DNA of 64,000 bases, from positions 1 through 64,000 of the forward strand of contig JANXAL010000112.1 of the NCBI GenBank assembly GCA_025062325.1. The letters are read 5' to 3'. The stretch comes from Roseiflexus sp. Its GTDB lineage: Bacteria > Chloroflexota > Chloroflexia > Chloroflexales > Roseiflexaceae. Position numbers and translations under genes: made by a program. Positions 1 to 64,000 of the stretch are shown piece by piece (position 1 is the first letter of the stretch; every line of letters starts with the position of its first letter). The notes below the pieces were generated by a model. The model worked only from the letters and a program-made list of their open reading frames with translations. It did not search any database and had not been told where the DNA came from.

Positions 1-169
1 CCGGCTGCGGCGGGGGTTGGCGATGGCCTCTCCGGGGCTGGGCCGCCTCGGGCGTTGGGGGGCGAATGGGGCGACCGGCGCGTGGATGATGGGCGCGGGC
101 GCCAAGGGCGTTGCGGTCGGCTTCAAGTGGGAGGCGGGGGGGATGGCGTAGGTCGCCCCAACATATCAC
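1..169 (-). CDS. possible partial ORF running off the left edge
   Basis: An open frame starts with GTG at 169, overlapping the stop of the TPR gene in a GTGA arrangement, and stays open to the window edge (about 56 codons). The peptide is rich in proline, arginine and alanine and shows no recognisable domain. The overlap is the only argument for it; GC-rich DNA often leaves such frames open by chance. No function can be given. Confidence 0.2.
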   Translation of the reverse strand, partial: MICWGDLRHPPRLPLEADRNALGARAHHPRAGRPIRPPTPEAAQPRRGHRQPPPQP

Positions 170-1140
170 CCGGACCCGCCAATGCGCAGGCGCAGCGCTT
201 CGCGCGCCTGCTGGAGCGTCGGGTCGAGTTGCAGGTCGTCGAGGCGCTGAAGGTCTGCACGGGCGGCGGTCATATTCCCCTGCTCTGCATAGGTCGCGGC
301 GCGGGCGATCAGCGCCTCGGGGTAGGCGGGCTGGAGCAGCAGCGCCTGCCCGAAATCGGCAATGGCGCTGCGGGCATCGCCCTGCGCGCGGCGGATCAAC
401 CCGCGCACGTAGTAGGCGTTGGCAGCACGCGGACTCAGGCGCAGCGCGGCGTCGAGATCGGCAAGGGCAGCGTCCAGATCGCCGCTGGCGTAGTGCAGCA
501 ATGCGCGTTCGTAGAGCGCATCAACGTGGTGCGGTTGGGCGCGGATGGCGGCGTCGAACGCCTCACGCGCCGCTGTGCGGTCACCCAGCCGCGCCAGGAT
601 CAGTCCCTGCCGGTACCGGTAGGGCGCTTCCGCTGTGGGGATCAGACGCGCCAGGCTGCCATAGTCGTCGGCGAGTTGCTGGAGCAACGTTTCGTCTGGT
701 CTGCTAACGGTGAGTTCCTCCAGCAGTCGCACCCGATTCTCGTAGGCGCGACGATAGTCAGGGTCAAGATGAATGGCGAGAGCATAATCGCGCAGCGCAG
801 CATCGTACTCCTTCAGCATCGCATATGCCAGACCCCGGTTGTGGAAGGCGCGCGACATCGAGGGGTCGAGCGCTAGCGCGCGGTTGTAGTCGGCAATAGC
901 TTCGGTGTAGTTCTGCTGGTCAAACCAGATATTCCCACGATCATAGTAGGCTCTGGCGCGCGCCAGCAGATCCTCCCCCGCCTCGGCGGTCGCCACGATT
1001 GCGTTGTAGCGGTCGATCACTGCGGTTGGCGTGCGGGGCGCGCGCGGCTCGACCAGCGGTTCGGAACATGCTGTCAGGAAGATTGCCAATATCGTAAATG
1101 CCGTGCAGCGCCATGTTTGCCCAACGACACTGCGTTTCAT
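166..1140 (-). CDS. TPR-repeat lipoprotein
   Basis: The 324-residue product begins with a basic stretch, a hydrophobic segment and a lipobox-like LTAC, so it is probably an exported lipoprotein. The rest is a solenoid of tetratricopeptide repeats, seen as repeated units with A-Y, N-R-G/A and A-L-D-P signatures, which normally bind protein partners. The ATG at 1140 overlaps the TGA of the upstream penicillin-binding protein (ATGA), so the two are translationally coupled; a longer frame to 1275 lies inside that gene and is less likely. From its position it may be an accessory of the SEDS/PBP elongation complex. This is inference from neighbourhood. Confidence 0.85.
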   Translation of the reverse strand: MKRSVVGQTWRCTAFTILAIFLTACSEPLVEPRAPRTPTAVIDRYNAIVATAEAGEDLLARARAYYDRGNIWFDQQNYTEAIADYNRALALDPSMSRAFHNRGLAYAMLKEYDAALRDYALAIHLDPDYRRAYENRVRLLEELTVSRPDETLLQQLADDYGSLARLIPTAEAPYRYRQGLILARLGDRTAAREAFDAAIRAQPHHVDALYERALLHYASGDLDAALADLDAALRLSPRAANAYYVRGLIRRAQGDARSAIADFGQALLLQPAYPEALIARAATYAEQGNMTAARADLQRLDDLQLDPTLQQAREALRLRIGGSG

Positions 1141-2867
1141 GGCGTCACCCCCAGCGCCGTCGCCAGCACCTGCCGCGCAACCGGCAGTGCAGAACGGCTC
1201 CCTTCGCCGCCGTATTCCACAATCACAGCGATGGCATAGCGCGGTTGCTCTACTGGAGCAACGGCGATGATCCACGAATGCGGAATGCCGCGCGGCGTCT
1301 CGGCGGTGCCGGTCTTTGCGCCGATGCTGACCCCCGGCAGCGCAATTGGCTGCGCATACCCGATCTCGACCGACGTGCGCATGATACTGAGCATGCGCTG
1401 CGAGGTCTCCGGTGACACGACCTGCCGCAACGTCTCCGGTTGCGCTTGATAGATCACCCGCTCGCCAGCGCGCGCTTCGGCAACCAGATAGGGACGCATC
1501 AGGCGCCCTTCGTTGGCGATCGATGCCGCCAGTTGCGCCATATCGAGCGGCGTGACCAGCGCCTGCCCCTGACCGAATGCTGTGTCTGCCAGCGCTGCGG
1601 GACGTTGCAGGAATGACGCTTCATTCGCAATCGTGCCCACTTCTGCTGGAATGTCGCGCAGGTCGGGAGGTCCTGAGCGAGTGTCGGCTGTCTGCAATCC
1701 GAAGCGGCGCGCATACTCCAGGAAGCGGTCTGCGCCCAGCGACAGCCCAATCTGCGCAAACGCGGTGTTGCACGAGAAGGCGTAGACGCGCACCAGGTCG
1801 GAGGGGTCGCCGGTGCGCCGGAACAGGTTATCGACGGCGTTGCGCACCGGTGGCGCACCTGCTTCGGTCGGCAGCAGGTTCGGGCAGGTGACGGGCGCCA
1901 GAGGGTCTGCCAGCGTGCCGCTATCGAGTGCGGCAGCAGCGGTCAGCGTTTTGATCACCGATCCTGGCGGGTAGCGCCCCTGCGTGGCGCGGTTGAGCAG
2001 CGGCGCGTCGCTACGCGCGTTCAGCTCCGCCCACGCTGCCTGCACCCGATCCACGTCCGCCTGCGTCGCCGGTTCGGGCAGCACCAGTTGATTGGGGTCG
2101 AAGCGCGGATATGTGACCATCGCCAGAATCGCGCCGGTCGGCACATCGAGGAGCACCACCGCTCCTGCCCGCTCGCCGAGCGCCTGTTGTGCGGCTTCCT
2201 GCAGGCGGGTGTCCAGGGTGAGGGTCAGATCGGCGGGGAACTGTTCGACCGACGATCCTAGCAGGCGCGCTTCGAGAATGGCGGTCGGCGACAGGGTCGC
2301 CACGCCAGAGAGTTGGGCATCGAAGCGCGCTTCCAGCCCGGTCGTGCCGTAGAGACGGCTCTGGAACCCGATCAGGTGCCCGAGCGCAGGGTTGGTTCGC
2401 CGACCATCGATAGTCTCAGCCAGTACGACGCCGTTGCGGTCGAGGATTCGCCCGCGCGCGCCAGCGTTGATCACGACAGGGAAGGTGCGTCCGCTCCCCA
2501 GCGACGTGCGTTCGGCAGGGTCGGTTTCGGGAAAGACCGGCTGCGGTTGTTCGGTAGCAACCGGTTGCGCCAGCGCAGCCACAGCGCGTAGCGTCGCTTC
2601 CGACCGCGTCACCTGGTTGCGCGCCAGTTGCAGACCTATGGCGGAAAATCCAAGGACCGCCATCAACATCAATCCGCGCAGGCTGCGGTGAGCCGTCGCG
2701 CCACGCTGACCAATCAGACGCCGCGCCGGGAGTGAGATCAGCCAGAGACCGGCGAGCAGGTGCAATCGCCACTGCGTGACGCTATCGAGCAACAACCCGC
2801 TGCCCAGGATGAGAATCCCGAGCGCGCCGGCAAACCAGGCAATCCTGGCTCGAAGTCGATCAGGCAT
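1137..2867 (-). CDS. pbpA: class B penicillin-binding protein (PbpA-like transpeptidase)
   Basis: This 576-residue protein has two or three N-terminal hydrophobic segments (about residues 8-85), a short dimerisation domain with RGRILDRNG near 139-146, and a transpeptidase domain. All three penicillin-binding motifs are present: S303-x-x-K306 (GSVIK), S365-C-N367 and K518-T-G. It forms D-Ala peptide cross-links outside the membrane. It lies downstream of a SEDS protein and a Ser/Thr kinase, the order of actinobacterial pbpA clusters, so it is the likely partner of that SEDS polymerase. A second class B PBP occurs in the dcw cluster of this window. Confidence 0.93.
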   Translation of the reverse strand: MPDRLRARIAWFAGALGILILGSGLLLDSVTQWRLHLLAGLWLISLPARRLIGQRGATAHRSLRGLMLMAVLGFSAIGLQLARNQVTRSEATLRAVAALAQPVATEQPQPVFPETDPAERTSLGSGRTFPVVINAGARGRILDRNGVVLAETIDGRRTNPALGHLIGFQSRLYGTTGLEARFDAQLSGVATLSPTAILEARLLGSSVEQFPADLTLTLDTRLQEAAQQALGERAGAVVLLDVPTGAILAMVTYPRFDPNQLVLPEPATQADVDRVQAAWAELNARSDAPLLNRATQGRYPPGSVIKTLTAAAALDSGTLADPLAPVTCPNLLPTEAGAPPVRNAVDNLFRRTGDPSDLVRVYAFSCNTAFAQIGLSLGADRFLEYARRFGLQTADTRSGPPDLRDIPAEVGTIANEASFLQRPAALADTAFGQGQALVTPLDMAQLAASIANEGRLMRPYLVAEARAGERVIYQAQPETLRQVVSPETSQRMLSIMRTSVEIGYAQPIALPGVSIGAKTGTAETPRGIPHSWIIAVAPVEQPRYAIAVIVEYGGEGSRSALPVARQVLATALGVTP

Positions 2868-3320
2868 GTGGTTTTCCTGTCAACGAGACGATCTTGCGGT
2901 GACTTGAAGTTAGGGGTTAGATCGCTTCATTTCACCTGTAACCCGTCCTTGCCACCTGCACCCTTCCCACCTTCCTGCCTTCCGCCTGCACCCTGCTTAC
3001 TTCTCACCTCGCGCCTCGTGCCCCTTGCCCCCTCTCAAGAGTGGCTTTTTGGCGTGCGAAGCGGATTTGCCGCATCCTGACGCCCTTTTTCCCCTCATCC
3101 CCCCTGCCCCCTTCTCCCACAAGGGGAGAAGGGGGAGTCAGGGCGTTCTGTTACTTGAAACCGACGATGCAACGGAAGGGCTTACAGGAAAAATCTACAC
3201 TTGTGAGCCTTACCCCTCCCCTCTCATCTCCTGCCTCTCGCCCCTTGCCCCTCGCCTCTTGCCTCGCGCCTCTCGCCTTGTGCCTCTCTTCACCTTCCCA
3301 CGTGCCGCGTTCAACGCAAG
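2868..3320. repeat. repeat-filled gap between pbpA and rodA
   Basis: No gene is visible here. The first part (about 2910-3032) is pyrimidine-rich low-complexity sequence with words such as CACCTCGCGCCTCGTGCC and ACCTGCACCCTTCCCACC. The middle is a full copy of the 175-bp dispersed element. The end (3225-3300) is another run of CTCGCCTCTTGCCTCGCG-type units. Similar purine/pyrimidine words recur near 7150 and 46550-46715. The block separates two genes that are usually adjacent in one operon. Confidence 0.8.
3033..3208 (+). repeat. dispersed 175-bp intergenic element, copy A
   Basis: It begins CTCAAGAGTGGCTTTTTGGC, carries a core inverted repeat CCCCTTCTCCC / GGGGAGAAGGGG near 3107-3135, and ends with AAATCTACACTTGTGAGCC. 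Copies at 13781, 20549, 35441, 35763 (partial) and 35859 share the same ordered blocks. It contains no transposase gene, so it resembles a non-autonomous mobile or REP-like element. Confidence 0.8.
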
Positions 3321-4652
3321 TTACAGCGTCCGCGGCGGTTTCCGCGACGCCGAAATCCGCAGCAGCAACCCGACCATCGCAAAGTTGATCAACGTTGACG
3401 AGCCGCCGTAACTGATGAACGGCAGGGTGATGCCGGTGAGCGGGATGAGGTGCGTCGTCCCTGCCATAATGATGAACGCCTGCGCCGCAATCGCGGTCGT
3501 CAAACCAGCGGCGAGCAACTGCTGGAATCCGTCGCGCGCGCGAATGGCGATCAGGTACCCATTGAGTGCAAACAACGCATAGCAGACAGTCAGCGCCAAC
3601 GTGCCCGCCAGCCCCAATTCCTCGCCAATTGCCACAAAGACAAAGTCGGTATGGCTTTCGGGCACGGTCGTCGGATCGCCAGCGCCGATGCCTGTCCCCA
3701 CCCATCCGCCAGTCGCCAGCGCGTGCAATGCCCGCACCATCTGAAACCCGATGCCAAACGGATCGGACCAGGGATCGAGCCAGGCGTTGAGGCGCACCCG
3801 CACATGCCCGAAGAGCGGATAGAGCGCCGCCGCACCTAGCGCGAATGCGAACAATCCGACGGCGGCATAGCGCGCCCGACCGCTGACCACATAGAGCATC
3901 GCCAGGAAAATGACGAAGAAGAGCAGCGCGGCGCCGAGGTCTTTCTGCACAATGATCAACCCGATCGTCGCTCCCCACATGATCACGATCGGCGCCAGAT
4001 ACGGCAGCGGCGGCAGTTTCAGCGGACCGAGCCAGTAGACGCCGCGCCCGATCAGTTCACGGTGGTCATCGAGGTAGGTGGCAAGGTAGATCACTAGCAG
4101 CACCTTCAGCATTTCCACCGGCTGGAGTTGAAAGAATCCCAGGTTGAGCCAGAGGCGCGCGCCATTGCGCTCGACGCCGAACACTGCTGTGGCGCCGACC
4201 AGCGCAAGACCCAGCAGGAGCCAGGTGTAGCGGTAGTGTTTGAGCCATTGCAGACGCCACGGAACGAAACTCACCAGCGCGAGGAGGACGGCGCCGCCAA
4301 AGATCCAGATCACCTGTTTGAGCGCAATCCCGCTGTACACTTCGCCATAGCGTTGCACGAGATCCGGTTCGAGGCGACGCGCCATGATCATGCCGATGCC
4401 TGCCAGTAACGCGGCGATTGGCAACACCATCTGATCCTCGCCCCAATCGCGCAGCGCGAGCGCCAGGCTGATCGTGAGGAACAGCCCGGCAAAGGCGGAG
4501 ATGATTGTCAGATCGACCCAGCGCACCCGCCCGCTCGCGCTGGCGATCAATGCCGCCAGGCAGATGGCGATAAAGAGGAACGCCGTGATCAGCAGTTCGA
4601 GTTCGAGCGTGCGACTGCCGAGTCGCGCACGCAGACGGGCAATCGTCGCCAT
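3321..4652 (-). CDS. rodA: RodA/FtsW-family SEDS peptidoglycan polymerase
   Basis: The 443-residue protein has about ten to twelve hydrophobic segments. The family signature is at the C-terminal end: HLIPLTGITLPFISYGGSS. Upstream is the DP-x-G/QM region (DPFGIGFQMVRALHALATGG), and SHTDFVFVAIGEELG is also typical. SEDS proteins polymerise glycan strands from lipid II and act with a class B PBP. Its partner here is the downstream PBP, although a repeat-filled gap of about 450 bp lies between them. The kinase stop is only 9 nt upstream, so those two genes form one unit. FtsW proper is encoded at 54945, which makes this one the likely elongation enzyme. Confidence 0.9.
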   Translation of the reverse strand: MATIARLRARLGSRTLELELLITAFLFIAICLAALIASASGRVRWVDLTIISAFAGLFLTISLALALRDWGEDQMVLPIAALLAGIGMIMARRLEPDLVQRYGEVYSGIALKQVIWIFGGAVLLALVSFVPWRLQWLKHYRYTWLLLGLALVGATAVFGVERNGARLWLNLGFFQLQPVEMLKVLLVIYLATYLDDHRELIGRGVYWLGPLKLPPLPYLAPIVIMWGATIGLIIVQKDLGAALLFFVIFLAMLYVVSGRARYAAVGLFAFALGAAALYPLFGHVRVRLNAWLDPWSDPFGIGFQMVRALHALATGGWVGTGIGAGDPTTVPESHTDFVFVAIGEELGLAGTLALTVCYALFALNGYLIAIRARDGFQQLLAAGLTTAIAAQAFIIMAGTTHLIPLTGITLPFISYGGSSTLINFAMVGLLLRISASRKPPRTL

Positions 4653-4661
4653 AGGAATTGT

Positions 4662-6218
4662 CTATTGTCCCAGCTCGATCCCATAGGCGTTTGCAATCGC
4701 TTGGATGTGTTGCGACGCCTGACCGGCAGTTTCCGCCGATAGTTTGCCAGCCCTTTCCGCCTGCGTCAACTCGCGTTGAAGTTCGCGCAGCTTATCGCGC
4801 GCCTTGCGGGTATCACCCTTGCCAATCTCGCGCTCGAACTCGTCCAGGGTTTTGAGCCATTTCTGCGCGTCTCTGCCGGAGCGTCCCTCGGATGCTGCCG
4901 AGGTCAGCAGCGCGCGCAGGTTGGCGAGCGCATTCTCGGAAGTAACCGGCGGGGCAGAGGGCGCCTCCAGTGTAGCAGGCGGAACAGGAGTCGGCGGTGC
5001 AGCGGCTGTCGGCGCGACGGGTGTATCAGGAGGGGGAATGACGACTTCGGGCGCAGGCGTGGCGGCGTTTTCAGCAGTCGGCGCTGTCGTCGCAGCAGGG
5101 GCGGTCGGCGCTGCGGCGCCGCTCTGCCCTGCTGTTGAAGCGCTGCTGCGCATCGCTAGAACTGCGCCGACGATCAGTAGCAGAGCGAATGCGCCGCCGA
5201 GAAGCGGTAGCAGCGATAAACGACGTTCACCCTTCGCCTTGTGAGGAGTTTTGGCGGCAGGCGTTGAAGGCGCAGCATTGGGAGGCGGCGCCGGTCGTGC
5301 GACAACGCCCCCCGATTGCCAGATCGCCGTCGCCTGCTGATGAATGGCAATCGCAGCGACGCCTGGCGTGCTGGTCAGATACGCGCGCTCCAACGCAGCA
5401 GCGAACTGCTCTGCCCGCTCGAACCGCGCCGCCGGGTCTTTAGCAAGCGCCCGCAGCACAACTGCCTCGACGGCTGGCGGAATATCAGGACGCAGGGTGC
5501 GCAACGGCGGCGGCGGCGTCTGAATATGCTGGATGGCGATACTCATCGGCGTATCGCCGTCGAACGGGAGCCGACCGGCGATCATCTCGAAAACAACCAC
5601 ACCCAGACTGTAAATGTCGCTAGCAGGCGTCACTGGCAGCCCCTGCGCCTGTTCAGGCGACAGGTAGCCTGGCGTCCCCACCACCATCCCGACCTGCGTC
5701 TGGTTGCCCGACGCCAGCGTGCTGCGCGCAATGCCGAAGTCGGTCAGCACCAGCGAGCCGAGTGCGTTCCACATCGCATTGGCGGGCTTCACATCGCGGT
5801 GGATGACCCCGGCGGCGTGGGCGGCGTCGAGCGCGGCGGCAAGCTGACGGGTGATTGCAATCACCTCGTCGGGCGGCAGGAAGCGACCGCTGCGCACCGC
5901 ATCCGCGATTCGCTGTTCGAGCGTCGGTCCTGGCAGGAGTTCCTGGACCATGTACGGCATCCCGTTGTGGACGCCAAAATCGTAGACCTGCACAATATTG
6001 GGGTGGCGCAGATTGGCGATGATGCGCGCTTCCTGGCGGAAACGGTCAACGAAGCCGGGATGGGCGCGCGCCTCCTCCGACAGAATTTTGATCGCCACGG
6101 CGCGCCCCAGGTTCTGATCGAACCCGCGGTAGACGGTCGCCATCCCGCCGCTGCCGATCAACGCCTGGATTTCATAATTGCCGATGGTTGCGCCAATCAA
6201 CGGTGTGGTTGCGCTCAT
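4662..6218 (-). CDS. Hanks-type Ser/Thr protein kinase with extracytoplasmic tail
   Basis: The 518-residue protein has a kinase domain at about residues 10-280 with a glycine loop (GSGGMATVYRG), AIKIL lysine, HRDVKPANAMW catalytic loop and DFGIA. A Pro/Ala-rich linker follows, then one membrane segment near 335-357, then a long Ala/Pro/Thr-rich stretch and a charged, probably coiled-coil C-terminus. No PASTA repeats are present, unlike classic PknB/PrkC. It is the first gene of the minus-strand cluster with rodA and pbpA, which suggests control of wall growth by phosphorylation. The exact ligand or substrate cannot be inferred. Confidence 0.93.
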   Translation of the reverse strand: MSATTPLIGATIGNYEIQALIGSGGMATVYRGFDQNLGRAVAIKILSEEARAHPGFVDRFRQEARIIANLRHPNIVQVYDFGVHNGMPYMVQELLPGPTLEQRIADAVRSGRFLPPDEVIAITRQLAAALDAAHAAGVIHRDVKPANAMWNALGSLVLTDFGIARSTLASGNQTQVGMVVGTPGYLSPEQAQGLPVTPASDIYSLGVVVFEMIAGRLPFDGDTPMSIAIQHIQTPPPPLRTLRPDIPPAVEAVVLRALAKDPAARFERAEQFAAALERAYLTSTPGVAAIAIHQQATAIWQSGGVVARPAPPPNAAPSTPAAKTPHKAKGERRLSLLPLLGGAFALLLIVGAVLAMRSSASTAGQSGAAAPTAPAATTAPTAENAATPAPEVVIPPPDTPVAPTAAAPPTPVPPATLEAPSAPPVTSENALANLRALLTSAASEGRSGRDAQKWLKTLDEFEREIGKGDTRKARDKLRELQRELTQAERAGKLSAETAGQASQHIQAIANAYGIELGQ

Positions 6219-6326
6219 ACGTTCATCTGTCTCATACCCCTTTTCAGTCTACCACTTGAATGAACGAAATATTGACTCTTTTCTGTTACAATTTCGCTCA
6301 TCTCTGATGCTCAAGGAGACCTTACA

Positions 6327-6688
6327 ATGAGCGTCGCGTTCTCGCTGCCCGCCAACGTTGCGCCGCGCGGTCTGCCGCCGATGGCGGAAACATTGCCCGC
6401 CGCCATCGAAAAGCTCATCCGCGAGATCAACCTGGAGAAAATCGTTCTTTTCGGCTCGTATGCGTATGGCAACCCGACGCCTGACAGCGATGTCGATCTG
6501 CTGATCATCTGGGATACTGACAAACCGCGTCGTGAGCGTGTGATAACTATCTCCTACTGTTGTACCCGCGTTTGTTTCCTGTGGACATTATTGTCAAAAC
6601 GCCACACGAACTGGCGGAGGAAGCGCCACATAACTTCTTTCTGCAAGAAATCCTGAGCAGAGGCGTTGTCGTATATGAGCGCCAATGA
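6327..6688 (+). pseudogene. MNT-type nucleotidyltransferase, frameshifted
   Basis: The start is supported by AAGGAG 9 nt upstream. Residues around 47-67 carry the nucleotidyltransferase motif GSYAYGNPTPDSDVDLLII (GS and DxD). After ...KPRRER the frame runs into unrelated sequence, but the -1 frame from about 6542 continues a typical family ending, DNYLLLLYPRLFPVDIIVKT and onward, and ends at the TGA at 6686-6688. A single missing base near 6536-6545 explains this. Either the gene is dead, a ribosomal slip restores it, or the sequence has an error. Such proteins act as antitoxins or as partners of HEPN proteins, and a HEPN gene overlaps its end. Confidence 0.8.
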
Positions 6689-7052
6689 CCCGCTGGAATG
6701 GGCAAGGTACGCCGAGCAGGACTGGCAGGTGGCGACATCGCTGATGCGACGTAAACATCCGCCGGTGGTCGCCATCTGCTTTCATGCTCAACAGAGCGCC
6801 GAGAGGTATTTGAAAGCCCTGCTGTTGCAAAAATCCGTTGCATTTCCCAGAACGCATGACCTGCCTACCCTGAACACCCTTTGTGAACAGGCAGGCATAC
6901 AGACGGGCTTATCACCCGGACGGCTGACCATCCTTTCCGACTACGCAGTTACCACACGCTACCCCGGCGCTGAACCGTCGCTGGAGGAAGCCCGCGAAGC
7001 CATCGCCATCGCCAGAAACGTTCGCGCATTCGCGCGCGCTGGTTGGGGGTGA
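6675..7052 (+). CDS. HEPN domain protein (partner of the MNT gene)
   Basis: The 125-residue helical protein starts MSANDPLEWARYAEQDW, and has the HEPN hallmark FHAQQSAERYLKALL at about residues 38-52 and FPRTHDLPTL. It belongs to the HEPN group found with minimal nucleotidyltransferases. The RNase-type R-x4-6-H motif of HepT toxins is not obvious, so nuclease activity is doubtful. The ATG at 6675 overlaps the restored end of the nucleotidyltransferase by 14 nt, typical of these pairs. The HEPN gene is intact while its partner is frameshifted. Confidence 0.8.
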   Translation: MSANDPLEWARYAEQDWQVATSLMRRKHPPVVAICFHAQQSAERYLKALLLQKSVAFPRTHDLPTLNTLCEQAGIQTGLSPGRLTILSDYAVTTRYPGAEPSLEEAREAIAIARNVRAFARAGWG

Positions 7053-7082
7053 AATAATTCGTACAGGCATATGTCCGCGTTT

Positions 7083-7134
7083 CCCGTAGAGACGTTGCAT
7101 TGCCCGTAGAGACGTTGCATTGCAACGTCTCTAC
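7083..7134. repeat. tandem 20-mer ending in a perfect hairpin
   Basis: CCCGTAGAGACGTTGCATTG occurs twice in tandem (7083-7102 and 7103-7122). The second unit pairs with the following TGCAACGTCTCTAC: a 14-bp perfect stem, 7106-7119 with 7121-7134, with one unpaired base. It lies between the convergent HEPN gene and uvrA and could act as a bidirectional terminator, though no T-run follows. Confidence 0.75.
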
Positions 7135-7165
7135 TACAGGAAACGCGCCTGCAACCTTCCCACCT

Positions 7166-10093
7166 TCAACGTTCTAACACCTTTGCCAGGTATTGACCGG
7201 TGTACGACCCCGGCGTGCGCGCGACCTGTTCGGGGGTTCCGGCAGCGACAACGCGCCCGCCCTCGTCGCCTCCTTCGGGTCCCAGATCGATGACCCAGTC
7301 GGCGCATTTGATGACATCAAGATGGTGTTCGATGACGAGCACCGTGTTCCCGGCGTCGACCAGTCGTTGTAACACGCGCAGCAGGCGATCGACGTCGGCG
7401 ACGTGCAATCCGGTCGTTGGTTCATCCAGGATGTAGAGGGTGCGTCCGGTGGCGCGGCGGCTCAGTTCGGTCGCCAGTTTGATGCGCTGCGCTTCGCCGC
7501 CGGAAAGAGTAGTGGCTGGTTGACCGAGGCGGATATAGCCCAATCCCACATCGATCAGGGTTTGCAGCTTTTCTGCAATAGCAGGCACGCGCTCGAAGAA
7601 GGCTGCCGCTTCCTCGGCGGTCATGTCGAGCACCTGTGCGATATTCTTGCCGCGATAGCGGATGTCGAGCGTCTCACGGTTGTAGCGCGTGCCGTGGCAG
7701 ACATCGCAGGTCACATACAGGTCGGGCAGGAACTGCATTTCGATCTGCATCAACCCTTCGCCGTTGCAGTGCTCGCAGCGTCCGCCGGGGATGTTGAACG
7801 AGAAGCGGCTGGCGTCGTAGCCGCGCGCGCGCGCTTCGGGCGTCTGCGCAAACAACTTGCGGATCGGGTCAAAGGCTTTGGTGTAGGTGACAGGATTGGA
7901 ACGCGGCGTGCGCCCAATCGGCGACTGATCGATGCCGATCACTTTGTCGATGTGTTCAATGCCGTAGATGGCATCATGGGCGCCGGGGCGCGTGCGCGCG
8001 CCGTGGAGCGCCTGCGCCAGACGCGGGTAGAGGGTGTCGTTGACCAGCGTGGATTTGCCGGAGCCGCTGACCCCGGTGACGGCAACCAGGCATCCGAGTG
8101 GAATGGCGACGTCGATATTCTTCAGGTTATGCTCACGCGCCCCCTTGATCGTCAGAAACTTGCCGCTGCCGGAGCGTCGTCGGTGCGGAACGGGAATCGC
8201 GCGTTTGCCCGAAAGGTACTGCCCCGTCAGTGAGCGCGGCTCCGCCAATACGGCGTCGAGCGGTCCGCTGACGATCACCTCGCCGCCGCGCTCTCCGGCG
8301 CCGGGACCAATATCGACGATCCAGTCGGCAGCGCGGATGATCTCCTCATCGTGCTCAACGATCAGCACGCTGTTTCCCATGTCGCGCAGCCGACGCAGCG
8401 TACCGAGCAGGCGCCCGGTGTCGCGCGGGTGCAGCCCGATGCTTGGCTCGTCCAGCACATAGAGCGCACCGCTCAACCCGGAGCCGATCTGCGTCGCCAG
8501 GCGGATGCGCTGCGCCTCGCCGCCGGAAAGGGTCGTGGCGGCGCGGTCGAGCGTGAGATACTCCAGCCCGACCTCGTTCAAAAACTGGAGCCGTGCACAG
8601 ATGTCGTTCAGGATGGGCGCCGCGATTTGGCATTCGCGCGTAGTCAGAGCGTAGGTCGGCGAGCGCAGGTCGCTTTCGCGCGTCTCGCGCCAACGAGTAA
8701 CAACGTCATCGACATCGGCAGCCAGCGCGTTCGCCCACGACCATGCGTCGGCGACAGGGAGCGCCGCTACCTGCGCAATCGTGTAGCCAGCGACGGTTAC
8801 GGCGAGCAGTTCGGGGCGCAGGCGCGCGCCGTTGCACGCCGGGCAAACGCGCGGCGTCATAAACTGCTCGATCTGCGCGCGCTCGGTTTCATCGGTGCAT
8901 TCCGCCAGTCGGCGGCGCAGCGCGGGGATTACTCCCTCAAACGGCGCTTCGACGACGCGCTCTTCACCTCGCACGTGGTAGCGCAACAGCATGACATCGC
9001 CGTTAGAGCCGTAGAGAATCGTTGCGACCGCCTCAGGACGCAGGTCGCGCAGCGGCGTATGGATCGAGAAGCCAAGGTGATCAGCAAGCGACGCCAGCAG
9101 ATCGTCGAAGTAGCGACGCTGGGCGCGGCTGACATTCGCCCAGGGGGCGATGGCGCCTTCCGCCAGCGAGAGCGAGCGGTCAGGAATGATCAGATCGGGG
9201 TCGAACTCCAGCACGCTGCCAAGCCCGTCGCATGTAGCGCATGCGCCGGAAGGATTATTGAACGAGAAATCGCGCGGTTCAAGCGCTCCAATCGTCGCGG
9301 GACCATGCACCGGGCAGACATACCGTTGCGACAGAGTCAGTTCATCGCCGCCGACGATCTGCACAACCACCACGCCATTGCCAACCCGTAGCGCCGTTTC
9401 GACCGAGTCGGCGATACGCACCCGCACCTGCGACTGATCCGGCGTTGGGGCGGGGTGCGGAATGACCAGCCGGTCAACAACGACCTCAATCGTATGTGGT
9501 CGGTGACGATCGAGGCGCAGATCGTCGGCCAGATCACGCACCTCGCCGTCAACGCGGACACGCACAAATCCCTGTTTGCGCACTTGATCAAGGAGGGTCT
9601 GGTGGTCGCCCTTCTGATCGCGGATGAGCGGCGCCAGCAGCAGGACGCGGTTGCCAGGAGGCAGACCGAGGATCGTGTCGATCATCTGCTGCACTGACTG
9701 ACGGTTCAACGGACGACCGCAGTGGATGCAGTGCGGCCGTCCGATCCGGGCGAAGAGCAGGCGCAGGTAGTCGTAGATTTCGGTGACGGTGCCGACCGTT
9801 GAGCGCGGATTGCGCGCCAGCCCTTTCTGGTCGATGGCGATAGCGGGCGATAGGCCTTCAATTGAATCAACGTCCGGCTTATCGATCTGCCCGAGGAACT
9901 GGCGCGCATATGCAGAGAGTGATTCAACATAGCGACGCTGACCCTCGGCAAAAATGGTATCGAAGGCCAGCGACGACTTGCCGGAGCCAGACAACCCAGT
10001 GATCACCACCAGCGCATTGCGCGGCATGGCGACCGTAATATTCTTAAGATTGTGGACGCGCGCTCCGCGCACCACGATCCAGTCGGCAGCCAT
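7166..10093 (-). CDS. uvrA: UvrABC excinuclease subunit A
   Basis: This 975-residue DNA damage-recognition ATPase has two ABC modules. The first Walker A is [20 protein letters not shown] and the second [17 protein letters not shown]. The signature sequences [16 protein letters not shown] and [16 protein letters not shown] and two DEP Walker B motifs are visible. Zinc-binding CxxC pairs occur ([35 protein letters not shown]). The start [16 protein letters not shown] at 10093 matches the family; the frame extends to 10156 without support. It begins global nucleotide excision repair with UvrB and UvrC, which are not in the window. Confidence 0.97.
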
Positions 10094-10163
10094 AGTGCGT
10101 ATGCCGATACACAGGCTCAGACCAGGGATGGTAGCACGGAACGGCGCAGAGATCAACTACGAA

Positions 10164-10466
10164 CTAGGCGAACTTCTCGCCGCGCACTACCTGCACGTCA
10201 TGGACGTAGGCAATAACTGCATAATTCGGGAAATAATGGTCTGCCATCGCGTCCATAATGCGGTCGGCAACTTCAGGCGAAACCAGTGTTTCGATCTTGA
10301 TATTGCCGCCCTGCCATTGGCTGGCGTGAATGCCGCGCGTGCCTTCGCCGTGCACCTCCGAGATGGTGTAGCCGTGGGCGCCGAGGGCGTAGATCTCGTG
10401 GATCAGGCGTTCCTTCAGCACCGGTTCGCCAATGATCGTTACTAACCGTACGGTCGTCAGTTTCAT
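10164..10466 (-). CDS. sbtB: PII-like protein SbtB
   Basis: The 100-residue protein starts [12 protein letters not shown] and shows the PII ferredoxin-like fold pattern: [18 protein letters not shown], then [16 protein letters not shown] leading into the T-loop, then [20 protein letters not shown]. SbtB proteins bind adenine nucleotides and dock onto the bicarbonate symporter SbtA to control it. The gene follows sbtA after 36 nt. The C-terminal Cys-containing extension of many cyanobacterial SbtB proteins is absent, so redox control through that tail is not expected. Confidence 0.88.
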
Positions 10467-10502
10467 ACCTTCGCTCCTTTCAACGCACTCCATTGTGCAT
10501 TA

Positions 10503-11501
10503 TCACATACGTCCGAGCACCGCGCCCAACCAGCGTGCATATTCATAATACAACGGCAGGCCAATGATGAGATTCACCGGAAGCGTGATTCCAAGCGACG
10601 ACGTCAGATAGATGCTCGGATTTGCCTGTGGGAAGGTAGCGCGCACAGCGGCGGGAGCGTCGATATATGACGAGCTGGCAGTGATCACGCCCAGAATAAA
10701 CGCGCCGTTGGGGGACAGGCCGGCCAGTAGACCGAGCGACGTGCCAATAATGCCGTGAATCAGCGGCATTACCGTCCCGAAAACTGCCATGAACGGACCA
10801 ACCTTGACAAAATCGCGCAATTGCCGGCCAGCGAGCATGCCCATTTCAATGAGGAAGAAGACCAGCACTCCGCGGAAGAGATCACCGTAGAGCGGTTTGA
10901 TGCGCGCGAATCCTTGCTCGCCGATAATGACGCCGATGAGCAGACCACCCACCAGCAACACCACGCTGCGCCCCGTGAGAGTGTCCCGAATGACCTTGCC
11001 CAGGCTGCCATCCTGCGCCTGACTCAACCCCATGCGCCAGCGCCCGATGAACAATGCTACGACGATCCCCCATTCCATCAGCGCTGCCAGCGCCGGAATG
11101 AACGCCTCGAAGGTGTTCTGTCCTTCCGGCAGGCGCTCGACGAAGGAGATGCCGGCAACGAATGTGACAGAGGAGACCGAACCGTAGTGCGCCGCGATGC
11201 CAGCCGCATTGGGAATATCGAACTTGCCGATCCCACGCAGAATCAGGTAGCACCATGTCGGCACGGCGATCGCCAGCGCAATGGTCACTAGCGCCGGCAA
11301 CAGGAACTGGCTGATCGTCGCTCCTGCCAGTTCGACGCCGCCGCTCAGACCGATAGAGAAGAGCAGATAGACCGAAATAGCCTTAATGATCGGTTCCGGG
11401 ATCTCAACCTCGCTCTTGATCAGGGTTGCGACAATGCCCAGGACGAACGCCAGCACCAGGGGTGACAACAGGTTGCTTCGGATGATCTCGATCGTGTCCA
11501 T
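10503..11501 (-). CDS. sbtA: sodium-dependent bicarbonate permease SbtA
   Basis: The 332-residue protein is almost entirely hydrophobic, with about ten membrane segments in two similar halves, as in the SbtA/DUF897 family. Recognisable blocks are SIGLSGGVELA, AAHYGSVSSVTF (bicarbonate/Na+ site region) and AVRATFPQANPSIYLTSSLGITLPVN near the end. It imports HCO3- with Na+. The ATG at 11501 has GAGGAGG just upstream; an ATG at 11528 is the alternative. It has its own promoter, with an upstream element shared with dabB, and is followed by sbtB. Confidence 0.92.
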   Translation of the reverse strand: MDTIEIIRSNLLSPLVLAFVLGIVATLIKSEVEIPEPIIKAISVYLLFSIGLSGGVELAGATISQFLLPALVTIALAIAVPTWCYLILRGIGKFDIPNAAGIAAHYGSVSSVTFVAGISFVERLPEGQNTFEAFIPALAALMEWGIVVALFIGRWRMGLSQAQDGSLGKVIRDTLTGRSVVLLVGGLLIGVIIGEQGFARIKPLYGDLFRGVLVFFLIEMGMLAGRQLRDFVKVGPFMAVFGTVMPLIHGIIGTSLGLLAGLSPNGAFILGVITASSSYIDAPAAVRATFPQANPSIYLTSSLGITLPVNLIIGLPLYYEYARWLGAVLGRM

Positions 11502-11541
11502 ACCCTCCTCAAAGACATGCAGAGACATTCCCGACACGTCA

Positions 11542-11600
11542 AATGTATCAGTGAACTGCAGTCTTTGTCAATATAAAGATTTCAGAGATGTAAAAAGACT
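11542..11600 (-). promoter_or_regulatory. sbtA promoter with a 35-bp element shared with dabB
   Basis: Read on the minus strand, the element occupies 11600 to 11566: AGTCTTT, then a variable middle, then TCTTTATATTGACA. Its last six bases are the -35 box TTGACA (11566-11571). An 18-bp spacer follows, then TACATT (11542-11547). The element upstream of dabB matches at 24 of 35 positions with no gap. Its position touching the -35 suits an activator. Confidence 0.75.
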
Positions 11601-11641
11601 ATACCTTTAGCGGATCTTGCTCCACAAACGGAGGAGACCAT

Positions 11642-13006
11642 TCAATCAGAATCGCGGCGCAGCATATACCCCTGTCCGCGCACGGCAATCAGTTTGCGGG
11701 GATGTTTGGGGTCAGGCTCGATCTTTTCACGGATGCGTTCGATGATCTTCTGCAACGCGCTGTCAGAGGGCGGGGAGACGGGCCAGATGGCGCGCTTGAC
11801 CTCTTCGCGGGAGCAGACGCGCCCGGCGTTTTCGCGCAGAAACGCATAAACCTCCCCTTCGAGATGAGTAAAGGCAGGCGGTGTTGCTGGCGCTACGGAG
11901 GGCAGCGGCGGCGCTGTTTCAGCGAAGGGCGCGCTAGGCTGGTCGGACAGCGCCTGAGCAAAAATGGCGGAGCTTATTCGCCAGCCGTGCCGGTCGCGCT
12001 GCGCTAGGCCGCGCAGGTGAAGCGCTTCGAAGAGCGCGGCTTCATCGGAAGACGATACGCGCTGCTGGTCGGTCAGGAACTGGCGCGCGTCCACTGCCGT
12101 GGTATGCATTTCTGTCAATTCGCGCCACCAGGATCGGCAGAGCGGGCGCGCCTCCTCAATCGCGGCGCGTTCGACGTCATCAACACTGTTCCCCTGATGC
12201 AGCCGCCAGTCGTAGACATGCGCAGCGGCGATCAGGAGCAACATGAGATTGGCGCCGCCAAGCCGCCGGATCCAGGCGCGGTCGGCGTCGCTCAGCACCG
12301 GCGCGCGTGCGAGCAATGCAGCAATCTCGGAGTCGGAGAGTTTGCCGAGGAAGAGCTCGCTGGCGAACAATCCCCAGAAGGACGACGGTTCGCGCAACTC
12401 ATTCATCGAATACAGGCGACTCAGCGGCGCACTCGCAGTGACCACATAGGCGACCCGCGCGCCAATATCGGGGTCCTGCGTCAGTGAACGCAGAAAACTG
12501 GCAGTGTGGCGCGGCAGGCGGGCAATCCCCTCGACATTGTCGATCAGAAAGACAAACGTGCGGTCGCCGTGTCGCCGGATCATGTCCTCAACTGTGCATT
12601 TGAGGGCATAGACTACATCGACGATCGCCGTTTCAGCGATGCCCTGATCCGGCAACGCGGGGAGATCATCGCGGATGGCAAGCGCCTGCGCGGTGGCGCG
12701 CGTCAGATCGCGCCAGAAGAAGAGGGCGCCGTGGCTTTGGGAGACGCCAAGATCGGCGTATGGACCAGCATTGACATAGGGGAAGACGAACCGTGCTGCA
12801 GGAGCGCCAGCGATGCCTGACGGCGCCAGCGCGGAGCTGCGCAGATAGTAGAGTAGCGAGGTCTTGCCGCTGCGAGCGTCGCCAACCAGCGCGCAGCACT
12901 GCGGTGGCGCCGCCGTCAGGCGTTCGTAGATGGCAGCGATGAGATCACGCCGTCCGGTGAAGCATTCCGGGTCGATGACCGGTTTGCGGTTGCCGAAAGG
13001 ATTCAT
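11642..13006 (-). CDS. STAND-like ATPase with C-terminal OmpR-type winged helix
   Basis: The 454-residue protein starts MNPFGNRKPVIDPECFTGR, followed by Walker A GDARSGKTS, Walker B TFVFLIDNVEG and an arginine-rich AAA/STAND core to about residue 300. The last ~75 residues form an OmpR/PhoB-type winged helix (LEGEVYAFLRENAGRVCSRE ... LIAVRGQGYML). It lies 41 nt beyond the upstream edge of the sbtA element and between the sbt and dab genes, so it is the best local candidate for their regulator; OmpR-type domains often bind direct repeats next to -35 boxes. The start at 13006 is preceded by GGCAGGCGGG. Confidence 0.8.
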   Translation of the reverse strand: MNPFGNRKPVIDPECFTGRRDLIAAIYERLTAAPPQCCALVGDARSGKTSLLYYLRSSALAPSGIAGAPAARFVFPYVNAGPYADLGVSQSHGALFFWRDLTRATAQALAIRDDLPALPDQGIAETAIVDVVYALKCTVEDMIRRHGDRTFVFLIDNVEGIARLPRHTASFLRSLTQDPDIGARVAYVVTASAPLSRLYSMNELREPSSFWGLFASELFLGKLSDSEIAALLARAPVLSDADRAWIRRLGGANLMLLLIAAAHVYDWRLHQGNSVDDVERAAIEEARPLCRSWWRELTEMHTTAVDARQFLTDQQRVSSSDEAALFEALHLRGLAQRDRHGWRISSAIFAQALSDQPSAPFAETAPPLPSVAPATPPAFTHLEGEVYAFLRENAGRVCSREEVKRAIWPVSPPSDSALQKIIERIREKIEPDPKHPRKLIAVRGQGYMLRRDSD

Positions 13007-13030
13007 ATGCCCGCCTGCCCTGCGCGACAT

Positions 13031-13073
13031 TGCTGACAATAACTATACCACACTTCGTGCAGGTATGTCAGCA
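13031..13073 (-). promoter_or_regulatory. promoter of the winged-helix regulator, with inverted repeat
   Basis: On the minus strand, CTGACA (13066-13071), an 18-bp spacer and TATAGT (13042-13047) form a promoter about 35 bp ahead of the start codon at 13006. An 8-bp inverted repeat, TGCTGACA (13031-13038) and TGTCAGCA (13066-13073), covers the -35 box and the likely transcription start. This is a plausible autorepression operator. Confidence 0.6.
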
Positions 13074-13138
13074 TGTCGACGGCGGAAGAGTGCAGTCATC
13101 AGCTGACAGTGTGGACGCCCCTGGTTGATGCGACATGC

Positions 13139-13241
13139 AGGAGGACACGGATTGTCACGGATCGAGACGGAGTCGCACAGATCAGTCGCTTCCTGCCTCA
13201 GATCCGTGTGAGTCCGTTGCATTCGTATGCATCCGTGTTCT
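13139..13241. repeat. CACGGATT-type palindromic element, copy 1
   Basis: Repeated words CACGGATT, CACGGATC and CACAGATC in the first half face ATCCGTGTGAGTCCGTTG and GCATCCGTGTTC in the second half, giving an imperfect palindrome of about 100 bp. The copy at 39779-39883 has the same order of words, including GGATCGAGACG and the central ATCAGTCGC/TTGATCGC. Confidence 0.7.
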
Positions 13242-13269
13242 CTTCACGCCAGGTTGCGCTCGCGCCTCG

Positions 13270-13641
13270 TCAGAACGTCACCGTCGTCGCGCCGACGCAC
13301 AGCGCCGCCATCTCTTCGATGCTTAGCGCGCGAACGTCGGGCAAAAGGCCATGATCGGCGCTGAGCCAGTAGCGCTGGAGACACGGCTGCGACAGATACA
13401 ACTTCCCTCCCGCTGCGCGATATGCATCACGCACCTCGCGCAAGGGCGGATACCCGGCTTCGTGCAAACTAGCGGCCCATCCCTCGGATGTCGCGCAGAG
13501 CACGCCTTCGCCACGCAGCAGAACCGCCACGCGATGCCCGGCGGCAAGTGCTGCGTTGGCTGTCAAAAATCCAAGGGTAGCAGCGCCGGGATCGCGCCCA
13601 GCATGGGTGATGATGATCACAAGTGGCAGTGTGGTCGTCAT
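13270..13641 (-). CDS. DsrE/DsrF-family small protein
   Basis: The 123-residue protein (MTTTLPLVIIITHAGRDPGA...) has the DsrE Rossmann-like pattern: a beta strand, then G-x-D-P, a helix, VAVLLRGEGV, and a C-terminal LPDVRALSIEEMAALC. Some family members carry sulfur as persulfide on a cysteine in the C-terminal half; here cysteines occur within KLYLSQPCLQRY and at MAALC. It lies between sbtA's regulator and dabA on the same strand. A role in carbon uptake is possible only by neighbourhood. A start at 13656 adds five residues. Confidence 0.7.
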   Translation of the reverse strand: MTTTLPLVIIITHAGRDPGAATLGFLTANAALAAGHRVAVLLRGEGVLCATSEGWAASLHEAGYPPLREVRDAYRAAGGKLYLSQPCLQRYWLSADHGLLPDVRALSIEEMAALCVGATTVTF

Positions 13642-13780
13642 TGCAGTAATGTCCATACGCTTATCTCTAGCCCTCGATCAAGGCATAAAACCCCGTAGGA
13701 GCCGCGTCTCGGGGGAAGCGTTGTTCAGGCGCAAGGAGCTCTCGCCACGCTCCAATCCTTTTCCTCATCCCCGTCTCTTC

Positions 13781-13957
13781 CTCTTAAGCGCAGGCTTTTT
13801 AGAGCGCGAAGCAGGGTTGCCGTCTCTTGCACCCTGTGTCCCCTCATCCCCCACCTTCTTCTCCCACGAGGGGAGAAGGGAAAGTTTGCGCATTGCGACA
13901 ATCAAACTGAGCGACGCAACGTATGGGCTTGCTGAAAAACCTATGCCTATATGAGCC
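13781..13957 (+). repeat. dispersed 175-bp intergenic element, copy B
   Basis: It has the same block order as the copy at 3033: CTCTTAAGCGCAGGCTTTTT, a core CTTCTTCTCCCACGAGGGG with GAGAAGGG, then GCGACGCAACGTATGGGCTT and a right end CTATGCCTATATGAGCC. It is more diverged than the others, particularly in the core. Confidence 0.7.
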
Positions 13958-14059
13958 TCTCCCGCCGGGGATAAGGGGGGAGGCCGCTCATCTGAAGCCT
14001 GTAGCGAGCGATGCAGTGAGAGATTGCCGGAAAAATCGATACCTTGTAAGGCAGGGGTT

Positions 14060-14094
14060 GTCTGGGCGTCGGGCGCTCCTCCAGACGCCCAGAC
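14060..14094 (-). terminator. possible terminator of the dabBA operon
   Basis: A perfect 11-bp stem, GTCTGGGCGTC (14060-14070) with GACGCCCAGAC (14084-14094), and a 13-nt loop lie about 40 bp beyond the dabA stop. No T-run follows on the minus strand, so termination strength is uncertain. Confidence 0.5.
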
Positions 14095-14135
14095 GAACGG
14101 CGCGGTCGGCGGCAGTTTCCCTCAACGCCGCTGGC

Positions 14136-16658
14136 TCAGCACGCCTCCCAGCGCAAACCGCCGACATACCGGTGCGTCACTCTGCCTTGCTCATTGAGCG
14201 CAAACAGGTAGAGCCAACCGTTGTCAAGCAACTGCCGTACCTGCGCGTGCCGGGCGATAATGTCGGTCATCGCCTCGATTGGCGCTTCGATCATCACGTG
14301 CAGGCGCATCGGCTCGTGAACGTACTTTTCGCCGTCGTGAACCGATTGCCACGGCAGCCCGACTCTCAGATCGCCGGAATTGCCCTCCAGTACGCCAAGC
14401 GTGCCGACGACGTTGTGCAGCGTTTTGTTGCCGCAGCCAAAGACCCGGTTGTCCACCGTCGAACCGTAGTACTGCAGATTGATCCAGCTTGCGACGATCA
14501 TCGGCGCCGTCATAATCAGTTCCAGCACACCGAAGCCTGCGTCTTGCCGCCAATCGTATGAGTGCAGGAAGGAGCGTCCATTCATCACTACTCCCGCTGT
14601 GCGGTCGCGCTGGGCGACGATAAACGCTGCACAACCCGCCAGACCCCACTCCGGGCGCACCTGCGACCAATCTCGGCTGCGGAACCGCACCGCACTGTCA
14701 ATGTCGGCCTTCGGATCGATCTTCAGCAGGGTTGATCGCTCGGCGCGCGCTAGCCGTCCGGCAGCGGCTAGATCCGCCTCCAGCCGCCTGAGATCATCGG
14801 TATGGCTCGCCGGAATGTCGGCTTTGTCGAAAATCACCACATCATCAGTCGTGGTGTCGTGCAACCCAGCCACGAAAACGGTGTCGTCGGGGATGATGAT
14901 GCCACGCTCTTTCAATCCGGCGCGCACCGCCGGATCGTTCAGAATCTGCACCGCCACCCGCACATTCGCCTCGCCGGTGTGGCCGCCGCACGCGCCGCAA
15001 TCGAGACCTGTCGCGTGCGGGTTGTTGACGGTCGTTGAGCCATGCCCGACAAGCAGCACAATGCGGGCAAAGTTGGTCGTCAGCGACATTGCCTTGAGCG
15101 CGCCCGCAGCAGCAGCCACCCGCTGCTCCAGCGTCATGCCGGTCACGCGCCCGCCAATGACGCGCGGTTCGAGGCTGGGCTTGACGCGCTCACGGGTGTG
15201 CGCGTCCAGTCCAAAGGTCGCCGGGTGCGGCACAGGACGGGTAATCCCTAGCATATCGAGCACCAGTTTGCGCACATATGCCAGCCCGACCGGACCGACG
15301 AACCCGAAGCAGGAGATCGGTCCGAACTTGAACATACGCCAGGCTTTGGCGACGCGCTGGTTCATTGCACGTTTCTCAATAGCGGCAGCCACCTCGGTCT
15401 CAGATGCGCCGCGGACTGACTCGGCGATCACGAACTGCGGCGTAAACAGAACTGGGCACTGCGCGCCGCCGCGGGTTTCCGCCAGCGGCACATATTCGAT
15501 AAAGAACCCGAAGAACCCGGCAAAACCGATCGTCTCAATCTCGTCAGTTACCGTCTCAAGGGCGCGGCGGAAGATTTCGGAGCGCACATCGATGCAGAAA
15601 GCCGCCTGCACCCGCTTTCGCGCCGGGGGTGCAGCCGGGGTCCGTGCGCCAAGGCGAGCGAACAACTGACGCTGATAGGATTTCTCAAAGGCGCGCTGGA
15701 GCAAGAGATCGCCAGCGATGATGCGCCGGGTCGCTTCGTCCAGCCGGTCATTCACCAGTTCATCTGTCCGAGAGAGCCACGCTCTCGCCAGCCCCTTGTG
15801 CGCAAAGCTGCGCCAGAGCGCTACTTCCCACACCAGGCGGATTGCCAGCAGGTCGGTAAGCGTGTGGTCTTCGCCGCCGTAGAGCTCAGCTTGCCAGCGC
15901 AGGTAGCGCGCATAACTGGCCCAACCGTGAATGGTCAGCAGGAGCCGGTGCAGATACGCCTCGAGCCCATCGGCAGGAATGTTCAACAGCTCCACTGCGG
16001 CGACAATCGTCTCCATCGCCGACTCTGACAGTTCGCGCAGCGCCTGTTGGAAGGCATGCACGCCGCGCGTCTGCGGGGTGCGATCATGCGCTGCCTCGGC
16101 GCGCCATGCGGCATACGCCGGGAGATCAGCCCACGGTGATCGCCAGTAGGACTGGCCTAGATCGAAGTATGCGCCAGCCCAGTTGGAAATTGCGTCGGTC
16201 ACAATATCCGCCCAGTTGACGCCGGTCACCTCGCGGGCGACATCGGCGACAGTGGGCAGCGGCTTGAAGGTCGGCTCTTTCGTGTCGCTTAGCGCAAACG
16301 CCTTGAGCGCCTCGACCGTCGCAGGAGCGTCGGGGTGCGGGATGCCCTCCGCCAACGCCGCAGCCAGATCGGCATCGGTAATGCGCCCGTTCCTGATCGC
16401 CTGCGCATAGAACGAGCGCGGAGCGGTCATGCGGGCGCCAGCCCGGTGCGCCAGCAGTTCAGCGGCATCCTCAAAGGAGTGGTCGATCAGACCAAGATAC
16501 GGATTGACTGCCACAAAATAGCGCAGGGGCCACAGTGGAGCAATACGTTGTTCGGCGCGCCTCACCGCCGCTGCAATCATGTCGACCGTGATCATTCGAA
16601 GCGGCGCGGCTATCATAGGCGCAGGGCGATCGCGGGTTTCAGCTAGATGCACAATCAT
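14136..16658 (-). CDS. dabA: inorganic carbon transporter subunit DabA (DUF2309)
   Basis: The 840-residue protein is the carbonic-anhydrase-like subunit of DAB complexes, which hydrate CO2 to bicarbonate on the cytoplasmic side, driven by ion flow through DabB. The zinc-site residues described for this family are present: C355 and D357 in AAFCIDVRSE, H539 in LLVGHGS and C554 in GLDCGACGG. The 15-residue H-to-C spacing equals that of the characterised Halothiobacillus protein, and the length is usual. The start has GGAGGGAG 7-8 nt upstream. It follows dabB by 37 nt. Confidence 0.93.
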   Translation of the reverse strand: MIVHLAETRDRPAPMIAAPLRMITVDMIAAAVRRAEQRIAPLWPLRYFVAVNPYLGLIDHSFEDAAELLAHRAGARMTAPRSFYAQAIRNGRITDADLAAALAEGIPHPDAPATVEALKAFALSDTKEPTFKPLPTVADVAREVTGVNWADIVTDAISNWAGAYFDLGQSYWRSPWADLPAYAAWRAEAAHDRTPQTRGVHAFQQALRELSESAMETIVAAVELLNIPADGLEAYLHRLLLTIHGWASYARYLRWQAELYGGEDHTLTDLLAIRLVWEVALWRSFAHKGLARAWLSRTDELVNDRLDEATRRIIAGDLLLQRAFEKSYQRQLFARLGARTPAAPPARKRVQAAFCIDVRSEIFRRALETVTDEIETIGFAGFFGFFIEYVPLAETRGGAQCPVLFTPQFVIAESVRGASETEVAAAIEKRAMNQRVAKAWRMFKFGPISCFGFVGPVGLAYVRKLVLDMLGITRPVPHPATFGLDAHTRERVKPSLEPRVIGGRVTGMTLEQRVAAAAGALKAMSLTTNFARIVLLVGHGSTTVNNPHATGLDCGACGGHTGEANVRVAVQILNDPAVRAGLKERGIIIPDDTVFVAGLHDTTTDDVVIFDKADIPASHTDDLRRLEADLAAAGRLARAERSTLLKIDPKADIDSAVRFRSRDWSQVRPEWGLAGCAAFIVAQRDRTAGVVMNGRSFLHSYDWRQDAGFGVLELIMTAPMIVASWINLQYYGSTVDNRVFGCGNKTLHNVVGTLGVLEGNSGDLRVGLPWQSVHDGEKYVHEPMRLHVMIEAPIEAMTDIIARHAQVRQLLDNGWLYLFALNEQGRVTHRYVGGLRWEAC

Positions 16659-16695
16659 TGTTTCTCCCTCCAGCAGTATGGTACAGAGTCGCAGA

Positions 16696-18276
16696 TCAGC
16701 GAGCTAGTCGAAGTGAGTCCATCAGCCGGTCAATCAGCGTGTTGGCGTAAAAGCCGTTCTTGAGGTGGACATAGAGCGCCCGCCAGGCAGGGCGGCTTGC
16801 CAGCGCCGGTAAGAAGGCGCTGAGCGCCATCACCACGCCAGAGGCAACGACTGCAATCACGACTGCAACCATCGTCGGCGCATTGAGCGGCGGATACACT
16901 GCTATTGCCCGACCGAGCAGCGCCTCAGCGGTCACTTCCAGCGCAAAGAAGGCAATCGTTACCAGGACAGCCATTGCCGTCGTGCGCGTGATGACGTAGA
17001 GAGGCGCGCGATTGGTGTTGCCCTTCACCAGCAGATAAGCGACGGCAAGCATAAAAATGGTGATTGTCGCGGTTTCTCCCGGTCGTTTGGTGATGTCGAT
17101 GCCAATTGCAGTGGCGACTGCCAGAAAGATGACCACTGCTAGGGCCATGTTCGCAAGCAGACTGAGCAGATGCGGCGCGGTATCCAGCTTCTGAGCGCCG
17201 GTGTTCCGCACGTACTCGATGATGCTGCCCGATGATAGGAAGGCGTGCGCCTTGTAGCAGGAATGAGCGATAAGATGCATTATTGCGACAGTGTGCGCGC
17301 CAAACCCGCATAGCATCAGCATGAACCCCATGTGCGCCGCGCTCGAATATGCCAGCGAGACCTTGACAGCGGTCTGCGTAATCATTGAGGACGATGCGAA
17401 GATCGCAGTGAACCCGCCAAGCGCAATCAGCAGAATCAGCGCCGGAGTTGACAGGAACACTAGTTCGCCAAAGCGCACCACCAGGAAGATGCCTGCATTG
17501 AGCAGACCAGCGTGCAGCAGCGCCGAGACGGGAGTTGGCGTTTCCATCACTTCAAGCAGCCAGCCATGGAACGGGAACATTGCTGACTTCAGCGCCGCAA
17601 CGATCACGATTAGGACTGCGGCAACAGTAGCGTTCGCGGGGATGTTGCCACTCGCAAGCGCTGCCGCAGCCGCCTCGCGGATCATGCCCAGGTCGGTCGT
17701 GCCGAAGGTCTGCGCGAGGAGCACAGCGGCAACGATCAGACACACATCGCCGATGCGAGCGAAGATAAACTTCTTGCGGGCTGCCCGAATAGCGCGCGGG
17801 CGCTCAGGGTAGAACACCAGCAGTTCGTGCAGCGCGAGGCTCATCCCAATCCACGCCAGCGTCAGTTGCCAGAGATTGCCCGACAGCACCATCAATAGAA
17901 CGGCGCTGACCGTCAGGTAGAGGCGGATGAAGAAGATCCTCTGGCGCGGGTCGCCGTCAAGATAGTTGCGGCTGAACTGGATGAGCAACGTGCCTAGCAA
18001 CGTCACCAGCCATGACATCATGACGCTCAATGCATCAAGACGCAGCGCAAGGCCAGCGTCGCCGACGCCGATCAACGGACTGACCATCGGACCAGAGGTG
18101 AAGACCATTATTCCAAGTCCGAGCAGCAGCCCGAACGAACCAATGCTAGCCGCGCGTCCGAGCTGGAACGTCAGATTAACCGACCGCGTCAGGGACGCGA
18201 TAAGCGCCGCGACTGCCAGCGACAGCGGTGCAAGATACCCGAGCAGCGCCAGATTGCCGACCACCGTACTGTCCAT
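16696..18276 (-). CDS. dabB: proton-conducting membrane subunit DabB (NuoL/MrpA-like)
   Basis: The 526-residue protein has about 13-14 membrane segments and resembles the antiporter-like subunits of complex I. Typical blocks are LALHELLVFYPERPRAIRAA, KSAMFPFHGWLLEVMETPTP-VSALLHAGLLNAG and LAYSSAAHMGFML. In DAB systems it conducts H+ or Na+ and energises the DabA reaction. The adjacent dabA, rather than nuo or mrp genes, shows it is not a respiratory subunit. It is the first gene of the operon, behind the promoter with the shared 35-bp element. Confidence 0.9.
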   Translation of the reverse strand: MDSTVVGNLALLGYLAPLSLAVAALIASLTRSVNLTFQLGRAASIGSFGLLLGLGIMVFTSGPMVSPLIGVGDAGLALRLDALSVMMSWLVTLLGTLLIQFSRNYLDGDPRQRIFFIRLYLTVSAVLLMVLSGNLWQLTLAWIGMSLALHELLVFYPERPRAIRAARKKFIFARIGDVCLIVAAVLLAQTFGTTDLGMIREAAAAALASGNIPANATVAAVLIVIVAALKSAMFPFHGWLLEVMETPTPVSALLHAGLLNAGIFLVVRFGELVFLSTPALILLIALGGFTAIFASSSMITQTAVKVSLAYSSAAHMGFMLMLCGFGAHTVAIMHLIAHSCYKAHAFLSSGSIIEYVRNTGAQKLDTAPHLLSLLANMALAVVIFLAVATAIGIDITKRPGETATITIFMLAVAYLLVKGNTNRAPLYVITRTTAMAVLVTIAFFALEVTAEALLGRAIAVYPPLNAPTMVAVVIAVVASGVVMALSAFLPALASRPAWRALYVHLKNGFYANTLIDRLMDSLRLAR

Positions 18277-18318
18277 AGCGATAGTCCCTCCTTCTGTTCG
18301 TTGCCTGTCCTGAGACAG

Positions 18319-18376
18319 AGAATATCGGAGATTATCGTCAATGTCAATATAAAGACATCAAGACATCCGAAAGACT
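18319..18376 (-). promoter_or_regulatory. dabB promoter with a 35-bp element shared with sbtA
   Basis: On the minus strand, the element runs from 18376 to 18342: AGTCTTT, then ATGTCTT, GATG and TCTTTATATTGACA. The -35 TTGACA (18342-18347), a 17-bp spacer and TATTCT (18319-18324) form the promoter. The element contains TCTT three times, at relative positions 3, 14 and 22. It aligns without gaps to the element at 11566-11600. Confidence 0.75.
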
Positions 18377-18459
18377 CTTTTTTTGATGGATGTTCCTCGA
18401 CGGATGGAGGGGATGGAGAGGATCATAAGGGCAAGTCTGAGACTCGTCCCGTCTGCATA

Positions 18460-18488
18460 GTGACAATCCGTGCATCTCTTCGTATAAT
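18460..18488 (+). promoter_or_regulatory. promoter of the band-7 gene
   Basis: GTGACA (18460-18465), a 17-bp spacer and a consensus TATAAT (18483-18488) lie about 100 bp upstream of the start codon at 18590. The remainder of the 313-bp gap from 18277 holds the divergent dabB promoter and nothing else recognised. Confidence 0.65.
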
Positions 18489-18589
18489 GATGGGAGCGAA
18501 TGCAGACGCAGGGCGCATGGCGCCGGAGTGCCAATATGTCTGAACGCAAGCGTCAGAGCCAGCCATCGATGCAACAAGGAGGAAAGGGC

Positions 18590-19609
18590 ATGAATATCCC
18601 GGGGCGAACGATTGCCATCGTGTTTACACTGCTCATTATTGTCGGATTGGGAGCGGCGACCGCGCGCTTTGTACAAGTGGACGAAGGGCAACGCGGGATC
18701 ATCATTACTAGCGGCGCTGTTGAGGGCATTCAGGAGCCAGGCATTTTCTTCCGTCCGTTTGCGCCGCTCACACGCGTCGAGATTGTGAATGTCCGTCGCC
18801 AGACGCTTCAGATTTCGCAGAATGTTGCCAGCAGCGACAAGCAGTTGTACGACATTGACATTCAGATCGACTTTAGCCGCAAGACCGATCCTGAATCATT
18901 GCGCCAGATGTATGCCCGCCTCGGCGCTGAGGACGATCTGCTCCGCCTGCAGCTTGAGGGTTTTGCAGCCGATGCCCTCAAGAGCGCCAGCACGCAATTT
19001 ACGCTTGACGAGGCGCTCTCCGACCGCGGCGGATTTGCCCAGCGCATCCGCTCCAACCTGACGTCGCCCCCCGGTCCTGGCCAGCAAAGCCCTGCCGATC
19101 AACTCTTTGTAGTTATTGAAGCCGTGAAGGTGCTTGACATCAAGGTCAGCGAAGAGTACGCGCGCCTCCTCTCCGAAAAAGCGAATCTGGAAGTGAAGAT
19201 CGAAACCGAAGAGCGTCGCCGTCAGCAGATCGAGGCGGAACAGGCGAACAATCTGTTCCAGGCGGAGCAGGAGGCGCGCGTCGCGCTCACCCGCGAGAAA
19301 GGGAAGACAGCGGCAGCGCTTGAGGAAGCAAATCGTGAGGCGCAGGTGCGCGCGATCCAGGGACGCTACTGGCGCGAGAACCCGGAGTTGTTTGAACTGC
19401 GCATCCGTGAGTTGATGGTTGAGATGTTGAAGAGCGGCAATATCTGGTTCATCGATCCGAATACGAACATTACCCTTTTGTTGAATCAGATGGCAACCGG
19501 CACAACGATTGTGCCCAACCCGTCGTCGGGGCAGCGTGCATCGACGCAACCAGCGCAGCCGTCGCAGCCTGCGACGCCTGAGCAACCGGCGGCGCCGACG
19601 ACGCCGTGA
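18590..19609 (+). CDS. SPFH/band-7 (prohibitin-like) membrane protein
   Basis: The 339-residue protein starts MNIPGRTIAIVF with one N-terminal membrane segment (about residues 7-28). An SPFH domain follows (VDEGQRGIIITSGAVEGI, GIFFRPFAPLTRVEIVNV, LYDIDIQIDFSRKTDPESL). A long charged, Glu/Arg-rich coiled coil covers about 195-270. The C-terminal tail is Pro/Gln/Ala-rich. Family members form large membrane-associated rings that organise proteases or lipid domains. The start has AAGGAGG 9 nt upstream; a longer frame from 18500 would include the promoter region and is rejected. A small membrane protein gene overlaps its stop. Confidence 0.88.
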   Translation: MNIPGRTIAIVFTLLIIVGLGAATARFVQVDEGQRGIIITSGAVEGIQEPGIFFRPFAPLTRVEIVNVRRQTLQISQNVASSDKQLYDIDIQIDFSRKTDPESLRQMYARLGAEDDLLRLQLEGFAADALKSASTQFTLDEALSDRGGFAQRIRSNLTSPPGPGQQSPADQLFVVIEAVKVLDIKVSEEYARLLSEKANLEVKIETEERRRQQIEAEQANNLFQAEQEARVALTREKGKTAAALEEANREAQVRAIQGRYWRENPELFELRIRELMVEMLKSGNIWFIDPNTNITLLLNQMATGTTIVPNPSSGQRASTQPAQPSQPATPEQPAAPTTP

Positions 19610-19911
19610 TTTCCATGGCGCATGTAATCTGGGCTATGACAGGCGTGCTCATTGCGGCGCTGCTTGGCGCAGCGCCGCCGCACCGTTCCTTGTACGGGAA
19701 CATCGTTGCGCCGATGCTGGCCGGCATCTTTGGCGCGTTCCTTGGCGGCATCATTGGCAGCGGCGTCATTCACGCCGATCACGCGGTGACCCTCCCAGGA
19801 GCGTTGGGAGCAATCGCTGGCGCGGCGATCTTCGTTCTGGCAGCGCAGGCGCAGCCATACGCTAGGAACGGGCGAATCGGGCGCGGCAATCCTGGTACGG
19901 ATGACCTCTGA
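19606..19911 (+). CDS. small GlsB/YeaQ-like membrane protein
   Basis: The product has three hydrophobic stretches with glycine-rich helices (GNIVAPMLAGIFGAFLGGII and LPGALGAIAGAAIFVLAAQA), the pattern of the GlsB/YeaQ/YmgE transglycosylase-associated family, known mainly as stress-induced proteins of unclear biochemical role. The GTG at 19606 overlaps the band-7 stop in a GTGA; an ATG at 19615 is an alternative that removes three residues. Co-transcription with the band-7 gene is likely. Confidence 0.7.
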   Translation: MISMAHVIWAMTGVLIAALLGAAPPHRSLYGNIVAPMLAGIFGAFLGGIIGSGVIHADHAVTLPGALGAIAGAAIFVLAAQAQPYARNGRIGRGNPGTDDL

Positions 19912-20016
19912 CGGGGTGGCGATCATCGCGGGGGGAACCAGTGCCCTACGGGTGCGGGTTTTTTCCGCGAACCCTCACGTTGCGTCGCCTGTTTCAGGCG
20001 ACAGGACGCCCTACCT

Positions 20017-20068
20017 CCCCCTTCTCCCCCCAACCCCCCGCATGCGGGGGGTTGGGGGGAGAAGGGGG
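20017..20068. repeat. perfect 52-bp palindrome
   Basis: Two 26-base arms meet at GCATGC (centre 20042/20043) with no mismatch and no loop: CCCCCTTCTCCCCCC then AACCCCCCGCA, and its reverse complement. The outer bases are the same CCCCCTTCTCCC / GGGAGAAGGGGG words as in the core of the 175-bp dispersed element, but without that element's flanks. Confidence 0.85.
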
Positions 20069-20095
20069 CAGGGGGATGGCGGTATCAGATAAAAA

Positions 20096-20441
20096 ATGAA
20101 CGCCAATACTGTGTTAATTGCAGATGGTGACCGTGCGATAGTTCAGTTGACCACTTATATTATCCAGAAAAGTTATGGGGGAGTATATGTTGTAAGTGCA
20201 AGTGATGGCGTAGAAGCGCTCCATCAAATCAACAAGCATTCTCTACCCCTTTTGATTCTTGATTTAGTGATGCCAAGGAAGTCAGGTATCGATGTGTTGA
20301 AGGAGTCATTTCGTCGCAGTGCCTGTTATTGTTTTCTCGGCACACGTGAGCTCAAAAGAAGAGGCCGCAAAGCTTTTAGAAATAGAGAGTGATTGTCTAG
20401 AATTCTTGAGTAAGCCATTCGATTTCGAAGAGCTGTTGTGA
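20096..20441 (+). pseudogene. response regulator receiver domain, frameshifted
   Basis: The N-terminal part has the acidic pair (IADGD, residues 10 and 12) and phosphoacceptor D56 in LLILDLVMP. After residue ~70 the frame fails. The +1 frame from about 20307 continues a normal receiver ending, VPVIVFSAHVSSKEEAAKLL then FLSKPFDFEELL, including the conserved K of KPF, to a TGA at 20439-20441. One extra base (or a two-base loss) near 20300 explains this. The gene is visibly AT-richer than its surroundings and stands alone between repeats without a kinase, which suggests a transferred and decayed gene. Confidence 0.8.
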
Positions 20442-20814
20442 ATGATGCGACGGTTAATGAATATTCATTAGGGCGATTGGTCATCCGGCGCCTCGCCGCA
20501 CAGCGTCTCGGTTGACAGCGTGGCTCTCGGCAGGAGGCGGCTAGTGCTCTCAAGTGTAGGCTTTTTGACGTGCGAAGCAAATTTGCCGCATTCTAATACC
20601 CTTTTCCCCCCTCATCCCCCCGACCCCCTTCTCCCGGCAGGGGAGCAGGGGGAGTTTGCCCATCCCAACGCCCAAAACGGGCGATACAATGGAAGGGCTT
20701 GCCGGAAGAGAAACCACCCATGTGAGGTTGGCTGGTGCGGGCCGTTGGTCTGTTCGTCTCATCAACCGGTCATGATCCGTTATCCCTCACTCATCACTCA
20801 TCACCCATCACTCG
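20442..20814. repeat. repeat-filled gap before the DUF4832 gene
   Basis: No gene is visible. The gap holds a full copy of the 175-bp element (20549-20728) and then, from 20785 to 20820, an array of TCACTCA-type units (CCTCACTCATCACTCATC, ACCCATCACTCGTCACC) that abuts and slightly enters the 3' end of the convergent gene. Confidence 0.8.
20549..20728 (+). repeat. dispersed 175-bp intergenic element, copy C
   Basis: It starts CTCAAGTGTAGGCTTTTTGA, followed by CGTGCGAAGCAAATTTGCCG, and has a core CCCCCTTCTCCC with GGGGAGCAGGGGG. The right part CGATACAATGGAAGGGCTTG and end ACCACCCATGTGAGG match the other copies. Confidence 0.8.
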
Positions 20815-22284
20815 TCACCTAACAATCACCGGCAAAAACACGCCATTGCTGACCCTTACTGTCGCCAGCAGCCGGTTGTAGCCGGTTGAAGGCTCCCATA
20901 CTCCCTCATTCGCCAGGCGAATACTGTACTCGGGGCGCGTGTTCAGCGCGGGCGCCGGGTCGGGCAGGTTGAGCAACACCTCGTAGTCGCCCGTTGCCAG
21001 GCGCGTCGGAAGTTGCACTGTCAGCGTGAGCATCTTCGTTTCGCTGGGTCCGGGCAGAAACAGGCGAGTCTCCCCCGAACCGACCGGAATGCGCGTGACG
21101 GCGCCGTTCACGGTGTGACGCAGCACAAGTTCCAGCCCCCGCGGGTTGTATGGACGCGCAAACCCGTCGTTGGTCATCCGCACGCTTATGGAGAATGGCG
21201 CGCCAGACGTTGCGGAGCGTGGAATGATAGCGTCGATCAGGCGAAAACGATATCCGAGACGACGGGCAATGTCGTCGTAGCACCCCTCGTCTCTCCAGCG
21301 CTGGAGAACGCCTGGATGGTATCCGGAATTGATGGTGCTCCAGCGCATCATTGCCAGTTCGTTCAACGCATTGGCGCAGCCAATGTAAGGTTGCGCCTCT
21401 TCGTTGTCGTTACAGGTTTCGCCGCCCTGCGGCAGGAAGAGATTGTCCTGCTGCAGGAAGCGCTTCTGTCTGGCGATGCTCTCGTCATCGGAGGGCCAGT
21501 ACGTGCCCCAGTCGTTGCGCGAGGCGAGCAGACAATCGTTGTGCGCGCCGAGGCGGGCTTTTGGCGTGTTGCGATACGCCTCTTGCGCTGTCAATGGGGT
21601 CTCATCGCCGGTCAACTGCTGTTTGTAGCGCGGCGTTCGCACCGCAACTGCACGCTCCGGCGGCAATGCTGCGAGCAGTCTATTCGTGATTGTGCGCGTA
21701 TTTGTATTAACCCCGCTCGCTCCAATCAGGTTGTTGGTCGAATTGTGCCACTCGCCCCACGCGCCGATGAAGCCAGCCTCCATAAACGCAATCACGTCGA
21801 CGTTGCTTCGGATCACTGGCGTTAACTGGTCAATATGCTGCAACACGCGCTCCAGCGGCGCGTCTGGTTCGCCGATGCCGAAGTTGTAGGCAAAGCGCAG
21901 GACGATTTTGACGCCTGCCTCGCGCGCTGTGGCACAATCAGCCTGAAGATAATCGATGACCGATTGCGGGAGCGGTTGGTTGCGGTATGGTTCGAGCAAA
22001 TAGTATGTCCGCACCATCGACATCCCCTGACTACGCGCGCGAAGAAGGTCGCTCCGGGTCAGTGGAATGCGTTCGCCATTTCGCCAGATCGGAGCGCGCT
22101 GGATGTAGAAGCCGCGCTCTGGATTCGGAAAGTTCTCGGCGCTCGCGCGATAGGTAATGATCTGCTGACCGCTCGCCGCCGCGTGATTGCCCAGAACCCC
22201 GGATGCGGCAAGGAGTAGACCGAGAAGGATCAGGAAGATGGTCATCCGGCGTGCGGAATGTCTGAGTCGAGAGACGACGTGCAT
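20815..22284 (-). CDS. secreted DUF4832/DUF4874-type protein
   Basis: The 489-residue protein has a signal peptide (MHVVSRLRHSARRMTIFLIL... followed by a hydrophobic stretch) and then FPNPERGFYIQRAPIW, the typical opening of DUF4874 proteins. A TIM-barrel-like middle region follows (TYYLLEPYRNQPLPQSVIDY; VDVIAFMEAGFIGAWGEWH), and a C-terminal DUF4832 beta domain. These resemble glycoside hydrolases, but no activity is established. The start could also be at 22320. The 3' end touches the TCACTCA array. No partner gene is adjacent. Confidence 0.75.
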   Translation of the reverse strand: MHVVSRLRHSARRMTIFLILLGLLLAASGVLGNHAAASGQQIITYRASAENFPNPERGFYIQRAPIWRNGERIPLTRSDLLRARSQGMSMVRTYYLLEPYRNQPLPQSVIDYLQADCATAREAGVKIVLRFAYNFGIGEPDAPLERVLQHIDQLTPVIRSNVDVIAFMEAGFIGAWGEWHNSTNNLIGASGVNTNTRTITNRLLAALPPERAVAVRTPRYKQQLTGDETPLTAQEAYRNTPKARLGAHNDCLLASRNDWGTYWPSDDESIARQKRFLQQDNLFLPQGGETCNDNEEAQPYIGCANALNELAMMRWSTINSGYHPGVLQRWRDEGCYDDIARRLGYRFRLIDAIIPRSATSGAPFSISVRMTNDGFARPYNPRGLELVLRHTVNGAVTRIPVGSGETRLFLPGPSETKMLTLTVQLPTRLATGDYEVLLNLPDPAPALNTRPEYSIRLANEGVWEPSTGYNRLLATVRVSNGVFLPVIVR

Positions 22285-22467
22285 TGCCTTCTGCCCTGCC
22301 CTGGATGCACCGCTATGCATTCACGAACTATCGGCCTGCAGCTTGGAGAACGCGCGGCGTGGCAATGTTGCCAGAGACCATTCGCTGTGAGATTGCTTTA
22401 GCCATCCTCCGCTCGCACAAGCGGCGTTGGCGCCATTCGCAACGATGGTAACATAAAATCGGACAGA

Positions 22468-22911
22468 CTATGATGACCCGCTCCCTGCAACAATCTGCTC
22501 TTCATCGACTCCCGGCGCCACCTCGATTGGAATATCAGTCTCGCGGAGCAACCGCGTCACAATGTCGCCGGTGAACCAGTGCCGCCAGGTGCGCGGACGC
22601 GGCTTGCCAACAATGATGCGTTGCACGTTATGATCGTGTGCGTAGCGAAGGATAGTATCGACAACCCGGTGACTATCGATGACCTTGACATGGGCGCCCA
22701 AGTCGCGCGCCAGGCGCAGGTTGCGCTCCAGTTGCTGAGCCGCGCGCGCCGGACGGCGCGTGGCAGCGCCTGGCGGCTCGACGTGCAGCGCCAGGAGCTC
22801 GGCGCCAAGTTCGACCCCAACACGCGCCGCATGGCGAATAACCGCCTGTGATTGCTCTTCCTCGCTAATGCAGACCAGAATGCGCACCGGCGCAGCACGT
22901 TGTTCGGTCAC
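22468..22911 (-). CDS. UspA-like domain protein (KdpD-type)
   Basis: The 147-residue protein from the GTG at 22911 has a universal-stress-protein fold (VRILVCISEEEQSQAVIRHA ... NVQRIIVGKPRPRTWRHWF ... ETDIPIEV). The RIIVGKPRPRTW-RHWFTGDIVTRLLRE ending is closest to the Usp domain of KdpD sensors, so it probably binds a nucleotide. A frame from 22971 would overlap the ATPase gene by 43 nt. It follows the degenerate P-type ATPase by 17 nt and is likely co-transcribed with it; K+-related sensing is only a guess. Confidence 0.8.
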   Translation of the reverse strand: MTEQRAAPVRILVCISEEEQSQAVIRHAARVGVELGAELLALHVEPPGAATRRPARAAQQLERNLRLARDLGAHVKVIDSHRVVDTILRYAHDHNVQRIIVGKPRPRTWRHWFTGDIVTRLLRETDIPIEVAPGVDEEQIVAGSGSS

Positions 22912-22928
22912 AGGTCGCTCGCAATAGG

Positions 22929-25718
22929 TCAGAAAGCAAACTGTACCGCCTGATGGCGTCGCTGCCACCATTTGAAAATTTCGTCCACCAGCAGCATAAT
23001 CGGCGGGAAGGAGAGCAGCATCATCCAGTGTTCGGGTTGGGGCGGGACAAAGTTGAAGAGTTCCGCCAGCGGCTCGATGTAGACCAGCGCCAGCATCAGG
23101 ACCACCGAGAAGAGCGTGCCAAACACCAGCGCCCGGTTGGTGAAGAGCCCGATGCGAAAGACCGAACTCCGGCGCGTTCGGCTAGCAAATGCTACGCCGA
23201 CCTGCGCCATCACAATCGCCATATAGGTCAGGGTTGTCGCCTGGGCATAGAGATCGCCGCTATCGTCCATTGGCATGCCTGGTCTCCACCCGGCGCTCCA
23301 GTACGCGGCAAAGAATGCCAGCAACGCCAGCGCTCCCTCCAGAATGCCCAGCATCGCAAAGGTGCGCAACATCGTTTCGCGGTCGAGCAACGGTGCAGTG
23401 CGCGGACGCGGCGGCTGTTCAAGAATGCCCGGTTCAGGCGGTTCAGTGCTCAATGCCACTGATGGCAGCAGTTCTGTTCCCACGTCGATCGCCAGCACTT
23501 GCAACACTGTCAGCGGCAACGGGATGCCAGCGACGACGCTGGCGACGATTACAGCGGCTTCGGCGACGTTATGCGCGAACACATACGCGGCAAGTTTCTG
23601 GATGTTGGCGAACATCGCGCGTCCTTCCTCGATAGCCAGCAGCAGGCCAGCGGGATGTTGCGCATTGAGCACAATATCAGCAGCAGCCAACGCAACCGCC
23701 GTTCCCGACGCGCTGACGACCACCCCGATTTCCGCCTGCCGCAGCGCGGGTGCGTCATTGATGCTGTCCCCCAGAAAAGCAACCACCTCGCCGCGTTGCT
23801 GCAACGCTTCGACGATCCGTCGCTTGTGCGCTGCATCCATTTGCGCAAAGATGACATCTTCCAGCGGCGCAAGCAGCAATCCCAGGTTGGCGCTGCTCAT
23901 TTCATCGAGGTCAGCGCCGGTGACAATCTGGACGTGCGGCGTATCGATCAGCCCTACCCGCCGCGCCGTCGCTTCGGCGGCCAACCCATACGCGCCGGTG
24001 ACGATGATGACCCGAATGCCTGCCTTGCGACACCCTTCGAGCAACTGGACGACTTCCGGCTGGGGCGGCTCCTGAAGCGCAGCGAACCCAAGAAACGTCA
24101 GATCGTGTTCAATATCGCGCGTGCGCCACATCATCCCTTCGTGCGGCTCTTCAAGCGTGCGCGTCGCGAAGGCGACCACCCGCTGACCGGTTCGAGCGTA
24201 ATCATCAATGATGCGCTCAATCTCGCGGCGCGTTGCGTCGTCGAGTTCCATAACCGCTCCTTGGCGCTGAATGGAGACGCTGAGCGACAGAACGACGCGA
24301 CCGGCGCCACGCACATACGCTGCCAGTTCGCGTGTTCCGTCGCGTTCGAGCGCCACCACGACGCTGCCGAGCTGGCGGCGTGGCTCATACGGGAAACTCT
24401 GCAACCGCACTACGTGATTGCCAATCGATGCTTCAGTGATGCCGCCGCGCGCCGCCGTCGCCAGCAACGCACCTTCCAGCGGATCTCCAACGATGTGCCA
24501 GTCGGGATTGCTGGCGTCGGGCGGCAACAGACGCGAGTTGTTGCATAACACCGCAGCGCGCAACACAGCGGTCAGATCGGGGTCCGACGAAACCCGCACC
24601 AGCGCACGTTCGTGCAGGAACGCGCCTTCTGGACGGTAGTTGCTGCCGGTAGTGGTGTAGACCCGTCCCCCCGCCCAGATGGCGTTGACCGTTAGCGCAT
24701 GGCTGGTCAGCGTTTCGACGCGATCCAGACAGAGCACTGTTGCTGAACTCAGGCTTTCGACGCCTGCCAGCCGACGCACCAGCACGCCATAGCGCGCCAG
24801 GCGTCGCCGCGCCAGCGCCAGCGCCAGCGTGACGGTCGGCAGCAATCCTTCCGGGACAAAGGCGACGATCATGCCGATGGCGAAGATGATACCAGCCTGA
24901 ATCGAGAACTGTTGCCCTAGAACCGTTAGCAGGAAGGCGCCGATACCGGCGACAACCGCTACGCGGGTGATAGTGGCGGCAAGGGTGTTCAGCGCCTGTC
25001 CTAGCGGACTGGGTTCGGTGCGGAGCGCGGCAGTGCTTTCGGCAATCGTGCCCAGAAGGGTTTGCATGCCGGTATGCACCGCGACCAGGCTGCCCTGCCC
25101 TTCAAACACCACGGTTCCTGCTAGCAGAATATTGGGGCGTTCCGCTAGCGCCAGCGTCGGGTCGGGCATAGCGCCAGCCACTTTGGTGACCGGCGCGGCA
25201 TTGCCGGTCAGCGCCGTCTGCTTGACGCGCAATCCCTCGCTGGAGATCAGGTAGCCGTCTGCCACGACGACCGTGCCCGGCTTCAGGGGCAGAATATCTC
25301 CGGGCACAACCTCAGTGGTCGGAATCTGGCGCACCTGCCCGGCGCGGCGCACATAGGTGGTTGCGGGGAGGAGTTGACGGAGGGCAGCGATGGCACGCTC
25401 GGCAAGGTATTCCTGCCAGGCAGTGAAAACACCATTCAGGAAAGCAACCGCCAGGATGACCCAACCAATAAGCGGCGTATCGCTGAAAAACGCCAGGAGA
25501 CCGGCGATCAGCAGGATCAGGGAAATCCAGTTGACGAACGACGCAATCAGACGGCGCAGGGTAGAGACCGGCAAGGTGTCGGCAATCGCATTGGGACCGT
25601 AACGTTCCCGGCGTTTACGCGCCTCTGTTTCATCAAGGCCGTGCGGTGCGGTTTGCAACGCAGCGCAGACCTCGAGCGGCGACATCGCCGCAAGCTGATC
25701 GAGCGAGTGGTCCGACAC
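22929..25718 (-). CDS. P-type ATPase homologue with degenerate catalytic motifs
   Basis: The 929-residue protein has the full P2-type layout: cation ATPase N-terminus, membrane segments (about 60-100, 250-300, and six near the C-terminus), actuator, P and N domains, and PEGL at 289-292. Key catalytic sequences differ from the family. TGES is TGNA (171-174). DKTGT is DRVET (332-336, aspartate kept). KGA is RGAG (470-473). TGD is TGA (574-576). GDGxND is GDSIND (650-655). Normal phosphoenzyme turnover seems unlikely, yet the frame is intact at full length, suggesting a sensory or scaffolding role. It starts 19 nt after nuoE and precedes a UspA-like gene. Confidence 0.88.
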   Translation of the reverse strand: MSDHSLDQLAAMSPLEVCAALQTAPHGLDETEARKRRERYGPNAIADTLPVSTLRRLIASFVNWISLILLIAGLLAFFSDTPLIGWVILAVAFLNGVFTAWQEYLAERAIAALRQLLPATTYVRRAGQVRQIPTTEVVPGDILPLKPGTVVVADGYLISSEGLRVKQTALTGNAAPVTKVAGAMPDPTLALAERPNILLAGTVVFEGQGSLVAVHTGMQTLLGTIAESTAALRTEPSPLGQALNTLAATITRVAVVAGIGAFLLTVLGQQFSIQAGIIFAIGMIVAFVPEGLLPTVTLALALARRRLARYGVLVRRLAGVESLSSATVLCLDRVETLTSHALTVNAIWAGGRVYTTTGSNYRPEGAFLHERALVRVSSDPDLTAVLRAAVLCNNSRLLPPDASNPDWHIVGDPLEGALLATAARGGITEASIGNHVVRLQSFPYEPRRQLGSVVVALERDGTRELAAYVRGAGRVVLSLSVSIQRQGAVMELDDATRREIERIIDDYARTGQRVVAFATRTLEEPHEGMMWRTRDIEHDLTFLGFAALQEPPQPEVVQLLEGCRKAGIRVIIVTGAYGLAAEATARRVGLIDTPHVQIVTGADLDEMSSANLGLLLAPLEDVIFAQMDAAHKRRIVEALQQRGEVVAFLGDSINDAPALRQAEIGVVVSASGTAVALAAADIVLNAQHPAGLLLAIEEGRAMFANIQKLAAYVFAHNVAEAAVIVASVVAGIPLPLTVLQVLAIDVGTELLPSVALSTEPPEPGILEQPPRPRTAPLLDRETMLRTFAMLGILEGALALLAFFAAYWSAGWRPGMPMDDSGDLYAQATTLTYMAIVMAQVGVAFASRTRRSSVFRIGLFTNRALVFGTLFSVVLMLALVYIEPLAELFNFVPPQPEHWMMLLSFPPIMLLVDEIFKWWQRRHQAVQFAF

Positions 25719-25737
25719 GACGCTCCTCGCAAACAGG

Positions 25738-26262
25738 TTATCGGTCTGCGTACCGCCCGGAGATGCTGAGTTTCTCGCCAGACTCTGCGCGCTGGCGGAG
25801 TTCTGCCAGCACGGCTTCGACCTTCTCCGGCGTGGTCAGGTCGTGGTAGTATTCCAGGTTCGCCTGCAACACCGGCGCGTGGTCGCAGTCTGCCAGGCAT
25901 TTGACCCGCTGCAATGTGAACATACCGTCGGGCGTTGTCTGATCTACTGGAATTCCCAGTTTCTCTTGCAAAGTGGCGATCAGGTCTTCAGCGCCGCAAA
26001 ATGCACATGGCACATCATCACACACCTGCAAAACCCACCTGCCCACTGGTTGCGTATACAGCAGCGAGTAAAAACCGGCAACTTCGAACACATCGGTCGG
26101 CGGCATATCGAGCAGGTCTGCCACTTCGCGCATAGCTGCATCGGTCAGATACCCGTACTCGTCCTGCGCAATGAAGAGCAGCGGCAAAACTGCGCTGCGT
26201 TTCTGAGGGTAGCGTGCCAGGATTGATTCAATCTCGGCGCCGTATTTTTCGATTAGAGACAT
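25738..26262 (-). CDS. nuoE: NADH-quinone oxidoreductase subunit E
   Basis: The 174-residue thioredoxin-like [2Fe-2S] subunit shows an N-terminal helical part (YPQKRSAVLPLLFIAQDEYG), VFEVAGFYSLL, and four cluster cysteines in CDDVPC and CLADC. An extra cysteine follows at AFCG. It is part of the peripheral NADH-oxidising arm of complex I. Normally nuoF follows; here the next gene is the P-type ATPase homologue, so nuoF must be elsewhere. The start MSLIEKYG at 26262 is preferred; an upstream ATG at 26277 is possible. A gap of about 270 bp separates it from nuoD. Confidence 0.93.
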   Translation of the reverse strand: MSLIEKYGAEIESILARYPQKRSAVLPLLFIAQDEYGYLTDAAMREVADLLDMPPTDVFEVAGFYSLLYTQPVGRWVLQVCDDVPCAFCGAEDLIATLQEKLGIPVDQTTPDGMFTLQRVKCLADCDHAPVLQANLEYYHDLTTPEKVEAVLAELRQRAESGEKLSISGRYADR

Positions 26263-26530
26263 ACCGGATTCTCGCATCTCATAGAGCGATCAACCAGATA
26301 TTGCACCATCTGACATATGGCGACTGTTCTCATGATTGGCGTTAACTGCGCCGGTCGAAGCCAATGTCAATTCACTTACAGATGGGGCCCCACTGTCTCG
26401 ATTGATGTTGATCGCTCTCTTAAGTTTACAGCATTTCTTGAAAAAGGTTGACACGAAGACCCAAAGACGCATAGCCTGCCCCAATACAACACGCCTTGGC
26501 GCTTCAGCGTCAGCCTTTGTGACAATCCTG

Positions 26531-27784
26531 CTAGCGATCAACCTCGCCAAGTACTGGATCAAGCGAGGCGATGAGCGCCACTAGATCGGCGACCAGATGA
26601 CCCCGCGCCATGTGCGGCAGCGATTGGAGATTGACAAACGAGGGTGCGCGAAAATGGACCCGATATGGTTTGGCGCTGCCATCGCTGACAATATACGTCG
26701 CCAGTTCGCCGCGCGGCGACTCGACTGCCGCCAGCGCATCGCCGCGCGGCGGCTTGAAACCCTCGGTCCACAACTTGAAATGATGGATGAGCGCTTCCAT
26801 GCTGTGCGTAATTTCGCTTTTCGGCGGTGGCGCAATCTTGCGATCTGGCGTTATGTACGGTCCTGGCCCAAGGTCGCGCAACCGCTGCAACGCCTGGCGG
26901 CAGATCGAGACGCTTTCGCGCATTTCTGCAATCCGCACCAGATAGCGGTCGTAAATATCGCCGTGGGTGGCGGTCGGGATAGCGAAGGAATAGGTTTCGT
27001 AGCCGCAGTAGGGCATGGTTTTGCGCAGGTCCCACGCCACGCCGGTAGCGCGCAGGCTCGGTCCGGTCAGCCCCAGCGCAATCGCCGCTTCGCTATCGAT
27101 AACGCCAATGCCTTGGGTGCGCTCAATCCAGAGCGGATTGTCGGTCAGCAGGGCTTCATACTCATCGATGCGTCCTGGCATGATTTGCAGAAACGCTTCT
27201 ACAGCGGCGTCGAACTCAGCCGGCAGGTCATACGCCAGTCCGCCGACGCGAAAGTAACTGGTCATCATGCGCGCGCCTGAGACCAGTTCAAAGATGTCGA
27301 GGATCTGTTCACGTTCGCGGAAGCTGTAGAGAAACACACTCATCGCTGCTAGATCGAGCGCATGGGTGCCGAGCCACACCAGGTGGCTGGCAATCCGTTG
27401 CAATTCGACCAGCAGCACGCGCGCAACGGTTGCGCGCTCCGGCACCTCGCACCCGAGCAGTTTCTCGACTGCCAGCACATAACTCAGGTTATTGGAGAGC
27501 GGCGCCAGATAATCGGTGCGATCGGTCAGCACGAGCGCTTTCTGGTACGTCTTGCTCTCCATTGTTTTTTCGATGCCCGTGTGGAGGTATCCGATATCGG
27601 GCGCCACATCGACCACGGTTTCGCCCTCGAGTTCGACCACCAACCGCAGCACGCCGTGGGTGCTGGGGTGATGCGGACCCATGTTCAGCACCATGGTCTC
27701 TTTCGCCCCTTCAAGCGCCGGACGGATAATCTGACTAGGCGCTGGGATGCTCAGATTGCGCGCGCGGGTGTCTGCAACGGTCAT
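26531..27784 (-). CDS. nuoD: NADH-quinone oxidoreductase subunit D
   Basis: The 417-residue 49-kDa subunit contains the conserved NMGPHHPSTHGVLRLV-ELEGE block at about 32-55, IGYLHTGIEKTMESKTY, and YVVSDGSAKPYR-like sequence (YIVSDGSAKPYRVHFRAPSF) near the C-terminus, ending DPVLGEVDR. It helps form the quinone-reduction chamber of complex I. It follows nuoC by 6 nt, so the two are tightly coupled. Confidence 0.96.
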   Translation of the reverse strand: MTVADTRARNLSIPAPSQIIRPALEGAKETMVLNMGPHHPSTHGVLRLVVELEGETVVDVAPDIGYLHTGIEKTMESKTYQKALVLTDRTDYLAPLSNNLSYVLAVEKLLGCEVPERATVARVLLVELQRIASHLVWLGTHALDLAAMSVFLYSFREREQILDIFELVSGARMMTSYFRVGGLAYDLPAEFDAAVEAFLQIMPGRIDEYEALLTDNPLWIERTQGIGVIDSEAAIALGLTGPSLRATGVAWDLRKTMPYCGYETYSFAIPTATHGDIYDRYLVRIAEMRESVSICRQALQRLRDLGPGPYITPDRKIAPPPKSEITHSMEALIHHFKLWTEGFKPPRGDALAAVESPRGELATYIVSDGSAKPYRVHFRAPSFVNLQSLPHMARGHLVADLVALIASLDPVLGEVDR

Positions 27785-27790
27785 CGCTGC

Positions 27791-28315
27791 TTACTCCTTC
27801 GCAAACGGCTTATGCGCGTAAATGCGATCCTGGTTGAAGGTGAACGCCACCTCTTCGGCGCCGAGCGGCACATCTTTCCGCAGCGGATGACCTTCCCAAT
27901 CTTCTGGCATCAGAATGCGGTCGAGGCAAGGGTGACCGATGAACTTGATGCCAAACATATCGAACGTCTCCCGCTCGTGGTAATTGGCGCCGGGCCAGAG
28001 TTCGGTCAGCGAAGGAACCGACGGATCGTGTTCGCTGACGCCGACTTTCAGGCAGATACGGTGGCGATTGGTGAATGACAGCAGGTGATAGACAACCTCA
28101 AAGCGCGGCTCGCGCCCAAGATAATCGACGCCGCACAAGTTTTCGAGGAAATTGTAGCGCAGTTCCGGGTCATCGCGCAGAAAGCGCGCTACGTCAACAA
28201 TCCGTTCCGGGCGAACGTAGACGCTCAAATCGCCGCGAAACTCCGATGACCCAAGGATAGCGTCCGGCAGCGCCGCCTGTAATCGCGCTAGGACCGTTGC
28301 ATTATCGAGCGCCAT
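27791..28315 (-). CDS. nuoC: NADH-quinone oxidoreductase subunit C
   Basis: The 174-residue 30-kDa subunit has the family block [18 protein letters not shown] and the signature [19 protein letters not shown] with [11 protein letters not shown]. It belongs to the connecting module of complex I. The start MALDNATVL at 28315 is the sensible one; the frame extends to 28369 without support. Confidence 0.95.
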
Positions 28316-28384
28316 TGGTGTTCTCCTGGCACAGAACCGGGTGGCAGGCTGCAGCGTGCATGCCCGCACTAGAAACCCTTCTCT

Positions 28385-28888
28385 CTAAGACAGCCGCAAT
28401 GGTTCGCGCAGCGTGCCGTCGAGCCGCATATGCCGAACCTTTTCGTGCAGGCGGATGATGCCGTCGATCAACGCCTCAGGGCGCGGCGGGCAACCGGCGA
28501 TATACACGTCGACCGGCACAATTTCATCAACGCCTTGCACGATGGCGTAGTTGTTGAACACACCGCCGCATGCTGCGCAATCACCCATAGCAATGACCCA
28601 TTTCGGATCGGCCATCTGGTCGTAGAGGCGGCGCACCACTGGCGCCATCTTGCGCGACACGCGCCCCGCGACAATCATTAGGTCCGCCTGGCGCGGCGAC
28701 GCGCGGTTGATCTCCATGCCGAACCGCGACAGATCGTAATTGGCGCCCTGCGCACCCATCATTTCAATAGCACAGCATGCCAGCCCGAACAACAAGGGCC
28801 ACATCGCGTTGGAACGACCCCAATTCACCACCTGCTCGAGCGAGGCGGTGACGATTCCCATATCGCCTGCTTTCTGCTCTATTCCCAT
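28385..28888 (-). CDS. nuoB: NADH-quinone oxidoreductase subunit B
   Basis: The 167-residue subunit carries the N2 [4Fe-4S] cluster ligands: adjacent cysteines in LACCAIEMM, one in GDCAACGG and one in [10 protein letters not shown]. It passes electrons to quinone. The ATG at 28888 overlaps the end of nuoA by 10 nt, with GGAG just upstream, so translation is coupled. Confidence 0.96.
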
Positions 28889-29235
28889 CGCAAGGCTCCT
28901 CGCCGCCATTCATACACTATGCCAATCACCAGCACCGCGAAGAACACTCCCACCGCCGCTAGACCTGGAACGCCAAGTTGCCGATACACCAGCGCATAGG
29001 GGAAAAGGAAGATAATCTCGATATCGAACAGAATGAACAGCATCGCTACCAGGTTGAATTTGATCGGAAAGCGACGCTGCGCCGGACCAATTGGCTCCAT
29101 GCCTGATTCATAGGGCATCAACTTGCGCCGGTTGGGGCGCTGCGGTCCCAGGTAGCGAGAAAGCACCGTCACGAAGACGGCGATGAACATCGCCACCAGG
29201 AACAGCGTCAGAATAGGCAGATAGTCGATCAGCAT
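28879..29235 (-). CDS. nuoA: NADH-quinone oxidoreductase subunit A
   Basis: The 118-residue protein has three membrane segments and the family sequence [20 protein letters not shown]. It is a membrane-arm subunit of complex I near the quinone site and is the first gene of the nuoABCDE operon here. The start [12 protein letters not shown] at 29235 has a purine-rich AAGGAGC upstream. Confidence 0.94.
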
Positions 29236-29312
29236 CAACGGCTCCTTGCTGCAACGGAGCAATTGGGGCGTCAGGCAGCGACGCCTGCGCAGAGGTATGC
29301 GGGATACATGGC

Positions 29313-29340
29313 ATTATACGCCCTTCCAGACTTGTGTCAA
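29313..29340 (-). promoter_or_regulatory. promoter of the nuo operon
   Basis: Reading leftward, a consensus TTGACA (29335-29340), a 16-bp spacer and a consensus TATAAT (29313-29318) lie about 75 bp ahead of nuoA. The -35 box overlaps the last codons of the upstream ogt gene, which runs in the same direction. Confidence 0.75.
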
Positions 29341-29867
29341 GATGCACAAAGTTCAACATGCGCCGCTTCGTGGGCGATCAGCGCGCGTTTCCGTTCGATC
29401 CCCCAGCGATACCCGCCCAGTGCGCCATTACTCCGCACAACCCGATGGCACGGAATGATCAGCGCAGCCGGATTGCTGGCACATGCCCGCGCTACGGCGC
29501 GCGTGGCGCGTGGGCGTCCGATCCGCTGCGCCACCTGCCGGTAGGTCTGCGTTTCGCCGTAAGGAATAGCGCGCAGTGCATTCCAAACCATCTGCTGAAA
29601 CGGCGTCGCTGCCACGTCGAGCGGCAGATCGAGATCCATCCGCGCTCCGTGCAGATAATCGAGCAGGGCGTCCATCCAGTGGTTGGGCAACGCTATGTCC
29701 CGCACGATGGGCATGGCACGAAATGCCCGCCTCAAATCGTTGACCAGCGCCGCCGGATCATCGCCGAGCGCCACTGCGCAGATACCGCGTTCGGTCGCTG
29801 CCGCCAGTACATGACCGAAGGCGCAGGGGGCAACTGTATACCGAACGACACGCCGAGAGGTATCCAT
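29337..29867 (-). CDS. ogt: methylated-DNA-[protein]-cysteine S-methyltransferase
   Basis: The 176-residue suicide repair protein has the acceptor motif IPCHRVV and the helix-turn-helix region GETQTYRQVAQRIGRP, followed by NGALGGYRWGIERKRALI. It removes O6-alkyl groups from guanine. The start MDTSRRVVRY at 29867 lies 2 nt after the stop of the DUF11 gene, so the two may share a transcript. No Ada DNA-binding domain is present, hence the Ogt-type assignment. Confidence 0.93.
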   Translation of the reverse strand: MDTSRRVVRYTVAPCAFGHVLAAATERGICAVALGDDPAALVNDLRRAFRAMPIVRDIALPNHWMDALLDYLHGARMDLDLPLDVAATPFQQMVWNALRAIPYGETQTYRQVAQRIGRPRATRAVARACASNPAALIIPCHRVVRSNGALGGYRWGIERKRALIAHEAAHVELCAS

Positions 29868-29869
29868 GT

Positions 29870-31135
29870 TCAGAGTCTCGCTTTTGAGCGTAGTGCCAGC
29901 GCCACACTGATCGCTAGCGCCATAGCCGCCAGCAACCATAGAACGCTCTCCGAGCCGCCAGCGCGCGGCAACGTCGCTGGCGCCGGAACCGTCGGCGTCG
30001 CCGCCACCCCTGCCGCTTCGCGTGTCGCCGTGGCAGTCGGCGCTCCAACTGTTGGCGTTGGGGTCGCGGTTGGAGTTGCCGGAACGTCCGTCGGGCGTGG
30101 TTGCGGTTCTTCAGGAGGCGACGAGGTTGGAGTCGCGGTTGGCGTGGGGGTCCGGGTCGCCTCCGCTGGTCCAGGAATGATCCGAATCGGAACTTCCGCC
30201 TGCCGCGGCGCCTGCACTTCATCATCAAATTCGTCGCGCACTCCTATGGCTTCGGCGCGGTTGATGAATGCGGCATCGACAGAGCGCAACGCTGTAAAGA
30301 CAGCAGTGACCGTAATCACTTCACGCGGGCGCAGCCGCGTCAGCCCCAGACCGGCCAACACATTGTCCCACTCTAGGATGCCCTGAGTGATAACCGGCGT
30401 GGAAATGACCGTTGGTGTTGGAATGGCGCTAGCGAACGCCAGAAAGGTCGGATCGAACGTATCGCGCAGCGGAATGCGGGTCAGGTCGGCGGCGCCATCG
30501 TTGCTGATTGTAATGGTGAACGTCAACGGCAATCCGCTGGCGGCGACTGTGCCGGTCAGCACTTCTTTCCGCACGATCACCTGTCCGCCGATGGCATCGC
30601 CAGCGCTGCTTCGCCCTTCACCAGTGTATTCCTGCCCGCCAAATCCCACAGCGGCGCCGATGCGCGCACGGTTGACTGTCGCTACACGCGGCGCAATCGC
30701 ACGAAAGACCGTGGTAATCACGATCGATTGCCCTGGATTAAGCGGACCAAACACCGTGTCGGTCGTCAGATCGCTCCAAGTGATTAGTCCGCCGCCGGTT
30801 TCCGGCGTGACGATGTTAGTTGACGAGAGCGGATCAGTCCGTTCGAGTTGCAGAATGCTCGACTCGTATTCATCGATCAATGGCAGCGTTGTGATTGAAA
30901 TTGTGCCGGTGTTCGTAATGCGAATCGTGAACGTCAATTCCTGACCAACTTGAATAACATCCGATCCCTGGATGCGCTTCGAGATCTCCATGCTCAACGT
31001 GCCGATCTGCGCGGGAGGCGCCGCTGTCAGATGACGCGGTGCAGCCAGGTAGCAGATTGCCACCGTCGCAGTCGCAACAATGACCGCAGCAGCGAACAGG
31101 CGCCATCCGATCAGCGGGATGTCTGGTGAGTTCAT
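29870..31135 (-). CDS. surface protein with DUF11 repeats and C-terminal anchor
   Basis: The 421-residue protein has an N-terminal membrane or signal segment (LFAAAVIVATATVAICYLAA) and two DUF11-type domains (each with TFTIRITNTGT or TFTITISNDGA). A long Thr/Pro linker of TPTPTATPT type follows. The end is a sorting-signal-like LPRAGG, a hydrophobic helix and RSKARL. It is probably displayed on the cell surface. The tripartite end resembles LPxTG sorting, but the motif is LPRAG and no sortase is in the window. It precedes ogt without a clear functional link. Confidence 0.82.
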   Translation of the reverse strand: MNSPDIPLIGWRLFAAAVIVATATVAICYLAAPRHLTAAPPAQIGTLSMEISKRIQGSDVIQVGQELTFTIRITNTGTISITTLPLIDEYESSILQLERTDPLSSTNIVTPETGGGLITWSDLTTDTVFGPLNPGQSIVITTVFRAIAPRVATVNRARIGAAVGFGGQEYTGEGRSSAGDAIGGQVIVRKEVLTGTVAASGLPLTFTITISNDGAADLTRIPLRDTFDPTFLAFASAIPTPTVISTPVITQGILEWDNVLAGLGLTRLRPREVITVTAVFTALRSVDAAFINRAEAIGVRDEFDDEVQAPRQAEVPIRIIPGPAEATRTPTPTATPTSSPPEEPQPRPTDVPATPTATPTPTVGAPTATATREAAGVAATPTVPAPATLPRAGGSESVLWLLAAMALAISVALALRSKARL

Positions 31136-31173
31136 AAGCGCTCCTGTTTGATGAGCGGCGACAACGTTCGATT

Positions 31174-31956
31174 CTATTCTCGCGGTCGAATCTGCCCGCT
31201 GCGCCCTTTCTCAGTAGCAGGCGGGTTGGATGGCGTTGTCGCTGAGGCGCGTTCACGCTCCTGTCGGGCTTGGTGTCGCGCCTCGGCATCCGCAATTATT
31301 AGGGTTACTGTTGCGCGGAACCCCCACACCGCCAGCAGCGCAGGCGTGATCAGGATCAGCAAGAATAGTGGCGGCCACATCGAGAGGCAAACGATGATAC
31401 TCATCAATACCTGGGTGACCAGGGTAAACAGCGGCCTGCTGAACGCCAAGACGAACGCATTACGAAACGCTAGGCGCACACTTGGACGCTCCTGCAGGAG
31501 CATCAGCGGACCCAGGTAGATCAGCAGACTAATCCACGCAACTAGGAAATAGGCGAACAACAGCGTCAGGTAGACGCCGATAGGCGCTTCTATCTGCGCA
31601 TAAAAGCTAACATTGACCAGGAGAACCAGCAGTCCGGCAAGCCACGCGCCGTACACCCCCCATCCAGAACGAGAGTGCCGCCGCGCGCCCGCTACAAAGT
31701 CGCCCCATGAGACGGTGCGCCCCTCGTGGATCCGTTGAGCGATGACGGTCAATCCGACGCTGGCTGTGCCCATGGGCAGCGTGGTCAACATGAGCAGCGC
31801 TGCAGCGCCGAATGGAGCGCCGCCGACCGCGAGGCCGCCTGCCAGCAGGGGAAGCGGCAATACGACGAGCAACCAGACGGTGCTGATCAGGGTGAGTGGC
31901 AGCAGGTCCTCGAACGTATCACACGCTGATTGCCAGAAAACCTGGAAAGGGTTCAT
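31174..31956 (-). CDS. DUF624-like polytopic membrane protein
   Basis: The 260-residue protein has about six membrane segments. The opening MNPFQVFWQSACDTFEDLLP and a loop with GRTVSWGDFVAGARRHSRSGW resemble DUF624-type membrane proteins. The last ~40 residues are charged and Ala/Arg/Glu-rich, presumably cytoplasmic. No catalytic motif is visible and its role is unknown. It is separated from the DUF11 gene by 38 nt and could share its transcript. Confidence 0.7.
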   Translation of the reverse strand: MNPFQVFWQSACDTFEDLLPLTLISTVWLLVVLPLPLLAGGLAVGGAPFGAAALLMLTTLPMGTASVGLTVIAQRIHEGRTVSWGDFVAGARRHSRSGWGVYGAWLAGLLVLLVNVSFYAQIEAPIGVYLTLLFAYFLVAWISLLIYLGPLMLLQERPSVRLAFRNAFVLAFSRPLFTLVTQVLMSIIVCLSMWPPLFLLILITPALLAVWGFRATVTLIIADAEARHQARQERERASATTPSNPPATEKGRSGQIRPRE

Positions 31957-32368
31957 CGTCTCAAGTGGTGCATGGATAACTATCGATATCGTTCATTGTA
32001 GCAGACGTTGGCGAGAGACCGTCCTGATCAGACCTCAGGCGCGTTAGGGCAGGTCTGAGACCCCCCTTACACACCGTCGTCTCACATCTGATGCCTGGCT
32101 TGCCTGCTGCGCCCCGCCCCGAAATCTCGGCCCCTCCCCACTACACACCGTCGTCTCGCATCGTGACCGTTGACGGTCTCATGAGAGGCTGCGGCTGAGC
32201 CTGTCGAGGCTGGAGCGCTGCTGAGATCGTGCAAGTCCCTTTGGGGCTCCCACATCCTGAGCGAGGGCTTGAGCCCGCAGCTCAAAGGACGCGCGACCTG
32301 GCGGTACAGACGCTCACCGGACTACATGGCAGATTGCGGATGCCTGGCATCAGCAAGGCTTCCTGCCT
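31957..32368. other. gene-free stretch with small repeats
   Basis: No gene is visible. The phrase ACACACCGTCGTCTC(A/G)CATC occurs at about 32068-32087 and 32141-32160. The sequence GGCTGAGCCTGTCGAGGCTGG near 32193 is the complement-strand form of a phrase also seen near 43970 (GGCTTCGACAGGCTCAGCC). The function of these is unknown. Confidence 0.6.
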
Positions 32369-33397
32369 TCAACCTGCAGCCTTTCCGCCTTCGCACCCTC
32401 GGGGCGCCGCTCTTTCCAGCAGTGTATCGAGTCGTCTCGCTGCCTGCAGCGTCTGCCAGGGTGGCGGCGGCGGCTCGAGCCAGGAGGCGAACGCATCATC
32501 GGGAACGGTGCGTCGCGCCTGGATGTGGCGTCGTTCCTGCACAAGCACGGGCCAGTCGCGCAGCGCTTCGATGCGTCCGGCAATCATTGCAAATTTGCGG
32601 GTGAGCGCCGCGTATGCCAGCGCCATCACATCATACGCCAGAATGTGGGGCAGGCAGGCGTGCAACACGCCAGCCGGAAAGCAGCGTAGAATAGCGCGCC
32701 AGCGGTTGCGCCCCAGTAACCGCTGCTTTAACGGCGACCCTTGCCTGCCGGTGGCGGAATAGACATGCCGTGCGCGGGCATTCGGCACGAGCAGACACGG
32801 CCATCCCCGCAACTGCGCACGCCATGCCAGATCGACATCTTCGAGATAGTTGAAGAAATCGGGCGCCATCAGCCCGACGTCATCGAGCATAGTTCGTCGG
32901 TAGAGCGCTAGCCCGCCGCTCGCCCCCATCACCGGTTGCGGCGTTGCTGGCAGCGCGTCCACATCGCGTCCCGTCCACCGATCAAGCGCCAGCCCGTCGC
33001 GGCGGGCAACGATGCCTGCGGAGGCAACCAGGTTTGGGCAGTGATCGAAGGTGAGCACCCCGGCAGCCGCACCGATCTGCGGGTTCTGCTGCATGGTTTC
33101 GACCAGTGCGGGCACACATCCCGGCTCAACGAACGCATCGTTGTTGAGCAGCAGCAGCAGTTCGCCGCGAGCCATTCGTAGCCCGACGTTGACGCCTCCG
33201 GCAAATCCCAGGTTCGACGGCAGCGCAACGAGGCGCACCACGCGCCACGTATGCGAAAGCCAATCCGCAGTGCCATCGGTCGAACCGTTATCAACCACGA
33301 TAATCTCATCGTCGGGCTGAAGTTGCGCTGCAACTGCGCATAGGCAGGGATCCAGGAAACGTCTGCCGTTCCATGTCACAATGATAACGGAGAGCAT
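32369..33397 (-). CDS. family 2 glycosyltransferase
   Basis: The 342-residue protein starts MLSVIIVTWNGRRFL, has the nucleotide-sugar pocket motif VVDNGSTDGTADWL and LLLLNNDAFVEPGC as the DxD-region equivalent, then MGASGGLALYRR and DFFNYLEDVDLAWRAQLRGW. These mark a GT-A fold enzyme of the rhamnosyltransferase-like type, acting on a surface polysaccharide or glycolipid. The substrate cannot be read from sequence. It stands alone. Confidence 0.88.
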   Translation of the reverse strand: MLSVIIVTWNGRRFLDPCLCAVAAQLQPDDEIIVVDNGSTDGTADWLSHTWRVVRLVALPSNLGFAGGVNVGLRMARGELLLLLNNDAFVEPGCVPALVETMQQNPQIGAAAGVLTFDHCPNLVASAGIVARRDGLALDRWTGRDVDALPATPQPVMGASGGLALYRRTMLDDVGLMAPDFFNYLEDVDLAWRAQLRGWPCLLVPNARARHVYSATGRQGSPLKQRLLGRNRWRAILRCFPAGVLHACLPHILAYDVMALAYAALTRKFAMIAGRIEALRDWPVLVQERRHIQARRTVPDDAFASWLEPPPPPWQTLQAARRLDTLLERAAPRGCEGGKAAG

Positions 33398-33479
33398 CGT
33401 AGATGGACTATGCAACAAAACCGCTCACTCTGGCGTACAACGGTGTAGATGGAACACGGCAAGAGCAAGGAGTGAAACC

Positions 33480-33923
33480 ATGAACTTCGCGCATAACACC
33501 CGTCGCTCAGCAGCAATCGGAGCTAGTTTGATCATCCTAGGTTTCATCTGGTGGCTAAACCTGTGGTGGCTGCTGTTGCCAGGGGCGCTGATTGCTGGCG
33601 GCGTGGCGGCATATATCCAGCGGCGTGCGATGCGCGTGTCCGAAGCCGTGCAGATCGGGCTATGGGGCGTCGGCCTGGGATTGCTCCTGCTGATTGATTT
33701 CTTGTTCCCTGGTGTGTTGTTCCTTGCGGGCATCAGTATTCTAGCGCGCGGACGTGAGAGGGAGATCGACGCCCAGGTACAGCGCTTTGTCAGCAGTTTG
33801 CATCGTCTACGCTCAACCCCACGCTCGCCGGAGACAACCAGCGTACCAATCACTGTCCATTCTGGTGATGCGCCGCATCCCTCGAGGGATTGTCCGACCA
33901 CCAGTGAAACAACGCAACTGTGA
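33480..33923 (+). CDS. small membrane protein of unknown function
   Basis: The 147-residue protein from the ATG at 33480 (AAGGAG 10 nt upstream) has three or four hydrophobic segments in residues 10-90, including SLIILGFIWWLNLWWLLLPG and a GLGLLLLIDFLFPGVLFLAG helix. A soluble tail with Ser/Thr/Pro-rich sequence follows. The layout recalls small bacterial proteins with LiaF-like membrane segments, but this is not secure. It is divergent from the glycosyltransferase and ends at a strong hairpin. Confidence 0.6.
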   Translation: MNFAHNTRRSAAIGASLIILGFIWWLNLWWLLLPGALIAGGVAAYIQRRAMRVSEAVQIGLWGVGLGLLLLIDFLFPGVLFLAGISILARGREREIDAQVQRFVSSLHRLRSTPRSPETTSVPITVHSGDAPHPSRDCPTTSETTQL

Positions 33924-33950
33924 GGGTAGCTCTATTATCTTGCAATGCAA

Positions 33951-33977
33951 ACGACCCTGGGACCGTCCCAGGGTCGT
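33951..33977. terminator. bidirectional terminator hairpin
   Basis: ACGACCCTGGGA and TCCCAGGGTCGT form a perfect 12-bp stem with a 3-nt loop between two convergent genes (stops at 33923 and 33985). It can serve both transcripts. Confidence 0.8.
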
Positions 33978-33984
33978 CTGCTGT

Positions 33985-34425
33985 CTACGGCGTATCTCCT
34001 GTTGTCAACGCCTGAATCCAGGCGCGCCAGTTGAGTTGCGGCGTCGGCGCAGGGAGTGCGACAGGGGTTGGCGTTGCCTTACTTGCTGGACGATCCTCGA
34101 ACGTCGGAAGCAGCACCGTATCGCCTTCGGCGGCCAGCCCGAGTTGTTCGCGCGCAATCTGCTCGGCATAGGCAGGCGACTCGGCGTATTCCACCTGATC
34201 GAGCAGCGCGCGGTTCGTCGCCTCAATCCGCGCATTTTCCGCAACCAGTGTAGCGCGACGTTGCTCCAGTTGCGCGCCGGTCATAATCTGACCGACGAAA
34301 CTCGCCATCATCCAGAGCGACAACACTACCATGACCAGCGTGAGAGCATGCGTCCCGGCACGTCCGAGACGTAAACGTTCACGAAACGTACGGCTATGAG
34401 CAGGTTGATGCCGGGAACGGGGCAT
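33985..34425 (-). CDS. FtsB/DivIC-like septum formation initiator
   Basis: The 146-residue protein has a basic cytoplasmic N-terminus, a single membrane segment near 28-48, and a coiled coil (QLEQRRATLVAENARIEATN). The AYAEQIAREQLGLAAEGDT block is typical of the DivIC/FtsB family. A Pro-rich tail follows. FtsB proteins pair with FtsL and FtsQ to activate the FtsW/FtsI septal synthase; FtsL-, FtsQ-, FtsW- and FtsI-type genes are in the dcw cluster further right. Confidence 0.85.
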   Translation of the reverse strand: MPRSRHQPAHSRTFRERLRLGRAGTHALTLVMVVLSLWMMASFVGQIMTGAQLEQRRATLVAENARIEATNRALLDQVEYAESPAYAEQIAREQLGLAAEGDTVLLPTFEDRPASKATPTPVALPAPTPQLNWRAWIQALTTGDTP

Positions 34426-34746
34426 GCTCTAACTCCCGATGATAGCGGAAATGTGCATCGAACGAGTCGAATGAACGACTAAACTTGCGTCTGACCGTCA
34501 GACGCATCAGAAACAAATGGCGTCCGGCAATCATAACAAGCCACTGGCGCTGCGCTTCACTCGAGGCTGATACTTCGTCCATCCCCTCTCACGGAGTTCG
34601 GATGGGACGCACCTTCTACGTCCCGTCGCCTTCCAGGGTAGAGCTTTTAGGACGTGGGTCAGAAAAATCGAACCTCTGACCCCTCTACCCCAGGAGTCGC
34701 TGGCACGCCTCGCAATCACTGCGATGCGCAGTTCCTGAACAGGCCC
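34426..34746. other. gap with two inverted-repeat structures
   Basis: No gene is visible. TGCGTCTGA / TCAGACGCA forms a 9-bp hairpin at 34486-34506. A larger structure at 34636-34690 pairs GGGTAGAG with CTCTACCC and GGGTCAGA with TCTGACCC, giving a 16-bp stem with a 12-nt bulge. It lies about 55 bp past the bactofilin stop and may terminate that transcript. Confidence 0.6.
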
Positions 34747-35166
34747 TCAATCACGACGGTCGGAGCGTGGCGCTTCGAGGAGCAACGGCTCTTCGATGTT
34801 CGTAGTCATCGAACTCTGACCACGGAACAACCCGCCTGGCTCGATATGCAGCGCAGATGTGGTAATATCACCCCAGACCTTGCCCGTTGGGGAAATTTCA
34901 AGTTGCTCGATAGCGGTAATTTCGCCCTTCACGGCGCCAGAGACGTGGACATTTTGCGCCTTAATCGTTGCAATCACCTGGCCAGTTTCGCCGATGATCA
35001 GATTCCCCAGAATCTCGATGTCGCCCTCGACTCTGCCGTCGATCCGAATATTGCCATCAGATTTGAGGGTGCCGACGAAGCTAGTGTTGGCGCCGATCAC
35101 CGTCTCGGGCTTGCCATTGAGCGCGGGCGTGGAAATTGTCTGAGACTGCTTTCTGTTGCCGAACAT
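34747..35166 (-). CDS. bactofilin-type polymer-forming protein
   Basis: The 139-residue protein starts MFGNRKQSQTIST and has the short, regularly spaced hydrophobic strands of a right-handed beta-helix (ANTSFVGTLKSDGNIRIDGR, VEGDIEILGNLIIGETGQV, VHVSGAVKGEITAIEQLEIS). This is the DUF583/bactofilin domain, which self-assembles into non-polar filaments used in shape and localisation. AGAGGAGGAG lies 4 nt before the ATG at 35166, making this start strong. The frame stays open upstream to a TTG at 35304, adding a membrane segment. Confidence 0.9.
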   Translation of the reverse strand: MFGNRKQSQTISTPALNGKPETVIGANTSFVGTLKSDGNIRIDGRVEGDIEILGNLIIGETGQVIATIKAQNVHVSGAVKGEITAIEQLEISPTGKVWGDITTSALHIEPGGLFRGQSSMTTNIEEPLLLEAPRSDRRD

Positions 35167-35440
35167 CGCTCCTCCTCTGTTGGCGGTGCTGCTCACGCGA
35201 TCCGGTCGGTTGCGATCTCGTGCACGACCGACTGCTACAACCGCCAGAATGATCGCCACAACGGCGACTGCGGCAATTATATAAGACGTTTGACCTTCGA
35301 TCAACTTTTTTGCCAGAGCGGGAAGCCCCGCTCCCTCCCATGCCTGTTCACGCTTCTGCTAGAAGCGCAAGCGTCTCACCGGAGAGTGACGAGTGATGAG
35401 TGACGAGTGACCAGCGCCCGCCCATTGTCGTGCACGCTGC

Positions 35441-35603
35441 TCTCAGGTTCGCGGGCGTCTTGCCCACAAGGATATTTGTCCCGTTTTCCCTCATCCCCCC
35501 TGCCCCCTTCTCCCACCAGGGGAGAAGGGGGAGTTAAGGCATCCTGACACTCAAGACGTGCGATGCAACGTAAGGGCTTGCCAAAAAATCTACACTTGTA
35601 AGC
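35441..35603 (+). repeat. dispersed 175-bp intergenic element, copy D
   Basis: The core CCCCCTTCTCCCACC with GGGGAGAAGGGGGAG is well kept. The right part has GCATCCTGACACTCAAGACG, TGCGATGCAACGTAAGGGC and ATCTACACTTGTAAGC. The left end is diverged. Confidence 0.8.
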
Positions 35604-35762
35604 TCTCCCACCTCCTATGCCCCCTGCACGCGGGGGGTTAGATACGTAACAAGAGCAATGTAGCGTGTCATGTCCCCGCGCCCCATGCATGCGGGAGGTT
35701 AGAGCACAGGCGGCGACGGGGCGGGATCGTGAGGGGCTGCGCCCCCCGTACAGAGGACTCAG

Positions 35763-35841
35763 AGGGAGAAGGGAGTCTGCACGTCCTGACGCTCAAAACG
35801 AGCAATGCAACACCAGGGCGAAAGATCTACACTTGTGAGTT
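35763..35841 (+). repeat. dispersed element, right-half fragment (copy E)
   Basis: Only the right half is present: GGGAGAAGGGAGTCTGCACG, TCCTGACGCTCAAAACGAGC, AATGCAACACCAGGGCG, then the end ATCTACACTTGTGAG. A full copy begins about 18 bp later. Confidence 0.75.
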
Positions 35842-35858
35842 GCCCCTTCTCCCGCCAT

Positions 35859-36029
35859 CTCAAGGGCAGAGTTTTCCAGGCGCGAAGTGTATTTTCGGCG
35901 TTCCAGCGCCGTTTTTCTCCCTCACTCCCTGCCCCTCTCCCGCACTATGGCAGAGGGGAGTGTTCAGGCATCCTGATGTCTGCAACAGACGACGCCATGG
36001 CCTGCCAGAACCTCTACCCTTGTGAACCT
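35859..36029 (+). repeat. dispersed 175-bp element, copy F, overlapping trmD
   Basis: It starts CTCAAGGGCAGAGTTTTCC, has a diverged core CCCCTCTCCCGC with GCAGAGGGGAG, and ends CTCTACCCTTGTGAACC. The last 16 bases overlap the trmD 3' end and encode, on the other strand, the final residues GSQG and the TAG stop. Confidence 0.75.
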
Positions 36030-36799
36030 CCGTTCTCTGGATTGTTCGGATCACGCCACCCTAATGTGCGCAGATATGCGCGGTCTGCATCGGTCAGAAC
36101 GGCGCGCGCCAGCAGATCGGGACGGCGCTCAAATGTCCGGCGCAGTCGTTCGCGTCGCCGCCACCGCGCCACCTCGCCGTGATGACCAGAGATGAGCACC
36201 GGCGGCACCGCCCGCCCTTCCCACACGGCGGGACGGGTGTACTGCGGATATTCCAGCAACCCGTCGCTGAACGACTCCTCGGCGGCGGACTCGGCGTCGA
36301 TCACACCAGGAACCAGGCGCGCCACTGCATCGATGACAACCATCGCTGCCAGTTCGCCGCCGGTCAACACATAGTCGCCGATTGACAGCTCGCGGTCGAT
36401 CAACGCCTCACGCACCCGCTCATCCACCCCCTCGTACCGTCCGCAGACCAGCACCAGGCGCGGATAGGTCGCAAGCTCGGCGGCAATGCGCTGCGTAAAT
36501 GGCTCGCCGTCGGGCGTCATCAGAATGACCGGCGGTTTGGGCGCGGGTTCTCCAGCGTCGCCGTCGGTCATCGCCAGCACTGCACGAATGCAGGCGGCAA
36601 GCGGTTCGGGCTTCATCACCATGCCCGCGCCGCCGCCGTAGGGCGCGTCGTCCGTCGTGCGGTGACGGTCGGTGGCGTAGGCGCGAATGTCGTGGAGCAC
36701 GACCGAAATGCGCCCGGCCTGAATCGCCCGCTTGAGAATGCTCTCACTCAGCGGACCCGTGAACATTCCTGGAAACAGCGTCAGCACGTCGAACCGCAT
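36014..36799 (-). CDS. trmD: tRNA (guanine-N1)-methyltransferase TrmD
   Basis: The 261-residue SPOUT enzyme begins [13 protein letters not shown]. It has the trefoil-knot signatures [14 protein letters not shown] and [19 protein letters not shown], and [14 protein letters not shown]-type sequence ([16 protein letters not shown]). It makes m1G37 in tRNAs, preventing +1 frameshifts. It is not beside rimM or rplS here. The C-terminal four residues and stop lie in a repeat element. A small inverted repeat, GTGACA/TGTCAC (36844-36859), lies about 45 bp upstream of the start. Confidence 0.95.
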
Positions 36800-36889
36800 G
36801 GCTGCATTGTAGCACAGAGCAGGCGCACTGGCGCGCCAGCGAGGTGACAAAAGTGTCACAGGCTCGGGCGTTGGGGGTCAGGCGGTGTT

Positions 36890-36966
36890 CTTTACCACGA
36901 AGACACAAAGACACGAAAGAGAAAAAAACCATTAGTTCCTTCGCAGCTTCGTGGCTTTGCGGTTGA
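36890..36966. repeat. CACGAAGACACAAAG repeat, left flank of the GxxExxY gene
   Basis: ACCACGAAGACACAAAGACA with CACGAAAGAGA reads toward the gene, followed by CCTTCGCAGCTTCGTGGCTT. Complementary words occur on the other side of the gene at 37378-37466. A weaker remnant (GACACGAAGACCCAAAGACG) lies near 26449 in the nuoE-nuoD gap. Confidence 0.7.
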
Positions 36967-36982
36967 TTTCGGTAGTTCATCA

Positions 36983-37375
36983 TCACAGCGCAATTCGAGT
37001 GATCCCCCTCTTGATCAGCGGTGCATTGAAATTGATCAGGAAGCCGAGACGCTTTCCGGTAAGCTTGAGTTGGGTCAGGATGTGCGCTGTGTACACAGGG
37101 TGCATGATCTCCACGGCCTTTAGCTCACAAGCGACTCGCTCCTCCACCAGCACATCCAGACGTAACCCCTCGGCGAACCGAATGCCATCGTAGAAGACGG
37201 GCACGACCACCTGACGGCGAAAGGACACTTCTCGCTTGTGCAGCTCGTGGCAGAAACAAACTTCATACACACTTTCCGGCAAACCAGGACCTAGATTCTT
37301 ATGCACAGCAAAAGTAGAGTCCACAATCAGGCTGGCAATACGCTCATCTTTTTCAGAAATGGAAGGATGTTTCAT
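36983..37375 (-). CDS. GxxExxY-family protein
   Basis: The 130-residue protein has the defining motif GPGLPESVYEVC at about 29-40, and the PD-(D/E)xK-like residues LRLDVLVEERVACELKA at about 72-88. The C-terminal HPVYTAHILTQLKLTGKRLG and FLINFNAPLIKRGI blocks are typical. It is probably a nuclease-fold protein of unknown function, a family often found as isolated, mobile-looking genes. It is flanked by inverted CACGAAG-type repeats. Confidence 0.85.
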   Translation of the reverse strand: MKHPSISEKDERIASLIVDSTFAVHKNLGPGLPESVYEVCFCHELHKREVSFRRQVVVPVFYDGIRFAEGLRLDVLVEERVACELKAVEIMHPVYTAHILTQLKLTGKRLGFLINFNAPLIKRGITRIAL

Positions 37376-37377
37376 TT

Positions 37378-37466
37378 CTCCTTCGCGCCTTCGTGCCTTC
37401 GTGGTTGCTCATGCGCCACGAAGGCGCCAAGCCACCAAGACGACCCTTTGTATCTTGGTGGTTACA
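37378..37466. repeat. CTTCGTG repeat, right flank of the GxxExxY gene
   Basis: CTCCTTCGCGCCTTCGTGCC and TTCGTGGTTGC are followed by GCCACGAAGGCGCCAAGCC, ACCAAGACG and TATCTTGGTGGTTAC. The words are the complements of those on the left flank, so the gene is bracketed by inverted repeats. Confidence 0.7.
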
Positions 37467-37613
37467 CTAGGGTCGCCTCCGCCATCCGCTCCCTTCGTTT
37501 CTGCGTTACACTACACGAGACAAGCATCGCAGGCGTATTCGGCGGAGGCAGGTCCGAGATCTGCTCCTCCTAGGAATGCATAACACGCACGACAGGCATG
37601 GGAGGCGCATTCC

Positions 37614-38081
37614 ATGGCAGAACAACGGCTCAAGGTCGGCGATCCGGCGCCGGATTTTGCAGCAACCACCGACACTGGAGACACAATCCGGCTCTCTGAT
37701 TTTCGCGGCAAACGGGTGATTCTTTACTTTTATCCCAAGGACGACACATCCGGCTGCACAACGCAGGCATGCGGCTTTCGCAACGCTTATTCGCAGATCG
37801 AGGAGAAGAACGCCGTGGTGCTCGGCGTCAGCCCGGATGGGGTCAAATCGCACCAGAAGTTCAAAACCAAGCACAATTTGCCGTTCACGCTGCTCGTCGA
37901 TGAGGATCACGCCATCGCCGAGGCATACGGCGTCTGGGTCGAGAAGTCGATGTACGGTAAGAAGTATTGGGGCATTGAGCGCAGCCACTTCGTCATCGAT
38001 GAAAACGGCATCATTGTCGAGGCGGCAGTGAAGGTCAAGCCCGAAGAAAGCGTCAAGCGCGCCGTCGCAGCGCTTGGCTAG
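37614..38081 (+). CDS. bcp: thiol peroxidase, peroxiredoxin (Bcp/PrxQ type)
   Basis: The 155-residue peroxiredoxin has the block YFYPKDDTSGCTTQACGFRN with peroxidatic C48 and resolving C53, the five-residue spacing of the PrxQ type. It reduces hydroperoxides using thioredoxin in the cytoplasm. Its TAG stop shares bases with the stop of the convergent Uma2 gene (CTAG at 38078-38081). Upstream, two similar phrases ending GGCGTATTCGG and GGCGCATTCC (about 37518-37541 and 37590-37614) form a degenerate direct repeat of unknown meaning. Confidence 0.94.
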   Translation: MAEQRLKVGDPAPDFAATTDTGDTIRLSDFRGKRVILYFYPKDDTSGCTTQACGFRNAYSQIEEKNAVVLGVSPDGVKSHQKFKTKHNLPFTLLVDEDHAIAEAYGVWVEKSMYGKKYWGIERSHFVIDENGIIVEAAVKVKPEESVKRAVAALG

Positions 38082-38689
38082 ATCGTCGTATCCGGCGCTC
38101 CGGCGAACAGATCAGCGACGCGGAACGTGATGTCGGGCAGGCAGGCGAATGCGACCTGCTCCGTCGCCTCAGCGACCAGCGGCGCGGCGTAGCGACCCGG
38201 CGCTTCGAGCAGGTAGCGCCGCACCTGGCGCGCCTCCGGGTCCACAATCGCATACTCAGGAACGCCTGCCGCTGCATACGCCGCCAGTTTCACCCGTTCG
38301 TCGTAGGCGCGCGTCCCCGGCGACAGCACTTCGACGATCAGGTCGGGCACGCCGTAGATCCGCCCGTTGCGGATGATCTCTGCGCGTTCGGCGCGAATGA
38401 AGATCAGGTCCGGCTGCACGGGATCGCAGCCCGGCATAATCACGCCAATTGGTGCGATGAAGACATAGCCATGACCGCGCTCCTTTACCGGCAACCCGAC
38501 GAACTGGATCAGCGAGAAGATAATCCACTGATGGAAACTGTGCGGCGCAGTCGTCATGTAGAGCACTCCGTCGATAATCTCGTAGCGGTTGCCATCGTCG
38601 GGGAGCGCCTCCCAATCCGCCAGCGTCCACCGTCCCTGGAGCGGACCGGCCACGGCAGGCGAGTCGGTTTTGAGCACGAGCGCGGTCAT
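38078..38689 (-). CDS. Uma2-family (DUF820) PD-(D/E)xK protein
   Basis: The 203-residue protein starts MTALVLKTD with GGAAGGAGGGG upstream. It has the family order RYEIIDGVLYM, HQWIIFSLI, PDLIFIRAE, PDLIVEVLSPGTRAYDERVK and GVPEYAIVD, with the D/E/K residues of a restriction-endonuclease fold. The biological role of these multicopy genes is unknown. It follows the formamidase gene by 23 nt on the same strand. Confidence 0.88.
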   Translation of the reverse strand: MTALVLKTDSPAVAGPLQGRWTLADWEALPDDGNRYEIIDGVLYMTTAPHSFHQWIIFSLIQFVGLPVKERGHGYVFIAPIGVIMPGCDPVQPDLIFIRAERAEIIRNGRIYGVPDLIVEVLSPGTRAYDERVKLAAYAAAGVPEYAIVDPEARQVRRYLLEAPGRYAAPLVAEATEQVAFACLPDITFRVADLFAGAPDTTI

Positions 38690-38712
38690 AGCCCCTCCTT
38701 CCTTCCCGCCAA

Positions 38713-39651
38713 TCAGCGGAACACGCTCAACGCCATGTAGAACGAGACGCACCAGTTGGGCGCGTCCACAATCTGACTGATACGCAGATCGCCTGCCAGA
38801 CTGCACAGGATGTAGGCGTCTTCGCGGCTCAATCCCTTCTCGCGCCCTAGCCAGGCGATCATGTCGCGTACCGCATTCTGCGCGTTCGTCATCAGGTCGG
38901 GTCCAATTGCCGTCGTCACGAAATATCCCTTCGCATCATACGCAGGCTGGATCGGTCCTGGCGGCGTGAAGAACTGGTAGCTCCAGGGACGCAAGCTCCG
39001 CCCTTTGATGACGTTGAAGCGCAGGCTGAACTGCATCGGGCATTCGATGCCGGTGACGCACACTTCGCCATCCCCCTGCGCCGCGTGGCAGTCGCCCGCC
39101 GAGAAGAGCGCTCCTGGTACAAAGACCGGCAGGTACAGTTTTGCGCCGACGTTCAGGTGGCGCGTGTCGATGTTGCCGCCCGCCTTGCCGCACGGCAGCA
39201 CATCGAACGCGCCCGGTTCATCGAGCGCAACCCCCATCGTGCCGCAGAACGGCTGGATCGGGATGTGAATATCGTCGCGCAGCGGCGCAGTGACGCCATT
39301 GCTCAGGTCGAAGTGGCGAATATACGGCTCGGTAAAATCGTTCGCTAGCAGCCCCAGGCCAGGGATGATGCCCGTCCATCCCCAATCGAGCGGCTGCAGG
39401 CGCAGGATCTCGACTTCGAGAATATCGCCGGGTTCGGCGCCCTTGACGAAGATCGGTCCCGCCAGCGGATATAGCTGGTCAAAATCGAGGTTCATCAGCA
39501 CTGATGCATCACAGCCAGGGGTCACCTGATTGTTCGTCACCTCGGCGGTTTCGCAGTGCACAATGTCGCCCGGCTCGATCTCGATGGCTGGCGGCAGGCT
39601 GTTGTCCCATTTGTGATGGATCTGGTCGGGGCGGAGCGTGTGTTCTGCCAT
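38713..39651 (-). CDS. acetamidase/formamidase family protein
   Basis: The 312-residue protein opens MAEHTLRPDQIHHKWDNSLP and contains VHCETAEVTNNQV, LYPLAGPIFVKGAEPGDILE, MGVALDEPG and DCHAAQGDGEVC, all typical of the FmdA/AmdA family. Members hydrolyse formamide or acetamide to ammonia and the acid. The DCHAAQGDGE block supplies likely metal-binding residues. No amide permease is adjacent. Confidence 0.9.
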   Translation of the reverse strand: MAEHTLRPDQIHHKWDNSLPPAIEIEPGDIVHCETAEVTNNQVTPGCDASVLMNLDFDQLYPLAGPIFVKGAEPGDILEVEILRLQPLDWGWTGIIPGLGLLANDFTEPYIRHFDLSNGVTAPLRDDIHIPIQPFCGTMGVALDEPGAFDVLPCGKAGGNIDTRHLNVGAKLYLPVFVPGALFSAGDCHAAQGDGEVCVTGIECPMQFSLRFNVIKGRSLRPWSYQFFTPPGPIQPAYDAKGYFVTTAIGPDLMTNAQNAVRDMIAWLGREKGLSREDAYILCSLAGDLRISQIVDAPNWCVSFYMALSVFR

Positions 39652-39973
39652 GGAAGCGTCCTCCTGCGTACTGGTCTGGCGGATTGTGGGACTTCCATTA
39701 TACTATCAGTCGCCGTGTCCCACTGGCGCACGGCGTCTCTCGGAGCGCAGTCGTGAACTCCGACTCCCAGGGCATGGGAGCACACGGATTCGCACGGATC
39801 GAGACGAATGTACACGGATTGATCGCTTTTCATTGCAAAATCCGTGAGAATCCGTCGCATCCGCGCAAATCCGTGTCCCATTATGCCAGATCGCACCCGG
39901 AACGCGAAACGCGACGGGCTGGCGCTCGTCACTCATCACCCGTCACCCGTCACTCAAACACAAGGAACCGACC
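39652..39973. repeat. gap with palindromic element copy 2 and TCACTCA array
   Basis: No gene is visible. The CACGGATT-type element occupies 39779-39883, with ACACGGATTCGCACGGATCG in the first half facing AATCCGTGAGAATCCGTCGC and AAATCCGTGTCCC. A TCACTCA-type array (CTCGTCACTCATCACCCGTC, ACCCGTCACTC) follows at 39925-39956, just upstream of the FAD gene. Confidence 0.75.
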
Positions 39974-41221
39974 ATGAACGCCGCTCACGATCCACAGTCA
40001 TACTGGCAGGCGACAGCGCCCCCTCCCGTTCTCCCTCACGATCTTCCCGCGACCGCGAATATTGTGGTGGTTGGCGGCGGCTTTTTCGGCGCAGCGACTG
40101 CGTATTTTCTGGCGCGCGCCGGGGCTGCGCCGCTCCTAATCGAACAGACGGCGCTAGCCTACGGCGCAACGGGACGCAATGGCGGCTTTCACGTCGTCGG
40201 AACGGCAGAGGGGTATGCCGATGCCGTTGCGTGCCTGGGGCGCGACACCGCCCGTGCGATCATGCAGATCACTCTCGACAGTCGTGCGCTGCTGCGACAG
40301 ACGCTCGCCGAAGAACAGATCGCCTGTGACTACCGCGAACCAGGACATTTGACCCTGGCGCTGGGGGAAGCGCAATACGCCGATCTCCAGCGTCAGGTTG
40401 CTGCGTTGCGCGCCGATGGCTTCGCCGCCGAACTCCTTGACCGCCAGCAGACGCAGGCATTGATCCGCACGCCGTTGAGTGAGGAGATTACGGGCGCACT
40501 GTATGGACCGGAGAATGCGCTGCTCCATTCGGCGCGGTTGGTCTATGGGTTGATCGCAGCGGCGCAACGGCATGGAGCGCGTGCAGCGATTGCGCGCGTT
40601 GAACGCCTGATCCCGCATAGCGGTTGCGTCTGCGTGATCACCAACCGCGGCATCGTGGAAACGGGCGCCGTAGTCGTGACCGTCAACGCCTGGACGCGCG
40701 ACCTGATCCCAGCGTTGCGCGAGGTGATCACGCCAGTGCGCGGTCAGGCGCTGGCGTATGCGCCCATTCCGCGCGTCTTCGAGCAGGGCATCGGCGCATC
40801 GGTGACCCCCACCGGCGAATACTGGCATCAGACGCCGGATGGTTCTCTCGTGATCGGCGGGTGCCGCGCCTGCGCTCCAGGGCGCGATGTCGGTGTCACC
40901 GAAACAGTCCCAACACCTGAGGTTATGGCTGCCATTGAGCAGATCCTGCCGCGCCTGTTTCCAAAGATCGGCTATTTGGAAGTCACCCGGCGCTGGGCAG
41001 GGCTGATGGCGTTTACCGCCGACTATGTTCCGGTTGCTGATGCAGCGCCAGAGATGCCGGGAGTGTGGGTGGCTGGCGGATTCTGCGGTCACGGAATGCC
41101 ATTCGGCATGCGTTTCGGGCAGTTGCTGGCGGAAGCGGCGCTTACCGGCGCCACCCCCGCGGCGCTGGCGCCGTTCCGTGTGACGCGCCCGACACTGCAA
41201 CCACCTCATCATCAGCAATGA
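39974..41221 (+). CDS. FAD-dependent amine/amino-acid oxidase family protein
   Basis: The 415-residue protein has a dinucleotide-binding loop NIVVVGGGFFGAATAYFLAR at about 29-48 with the downstream acidic residue, GATGRNGGFHVVG, and the DAO-family C-terminus GVWVAGGFCGHGMPFGMRFG, where FAD ribityl contacts lie. It probably oxidises a secondary or primary amine. The substrate is unclear. ACAAGGA lies 10 nt before the ATG. Its last 80 nt overlap the convergent pdeM gene. Confidence 0.88.
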   Translation: MNAAHDPQSYWQATAPPPVLPHDLPATANIVVVGGGFFGAATAYFLARAGAAPLLIEQTALAYGATGRNGGFHVVGTAEGYADAVACLGRDTARAIMQITLDSRALLRQTLAEEQIACDYREPGHLTLALGEAQYADLQRQVAALRADGFAAELLDRQQTQALIRTPLSEEITGALYGPENALLHSARLVYGLIAAAQRHGARAAIARVERLIPHSGCVCVITNRGIVETGAVVVTVNAWTRDLIPALREVITPVRGQALAYAPIPRVFEQGIGASVTPTGEYWHQTPDGSLVIGGCRACAPGRDVGVTETVPTPEVMAAIEQILPRLFPKIGYLEVTRRWAGLMAFTADYVPVADAAPEMPGVWVAGGFCGHGMPFGMRFGQLLAEAALTGATPAALAPFRVTRPTLQPPHHQQ

Positions 41222-41858
41222 CGAAGACCTGATCGTTCGGCTCTGGAGTGATGACCGTTGCGCCGGTAAAACTGCTAAAGGCTGGCAGGACGCCGACCTG
41301 CGCGCCAAACCAGAAACAGGGAAGAGTCACACGCTGCCGCCCGGCGCTGGTCAGTCGGACAGCCGGGTGGAGGTGTCCGGCGAGGGTGTAGCCAGACGTA
41401 TGCGCTGCGGGATAATGGCGCAGGATGAACGGCGGCAGATGCCATGGCTCATCGACGCAGGCGACGCCCCAGACGTCCGGCGGGTCGCCTGCGCGTGCAT
41501 CGTGATTGCCGCGCACCAGGAACAGGTCGAGATCGGCGTAGCGCTCCCGCCATGCCGCAAATGCAGCGATAGTCGCGGCAGTGCGTCCACTGCGCGCGTG
41601 CAGCAGATCGCCCAGGACGATGACCTTCTGCGCATTGCAGCGGGCAATAATCCGACTGAGACGGTCTAGATCAGCGGTCGTCGTTCCTTCCGGCACAGCG
41701 ATCGATGCTGCGCGGAATGCGCTTGCCTTGCCAATGTGCGGGTCGGCAATGATCAGCGTTGCAGCGCGTACCCAGAAAAGGGCGCGCTCTGGGAGCAGCC
41801 GCACATCTTCCCCGGCAAGCAAGAGGCTGTACTCAGAAACCGTCTGATCGTCTGACAT
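41142..41858 (-). CDS. pdeM: PdeM-like metallophosphoesterase
   Basis: The 238-residue protein shows calcineurin-type metal motifs in order: IIADPHIGKASAFRA, VIVLGDLLHARSG, LVRGNHD and GYTLAGHLHPAV. It matches the ligase-associated DNA damage response endonuclease PdeM, which usually goes with an ATP-dependent ligase, a Lhr-like helicase and an exonuclease. None of those is adjacent here, so assignment rests on sequence alone. Its 3' 80 nt are antisense to the FAD gene's 3' end. Confidence 0.85.
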   Translation of the reverse strand: MSDDQTVSEYSLLLAGEDVRLLPERALFWVRAATLIIADPHIGKASAFRAASIAVPEGTTTADLDRLSRIIARCNAQKVIVLGDLLHARSGRTAATIAAFAAWRERYADLDLFLVRGNHDARAGDPPDVWGVACVDEPWHLPPFILRHYPAAHTSGYTLAGHLHPAVRLTSAGRQRVTLPCFWFGAQVGVLPAFSSFTGATVITPEPNDQVFVIADDEVVAVSGASHGTAPAPRGWRR

Positions 41859-42466
41859 ATGCGGGAGGCGCTATAAGGAGAACAGGCTCCGTACCGATAT
41901 TGTTGACAACATCACACTCAAAGCGATGAACTGTCGCCGGGTTTAGCCCGCGCATGCAGGCTTCGCAACTGTAGCCTGCGGCTTATGGAATGTGAGCGAA
42001 CAATCCGGTATCGCCCAGTCTAGCCGGCGCAGGCGGGCTTCGCAACCGTAGTCCGCGACTTCAGGCTCCGGGCAAGCGGGCGGGTAGCGGGATAGTTATT
42101 CCAAACCATCAGCCCTCGCTCGATGGAAGCCCTGGAAGGACCTGCACGACCTCAGCAAGGGCTTATGAACATTCAGAGCTAAATCCGGTGTAGCTGGCGC
42201 AGGCAGGCTTCGCAACCGTAGCCCGCGACTTCAGGCGCCGGGCGCAGCGCGAATGCCGGATTATTCGGTGAATGTTCATCAACCGCCGGTCGGATGATGG
42301 GCGGATGGCTGCCGGAGTCAGCGACGCAGCACGGGACAGATCGTGATCCGCGCCATTCGCTATCAGGCCACGACCGTATGCCGTGAGCCGTGATGCTGCC
42401 GCACTCCGCCGTCTAGCATGGTATCATACGCACACGGGCGATGTGCAGGTGTTCAAGAGCGCGCTC
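41859..42466. repeat. gap with three copies of a 50-bp repeat
   Basis: No gene is visible. A unit reading TAGCCGGCGCAGGC, GGGCTTCGCAACCGTAG, CCCGCGACTTCAGGC and CCGGGC occurs at 41944-41986 (diverged), 42021-42074 and 42191-42244. The third copy is enclosed by inverted repeats: ATGAACATTC (42165-42174) with GAATGTTCAT (42270-42279), and AATCCGG (42182-42188) with CCGGATT (42256-42262). A partial GAACAATCCGG also precedes the second copy. Confidence 0.75.
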
Positions 42467-42703
42467 ATGACGATAGAAACAGTCCCACGTTACCGATTTA
42501 CGGTCGAAGCATCCGCCCATTTGCGCGAAGTCGGTCTTCTGCACGAAGATGACCGGGATGCTGGCAGGCCAGTCATCGAGCAGTACACGATGCCGGTAGC
42601 AAATGAGTATACGCTGCTCCACGAGATTCTGCCAGGTGGCCGGATCACTGCCGTTCTTTTACCACAGGTCAGTTTTACAACAGATGCGCTCTGCTCATCA
42701 TGA
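42467..42703 (+). CDS. small hypothetical protein coupled to the holin-like gene
   Basis: The 78-residue protein (MTIETVPRYRFTVEASAHLR...) is hydrophilic, with a C-terminal LLHEILPGGRITAVLLPQVS. No family is recognised. Its TGA overlaps the ATG of the next gene (ATGA at 42700), which favours it being a real, coupled gene. The ribosome-binding site is weak, and a longer start at 42383 cannot be excluded. Confidence 0.5.
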   Translation: MTIETVPRYRFTVEASAHLREVGLLHEDDRDAGRPVIEQYTMPVANEYTLLHEILPGGRITAVLLPQVSFTTDALCSS

Positions 42704-43140
42704 TCGACTCTCCTCCACAACCGCCATCACGCTGGCAAATAGCGCGCAGCCTGATCTTGCGCTGGCTGGTGACCTCGCTGGCGATCTTTGCAGCTATCCA
42801 GATTGTACCCGGCATTGAGTTCGTTGGTCCCGGCTGGGAAATCGGGGTGGTCGCGCTAGTGTTTGGCCTGGTCAACATGGCGCTGCGTCCGATCCTGACC
42901 CTGCTGACCTGCCCGCTGGTGCTGCTGACGCTGGGGCTGTTTACGCTGGTGATCAATGCGCTCTTGCTCTTGCTAACCGCCTACATCTCCAACAGTCTGG
43001 GAGTGCAGTTTCGCGTCGATAGCTTCTGGTCAGCGTTTCTTGGAGGTCTGGTGATTGCGATTGTCAACACGCTGCTTCTCTGGATGGCAGGAGAAGCGCC
43101 GGTGCGCATTATCGTGCGCAGCAACGGGTCTGATCACTGA
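42700..43140 (+). CDS. four-helix membrane protein of the phage-holin IV family
   Basis: The 146-residue protein has four membrane segments, with the blocks VPGIEFVGPGWEIGVVALVF, GLVNMALRPILTLLTCPLVLLTLGLFTLVINALLL split over two helices, and AFLGGLVIAIVNTLLLWMAG. This is PF04020, common in bacterial chromosomes and named after phage holins without proof of holin action. Downstream, ACCGG/CCGGT words around 43152-43175 could form a weak terminator. Confidence 0.85.
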   Translation: MIDSPPQPPSRWQIARSLILRWLVTSLAIFAAIQIVPGIEFVGPGWEIGVVALVFGLVNMALRPILTLLTCPLVLLTLGLFTLVINALLLLLTAYISNSLGVQFRVDSFWSAFLGGLVIAIVNTLLLWMAGEAPVRIIVRSNGSDH

Positions 43141-44044
43141 AAAGAGGAAACCGGCCGTCATATCGACGACCGGTGGGGATAGGAGAGGACGATAAGGGGG
43201 CGGCGCAGGAGGGTGTCCGGTCGGGCGTTTGCCACGCCCTGGAGACGACCGCCGCTGTCGTCTTGCGCTTGCATGAGTATAACGCGCGACCGGCTAAGAA
43301 AGTTGCACGGTCTGATGAGTTTCTCCTGAGAAACAGGTGAAATTCAGATGAAATCATCTTCATAGCGGCAATCCTCAGTAGTAGTAGAGCCACAGAACCC
43401 CATCTTCGCCAACTTGCTGGCGGTGGAGCGCCAGATGTACATCTCGGACCGCCAGGAGTCGAGGCGGGGCGCCAGCAGCGGAGCGGCGCTTGCAGTGACA
43501 TGTGCTTTGGAGATGAGGACGCGAAAGGTGCGCACTGCATGTCAGGCGCGTCAGCGACGAGCGTCAGCGAGCGCCGACTATGAGCAGCTATGGGACCACA
43601 CGCAACCTATGCGGATGATGTCTCTGACGACCTGCCGGGCAGCGCGCTGCCAGCGAACGCCACGACCGGCGCACGGTTCCGGTGGTGCGGTTCGAGGGCG
43701 CAGATCGTGCGATTCGGCGAGTATGCCTCGCCGCTGGGTACAATAATTACATCCGCGTTGCGTTCAACAATGTCTCGCAAATGAGGATTGCTGCCGAAGT
43801 ATGGTACCACGACTATCCCGCGAAGGCGCATCGATTCACCCGGCAGCGGTCGTATCCGCATGCGCGCCGACACCGCGCATCTCTAGCAGCCTTTGACCGT
43901 CGCCTTCGTTTCGACAAAGTTCTTACCGAGTCGAGTCTGTGAGGATCGTCAGATGCGCGGCGAGCGCGGGCTTCGACAGGCTCAGCCTGCGCTGTACGCC
44001 GGGAACATATGGGGTAAACGGCGCCTGATCGATCCTCGATACGA
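43141..44044. other. gene-free stretch of 900 bp
   Basis: No convincing gene is visible; open frames on both strands are short and lack start-site support. One minus-strand frame (43607-43873) encodes a peptide with GIVVVPYFGSNPHLRDIVER and DVIIVPSGEAYSPNRT, which looks protein-like and may be a gene remnant. The phrase GGCTTCGACAGGCTCAGCC near 43970 recurs in complement form near 32193. Confidence 0.5.
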
Positions 44045-45715
44045 TTACCTGGCGATAAGCGGCAGATGCCGCCGCGCAACCGTGGCGACAGTCTGGCTGC
44101 CTGTCGCTCCGAGAACCGACGTCGCGCTCCCAGCCTGCGCCTGATAGTCGGTGATGCGAAACACGCTGCCGACATTCCCGGCGCGCGCATCCATGTCCAG
44201 AACGGCGAACGTTCCCCCGCTCAACTGTGGAATCTGCCAGCGCAGCTCGTTGCCGACAATCTCTGCGCCATTGCCGATAGCCACGATGCTTGCATTACTG
44301 GGAAGCGCTGCGCGCACTTGTACCGCTGTTGCCCCTGCGCCTGCGCCTCGCCCGAAATTGACCAGCAGAAAGGTCTGCCGGAAGATAGCGCCGACTTCTA
44401 CCCGTGGGTTGGCAAAGGTGCGGAGGTGCAGCCGCGGCTCGTTGATCAGAGTCGTAAGCGGCGAACGTCCGGATGAGGTGACCGTTACCGAACCGCTGGT
44501 CGCTGTGACGCCGTAGGGACCGGTTGTGACAGTGGTAGTAGCAGAAACGATGTATGAGCGCTCGACGATCTCGTCAGGTTGCAGATCGGATGCGGTCCAG
44601 GTGATAACATTCCCAGAGATGCTGCCGCCATTATTGACGGCAACCAGGCTCGCATTTGCAGGCAAGGTAGCAGTGATGGTCAGACTGTTAAGCACCTGCG
44701 TGCCCGTGTTAGCGACCCGCAGCGTATAGGTGAACGGCTCTCCGGGTGCGGCAGTCGAGATATGGAACAGCTCAAGGAATGGTTCTTCCGCGTCCGGTGG
44801 GAAAACGGCATATGGTCCTGTTTGCAGAACATCGACGTGCGGTTCACCATTAATGACGGCCTTGATCCAGCCCGCATATGTTGCCGTTCGTGCATATACG
44901 CCAGGAAATAGAGGCCACGCGCATCCTTGACCGAAACTCACAATTCCGGCGTGGAGCAGACCGCCACTGCCATCCGGGACCATAAGCGGACCCCCGCTGT
45001 CGCCCTGACAGGTATCCACTCCGCCGTCTGGCATGATACCCGCGCAGAGATGTTCAATGCCCAGCGCACGATCGTAGCGCGCATTGCACGTGACGTCATC
45101 CACAATCTTGACCACCGCTTTGTGGGCGATATCCGGCTGCTGGACGCCAGTCTGCGGCAGCAAGTTGCCCCATCCGGCGGTCTGCGCGTCGACGCCAGGG
45201 GCGAAGCGCGCGGCATCAGCAGGTGTAGCGACCCGCAGCGTGGCGCCCACATTCACCGGTTCAGCCAGGCGCAGGAGCGCAACATCATTGACCAGCGCAT
45301 AGCCTGAGATATAGAGGGGATGGACAATCACTTCCTCAACCGGATGCCGCTGGTCTGGTTGAACCTGCCTCACATCCTGCTGACCTGCGAGCACTTCAAT
45401 CGCTTCAGGCGGAACAACATTGCCGTCATCCACCAGGCAGTGCGCCGCTGTGAGCACCCACTGCGAACTGGACGTTGGCGCGCCGTCGTCGATCAGTGCG
45501 CCACCGCAGAAAACGGCAGCTTCGTCCTGAATACTGGCATCGAGCAAACCGACGAGCCACGGGTAGTCTCCTGGCTCGACAGGAACGCCGCCGACGACAT
45601 TCGGCGGCACAACAGGCGTTGGGTCTATCTGCTGCGCCTGTACTCCCGCTAGGGCGGCGCCGAGCAGTGTCATCAAAGCAACAAGGAGCGCGAAGAGGCG
45701 GAGAAGGAAGTGCAT
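44045..45715 (-). CDS. secreted trypsin-like serine protease with DUF11 domains
   Basis: The 556-residue protein has a signal peptide (MHFLLRLFALLVALMTLLGA, then VQAQ). An S1A protease domain follows: VVGGVPVEPGDYPW activation-like start, H92 in LTAAHC, D144 in NDVALL and S240 in GDSGGP. D234, six residues before the serine, corresponds to trypsin Asp189, predicting cleavage after Lys/Arg. Two DUF11-like domains follow (FTYTLRVANTGTQVLNSLTI and later), probably for surface attachment. It is divergent from mraZ. Confidence 0.93.
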   Translation of the reverse strand: MHFLLRLFALLVALMTLLGAALAGVQAQQIDPTPVVPPNVVGGVPVEPGDYPWLVGLLDASIQDEAAVFCGGALIDDGAPTSSSQWVLTAAHCLVDDGNVVPPEAIEVLAGQQDVRQVQPDQRHPVEEVIVHPLYISGYALVNDVALLRLAEPVNVGATLRVATPADAARFAPGVDAQTAGWGNLLPQTGVQQPDIAHKAVVKIVDDVTCNARYDRALGIEHLCAGIMPDGGVDTCQGDSGGPLMVPDGSGGLLHAGIVSFGQGCAWPLFPGVYARTATYAGWIKAVINGEPHVDVLQTGPYAVFPPDAEEPFLELFHISTAAPGEPFTYTLRVANTGTQVLNSLTITATLPANASLVAVNNGGSISGNVITWTASDLQPDEIVERSYIVSATTTVTTGPYGVTATSGSVTVTSSGRSPLTTLINEPRLHLRTFANPRVEVGAIFRQTFLLVNFGRGAGAGATAVQVRAALPSNASIVAIGNGAEIVGNELRWQIPQLSGGTFAVLDMDARAGNVGSVFRITDYQAQAGSATSVLGATGSQTVATVARRHLPLIAR

Positions 45716-45759
45716 TGAGACCTCGTTAAACATTGCCAAAAACATGATCGATATAAATT

Positions 45760-45788
45760 ATGATAACGATCACAAGCGTAGTTGTCAA
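45760..45788 (-). promoter_or_regulatory. promoter of the secreted protease gene
   Basis: Reading leftward, TTGACA (45783-45788), a 17-bp spacer and TATCAT (45760-45765) lie about 45 bp ahead of the start codon at 45715. It faces away from the mraZ promoter about 100 bp to the right. Confidence 0.7.
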
Positions 45789-45855
45789 GGCAGCGCCACT
45801 CAGCCATCTAGCGGTTGGACTGAACTCCTACCGCTCCACGACACGACCTCGTATG

Positions 45856-45880
45856 CTGCGAATTCTGCAGAAATTCGCAG
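45856..45880. promoter_or_regulatory. inverted repeat upstream of the dcw promoter
   Basis: CTGCGAATT (45856-45864) and AATTCGCAG (45872-45880) form a 9-bp perfect inverted repeat with a 7-nt spacer ending 7 bp before the -35 box of the mraZ promoter. It is a candidate binding site for a dimeric regulator; the protein is unknown. Confidence 0.5.
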
Positions 45881-45887
45881 ATTCTGC

Positions 45888-45950
45888 TTGATATGTGGGA
45901 CTAAGTGGTATATAATCACCCCCAGGTGGGAGAAAGTGGGGTAAAGTGGG
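45888..45950 (+). promoter_or_regulatory. mraZ promoter overlapped by MraZ boxes
   Basis: TTGATA (45888-45893), a 17-bp spacer and TATAAT (45911-45916) form the promoter. GTGGG words occur at 45895, 45926, 45936 and 45946, and GTGGT at 45905. Within each group the period is exactly 10 bp, the spacing of MraZ operators (TGGGN repeats). One pair lies in the spacer and three lie just past the -10, so MraZ binding would block initiation. Confidence 0.85.
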
Positions 45951-46117
45951 GAAAATTATATGCACATTCCCGATCTTGAATGTAATAGTAGAAACATGTG
46001 TTCTATTCAGTCTATCGAATGTTCCAGACATCTCTGGGGTTGATTCGCCTACTGGCGGCGTAGTGCATCTCAATCGATGCATCGTTGCACTCAGGCGGTC
46101 GGGGCAGGCGAACGATT

Positions 46118-46549
46118 GTGTTTCTCGGCGAATACGAACATACCATTGATGACAAGGGTCGCCTGGCTATACCTGCCCGTTTTCGCGACGCACTCAGTGA
46201 GGGCGTGGTCATTACGCGCGGCTTCGACAAGTGTCTGATGGGATTTCCGCGCAGCGTCTGGGAGGAACTGGCGCGACAGGTGAGCAGCCTGCCGATCGGC
46301 AATGAAGAAACGCGGCAATTGCAGCGCATGCTCTTTTCGGGCGCCGCCGATATGTCACTCGACAGACAGGGGCGCATTCTCATCCCGCAGAACCTGCGCG
46401 AGTTCGCCGAACTCGGCGATCGGGCGATCATTGCTGGGCTGAACCGCCACTTTGAAATCTGGTCGCCGCGCCGCTGGCAGAACGTGCTAAGTGCTATGGA
46501 CGCCAATGCCAGCCTGTTCGCGCAAAAACTGGCGGAACTGAGGTTCTGA
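46118..46549 (+). CDS. mraZ: transcriptional regulator MraZ
   Basis: The 143-residue protein begins with GTG (V-FLGEYEHTIDDKGRLAIPA) and has two AbrB/SpoVT-type MraZ halves, each with a DxxGR signature (DDKGRLAIP and DRQGRILIP), giving the usual MraZ length. It represses its own dcw operon by binding spaced TGGG boxes, which are present at the promoter upstream. The frame extends to 46085 without support. Confidence 0.95.
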   Translation: MFLGEYEHTIDDKGRLAIPARFRDALSEGVVITRGFDKCLMGFPRSVWEELARQVSSLPIGNEETRQLQRMLFSGAADMSLDRQGRILIPQNLREFAELGDRAIIAGLNRHFEIWSPRRWQNVLSAMDANASLFAQKLAELRF

Positions 46550-46715
46550 GCCGCGAGGCGAGAGGGGTGGGGGGCGCGAGGCGAGAGAGGTGAGGGGCAC
46601 GAGGCAAGAGGCGAGAGGGGCGCGAAGAACAAAAGTTGCAGGTGGAAAGGTTACAGGTGGGAAGGTTACGGATGCGAAGAGGGAAGGCTAACCCCTAACC
46701 CCTGGTTCTTGGTTC
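46550..46715. repeat. purine-rich repeat tract between mraZ and rsmH
   Basis: Units such as GAGGCGAGAGGGGTGGGG, GCGAGGCGAGAGAGG and CACGAGGCAAGAGGCGAG are followed by AGGTGGGAAGGTTACGG and CTAACCCCTAACCCC, then GGTTCTTGGTTCTTGG. The complement-strand forms of these words fill the pbpA-rodA gap at 2910-3030 and 3225-3300. No ribosome-binding site for rsmH is visible in it. Confidence 0.75.
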
Positions 46716-47606
46716 TTGGACTACCATCACACGCCAGTATTGTTGAGAGAGGTGATCACCGGGCTGGAACCGCGCTCCGGCGGTCGGTACATTGACGGAA
46801 CGGTCGGCGGAGGCGGGCATGCAGCAGCTATCCTTGAAGCGTCGACGCCAGACGGTCGCCTCCTGGGGATCGATTGTGACCCGGCGGCGCTGACAGCGGC
46901 AGCAACACGATTAGCGCCGTATGGCGAGCGGGTAATGCTAGTGCGCGGCAGTTTTCGCGAGATAAGACGGCTGGCGACTGAAGCAGGGTTCACGCAGGTC
47001 CAGGGGGTGCTGCTCGATCTGGGGGTGTCATCGTACCAGCTCGATACGCCGGAGCGCGGATTTTCGTTCCAGGCGAGTGCGCCGCTCGATATGCGGCTCG
47101 ACCCGGATGCCCCGCTTACGGCGGCGCATCTGGTGAACGACTTGCCAGAACAGGAGCTTGCCGATCTGATCTTTCGCTATGGCGAAGAACGCGGTTCGCG
47201 CCGCGTTGCGCGAGCAATTATCGAAGCCCGGCAGCGCAAACCCATTACCACAACCGACGAACTGGCAGCGATTGTCAGTCGGGCGCTTGGGGGACGCCGC
47301 GGGAAGATCCATCCTGCAACTCGCACGTTTCAGGCGCTGCGGATTGCGGTTAATGACGAACTGGCGAGCCTGGAAGCGGCGCTGCCGCAGATCGTCGAAG
47401 TGCTCGCAGTAGGTGGACGGATGGCAATCATCTCGTTCCACTCGCTGGAGGATCGGATTGTCAAACGCTTTATGCGCGCCGAAGCGCAGGCCGGACGACT
47501 GCGTATCATCACGCGCAAGCCGGTTGAGGCGAGCCGCGAGGAGCAACAGGCCAATCCGCGCAGTCGCAGCGCCAAACTGCGTGTGGCGGAACGAACGCAG
47601 GCATAG
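46716..47606 (+). CDS. rsmH: 16S rRNA (cytosine1402-N4)-methyltransferase RsmH
   Basis: The 296-residue enzyme begins [16 protein letters not shown] and has the SAM motif [36 protein letters not shown] and [16 protein letters not shown], all hallmarks of the MraW family. The only start that keeps the conserved N-terminus is TTG at 46716, inside a GGTTCTTGGTTCTTGG repeat with no clear ribosome-binding site, so translation initiation is unusual. It sits second in the dcw cluster. Confidence 0.95.
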
Positions 47607-47615
47607 GGGGAACAC

Positions 47616-48014
47616 ATGGCTGTCACATTCAAACCGCTCTACCCGACCGTCCGCGCAGCAAAGGAGCGGCGCATTGAACTGATCCGCTACCTGCGGCTCG
47701 ATGGCGGGCGGCGACTGATCGCCGCCGCGCTGCTGCTGGCGCTGATGAGCGGTCTGAATCTCGCTCAGACCGGGCGCCTGGCGACGCAGGGGCACGCCGT
47801 CGCTCAGTTGCAGCGGCAACAGGTCGAACTCCTGCGTGAGCGCAGCACCCTGCAATTGCGCCTAGCGCGCGCCCAATCCCTTGCCGATATCGAGCGCCGT
47901 GCCGCGCGACTCAATTTGCGTCCAATGAAACCGGAGCAAGCGCGTTACGTCACGATTGGCACAGCCGCTGACCGCGAACCGACAGCGCAGGACGACGCGG
48001 CTTTCAATCCGTAA
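47616..48014 (+). CDS. ftsL: FtsL-like septal protein
   Basis: The 132-residue protein has a cytoplasmic N-terminus, one membrane segment near 33-50 and a coiled coil (VAQLQRQQVELLRERSTLQL). The ending SLADIERRAARLNLRPMKPE matches the FtsL layout. FtsL forms the FtsQLB complex that activates FtsW/FtsI. Sequence identity in this family is low, so position between rsmH and ftsI is part of the evidence. Confidence 0.82.
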   Translation: MAVTFKPLYPTVRAAKERRIELIRYLRLDGGRRLIAAALLLALMSGLNLAQTGRLATQGHAVAQLQRQQVELLRERSTLQLRLARAQSLADIERRAARLNLRPMKPEQARYVTIGTAADREPTAQDDAAFNP

Positions 48015-48025
48015 AGGAACGTTGC

Positions 48026-49882
48026 ATGGCCACACGTACAACACGCGGCGCCGTTGTCACTCGCGCTCCCGCACGGCGCGGCGCCTCCGCGATCCGCCCG
48101 GTCACGATCAGTCGATGGCGGTTGAATCTGCTGCTACTGCTCGCCGTGGTGGTAGTCGCCCGGATCGCCGTTCATCTTGGCAGCATTCAGACGGGCCAGG
48201 TGCGCATCGGCGGGCGCACACTGGCAGAAATGGCGCGCGCCGAAGTGCGTCAGCGCCTGCCAATCCCCGCGCCACGCGGCGTTATTCGTGATAGCAAAGG
48301 TAACGTCTTGGCGCTCGACGTCGATTTCCAGAGCCTGTATGTCGTACCATCGCGGATCGATCAGAAGCATGCGCCGCGCCTGGCGCTCACTCTTTCTGGT
48401 CTGCTCGGCGTTCCGTCTCCCGATATTTTGGCGGCGATGCAGAATACGTCGCTCTATCAGGTGCGCATCAAGCGCTGGCTTGAACCGGAGATTGCCGAAC
48501 GAGTCCTGGCGCTCGATGAGCCGGGACTGGTGCTGCAGTACGAACCGCGACGTGTCTATCCCCAGGGAGCGTTTGCCGCGCACGTGATCGGCGCGGTCAA
48601 CTTCGAGCATACTGGCATTAGCGGTGTGGAGGGGTATTACGATGCGCTGCTGCGCGGCAGCACCGGCGTTATTACGGCGGAGGTCGACTCCCAGCGCAAC
48701 CCGATCTGGATTGCGCCTCAGGAGGTGCATCCTGCCATCCCTGGCGTCGATCTCCAGTTGACGATTGATCCGACCGTGCAGCACATTATTGAGACCGAAC
48801 TGAAGAAAGCGGTCGATGATCACAATGCCGACGGCGGCGTGGCGATCGTCATGAATCCGCGCACCGGCGCAATCCTTGGCATGGCCAGCTATCCGGCGTT
48901 CGATCCCAACCGCTACTTCGAGTATACCCCAGAAACTTATAACCTGAACCCGGCGATTGGGACGCAGTATGAGCCGGGATCGACCTTTAAAATCTTCACT
49001 GTTGCCGCTGGCTTGCAGACGCGCGCCTTCACCGCCGATACCGTCGTCCACGATCCAGGCAGCGTTTATCGTTACGGCTGGCGCCTGTCGAACTGGAACG
49101 GCGCTGGCAACGGGCCCGTCAACCCGGAAAAGGTGCTCTACTATTCGAGCAACGTCGGCGCGCTGCAACTGGCGGAATTGATCGGCGCCGACCGCTTCTA
49201 TGCGATGCTCGCTGCGTTTGGCTTTGGTCGCCCTACCGGCATCGACATGGCGGGTGAAGCGGCGGGGATGGTGCAGACGCCAGCGCGTCCGGGGTGGAGT
49301 CCGCTGGTGCTCGACACGAACGGCTACGGCCAGGGCATCGCCGTAACGCCGCTGCAACTGGTGCGGATGGTGGCGGCCATTGGCAATGACGGCAAACTGA
49401 TGCGTCCCTACGTTGTCGAGCGGCGCTGTCGCGGCGATGATTGCGTTATTACCCAACCCAAGCAGGTTGGCCAACCCATCGAACCCGGCGTCGCCTGGAC
49501 GGTGCGCCGTATGCTGGTAAAATCCGCCAACCATTATGCGCCGGTTGTTTGGGCCGGAATGACCGGTCATTACCGCGATACGTGGCTGGTTCCCGGGTAC
49601 GAAGTATGCGCCAAAACCGGCACCTCATCGATCCCCGACGGACGCGGCGGGTATGTTTCCGACGCCACCATCGGCTCGGTGGTCGGTCTGGCGCCGGCTG
49701 AGAATGCGCGCTTTGCCATCCTGGTGAAGGTTGATCGCCCACGCGACGACTACTGGGCAGTGCGCACGGCCATTCCCCTGTTCCAGTCGATTGCGACGCA
49801 ACTGATGCAGTATGCGCGCATCGCTCCCGACATGGGGCTGGTCGATCCGGGACAGATCGTGGGCGGGCGCCTTAACCGGTAA
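48026..49882 (+). CDS. ftsI: septal class B penicillin-binding protein FtsI
   Basis: The 618-residue protein has one membrane segment near 32-50, a PBP dimer domain (PRGVIRDSKGNVLALDVD; HVIGAVNFEHTGISGVEGYY) and a transpeptidase domain. It has S319-x-x-K322 (PGSTFK), S374-S-N376 and K530-T-G. It cross-links septal peptidoglycan together with FtsW. A Gly/Arg-rich basic N-terminus precedes the membrane segment. No PASTA domains are present. Confidence 0.95.
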   Translation: MATRTTRGAVVTRAPARRGASAIRPVTISRWRLNLLLLLAVVVVARIAVHLGSIQTGQVRIGGRTLAEMARAEVRQRLPIPAPRGVIRDSKGNVLALDVDFQSLYVVPSRIDQKHAPRLALTLSGLLGVPSPDILAAMQNTSLYQVRIKRWLEPEIAERVLALDEPGLVLQYEPRRVYPQGAFAAHVIGAVNFEHTGISGVEGYYDALLRGSTGVITAEVDSQRNPIWIAPQEVHPAIPGVDLQLTIDPTVQHIIETELKKAVDDHNADGGVAIVMNPRTGAILGMASYPAFDPNRYFEYTPETYNLNPAIGTQYEPGSTFKIFTVAAGLQTRAFTADTVVHDPGSVYRYGWRLSNWNGAGNGPVNPEKVLYYSSNVGALQLAELIGADRFYAMLAAFGFGRPTGIDMAGEAAGMVQTPARPGWSPLVLDTNGYGQGIAVTPLQLVRMVAAIGNDGKLMRPYVVERRCRGDDCVITQPKQVGQPIEPGVAWTVRRMLVKSANHYAPVVWAGMTGHYRDTWLVPGYEVCAKTGTSSIPDGRGGYVSDATIGSVVGLAPAENARFAILVKVDRPRDDYWAVRTAIPLFQSIATQLMQYARIAPDMGLVDPGQIVGGRLNR

Positions 49883-49967
49883 GTGCATCGTCGCTGCGAT
49901 GCTCATGAGCGGATTATGTTACAATGCCGCCGGATTTCGTGAAGCATAAGGCTCAGGGGAAACGGCG

Positions 49968-51425
49968 GTGTTGCGACTGGATGAAGTGCTGCTCGGCATC
50001 CAGGAGGAGACCAATCGGCGCTTCCATGCGCTGCCTCCTGCGCTCATGCAGATCGCCTTTAGCGAGGCGGTGATCGACTCGCGTCAGGCGACGTCGGAGT
50101 GCCTGTTCGTCGCACTGCGCGGCGAACGGGTCGATGGCCATGAATTCCTGGCGGATGCAGCAGCGCGCGGCGCGCGCGGCGCCCTGGTGCGCCGCGCCAA
50201 GGTGTCGAATCTGTCGCTTAATCGGCCTTACGCTGTGATCGATCCGGTGACCGGCGAAGGACTCGAGCGGGCGACACCCGATACGATGCTGCTGATTGCT
50301 GTTGATGATCCGCAGGCGGCGCTGAATCGGCTGGCAGCCTATCACCGGAACAAGTACAACCCCGTGGTGATTGGCGTCACCGGAAGCGTCGGCAAAACCT
50401 CAACCAAAGAGGTGACCGCCAGCGTGCTTCAGCGCAGCTTTCGCACCTTAAAAAGTCCAAAAAGCTATAACAGCGAAGCGACATTGCCCATTGTGTTGCT
50501 CAAGCTCACTGCCGAGCATCAGGTGGCAGTGCTCGAAATGGGCATGTACGGTCTGGGCGAGATCGCGCATCTTGCGGCTCTCGCCCGGCCGCGCCTCGGC
50601 ATTGTGACGAATGTGGGACCCTCACACCTGGAGCGGCTGGGAAGCATCGAAGCCATTCAGCGCGCTAAAAGCGAATTGCCGCAAGCATTGCCAGAAGATG
50701 GCTTCGCCATCCTCAACATCGACGACCCGCGGGTGCGCGCTATGGCAGAGGTGACGCGCGCCAAACCGTTCTTCTACGGTCTCGACCCGGCAGCCGATCT
50801 GTGGGCGGACTCGATCGAAAGCCGCGGGTTGCAGGGCATCAGTTTTCGAGTGCATTATCAGGGGGACAGTTTATATCTGAATCTGCCGCTGCTGGGGCGC
50901 CATAGCGTGCATACGGCGCTGGCAGCGGCATCCGCCGGGTTGCTGCTCGGTATGGAATGGGAAGCGATTATCGCCGGGTTGCGCAGCGAAGGTGCGCAAC
51001 TCAGGCTGCTGGCTGTTCCGGGCATCAACCAGACGACCCTGATCGACGACACGTATAACGCATCGCCTGCTTCGATGCTGGCAGCGCTCAATCTCCTGGC
51101 AGAGCTCGACGGACGGCGGATTGCCATCCTGGGCGATATGCTGGAGTTGGGGCGCATCGAAGAAGAGGCGCACCGCATGATCGGAGTGCGCGTGGCGGAA
51201 GTGGCGCAGATCCTGATCACGGTCGGTCGGCGGGCGCGCTGGATTGCCGATGAGGCCCGTCAGGCGGGTATGCCGTCCAATCAGGTGTATGCCGTCGACG
51301 ACAACGACGCAGCGGCGCATCTGGCGCTCAACCTGCTCGCACCTGGCGACTTCGTGTTGATCAAAGGGTCGCGCGGGATGTTCATGGAAACAATCGTGGC
51401 TCAGTTGCAGCAGCACAGTCGTTGA
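49968..51425 (+). CDS. murF: UDP-MurNAc-tripeptide:D-Ala-D-Ala ligase MurF
   Basis: The 485-residue Mur ligase has the ATP loop VIGVTGSVGKTSTKEVTASV, the SYNSEATLPIVLL block specific to MurF, VAVLEMGMYGLGEIAHLA, and the C-terminal LIDDTYNASPASMLAAL and AILGDMLELG. It adds D-Ala-D-Ala to the UDP-MurNAc tripeptide. The start is GTG. In most bacteria murE precedes it; here ftsI does, with an 85-bp gap. Confidence 0.96.
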   Translation: MLRLDEVLLGIQEETNRRFHALPPALMQIAFSEAVIDSRQATSECLFVALRGERVDGHEFLADAAARGARGALVRRAKVSNLSLNRPYAVIDPVTGEGLERATPDTMLLIAVDDPQAALNRLAAYHRNKYNPVVIGVTGSVGKTSTKEVTASVLQRSFRTLKSPKSYNSEATLPIVLLKLTAEHQVAVLEMGMYGLGEIAHLAALARPRLGIVTNVGPSHLERLGSIEAIQRAKSELPQALPEDGFAILNIDDPRVRAMAEVTRAKPFFYGLDPAADLWADSIESRGLQGISFRVHYQGDSLYLNLPLLGRHSVHTALAAASAGLLLGMEWEAIIAGLRSEGAQLRLLAVPGINQTTLIDDTYNASPASMLAALNLLAELDGRRIAILGDMLELGRIEEEAHRMIGVRVAEVAQILITVGRRARWIADEARQAGMPSNQVYAVDDNDAAAHLALNLLAPGDFVLIKGSRGMFMETIVAQLQQHSR

Positions 51426-51492
51426 CGCTTCATCGCCATTTGCGACCGAATCATCATCATTCCAGAGAGCAACGACGTAGAGGAGCAAACAC

Positions 51493-52584
51493 GTGCGCGA
51501 AACCCTTCAGGCACTGCTGGTGCAAGATATGGCAAGGGCGCTGCTGCTGGCGGCAGCCGCGTTTGTCCTGACCCTCGCAACGGGCGGACCCTGGATCCGC
51601 TTTCTGCGGCGCCATCGGATCGGCAAACAGATCCGCCTCGAAGGACCGCAGAGCCACCTGGTCAAGACTGGTACGCCAACTATGGGCGGGATCATCATCC
51701 TGGTGCCGGTCATTGTTCTGACGGTGGCGTTCAATCTAATTGATCGCTGGTCAATCCTGCTGCCGCTCGCCGTTTTGATCGCGTTTGCGATCCTCGGCGC
51801 TATCGACGATTATATGTCGCTGGTTGGCAGTCGCTCAAAGACGTATGGATTTACCCCGCGCACCAAAATGGCGCTCATGCTGCTGATCGCTTTCGGCGCA
51901 GCGCTGGCGCTCTACCTGCCGCCGCCGTTCGGTCTGGCAAACTATGGTCAGGTGCGCGTCCCGTTTGTGGGGCAATTCGACATTGGTCTGTGGTTTATTC
52001 CGTTTGCCATGCTGATCATCGTCGGCACGAGCAACGCCGTGAACCTTACCGATGGACTCGACAGCCTGGCAGGCTGGAATCTGACGCTGGCATTCGCCGC
52101 CTATGGCGTGATCACGTTCCTGAACGGCGAGTTCATCAACCTGATGGCGTTCTGCTTCACGCTGGTCGGCGCATGCGCAGCGTTCCTCTGGTACAACGCG
52201 CATCCGGCGCAGGTGTTTATGGGCGATCTTGGTTCGCTCTCGCTGGGTGCGGTGCTGGGAGTGATTGCCCTGCAATCGCAGCAGTGGCTGCTGCTGCCGG
52301 TCGTCGGTCTGGTCTTTGTGATGGAAGCGCTCTCGGTCATCATTCAGGTCGGGTATTTCAAATGGACCAAACGGCGTACTGGCGTCGGGCGACGGGTGTT
52401 CAAAATGTCGCCGCTGCACAACCACTTTGAGTTGCTGGGATGGAGCGAAACCCAGGTGATGCAGCGCTTCGTCCTGATCGGCATGGTAGCGGCGCTGGTT
52501 GGCATCTCGCTTGCATTGACGATCAACGATGCACAGCAGATGCAGATGACGGTTGAACGTCCGATAATTACAGCGGAACGATAG
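51493..52584 (+). CDS. mraY: phospho-MurNAc-pentapeptide translocase MraY
   Basis: The 363-residue polytopic enzyme shows SHLVKTGTPTMGGIIILVP, the GAIDDYMSLVGSRSKTYGFT aspartate pair, NAVNLTDGLDSLAG, VFMGDLGSLSLGAVLG and the MSPLHNHFELLGWSETQV histidine block. It makes lipid I from UDP-MurNAc-pentapeptide and undecaprenyl phosphate. GTG start with GAGGAG 8 nt upstream. Confidence 0.97.
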   Translation: MRETLQALLVQDMARALLLAAAAFVLTLATGGPWIRFLRRHRIGKQIRLEGPQSHLVKTGTPTMGGIIILVPVIVLTVAFNLIDRWSILLPLAVLIAFAILGAIDDYMSLVGSRSKTYGFTPRTKMALMLLIAFGAALALYLPPPFGLANYGQVRVPFVGQFDIGLWFIPFAMLIIVGTSNAVNLTDGLDSLAGWNLTLAFAAYGVITFLNGEFINLMAFCFTLVGACAAFLWYNAHPAQVFMGDLGSLSLGAVLGVIALQSQQWLLLPVVGLVFVMEALSVIIQVGYFKWTKRRTGVGRRVFKMSPLHNHFELLGWSETQVMQRFVLIGMVAALVGISLALTINDAQQMQMTVERPIITAER

Positions 52585-52590
52585 ACGCTT

Positions 52591-54009
52591 ATGCATCTGA
52601 AGGGGAAGCGCGCACTGGTGATGGGCCTTGGCGTTCACGGCGGCGGGGTTGGCGTTGCGCGCTTCCTTGCCCTCCAGGGCGCGGAAGTGACAGTCACTGA
52701 TCTCCGCACGCCTGAGGACCTGCGCGCCTCGATTGAGGCGCTTGCTGGTCTGCCGATCCGCTTCGTGCTCGGCGAACACCGGGAAGCCGATTTCCGCCAG
52801 GCCGAGATAGTGGTGCGCAACCCGGCTGTACCGCCGACGTCGCGCTACCTGCAGATTGCGCGCGAAGCAGGCGCGGCCATCGAAATGGAAATGACTCTCT
52901 TCTTCCGGCTCTGCCCGGGACCGATTCTTGGCGTCACCGGAACAAAAGGCAAAACAACGACTACCCTACTCCTCGGGGCTATGCTGCGTGAACAGTTCCC
53001 GGATACGGTGGTCGCCGGCAATCTGCGCATTTCCGCGCTTGATCAACTGCCGTTGATCGGCGCCACCACGCCGGTGGTGCTGGAACTCTCATCGTTCGTG
53101 CTCGAAGGGCTGGGAGAAGCAGGTCTTAGCCCGAAGATCGCCTGCGTGACCATGATTGCGCCGGACCATCTTGACCGGCATGGCACGATGGAAGCGTATA
53201 TTCAGGCGAAAGAGCAGATCTGGCGTCATCAGCGCCCTGGCGATACGGTAGTCCTGAATGCTGACTCAACGATAATGCGCGGAATGACGGTCGTTGAACA
53301 ACGTCCGAGCGATGTGGTCTGGTTCACGGGCGCAGACGGATGTGAAGCGCCTCTTCTGAAGGGAAAACGGGGCGCGTTCTGGCAAGGCAATGAGTTGATC
53401 TGGCACGATCCATCAGCAAAAGGGGGCGTTACGCAGACTGTTATCTGCACCAGGGACGATGTGCGCTTGCCCGGGAAGCACAATCTAACGAATATCGCCG
53501 CTGCGACCGCCGCTGCATGCGTTTTCGGCGTCGCCCCGGAGCGCATTCGACGCGCCGTGCAGACGTTTACCGGCGTCGAACACCGGCTAGAGTTCGTGCG
53601 CGAACTCGATGGCGTGCGCTACATCAATGATACGGCAGCGACCGCGCCCGAAGCGGCAATTGCTGCGCTCCGCACCTTCGATGCGCCAATCGTATTGATC
53701 ACCGGCGGCGCCGATAAGGATTTGCCATTCGACGCTTTTGCGCGTGAAATCGCGCAGCGCGCTAGAGCGGTGATCCTGCTCCAAGGAACGGCGACGCCAA
53801 AGCTGCAGGAGGCGCTCCGCGCTGTGCGCGCCAGCACGACCATCGCCGGTCCGTATGACGATTTTGAACAGGCGCTCAATGTGGCCCGCCGCATTGCTGC
53901 CCCTGGCGATATTGTACTGCTCTCGCCAGGATGCGCCAGTTTTGGCATGTTCCGCAATGAGTTTCACCGCGGCGAGGCATTTCGTCGCATTATTCAGAGT
54001 TTCACGTGA
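52591..54009 (+). CDS. murD: UDP-MurNAc-L-Ala:D-Glu ligase MurD
   Basis: The 472-residue ligase has an N-terminal Rossmann-type domain ([20 protein letters not shown]), ATP loop [32 protein letters not shown], the [17 protein letters not shown] block and FINDTAAT-type sequence ([14 protein letters not shown]). It adds D-glutamate to UDP-MurNAc-L-Ala. It follows mraY by 6 nt. The rhomboid gene starts inside its stop. Confidence 0.96.
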
Positions 54010-54851
54010 ACAACGACAAGAACGATGCCGAGTATCAACGCATCCTGCAGAACCTCGAAACAGCAGGACGCACGCCGGAAGAGCCCGCTCCCGCAGCAAC
54101 AGAACCGCAAACGGCGGCAATGCAGGTGCGGTTCCCGCTCTTTACGCCGCGGGTTGCACCCGTTCTGCTGGCGATTAATGTTGTTGTCTTCGTAGCACCA
54201 TGGTTGCTTGACAGAGTCGGCGTCCGAATCATGGGCGCGGTGAGCGTCTACGACTTTCTGCTGATCTGGGGCGCCAAAGACAACGCGGCAATTTTTGCTG
54301 GCGGTCAATACTATCGGTTCCTCACTGCCATGGTTCTCCATGGCGGGCTGGCGCATCTGTTATTCAACTCGTTTGCGCTGTACTCGCTGGGATTCGAGAC
54401 GGAACGACTCTTCGGCGCGCAGCGGTTCCTGGCAATCTATATGATCGCCGGTCTGGGAGGTGGAGTGGCTTCATATGCGCTTAATCCAAATCCCTCCGTC
54501 GGTGCATCCGGCGCTATTTTCGGGCTGGTCGGTGCACTGATAGCCTTCTATATCGTTGCGCGTCGGGCGTTGGGCGGGATTGCCCGCCAGCAACTGGGGA
54601 GCCTGATATTCATTACGCTGATCAACCTGGCGCTTGGCTTTACCTCACCATACATCGACAACAACGCACATATTGGCGGTCTGTTGACCGGTGCACTGCT
54701 CGGATGGCTGCTGGCGCCGCGGTTTGCGCTTGATACACGGTCCTATCCGTTTACTTTGGTGCGCCTTGAGTTGCGCGTCGGCTGGCCCCTGACGGTGGCA
54801 GTGCTGGTGGCGTTGTTCGCGCTGATAGCGACTATCACGCCGCCGCTCTAA
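54006..54851 (+). CDS. rhomboid-family intramembrane serine protease
   Basis: The 281-residue protein has a soluble N-terminal part (about 45 residues), then six or seven membrane segments. The catalytic dyad is visible: S168 in [12 protein letters not shown] and H222 in [33 protein letters not shown] supplies the conserved HxxxN. It cleaves membrane proteins within the bilayer. The GTG start overlaps the murD stop (GTGA), so it is part of the operon, and a strong terminator follows it. Confidence 0.9.
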
Positions 54852-54855
54852 AGGC

Positions 54856-54890
54856 GGACGCAAAGATGTTCACGGTGAACCTTTGCGTCC
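54856..54890 (+). terminator. terminator hairpin between rhomboid gene and ftsW
   Basis: GGACGCAAAG (54856-54865) pairs with CTTTGCGTCC (54881-54890), and inner GTTCAC pairs with GTGAAC, leaving a two-base bulge and a one-base loop. It splits the dcw cluster into two transcription segments unless it is read through. Confidence 0.75.
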
Positions 54891-54944
54891 ATCCTTTCAA
54901 AAATGAGATAGTGCATCGTTTGTAAGGATTGAAAGCGAAAACCC

Positions 54945-56204
54945 ATGACGGAAACGTGCCAACGGAAACCAGACTACATATTGCTCGCCACCGTGGTCAT
55001 TCTGGTGCTGCTGGGGCTGGTGATGGTCTACAGCGCGTCGTTTATGCGCGCTTACGCCGACACTGGCAATCAGCTCTACTACACCCTGCGCCAGATGAAT
55101 GCCGCAATAGTCGGTACGATTGCGCTCCTGGCGGCGCAACGCATCGATTATCGCGTCTGGCGACGTTTCTCGGTGCATCTGATGGCGGGCACACTTTTCC
55201 TGCTGCTTCTGACTCTGATGTTGCCTGCTTCGATGACCGAAGCCAATGGCGCACGGAGCTGGATCCGCATTGGCTCATTCAGCATGCAACCGTCAGAGAT
55301 TGCCAAGCTGACGCTGGTGATCTACTTTGCTGACTGGCTTTCGCGGCGCGGCGAGAAACTGACGAACGTCACCTATGGGCTGGCGCCGTTCGCGCTCATG
55401 CTCGGCGTGGTGTGCGGGCTTATCATGCTAGGACGCGACCTGGGAACCACGATTGTGTTGGTAATCATTGCAGGGATGGTCTACTTCGCCGCTGGCGCCA
55501 ATCTGCTGCATATTATTGGAGCGGCCATCGTAGCGGGCAGCGCATTCTGGGGGTTGATTAACATCGCCGCTTATCGCCAGGAGCGCATTGCCGCTTGGAT
55601 CGACCCATTCGCGCACTACCAGGGTGCAGGGTACCAGCCGGTTCATGCGCTGTACGCGCTGGGCAGCGGCGGACTGTTCGGCGTCGGGATCGGGCAGGCG
55701 CGCCAGAAGTTCTTCTGGCTGCCCGAGGCGCATACCGATGCGATCTTCGCCATCATCGGCGAAGAGTTCGGATTAATCGGAACCCTCTTCGTTGTGACCT
55801 GTTTTCTGGTGATTGCCTACCGTGGGATGCGCATCGCCGGGCGCGCGCCTGATCCCTTTGCAGCGCTGCTGGCAACCGGCATCACCTGCTGGCTGGTCTT
55901 CCAGGCACTAATTAACATGGCCGTGATAACGACGCTCATTCCGTTTACTGGACTGACGTTGCCGTTCATTAGCTACGGTGGAACATCACTGGCCACATGC
56001 ATGGCGGCGACTGGCATCCTGTTGAACATTTCGCGCCATACCAGCGCTGCATCTTCTCACGACTATGAAACGGTCATCCCATCCGAGCGCTCCGGGTCCT
56101 TTGCGCGTCTGGCTGGTTGGTGGCGGAACCGGCGGTCACGTCTATCCGGCTTTGGCCATCGCCGCAGCGCTCAACGCGCCTGGAGCGCCATCCGCCGTCG
56201 CTAG
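54945..56204 (+). CDS. ftsW: septal SEDS polymerase FtsW
   Basis: The 419-residue protein has about ten membrane segments, with YILLATVVILVLLGLVMVYS at the start, NGARSWIRIGSFSMQPSEIA, HTDAIFAIIGEEFGLIGTLF and the signature TTLIPFTGLTLPFISYGGTS. It polymerises septal glycan with FtsI. The C-terminal tail after the last helix is about 55 residues, basic, and coded by the region that also encodes the start of murG in another frame (140-nt overlap). Confidence 0.95.
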   Translation: MTETCQRKPDYILLATVVILVLLGLVMVYSASFMRAYADTGNQLYYTLRQMNAAIVGTIALLAAQRIDYRVWRRFSVHLMAGTLFLLLLTLMLPASMTEANGARSWIRIGSFSMQPSEIAKLTLVIYFADWLSRRGEKLTNVTYGLAPFALMLGVVCGLIMLGRDLGTTIVLVIIAGMVYFAAGANLLHIIGAAIVAGSAFWGLINIAAYRQERIAAWIDPFAHYQGAGYQPVHALYALGSGGLFGVGIGQARQKFFWLPEAHTDAIFAIIGEEFGLIGTLFVVTCFLVIAYRGMRIAGRAPDPFAALLATGITCWLVFQALINMAVITTLIPFTGLTLPFISYGGTSLATCMAATGILLNISRHTSAASSHDYETVIPSERSGSFARLAGWWRNRRSRLSGFGHRRSAQRAWSAIRRR

Positions 56205-57375
56205 GGCGCTAGATGCATCTGATGGCGCTAGATCGTCTGATACCCAATGGTCGGCGCTCTTTGTTGGCAGCATCGAGGGGATGGAAGCAGGAATCGTAGC
56301 GCGTGAAAGCGCCCTTCCGTTCCAGGCGATACCGGCAGCGGCATTGCGCGGTCGAAATCCATTAACGGTGATGCGCAACTTGGTGACTATGGCGCGCGGC
56401 GTCGCAGCAGCTCGCCGACTTGTTGAACGGGATCGACCGGCAGTGATCCTGGGCACGGGCGGGTATGTGTGCGTGCCGGTGTTTCTGGCGGCGCGCATGG
56501 CAGGAATACCGACGATAATCTATCTTCCTGATGTAGTTCCTGGGCTAGCCGTGCAGCTTCTAGCACGTCTGTCAACCCTGGTCGCCTGCAGTGTGGCCGC
56601 TTCCGGTCGCTATTTGGGTCTTGAACCGCTCGATTTTGCGACAGCCGTCGCTCGACTGACGACGCATCGTCAGTCGGTGCGCCTAATTGTCACGGGCTAT
56701 CCGGTGCGCCAGGACCTGTTCCACGCCGACAGACAGACATGCCGCGCAGCATTTGGATTGAGCGACGAATTGCCGACATTGCTCGTCGCTGGCGGCAGCC
56801 GCGGCTCGCGCAGCATCAATCGCGCGATTGCCGCTCTGTTGCCAGCATTGCTCCCGTTTATGGAAATCATTCATGTGTGTGGGCGCGAAGGCGACGCCAC
56901 GTTTTTACGCGCCGCGATCCGGGAGTTGCCAGAGAACTTGCAAAAGCGGTATCATCTGTTTGAGTATCTCCACGGTGCGTCTGAGATGCTCGTTCAGAGC
57001 GCCTCGCCTCCTGCGCCAACCATGGTTGCAGCGCTCGCTGCCGCCGATCTGGCAGTCTGTCGCAGCGGCGCTTCAGTGCTAGGAGAGTTGCCTGCGGTCG
57101 GATTGCCAGCGGTGCTCGTGCCATATCCGCATGTGCATCAGGAAGAGAATGCCGATTACCTGGCACAGCGCGGCGCAGCGGTCAAAATCAGCGATGCGGC
57201 GCTCACACGTACAACAGAGAGAGGATTGCTCTTGCACGAAATCTATCGGCTCATCCATCGCCAGGAAGAACGACGCGCCATGGCGAAACGGATGCGGGAG
57301 CTGGCGCAACCTGATGCCGCCCGCCGCATCGCGTTTCTGCTCCGGACTCTGGTGAATAGGAGACAGATAGCATGA
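56065..57375 (+). CDS. murG: UDP-GlcNAc:lipid I transferase MurG
   Basis: The 436-residue GT-B enzyme has the lipid-binding loop VGGGTGGHVYPALAIAAAL near 18-36 and GTGGYVCVPVFLAARMAGIP. The donor site includes LVAGGSRGSRSINRAI and DLAVCRSGASVLGELPAVGLP with PHVHQEENADYL. It is longer than the usual ~360 residues, through insertions around residues 40-65 and 285-300. It makes lipid II. Its start lies 140 nt inside ftsW, and the conserved GGTGGH motif also falls inside the overlap, so the overlap is real unless a frameshift is hidden. Confidence 0.94.
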   Translation: MKRSSHPSAPGPLRVWLVGGGTGGHVYPALAIAAALNAPGAPSAVARALDASDGARSSDTQWSALFVGSIEGMEAGIVARESALPFQAIPAAALRGRNPLTVMRNLVTMARGVAAARRLVERDRPAVILGTGGYVCVPVFLAARMAGIPTIIYLPDVVPGLAVQLLARLSTLVACSVAASGRYLGLEPLDFATAVARLTTHRQSVRLIVTGYPVRQDLFHADRQTCRAAFGLSDELPTLLVAGGSRGSRSINRAIAALLPALLPFMEIIHVCGREGDATFLRAAIRELPENLQKRYHLFEYLHGASEMLVQSASPPAPTMVAALAAADLAVCRSGASVLGELPAVGLPAVLVPYPHVHQEENADYLAQRGAAVKISDAALTRTTERGLLLHEIYRLIHRQEERRAMAKRMRELAQPDAARRIAFLLRTLVNRRQIA

Positions 57376-58031
57376 TAACGATTGATCTGAGCGGTCCGTT
57401 CGTGACCTATTTGATCTTTGCACTGCTTGGCATACTGGGTTGGGTCCAGGGTTTCCGATACATCGTTAGCCTGGGACTGATGACGACTCTAGCGTATTTG
57501 ATCGCCGTGCAGGGCGGTGACTTTATTGTCGGGCTGATCAACCGAACCTATAGCAATCTGCCGAGACTGGCAGCGTTCCTGACCGGCGGCGATACCACTG
57601 GCGTAGCGCCGCTGGGGCCGATCATTCCAGAAAATCTCGAGGCGCCGCTCTTGCTGCGCGTGCTGGTGTTTGTTGCGCTGGTGGCGATAGGGATCGGCTA
57701 CACGTTCCCCTGGAAGGGAAAACCGCTCAGCGGGTGGGGCGGCAACCGTCCGCTGCGCATTCTAGGAGCGTTGACCGGCCTGTACACGGCTGTGTTGCTG
57801 ACGAGCGCCGCAGCGATTTTCTGGCGCGAATTTGCGCCGACTGCCGCCGTGCCGGATATGCTGGCGACAGCGCTGAATAGCCTGCCGACATGGACCGGCA
57901 TCATTCCTTCGACGATTACGGCATTTGTCATTACTCTGCTGGTCGTAACCGTAATCCGCTTCAATCGTATCTGGGCAGTTGATAGCGGCGGCGGCGGTGG
58001 CGGCGGTGGCAGCGGCGGACAAAAAAAGTAA
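57372..58031 (+). CDS. unknown membrane protein inside the dcw cluster
   Basis: The 219-residue protein has about five membrane segments (for example FVTYLIFALLGILGWVQGFR, LLRVLVFVALVAIGIGY and IIPSTITAFVITLLVVTVIR). It contains an internal YTFPWKGKPLSGWGG loop and a C-terminal tail of eight glycines followed by SGGQKK. No family is recognised. The ATG overlaps the murG stop (ATGA) and murC follows 18 nt later, so it is translated with lipid II enzymes. The helices look CvpA-like in spacing, but no signature supports that name. Confidence 0.75.
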   Translation: MITIDLSGPFVTYLIFALLGILGWVQGFRYIVSLGLMTTLAYLIAVQGGDFIVGLINRTYSNLPRLAAFLTGGDTTGVAPLGPIIPENLEAPLLLRVLVFVALVAIGIGYTFPWKGKPLSGWGGNRPLRILGALTGLYTAVLLTSAAAIFWREFAPTAAVPDMLATALNSLPTWTGIIPSTITAFVITLLVVTVIRFNRIWAVDSGGGGGGGGSGGQKK

Positions 58032-58049
58032 CAGCCGGAACAGGATGCT

Positions 58050-59501
58050 ATGCACTATCACATCGTCGGAATTGCTGGCGCTGGGATGAGCGCCATCGCC
58101 CATATTCTGCTGGATCAAGGGCACACGGTAAGCGGTTCGGATCTCCAGCAGAACGCGCTGAGCGCCGCTCTCGAGCGGCGCGGTGCGCTGATCCGGCGCG
58201 GGCATGATCCCGCCTTTGTCGGCGACGCTGACAGACTGGTGGCCACGTCTGCTGTGCGGGACGATCACGTTGAACTGGTTGAGGCGCGTAAGCGTGACAT
58301 TCCGGTGCTCCGACGCGCCGATCTCTGGCGTGAGTGGTCGCATCAGCGGCGAGTAGTGGCAGTAGCTGGCGCTCATGGGAAAACCACCACAACAGCGCTG
58401 ATCGCACTCATCCTGACCCGCGCCGGTGTCAACCCTGGATTCCTGATCGGCGGAGAAGCGCCCGATCTTGGAATTCACGCGCAATGGGGCGATCCGGCGG
58501 CGCCGCTTGTCATTGAAGCCGATGAATACGACCGGACGTTTCTGGCGCTCACGCCCGATGTTGCCGTGATCACGAACGTCGAGTGGGAGCACGTTGATAT
58601 CTACCCGTCGCCGGAAGAGTACGAAGCGACGTTTCGCGCCTTTGCCGGGCGTGTGGCGCATCCGCAGCGCCTGATCGTGTGTGGCGACGATCCCGGAGCG
58701 CTGCGAGTTGCAGGTCATCCCGACGTTCAACTGTATGGAATTGAAGACGCCGTGGCGCGCAATCCGGCGTCATGCCGTCTCGCGCTCATGGACTGGATGG
58801 CGGCGAATGTGCGGTACGATGGCGCTCTGACGTATTTCGATCTCTGGCGTTACAACCGGCGCACCTGCGGTACGGGACTCGAAGGCGGATACACGATGCG
58901 ATTGGCTGGCGAGCATAACGTGCGGAACGCGCTGGCAGCCATCGCAGCAGCGATGACGCTGGGCATTGATCGTGCAACGATAGCCGCTGCGCTTGCTGAG
59001 TATCGCGGCGCTCGACGTCGCTTCGATATCAAGGGCGAAGCGAACGGCATCATCGTGGTTGACGACTATGCGCACCACCCGACGGAAGTGCGCGCAACGC
59101 TGGCAGCAGCGCGCGCGCGCTTTCCGGAGCATCGTCTCGTTGTCTATCTGCAACCACATACGTTTTCACGCACATATGCGATGCTCGATGCCTGGGCAGA
59201 CGCCTTCGACGCTGCGGACGTCGTGCGGATCGGCGACGTCTATCCGGCGCGTGAAACAGGCGATCCTCAGGCGGCGGCGCGTGTGCTTGCTGATCGCATC
59301 GTTCACCGCGATGTTCAGGTTGCCGGGAACGTAGAGGCAGCAACCGCAACGATGATCGAATTGTTACGACCCGGCGATGTGCTGTTAACCTTCGGTGCAG
59401 GTGATGGATATCGTGTGGGTGAGATGGTGCTCTCGGCGCTAGGCGCAGATCTGAGACCTGCGCAGGATCGCCAGGTGGACGTTGCTCGTCCTGAGCGATA
59501 G
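58050..59501 (+). CDS. murC: UDP-MurNAc:L-Ala ligase MurC
   Basis: The 483-residue ligase has HYHIVGIAGAGMSAIAHILL at the start, SDLQQNALSAALERRGALI, the ATP loop VVAVAGAHGKTTTTALIALI, IEADEYDRTFLALTPDVAVI, EHNVRNALAAIAAA and VVDDYAHHPTEVRATLAAAR. It attaches L-alanine to UDP-MurNAc, the first peptide step. About 120 bp of small direct repeats (GCGGGTTCC / GCGGGTCCG) separate it from the next gene. Confidence 0.96.
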   Translation: MHYHIVGIAGAGMSAIAHILLDQGHTVSGSDLQQNALSAALERRGALIRRGHDPAFVGDADRLVATSAVRDDHVELVEARKRDIPVLRRADLWREWSHQRRVVAVAGAHGKTTTTALIALILTRAGVNPGFLIGGEAPDLGIHAQWGDPAAPLVIEADEYDRTFLALTPDVAVITNVEWEHVDIYPSPEEYEATFRAFAGRVAHPQRLIVCGDDPGALRVAGHPDVQLYGIEDAVARNPASCRLALMDWMAANVRYDGALTYFDLWRYNRRTCGTGLEGGYTMRLAGEHNVRNALAAIAAAMTLGIDRATIAAALAEYRGARRRFDIKGEANGIIVVDDYAHHPTEVRATLAAARARFPEHRLVVYLQPHTFSRTYAMLDAWADAFDAADVVRIGDVYPARETGDPQAAARVLADRIVHRDVQVAGNVEAATATMIELLRPGDVLLTFGAGDGYRVGEMVLSALGADLRPAQDRQVDVARPER

Positions 59502-59621
59502 AACGAGGCACAGAGGCGGGTTCCAGACGGCCCTTACGGGAAATGGTGGACCCGCTGAGGAAGGGCGGGTCCGAAACCTGCCTTTACGTAGTGATCATTG
59601 CACGCTGGAGTTGAGTGAAAC

Positions 59622-60911
59622 GTGACAGACGACGATGCAACCACATTCCACCGACGCGTCGCAGAAGAGCTTGGCGCGCGCTACGGCAGCGATGAACGAG
59701 CGCCGAAAGGGTGGCGCGAAGTTCAGACGTGGCATTGGGAGCAGGCTGGCGCCTACACATCAGCCATCGAAGCAGCGCTGGCAATCACTGAAACACGCAT
59801 CACACGGCTCGACTTCGGCAGCGCCCGTCGGTGGACAGAGCGGGTGCTGACATTGCTCGAACATATCGACGTCGCAGAACGGACTCCTTACGAACTGCGC
59901 GCCTGCGCACTGGCGCTGGCAGTGCTTGAGTTCGGCGGTCAATATCGTGAGGGGCTGGAGTATGCCCGCCGTATGTTGCGAGCAGCACAGCGCAGCGGAA
60001 ACGCTGAGGCCGAGGCGCGCGCCTTGCTTGGAGTCGGGCGGATGCAGCGCGAACTGGGGCAACTCGTCCAGGCGGAAGCAGCGCTGCTAAGTGCACGCGA
60101 TCTCGCCGCGCGCGACGAGTTGAGCGACCTTGAAGTTGAAGCCCGCCTGCACCTAGCAAAGGTGCATCAACTGCAAGGACGACATCTGGAGGCGCTTCAA
60201 GAGTTACAACTGGCGCGTGAAGAGCACGAAGGCGAAGAGCAGGCCGATGATGACAAACTGAGACTTGCACGGGTGCTGACCGGTATCGGCGACGTGTATC
60301 GCGTGCTGGGAGCGTACCAGGAGGCATTCACCTTCTATACCCGCGCCTTGACCCTGGAACAGGGACGCGGCAGCCTGATTGGGCAGGCGATCCTGAAAGA
60401 TAAGCTTGCCCTGGTGCTGCTCAATCAGAATAAACCGTCCGACGCCCTGGTCTCGGCGGAGGAGAGCCTCCATCTGCGCCAGCGGATCAACGATATCGTC
60501 GGTCAGGCGCGCTCGTATACGGTTATCGGCTCGATCATGAGTCGGCTTGGGCGTCACGAGCATGCGATGGAGGCATACAAACGCGCGTATGAATTGCAGG
60601 AATTGACCCAAAATCCGCGCGGACAGTGCATTGCTTTAATCCATCTTGGCGATGCTGCATATGCGCTGCGTCAATATCAGGCCGCTGCCGCATCGTATGA
60701 ACGTGCGCTGATACTGGCGCGTCGCGACCGCGATCAGATTGGGATTGCCCGCGCGCTCGAACGACTCGGCGATCTGCACTCTGCGCAGGATCAGCAGGCT
60801 CAGGCGCTGATATGCTGGAAAGAGGCGCTTCAGATCCGCGATGCGCTGCGCCATGTTGACGAAGCGGCAGCGTTGCGCCGCCGCATTCGCACAATACAAC
60901 CGACGGAATAA
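59622..60911 (+). CDS. TPR-repeat protein between murC and murB
   Basis: The 429-residue protein from the GTG at 59622 has no membrane segment or signal peptide. It is a helical solenoid of about eight TPR-like units (for example ARALLGVGRMQRELGQLVQA, RVLTGIGDVYRVLGAYQEAF, CIALIHLGDAAYALRQYQAA, RALERLGDLHSAQDQQAQAL). The first 90 residues resemble the region following the ATPase in MalT/AfsR-type regulators. It lies 3 nt before murB, so it is in the same transcript; a scaffold role for wall synthesis enzymes is inference from position. Confidence 0.85.
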   Translation: MTDDDATTFHRRVAEELGARYGSDERAPKGWREVQTWHWEQAGAYTSAIEAALAITETRITRLDFGSARRWTERVLTLLEHIDVAERTPYELRACALALAVLEFGGQYREGLEYARRMLRAAQRSGNAEAEARALLGVGRMQRELGQLVQAEAALLSARDLAARDELSDLEVEARLHLAKVHQLQGRHLEALQELQLAREEHEGEEQADDDKLRLARVLTGIGDVYRVLGAYQEAFTFYTRALTLEQGRGSLIGQAILKDKLALVLLNQNKPSDALVSAEESLHLRQRINDIVGQARSYTVIGSIMSRLGRHEHAMEAYKRAYELQELTQNPRGQCIALIHLGDAAYALRQYQAAAASYERALILARRDRDQIGIARALERLGDLHSAQDQQAQALICWKEALQIRDALRHVDEAAALRRRIRTIQPTE

Positions 60912-60914
60912 TGT

Positions 60915-61802
60915 ATGCGCTGCCTTGAATATGAACCGCTCGCTCCGTATACATCCTGGCGCATTGGCGGACCGGCGCGCTATTTCGCGCAGATCACGAG
61001 CGCTGCCGAGTTGGTGCAGGCGCTGACTTGGGCGGATCAGCGCGATCTACCCGTTTTTGTGCTCGGTGGTGGTTCGAATGTCCTGATACGCGACACCGGC
61101 TTCAATGGGCTGGTTCTCCGCATGCGTGCGCACGATTTGCGCCTCGAAATCAGAGGTGATGAAGCGCGTGTGATTGTCGAGTCCGGCGCACCGATGGCAG
61201 GCACGGCGCGTCGATTGGCGCGCCAGGGATGGGCGGGTCTGGAGTGGGCGGAAGGGTTGCCCGGAACGATCGGCGGCGCTCTGTACGGCAACGCTGGCTG
61301 CTACGGCGGTGACGTCGCAACATCGCTCGACCGCGCCTGGGTGCTGGTCGATGGAGAAACGCAGGAATGGCCGGTTGAGCGCTTCGCCTTCAGCTATCGC
61401 ACAAGTGCACTTAAGCAGATACGCGCTCATGGCACATCATGGCGTCACCAGCCGGTCATCCTCGCCGCTGCGTTTCGCCTGCACCGCGACGATCTGACGG
61501 CGCTGGCGCAACGAATAGAGCGGACATCGCACGAACGGCGCAGCAAGACGCCATGGGGCGCCAGTTGCGGCAGCGTTTTCAAGAATCCGCCGGGAGAGAA
61601 CGCAGGACGCCTGATTGAAGCCGCTGGCTTGAAGGGTATGCGCATTGGCAATGCAGAAATTGCCGCGCGCCATGCAAACTACATTATCAATCTGGGCGGC
61701 GCATCGAGCGATGATGTGCTGCGCCTGATCGACCTGGCGCGTGAACGGGTGCTGGCAATGACAGGGATTGAACTCGAACTTGAAATTCAGATCGTCGGGT
61801 GA
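60915..61802 (+). CDS. murB: UDP-N-acetylenolpyruvoylglucosamine reductase MurB
   Basis: The 295-residue FAD enzyme has YTSWRIGGPARYFAQI, FVLGGGSNVLI, GLEWAEGLPGTIGGALYGNA, FSYRTSALK and ASCGSVFKNPPGENAGRLIE, with the catalytic serine in GSVFKNP. The pattern is the type II MurB without the extra loop. It reduces UDP-GlcNAc enolpyruvate to UDP-MurNAc. The partner murA is not in the window. Confidence 0.96.
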   Translation: MRCLEYEPLAPYTSWRIGGPARYFAQITSAAELVQALTWADQRDLPVFVLGGGSNVLIRDTGFNGLVLRMRAHDLRLEIRGDEARVIVESGAPMAGTARRLARQGWAGLEWAEGLPGTIGGALYGNAGCYGGDVATSLDRAWVLVDGETQEWPVERFAFSYRTSALKQIRAHGTSWRHQPVILAAAFRLHRDDLTALAQRIERTSHERRSKTPWGASCGSVFKNPPGENAGRLIEAAGLKGMRIGNAEIAARHANYIINLGGASSDDVLRLIDLARERVLAMTGIELELEIQIVG

Positions 61803-61821
61803 ACCATGGAGATAGACAACG

Positions 61822-62940
61822 ATGACGCGTAAAGTGCGAGTAGGAGTCCTGTTTGGTGGCCAATCGGGCGAACATGAGGTGTCGCTGGTATCGGCACGCG
61901 CAATTATGGATGGTCTTGACCCTGAAAAGTATGATGTGACACCAATCGGCATCACCAAACAGGGACGCTGGATCATTGCCTCCGATGCGCATGCTCGCCT
62001 TTTGGCACAGGCAGACCCGTCGAAGTTGCCGGGCGGTTCGCCAGTGATGGTCACTCCATCGCCTGCTGGCGCGACTGATCAGGAAACGACCGATCCGCTG
62101 GCGCTGATGGTCGCCGGTGAACGGTCGCCGCTCAAGACGCTCGATGTCATCTTCCCGGTCCTCCACGGTCCAATGGGCGAAGATGGAACAGTGCAGGGCT
62201 TGCTGGAATTGATGGGCGTTCCATATGTCGGGTGCGGCGTCCTGGCATCAGCAGTCGGCATGGACAAAGCAATGGCGAAGGTCGCCTTTTCGGGCGCTGG
62301 ATTGCCGGTGTTGCCCTGGCTTCTCATTCGGCGGCACGAATGGGAGCGCGAACCGGCACAGGTGCTCGACTGGGTGGAACAGCGTCTCGCCTATCCGATG
62401 TTTGTCAAGCCGGCAAACCTGGGATCGAGCGTCGGGGTCAGCAAAGTGACTGATCGCGCTGCGCTCGAGTGCGGCATCGCCGCCGCTGCTGCCTATGATC
62501 GGCGCATTATCGTCGAACAGGGCATCCCTGCGCGCGAGATCGAAGTCAGCATTCTGGGCAACGACGAACCGGAAGCTAGCGTGCCTGGCGAAGTTGTTCC
62601 TTCCGGTGAGTGGTACGACTACGAAGCAAAGTATTTGAGCGGTGCGTCGAAGATCCTTATTCCGGCGCCGATCACGCTCGAACTTGCGGCGCGGGTGCGC
62701 ACGCTCGCGGTCCAAGCGTTCAGAGCCATCGACGGCGCGGGTCTGGCGCGCGTCGATTTCCTGCTCAACCGCGAAACTGGCGAGCTGTATGTGAATGAGA
62801 TCAACACCATGCCCGGCTTTACGCCAGTCAGCATGTACGCCATGATGTGGGAAGCCAGCGGCATTCCCTACGCCCAACTCCTCGATCGTCTGATCGAACT
62901 GGCGCTCGAACGGCACAGGAATGATCGGGATGCAGAATAA
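61822..62940 (+). CDS. ddl: D-alanine-D-alanine ligase
   Basis: The 372-residue ATP-grasp enzyme opens KVRVGVLFGGQSGEHEVSLV and has VLHGPMGEDGTVQGLLELMG, YPMFVKPANLGSSVGVSKV, the EVSILGNDEPEASVPGEVVP region and FLLNRETGELYVNEINTMPG with metal-binding Glu/Asn residues. It supplies D-Ala-D-Ala to MurF. The next gene starts within its last codons. Confidence 0.96.
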   Translation: MTRKVRVGVLFGGQSGEHEVSLVSARAIMDGLDPEKYDVTPIGITKQGRWIIASDAHARLLAQADPSKLPGGSPVMVTPSPAGATDQETTDPLALMVAGERSPLKTLDVIFPVLHGPMGEDGTVQGLLELMGVPYVGCGVLASAVGMDKAMAKVAFSGAGLPVLPWLLIRRHEWEREPAQVLDWVEQRLAYPMFVKPANLGSSVGVSKVTDRAALECGIAAAAAYDRRIIVEQGIPAREIEVSILGNDEPEASVPGEVVPSGEWYDYEAKYLSGASKILIPAPITLELAARVRTLAVQAFRAIDGAGLARVDFLLNRETGELYVNEINTMPGFTPVSMYAMMWEASGIPYAQLLDRLIELALERHRNDRDAE

Positions 62941-63757
62941 TTTTCAGTACAACCAGCCCAATACGCGCGCACGCGTTGCTGCACGGCGCAATCGCCAGCG
63001 CAACGCCGCTAGCGCTATGCCGGGTCCGCGCCGCGCTATCGGCGAATGGCTGGCATCCGGGCGTATCGCCAGTCTGATCCTGTTCCTGGCATCGCTTGGC
63101 GGACTGATCGCCATCGCCGTTTCACCACAGTTCGTTGTGCGCACTGTGCGGATCAATGGCATTCAGATACTCAACGCAGCAGACGTTGAAGAGATGGCAG
63201 GCGTGACCGGCAGTTCGATTTGGCTGGTGCAGACCGATGAAGTCGAGGCGCGCGTTGCCCGGAGTCCGTATGTCGAGCGCGTTGAGGCATCCTTGACCCT
63301 GCCCGATATCCTGACGATCAACGTGGTCGAACGTCAACCCGAGATGCGCTGGCAAGTCGGCGATGTGCGCTACCTGGTCGATGCCGAAGGGCGCGTGCTG
63401 GGTCCCGATACGGCCGCATTCGTAACTGATACGTTGATTATCGAGGACCGGAGCGGACAAGGAGTCAAACCCAACGACCGGATCGATCCTGACGTGCTCT
63501 CGCTTGTCCGCGCGCTGGCGCTGCGTTTGCCGAACGAGGCGGGTGTGACGCTATCCGGTATCAGTTGGGATAGAGAGCACGGCGTTACGCTGACTACCAC
63601 CGATCAGAGAACGATCGTCTTTGGACGGAAGGATCGGTTGGAGGAAAAAATCCAGATCCTGCGTTTTCTGACGCTCCAGGAGCCGACAGAGTATACCTGG
63701 CTCGATTTGCGACCGGCGACGCCGTACTACCGGAATGATGCGCCGCCACGACCGTAG
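62930..63757 (+). CDS. ftsQ: cell division protein FtsQ
   Basis: The 275-residue protein has a basic cytoplasmic N-terminus, one membrane segment near 48-70 and a POTRA domain (VRTVRINGIQILNAADVEEM; YVERVEASLTLPDILTINVV; ERQPEMRW). A beta domain follows (VRYLVDAEGRVLGPDTAAF). It recruits FtsB/FtsL to the septum. The ATG at 62930 overlaps ddl by 11 nt with AGGA 9 nt upstream; an ATG at 62921 would add three residues. Confidence 0.92.
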   Translation: MQNNFQYNQPNTRARVAARRNRQRNAASAMPGPRRAIGEWLASGRIASLILFLASLGGLIAIAVSPQFVVRTVRINGIQILNAADVEEMAGVTGSSIWLVQTDEVEARVARSPYVERVEASLTLPDILTINVVERQPEMRWQVGDVRYLVDAEGRVLGPDTAAFVTDTLIIEDRSGQGVKPNDRIDPDVLSLVRALALRLPNEAGVTLSGISWDREHGVTLTTTDQRTIVFGRKDRLEEKIQILRFLTLQEPTEYTWLDLRPATPYYRNDAPPRP

Positions 63758-63776
63758 CAACACAACGAGGCTGAGT

Positions 63777-64000
63777 ATGGCACACCGCACGATTGTCGGA
63801 ATTGACGTTGGCACGACCAAAGTTTGCACGATTGTGGGACAGGTGTACGACACTGGGCGCGTCAACGTGCTTGGCGTCGGTCTAACGCCGTCGAAGGGGC
63901 TGGATAAGGGTGTCGTCGTCAATATTGATGACGCTGTCAATGCAATAACCACCAGTATTGAGAAAGCCGAGCGGCTTTCCGGCTACCGGATCAGCGCCGC
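63777..64000 (+). CDS. ftsA: cell division protein FtsA (partial, cut by window end)
   Basis: The visible N-terminus MAHRTIVGIDVGTTKVCTIV is the actin-like phosphate-1 loop of FtsA, followed by GLTPSKGLDKGVVVNIDDAV and SIEKAERLSGYRIS, both typical of the family. FtsA tethers FtsZ to the membrane. The gene continues past the right edge; ftsZ would be expected next. Confidence 0.93.
   Translation, partial: MAHRTIVGIDVGTTKVCTIVGQVYDTGRVNVLGVGLTPSKGLDKGVVVNIDDAVNAITTSIEKAERLSGYRISA

Follow-up and report, generated by a model that had tools for sequence, protein, structure and literature searches.

The locus described here raises the question of how uptake of inorganic carbon is controlled in Roseiflexus, and specifically whether the two uptake operons that lie close together on it are read by one protein. 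The window is the whole stretch of 64,000 nucleotides that was analysed. The genes concerned are the following:

10164-10493, minus strand: sbtB, PII-like partner of SbtA (PF00543), adjoining sbtA
10503-11501, minus strand: sbtA, Na+-dependent bicarbonate transporter (PF05982, Sbt_1, 346 bits), start ATG at 11501
11642-13006, minus strand: candidate regulator of 454 residues, with an N-terminal P-loop ATPase and a C-terminal OmpR-type winged helix
14136-16658, minus strand: dabA (PF10070, 936 bits)
16696-18276, minus strand: dabB, proton-antiporter-like subunit of the DAB inorganic-carbon complex (PF00361, 138 bits)

SbtA was identified as a bicarbonate transporter by its Sbt_1 domain together with the adjacent gene for the PII-like SbtB, and the DAB complex by a DabA domain and a proton-antiporter-like DabB that are encoded together. 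The regulator gene is located between dabBA and sbtAB, directly upstream of sbtA and on the same strand. Upstream of sbtA and dabB, the promoter regions contain these features:

11507-11537, minus strand: second array, within the sbtA leader; it lies downstream of the predicted start site and ahead of the start codon, and reaches the ribosome-binding region
11542-11547, minus strand: sbtA -10 box TACATT, 18-bp spacer
11566-11571, minus strand: sbtA -35 box TTGACA
11566-11600, minus strand: 35-bp element upstream of sbtA; array 11572-11601, plus-strand units TATAAAGATTT, TTCAGAGATGT and TAAAAAGACTA
18319-18324, minus strand: dabB -10 box TATTCT, 17-bp spacer
18342-18347, minus strand: dabB -35 box TTGACA
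18342-18376, minus strand: 35-bp element upstream of dabB; array 18348-18377, plus-strand units TATAAAGACAT, CATCAAGACAT and CCGAAAGACTC

The initial annotation had described one 35-bp element shared by the two promoters, each followed by a -10 box, and the boxes and spacers are present as described. Aligned without gaps, the two upstream regions agree at best at 24 of 35 positions, and their longest common word is 14 bp. The 4.73-Mb genome contains this 14-mer, TCTTTATATTGACA, only twice, at 11566-11579 (sbtA) and at 18342-18355 (dabB), in both cases on the minus strand. In dinucleotide shuffles, a 24/35 match was reached in 2 of 3000 trials and a common 14-mer in none of 3000. The likeness between the sbtA and dabB elements exceeds chance. 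When two mismatches were allowed, the 14-mer found 8 extra sites genome-wide, compared to 6 for a reversed control pattern. A pattern of the 35-mer with at most three mismatches at defined positions matched at dabB only; therefore, what the two promoters have in common is the 14-mer and a repeated unit, and not the whole 35-mer.

Short units arranged in tandem make up the element. The unit reads RTCTTT on the coding strand and TATAAAGAY on the reverse strand and is spaced by 8-11 bp, and the array abuts the -35 box. The coding strand holds three RTCTTT-like units, and the last of them runs into TATATTGACA. While the outer units are 18-20 bp apart, the position of the middle unit varies, giving spacings of 10+9 or 9+9 bp at sbtA and 11+8 or 10+8 bp at dabB. 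With this irregular spacing of 8-11 bp, self-matching at a fixed 10-bp period was inconsistent across the Roseiflexus arrays. With start sites predicted from the -10 boxes as reference, the upstream arrays of Roseiflexus span about -64 to -39. The array in the sbtA leader was absent from the initial annotation. It has the form GTC-N6-RTCYYT-N4-RTCTTTGAGG, is kept in all six genomes of the genus, and scores a weak 12.7 bits in this genome and a strong 28.9 bits in G009. At the promoter of the regulator gene itself, no array was seen in Roseiflexus.

The initial annotation had proposed a candidate inorganic-carbon regulon and suggested scans of this genome and of related ones. The other five genomes of the genus have orthologues of sbtA and dabB, and each of the six has the element at both promoters. 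It is also kept at dabB in G005, which belongs to another genus of the same family; this genome has lost most of sbtA along with its promoter and has retained the regulator and the dabB element. The relaxed pattern TCTYTATATTGAYR matches exactly the sbtA and dabB promoters in five of the six genus genomes, and only sbtA in G013, because dabB reads ...GACT there, a one-base difference. At dabB, the element has 23 of 35 invariant positions, compared to 1 of 35 in the upstream flank, so that the conservation argument holds. At sbtA, the corresponding values are 22 of 35 and 22 of 36, and conservation alone was rejected as proof at this promoter because the upstream bases are conserved to the same degree.

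Reciprocal profiles were built from the dabB sites alone and from the sbtA sites alone, and 26 whole genomes from the family were searched with each. With the sbtA profile, dabB is the next match behind sbtA in each of the six genus genomes and is the sole match in G005. With the dabB profile, sbtA ranks second in G000, G011, G012 and G013 and third in G009, and is missed in G010. The E-values of these cross matches are weak, mostly 0.02 to 2 (best 6.5e-5), and it is therefore rank and recurrence that count. Neither the exact nor the relaxed scans, nor the profile scans over the 26 family genomes, gave a third regulon member recurring between genomes. Extra matches inside a Mg-chelatase-like gene in G005 and at a dnaN-like promoter in G001 look like chance, and a match of 17.9 bits upstream of a trmD-like gene in the window (36896-36923) consists of a CACGAAGACACAAAGACAC run and resembles a dispersed repeat. 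Neither of the outcomes by which the initial annotation would have been refuted was observed: instead of occurring at many promoters, the element is restricted to sbtA and dabB, and it is conserved at their orthologues. Its specificity for these two operons, and with it a putative inorganic-carbon regulon of two operons, is well supported by genome comparison.

Which protein could read these sites? The initial annotation had pointed to the OmpR-type winged-helix protein encoded between them. The winged helix is clearly recognized, with Trans_reg_C (PF00486) at 51 bits against a cut-off of 26.2 over residues 379-449, and its nearest solved structures are those of WalR/VicR (VicR/YycF by Foldseek). 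The N-terminal part matches AAA_16 and nSTAND1 below the curated Pfam cut-offs. It contains Walker A and B motifs (GDARSGKTSLL and FLIDN in the first sequence) with conserved core residues, i.e., the P-loop NTPase core of STAND proteins. In an AlphaFold2 model with a mean pLDDT of 78.9, the best Foldseek matches of the ATPase part are the archaeal ATPases 2qen and 2fna, and Cdc6/ORC. Pfam gave no Response_reg match, and since the N terminus is a P-loop ATPase rather than a receiver, the protein does not belong to the response regulators. Additionally, no TPR, WD40 or similar sensor repeats, and no LysR helix-turn-helix or substrate-binding domain, were found in its 454 residues, which end in the winged helix. 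The architecture also differs from that of SARPs, which have an N-terminal OmpR-type domain followed by BTA; here the winged helix is C-terminal and BTA gave no match. The regulator is an AAA_16/STAND-like P-loop ATPase with a C-terminal winged helix. The protein proposed in the initial annotation remains the likely binder; its ATPase part had been overlooked there.

Full-length orthologues of the regulator were found in 10 of 158 genomes of the class (E <= 1e-30), which are the six genus genomes, G005, and G074, G051 and G064 from a second family, Chloroflexaceae. In all ten, the gene adjoins sbtAB, dabBA or both, and the gene order takes three forms: dabBA, regulator, sbtAB in Roseiflexus and, with an sbtA remnant, in G005; regulator divergent from sbtAB in G074; and dabBA, regulator in G051 and G064. 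Through these three arrangements, both SbtA and DAB are connected with a single control protein. Between the families, the winged-helix stretch SDSALQK.IERIREKIE shows little or no variation. Genomes that have sbtA or dabB and no regulator, namely G001, G004 and several of the genus g9, also lack the element; in G001, G004 and G015-G017, the transporter is present without regulator and without arrays. A relative of the regulator in Ktedonobacteraceae (L119, 29%) has no carbon-uptake genes beside it on its 6-kb contig.

In the Chloroflexaceae, the unit recurs at different positions. The dabB promoter of G051 contains four units at exact 10-bp spacing (AAAGATATTC, AAGGATTTAT, AAAGATACAA and AAAGACAAAG), the first of them in the -10 box, and the equivalent promoter of G064 likewise has four units at exact 10-bp spacing from the -10 box. 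In G074, about five units at sbtA begin in the spacer and continue beyond the start, and although dabBA is on another contig than the regulator, its promoter holds three units at exact 10-bp spacing. Collectively, the Chloroflexaceae arrays cover about -26 to +28, over the -10 box and the start (again predicted from the -10 boxes). The promoters of second sbtA paralogues in these genomes have no units.

The 8-mer TATAAAGA, which is the Roseiflexus 14-mer without the -35 box and was fixed beforehand, is present in four of four promoters of the second family, with shuffle p values of 0.024 (G074 sbtA), 0.009 (G064) and <0.001 (dabB of G051 and G074). It is absent from the control promoters, i.e., those of regulator-negative genomes and of the sbtA2 paralogues. 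Counts of AARGAY give the same contrast, weaker at Roseiflexus dabB. A unit matrix built from the second family only scores 15.7-29.8 bits at Roseiflexus sbtA and dabB, compared to shuffle means of 1-6 and controls at background, and over 1.2 Mb of G009 it reaches at least 18 bits only at both promoters and the sbtA leader. This matrix test is not blind, because the units were picked by eye once the Roseiflexus motif was known; the TATAAAGA test is less exposed to such choice. Self-matching at a fixed 10-bp period is clearly significant in the second-family dabB promoters only. The independent lineages are few, with two in the second family.

Arrays of the same unit thus accompany the regulator, and are linked to it, in two families. 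We infer that the arrays at sbtA and dabB are, in all probability, the operator of the winged-helix ATPase at 11642-13006. Winged-helix copies of the regulator would bind side by side to tandem TATAAAGAY / RTCTTTATA units 8-11 bp apart, and both uptake operons would answer to it together. Judging from the target genes alone, the signal is presumably inorganic-carbon status, which the ATPase domain would sense or relay. Most likely, the sign of regulation would depend on the position of the array. For the cyanobacterial regulator RpaB, sites at -45 to -66 activate and sites at -38 to +23 repress (PMC13421787). By analogy, the Roseiflexus array next to the -35 box would activate, the array in the sbtA leader would act as a brake, and the Chloroflexaceae arrays over the -10 box and start would repress; we see the chances of such a position-dependent effect as evenly balanced. 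The activator reading implies opposite signs in the two families, which counts against it. The initial annotation had regarded the element as a class II activator site. There is an upstream array where an activator could act; however, activation is not established, because the Chloroflexaceae units lie over the -10 box and start and the Roseiflexus sbtA arrays flank the promoter.

A repressor acting in both families is a serious alternative, to which we give somewhat less than an even chance. The same regulator would then sit against the -35 box in Roseiflexus or on the -10 box and start in Chloroflexaceae, and be released when inorganic carbon is scarce. This alternative overlaps with our main explanation, because the binder is shared and only the sign differs. 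The promoters are of a strong sigma-70 type with TTGACA or near-TTGACA -35 boxes and 17-18-bp spacers (TTGACA-18-TATAAT at G074 sbtA), as a repressed promoter might be, but a near-consensus -35 box is compatible with an activator too. The location of the Chloroflexaceae arrays (about -26 to +28) and of Roseiflexus sbtA between two arrays would suit repression, for which the repression of sbtA by CcmR at high carbon is a precedent (PMC3401165). In contrast, the sole array seen at Roseiflexus dabB is upstream of the -35 box, at about -63 to -39, within the activating range of RpaB.

The remaining alternatives concern the binder itself. The arrays could be genuine operators of another protein, e.g., an RpaB/WalR-type response regulator, with the linked ATPase acting otherwise. 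Genomes of the order encode many Trans_reg_C proteins, and the solved winged helices nearest to that of the regulator are WalR/VicR, but in the genomes tested the arrays track the presence and absence of the regulator orthologue, including its absence from G001, G004 and G015-G017, which makes another binder unlikely. A dimeric regulator of the CRP/FNR or LysR type might instead recognize a palindrome TGTC-N8-GACA that the proximal unit makes up together with the -35 box, as read in Roseiflexus dabB (ATGTCTTTATATTGACAT) and as TATC...GATA in G005. However, the arms do not covary (G/T in G012 dabB, A/C in G010 and G013 dabB, mostly A/C at sbtA), for which reason the palindromic reading of the dabB site was rejected, and the palindrome is absent from Chloroflexaceae, where the unit alone repeats; we consider a dimeric regulator very improbable. 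An AT-rich, UP-element-like promoter flank or a chance likeness would need no dedicated protein at all. The -35 box does account for nearly half of the 14-mer, and its AT-rich flank fits as well, yet only two promoters per genome carry the element, the unit is absent where the regulator is absent, it is found downstream of the -10 box in the second family, and it occurs in either orientation. This explanation has almost no probability left.

If the regulator is the binder, the Chloroflexales might possess a hitherto undescribed, dedicated inorganic-carbon switch that belongs to neither the LysR nor the AbrB family, a winged-helix P-loop ATPase in joint control of SbtA and DAB, whose operator moved between a start-site position with repression and a position upstream of -35 with activation while the recognition domain remained nearly unchanged. 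We propose this tentatively, as something rather doubtful; an operator shift of this kind, if true, would clearly exemplify regulatory rewiring. A named candidate regulator, a defined site and a two-operon regulon make control of carbon uptake directly testable. In the full-text literature, from which subscription journals are mostly absent, we found neither a description of how inorganic-carbon uptake is controlled in Chloroflexota nor a two-operon SbtA/DAB carbon regulon made of such parts.

Among known systems, RpaB and its HLR1 site in cyanobacteria resemble the present case in several ways. RpaB, of the OmpR family, is the best NCBIfam match for the winged-helix domain, although far below the cut-off, its site is a tandem direct repeat, and its position rule fits both array positions found here. 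However, RpaB is a response regulator of light genes with a histidine kinase partner, while here an ATPase domain replaces the receiver; its unit is KTTACAWW and not TATAAAGAY, and the regulon here consists of two carbon-uptake operons. The STAND-type regulators AfsR/SARP and MalT similarly couple a P-loop ATPase to a DNA-binding domain, and in AfsR it is also an OmpR-type winged helix that recognizes tandem repeats in the -35 region (PMC10936776). They differ in that our candidate has its winged helix at the C terminus and neither BTA nor a recognized TPR sensor, and in that the AfsR repeats are 11-bp units overlapping the spacer and the -35 element. Joint control of sbtA and other inorganic-carbon transporters is known from the cyanobacterial CcmR/NdhR, CmpR and AbrB-type regulators (PMC3401165). 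The cyanobacterial carbon regulators in the literature examined are LysR or AbrB proteins, unrelated to the present regulator in domain architecture and DNA site. The OmpR-type winged helix, the P-loop ATPase, SbtA and DAB are thus all of known kinds, and it is their combination that we did not find in the literature examined.

In G009, a complete genome of the same genus, sbtA falls into two overlapping segments (loci L009 and L027) that lie in different reading frames and cover positions 1-86 and 85-332 of the query. This suggests a frameshift or a sequencing error, and both promoter arrays are intact despite the split reading frame. In G005, which belongs to another genus of the family, sbtA is reduced to about 57 C-terminal codons (L111:11714-12208), and its promoter was lost along with most of the gene. 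Here, the regulator gene is directly followed by the sbtA remnant and then by sbtB. Several genomes also carry a second SbtA paralogue of about 50-56% identity (e.g., G000:C119:100026-100979); the promoters of this gene and its relatives carry no array.

Within the window, positions 36896-36923, upstream of a trmD-like gene, hold a CACGAAGACACAAAGACAC-type run that resembles the array unit and is probably a dispersed repeat. Two other genes were noted:
13270-13656, gene of a DsrE-like protein, between dabA and the regulator gene
20096-20392, short ORF encoding a response-regulator receiver domain, with an early end

The matches of the DsrE-like protein in G005 are fragments only, and the receiver-domain ORF looks truncated.

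A relative of the candidate winged-helix regulator, with 29% identity, is encoded in Ktedonobacteraceae (L119:3467-4942). No carbon-uptake genes adjoin it within its contig sequence, and a RelA/SpoT-like gene lies upstream of it.

Follow-up and report, generated by a model that had tools for sequence, protein, structure and literature searches.

A catalytically rewritten descendant of P2C-type P-type ATPases in Roseiflexus, encoded next to a KdpD-type Usp gene

The nearest known case to the protein described here is TMEM94/ERMA, a human ER protein whose pumping is disputed in print. It has the P-type fold, TGES is absent, and its P-domain motifs are altered, with DKQGI for DKTGT and GSSANL for GDGVND. 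One group did not find ATPase activity (PMC12134183), whereas the available sections of the other group's paper describe Mg2+ pumping that requires the Asp (PMC13322241). The same sections give the D351N change of SERCA as inactivating (PMC13322241), and in the accessible part of a further study the TGES loop is given as indispensable to dephosphorylation (PMC11977196). A second comparison is the potassium system Kdp. There, the Usp-bearing KdpD controls the P-type ATPase KdpB through phosphorylation of the TGES serine, as far as the accessible text of two papers goes (PMC11018627; PMC10654040). We found no report on the present protein, or on bacterial P-type pseudoenzymes, in the open-licence literature searched. 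A conserved bacterial P-type pseudoenzyme would show the fold kept for non-pumping use, the point that is disputed for TMEM94/ERMA.

The analysed DNA, a 64,000-nucleotide stretch of a Roseiflexus sp. contig (the window), carries the following genes at the locus.

22929..25718, minus strand: P2C-type P-type ATPase gene, putative pseudoenzyme (929 aa, GTG start, open frame)
22468..22911, minus strand: stand-alone KdpD-type Usp-domain protein (147 aa, GTG start, 17 bp past the pseudoenzyme stop)
25738..26277, minus strand: nuoE, complex I 2Fe-2S subunit (PF01257), 19 bp upstream of the pseudoenzyme
26531..29262, minus strand: nuoD, nuoC, nuoB and nuoA, upstream of the pseudoenzyme on the same strand

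Read as the reverse complement, GAGGAG lies immediately 5' of the pseudoenzyme GTG. Pfam recovered the whole P-type architecture in the 929-aa protein (N-terminus, E1-E2, HAD and Cation_ATPase_C); every part of a P2 ATPase is there, from the N-terminus through the A, P and N domains to the membrane region. The best solved relative was Na,K-ATPase alpha-3 (residues 12-922, E 1.8e-106, phmmer). A structure prediction made from a 7-sequence alignment had a mean pLDDT of 45.9. As judged from its sequence, the product descends over its full length from the P2C (Na+/K+-type) P-type ATPases, and its catalytic motifs have been rewritten. The motif and ion-site positions are as follows.

25197..25208, minus strand: TGES position, reads TGNA (Glu to Asn, Ser to Ala; residues 171-174)
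24843..24854, minus strand: TM4 PEGL ion-site motif, intact (residues 289-292)
24711..24725, minus strand: DKTGT position, reads DRVET (residues 332-336)
24306..24311, minus strand: KGA position, reads RG (residues 470-471)
24060..24071, minus strand: DPPR position, reads EPPQ (residues 550-553; 10/10 genomes)
23991..23999, minus strand: TGD position, reads TGA (residues 574-576)
23823..23843, minus strand: motif III region, Arg to Gln at 626, catalytic Lys 632 kept (each 10/10)
23754..23774, minus strand: TGDGxND position, reads LGDSIND, both Asp kept (residues 649-655; 10/10)
23559..23573, minus strand: TM5 ion-site residues H716, N717 and E720 (identical in 8/8 full-length orthologues)
23472..23486, minus strand: TM6 ion-site residues D745 and E749 (identical in 8/8 full-length orthologues)

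The strings in the protein are LTGNAAP, CLDRVETLT, YVRGAG, VTGAYG and GDSINDAP, with VPEGLLP intact. All motif changes listed in the preliminary description of this DNA are thus present, and three came in addition (DPPR to EPPQ, FAR to FAQ, TGDG to LGDS). The changes recurred throughout the 10 carrier genomes described below. The TGES Glu was Asn in 9 of 9 readable orthologues versus Glu in 37 of 37 canonical P2C proteins, and the Ser was Ala in the same nine. Lys was replaced by Arg in all 10 genomes both in DKTGT and in KGA, the latter being Lys in all 37 canonical proteins. The DKTGT Gly was Glu or Asp in 10/10 genomes; the middle Thr was still Thr in three. Both ends of DPPR were replaced throughout (Asp to Glu, Arg to Gln; 10/10), and the TGD Asp was Ala in seven genomes and Gly in three. 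The Arg before motif III became Gln, the TGDG Thr became Leu and its second Gly became Ser, each in 10/10.

Ten positions, the TGES Glu among them, were replaced in all readable orthologues of the 10 carriers; the canonical residue was present in 37/37 P2C relatives at nine of them and in 36/37 at the tenth (T701), which argues that the replacements are not chance. We take the SERCA equivalents of the replaced sites to be E183 to N, K352 to R, G354 to E/D, K515 to R, D601 to E, R604 to Q, D627 to A/G, R678 to Q (the FAR to FAQ change), T701 to L and G704 to S. The codons at these sites vary synonymously among the carriers and the residues hold. Of the near-constant canonical positions (at least 36/37), 21 of 70 in the P domain were lost in all 8 full-length copies versus 11 of 106 elsewhere (Fisher p 0.0013; domain borders drawn by us). 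For the 37 and 8 counts, proteins of at least 850 aa were used; the shorter G013 protein and two G010 fragments were restored for the 10-genome motif counts. The 37 canonical proteins were chosen by us from the tree as the P2C clade minus the pseudoenzyme clade, L075, L020 and L023.

Other catalytic residues are kept. The phosphorylation Asp of DKTGT was present in 9/10 genomes and was Asn in G001, on a contig with a coverage of 395. The motif-II Thr was conserved in all 10. Of the features of a functional P-type ATPase, the GDGxND Asp pair and the motif-III Lys were found in 10/10, with the second Gly as Ser. In the membrane, the ion-pocket residues E290, N717, E720, D745 and E749 (TM4, TM5, TM6) were identical in 8/8 full-length orthologues. 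The HAD core is mostly intact; what has been lost is the dephosphorylation Glu, together with many residues of the loops and the nucleotide side. By descent the protein is a P2C member that lacks the TGES Glu and the DKTGT signature of a working P-type ATPase. The preliminary description held that the loss of the TGES Glu and of several phosphate- and Mg-handling residues should prevent normal turnover. The Glu is gone, but the Asp (9/10), the motif-II Thr, the motif-III Lys and the GDGxND Asp pair remain (10/10); since much of the phosphorylation and Mg chemistry is kept, that claim was overstated and is better put as a strong inference from sequence. TMEM94/ERMA differs in being eukaryotic and in its set of losses, both GDGxND Asp being kept here.

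Orthologues with the same replacements were found in 10 of 26 genomes of one family, and none had canonical motifs. The carriers were all six genomes searched in the window's own genus (its own genome included), G009 (79% identity), G007 and G013 (57-58%), and G010 (60-64%, two contig-end pieces). Among above-threshold matches with loci, no further orthologues were seen in 82 genomes of the order, 158 of the class and 400 of the phylum (overlapping sets). Two of these wide searches considered matches of 1e-170 or stronger, and G168 and the second matches of G237 and G265, which had no loci, were left out.

None of the 8 complete copies had internal stops. Within the genus, the dN/dS of the pseudoenzyme was 0.037-0.081 (15 pairs), and that of the canonical P2C paralogue in the same genomes was 0.072-0.123 (6 pairs); the pseudoenzyme value was the lower one in 6/6 matched pairs. 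In pairs with the more distant G009 (dS >1.1), it was 0.110-0.122 (6 pairs) and exceeded the paralogue in 4/4 matched pairs. The G001 branch, on which the Asp was lost, had 20 non-synonymous to 37 synonymous polarised changes, and its sister G003 had 8 to 15; with no excess of non-synonymous change over G003, no relaxation is visible after the Asp loss. Intact frames and low dN/dS indicate a maintained protein and not decay. Conserved, catalytically disabled proteins are marked by catalytic changes that a whole clade shares and purifying selection maintains, a pattern that this protein shows. The earlier proposal of a full-length P-type pseudoenzyme under selection held up in this respect: the replacements were the same in 10/10 genomes down to 57% identity, and the alignment of homologues that had been suggested as a check returned no canonical orthologues in sister species.

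In two trees, the pseudoenzyme clade grouped with L075 (G027) with full support, among P2C-like sequences and apart from other P2/P3-like paralogues. The trees comprised proteins of at least 850 aa (G013 and the two G010 fragments fall below this). The L075 branch is long and attraction is possible in this grouping. The shared states (TGES Glu lost, Arg to Gln, Thr to Leu, TM5 His and TM6 Glu) favour it, with His and Glu also occurring in some canonical copies. L075 is itself partly decayed: it reads TGTS, EGA, AQ and LGDG, and has kept DKTGT, DPPR and TGD. Its gene (L104:7190-9991) immediately follows a KdpDE-like pair, made up of a DUF4118-HisKA kinase and a response regulator, and sits between this pair and kdpA, which is 3.9 kb away. 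L075 and the natural Asp to Asn copy of G001 together form an evolutionary series in which the importance of single catalytic residues can be tested.

The canonical P2C proteins of Chloroflexota (examples at loci L061-L073 and L084-L101, with flanks of about 1.5 kb) are homologous to the pseudoenzyme over the full length (about 37-43% identity), have the ion-pocket residues in common with it and stem from the same ancestor. In contrast to it, all 37 keep the TGES Glu, the DKTGT Asp and Lys, the KGA Lys, the DPPR Arg, the TGD Asp and the GDGxND Asp pair. The neighbours differ as well. A TrkA (RCK) gene adjoins canonical P2C genes in 31/37 loci, with two TrkA genes in 28, whereas the pseudoenzyme has the KdpD-type Usp gene instead (8/10 genomes). 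No TrkA neighbour was present at the 11 pseudoenzyme-clade loci (10 genomes), nor at L104. TrkA adjacency is a K+-regulation setting for the P2C family, and canonical P2C with TrkA forms an apparent conserved K+/Na+ operon; no report of a P2C-TrkA operon was found, by title and start of abstract, among the matches listed from the open-licence literature. A canonical P2C copy was found in six of the 10 carriers (G000, G003, G004, G005, G009, G010) and in none of G001, G002, G007 and G013, with G002 82% and G013 85% complete. An obligate partnership with the canonical pump was set aside, since four carriers without a canonical copy make such a dependence improbable.

The gene next to the pseudoenzyme was earlier called a KdpD-type Usp, and this assignment was borne out: the best matches of the 22468-22911 product were KdpD Usp domains (NCBIfam KdpD, 3.4e-17; PDB 7ji4 KdpD, 6.5e-7). 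It follows the pseudoenzyme directly in 8/10 genomes, including G010 despite its different surroundings, and no KdpD-type Usp match was obtained anywhere in the carriers G007 and G013. As in KdpD/KdpB, in the accessible accounts of that system, a KdpD-type Usp is paired with a P-type ATPase fold; the ATPase here is P2C and not KdpB. Because the TGES Ser is Ala in 9/9 readable copies, serine phosphorylation of the KdpB type cannot occur in the pseudoenzyme. G010 was the one carrier of the 10 with a KdpA match over 1e-100, and also the one in which a KdpD N-terminal domain passed the cut-off.

Two published ligand motifs were compared with the Usp protein, both as worded in the accessible parts of their sources. 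The c-di-AMP motif of Firmicutes KdpD, (A/G/C)XSXSX2N(Y/F), is absent; the window Usp reads CISEEEQS, and the motif was not seen in the other 7 copies. The Walker A motif of ATP-binding Usp proteins, G-X2-G-X9-G-(S/T), is likewise absent from the window Usp, which reads GKPRPRTWRHWFTGD. Reading of c-di-AMP by the Usp protein was considered, as a diadenylate cyclase family match was obtained in 9/10 carriers (all but G013), yet the published binding motif is missing.

At the level of sequence, the ancestry, the fixed catalytic loss, the kept pocket, the constraint and the linkage to Usp are established. The likeliest reading, to which we give an even chance, is a catalytically disabled P2C protein that Usp reads and that serves as a regulator or as a sensor of K+/Na+ occupancy. 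The pseudoenzyme would no longer run an ATP-driven pump cycle, and its membrane pocket would still bind a monovalent cation. Occupancy by the cation would shift the cytosolic A/P/N head, and this state would be read or set, within a K+/Na+ homeostasis pathway, by the Usp-domain protein or, in genomes that lack Usp, by some other partner. Several observations run against this sensor: dN/dS in the G009 pairs is above that of the paralogue, G007 and G013 have no Usp, the Usp lacks the published ligand motifs, and with the HAD core kept some phosphoryl chemistry may remain. The Usp pairing and the TrkA pairing of the canonical family point to an unstudied potassium/sodium control system. In a wider and doubtful form of the idea, Chloroflexota repeatedly turned TrkA-linked Na+/K+-type pumps into non-pumping membrane K+ regulators. 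The Roseiflexus clade would then have become a receptor for ion occupancy, or a gated cation channel, served by its own stand-alone KdpD-type Usp, and a separate lineage in a sister family would have lost TGES, the TM4 Glu and the Mg Asp and kept DKTGT and the TrkA neighbour. If true, such repeated pump-to-regulator conversion would amount to a receptor class built from the P-type ATPase.

The alternative that survives best, though we consider it unlikely, is a divergent P-type ATPase that is still active, or a slow phosphoprotein switch, with Arg and Glu doing the work of Lys and Asp. Since the TGES glutamate is missing, an aspartyl phosphate would persist for a long time, much like a latch. 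The conserved Asp (9/10), motif-II Thr, motif-III Lys and GDGxND Asp pair fit this, Lys to Arg and Asp to Glu are mild changes, and ERMA/TMEM94, itself without TGES and with DKQGI and GSSANL, is called an active Mg2+ pump by one group in the available part of its paper (PMC13322241). A second group, however, found TMEM94 to be without ATPase activity (PMC12134183). Moreover, ten positions that are constant in canonical relatives were lost together here, and G001 lost the Asp with no visible reduction of constraint.

A former pump that has become a gated cation channel or leak, with its pocket and pathway retained but opened through binding of Usp or a ligand rather than by ATP, appears improbable. 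It would account for the pocket residues conserved in 8/8 orthologues and for the adjoining KdpD-type Usp gene. However, we identified no gate or pore feature in the protein, and TM5-10 is less conserved than in the canonical pump, with invariant fractions of 0.74 and 0.82 in the same five genomes.

The position of the gene directly downstream of nuoA-E raised the idea that the product serves respiratory complex I as an accessory protein or in its assembly, which we regard as very improbable. The order nuoABCDE-pseudoenzyme-Usp held in the genus and in G009 where contigs gave a view: nuoA-nuoB-nuoC-nuoD-nuoE lies directly upstream in the window, G003 and G009, and the shorter compared loci of G002 and G005 have nuoD-nuoE upstream. 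Against this, the pseudoenzyme loci of G007 (with pst genes instead) and G010 have no nuo neighbours, and the nuo-linked genomes share wider synteny, which makes the linkage there weak evidence. A NuoL/Mrp-type proton-channel gene (PF00361, PF00662) is found at 16696-18276 of the window, apart from the nuoA-E cluster.

A recently inactivated, decaying gene would explain the lost catalytic motifs, but is refuted as far as sequence can do so and was ruled out by the stop-free frames of the 8 complete copies and the within-genus dN/dS of 0.037-0.081, along with identical replacements down to 57% identity, encoded by codons that have changed synonymously.

A second degenerate P2-type lineage was seen in a sister family (L161/L105 in G030, L162/L106 in G033, L163/L172 in G036, L164/L171 in G024). 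It lost TGES, the TM4 Glu, the TM5/TM6 pocket and the first GDGxND Asp and kept DKTGT (DQTGT in G024), and TrkA adjoins in 4/4. The G024 copy, L164 (G024:C2, about 443600-446050), is split over two frames, by either decay or assembly error.
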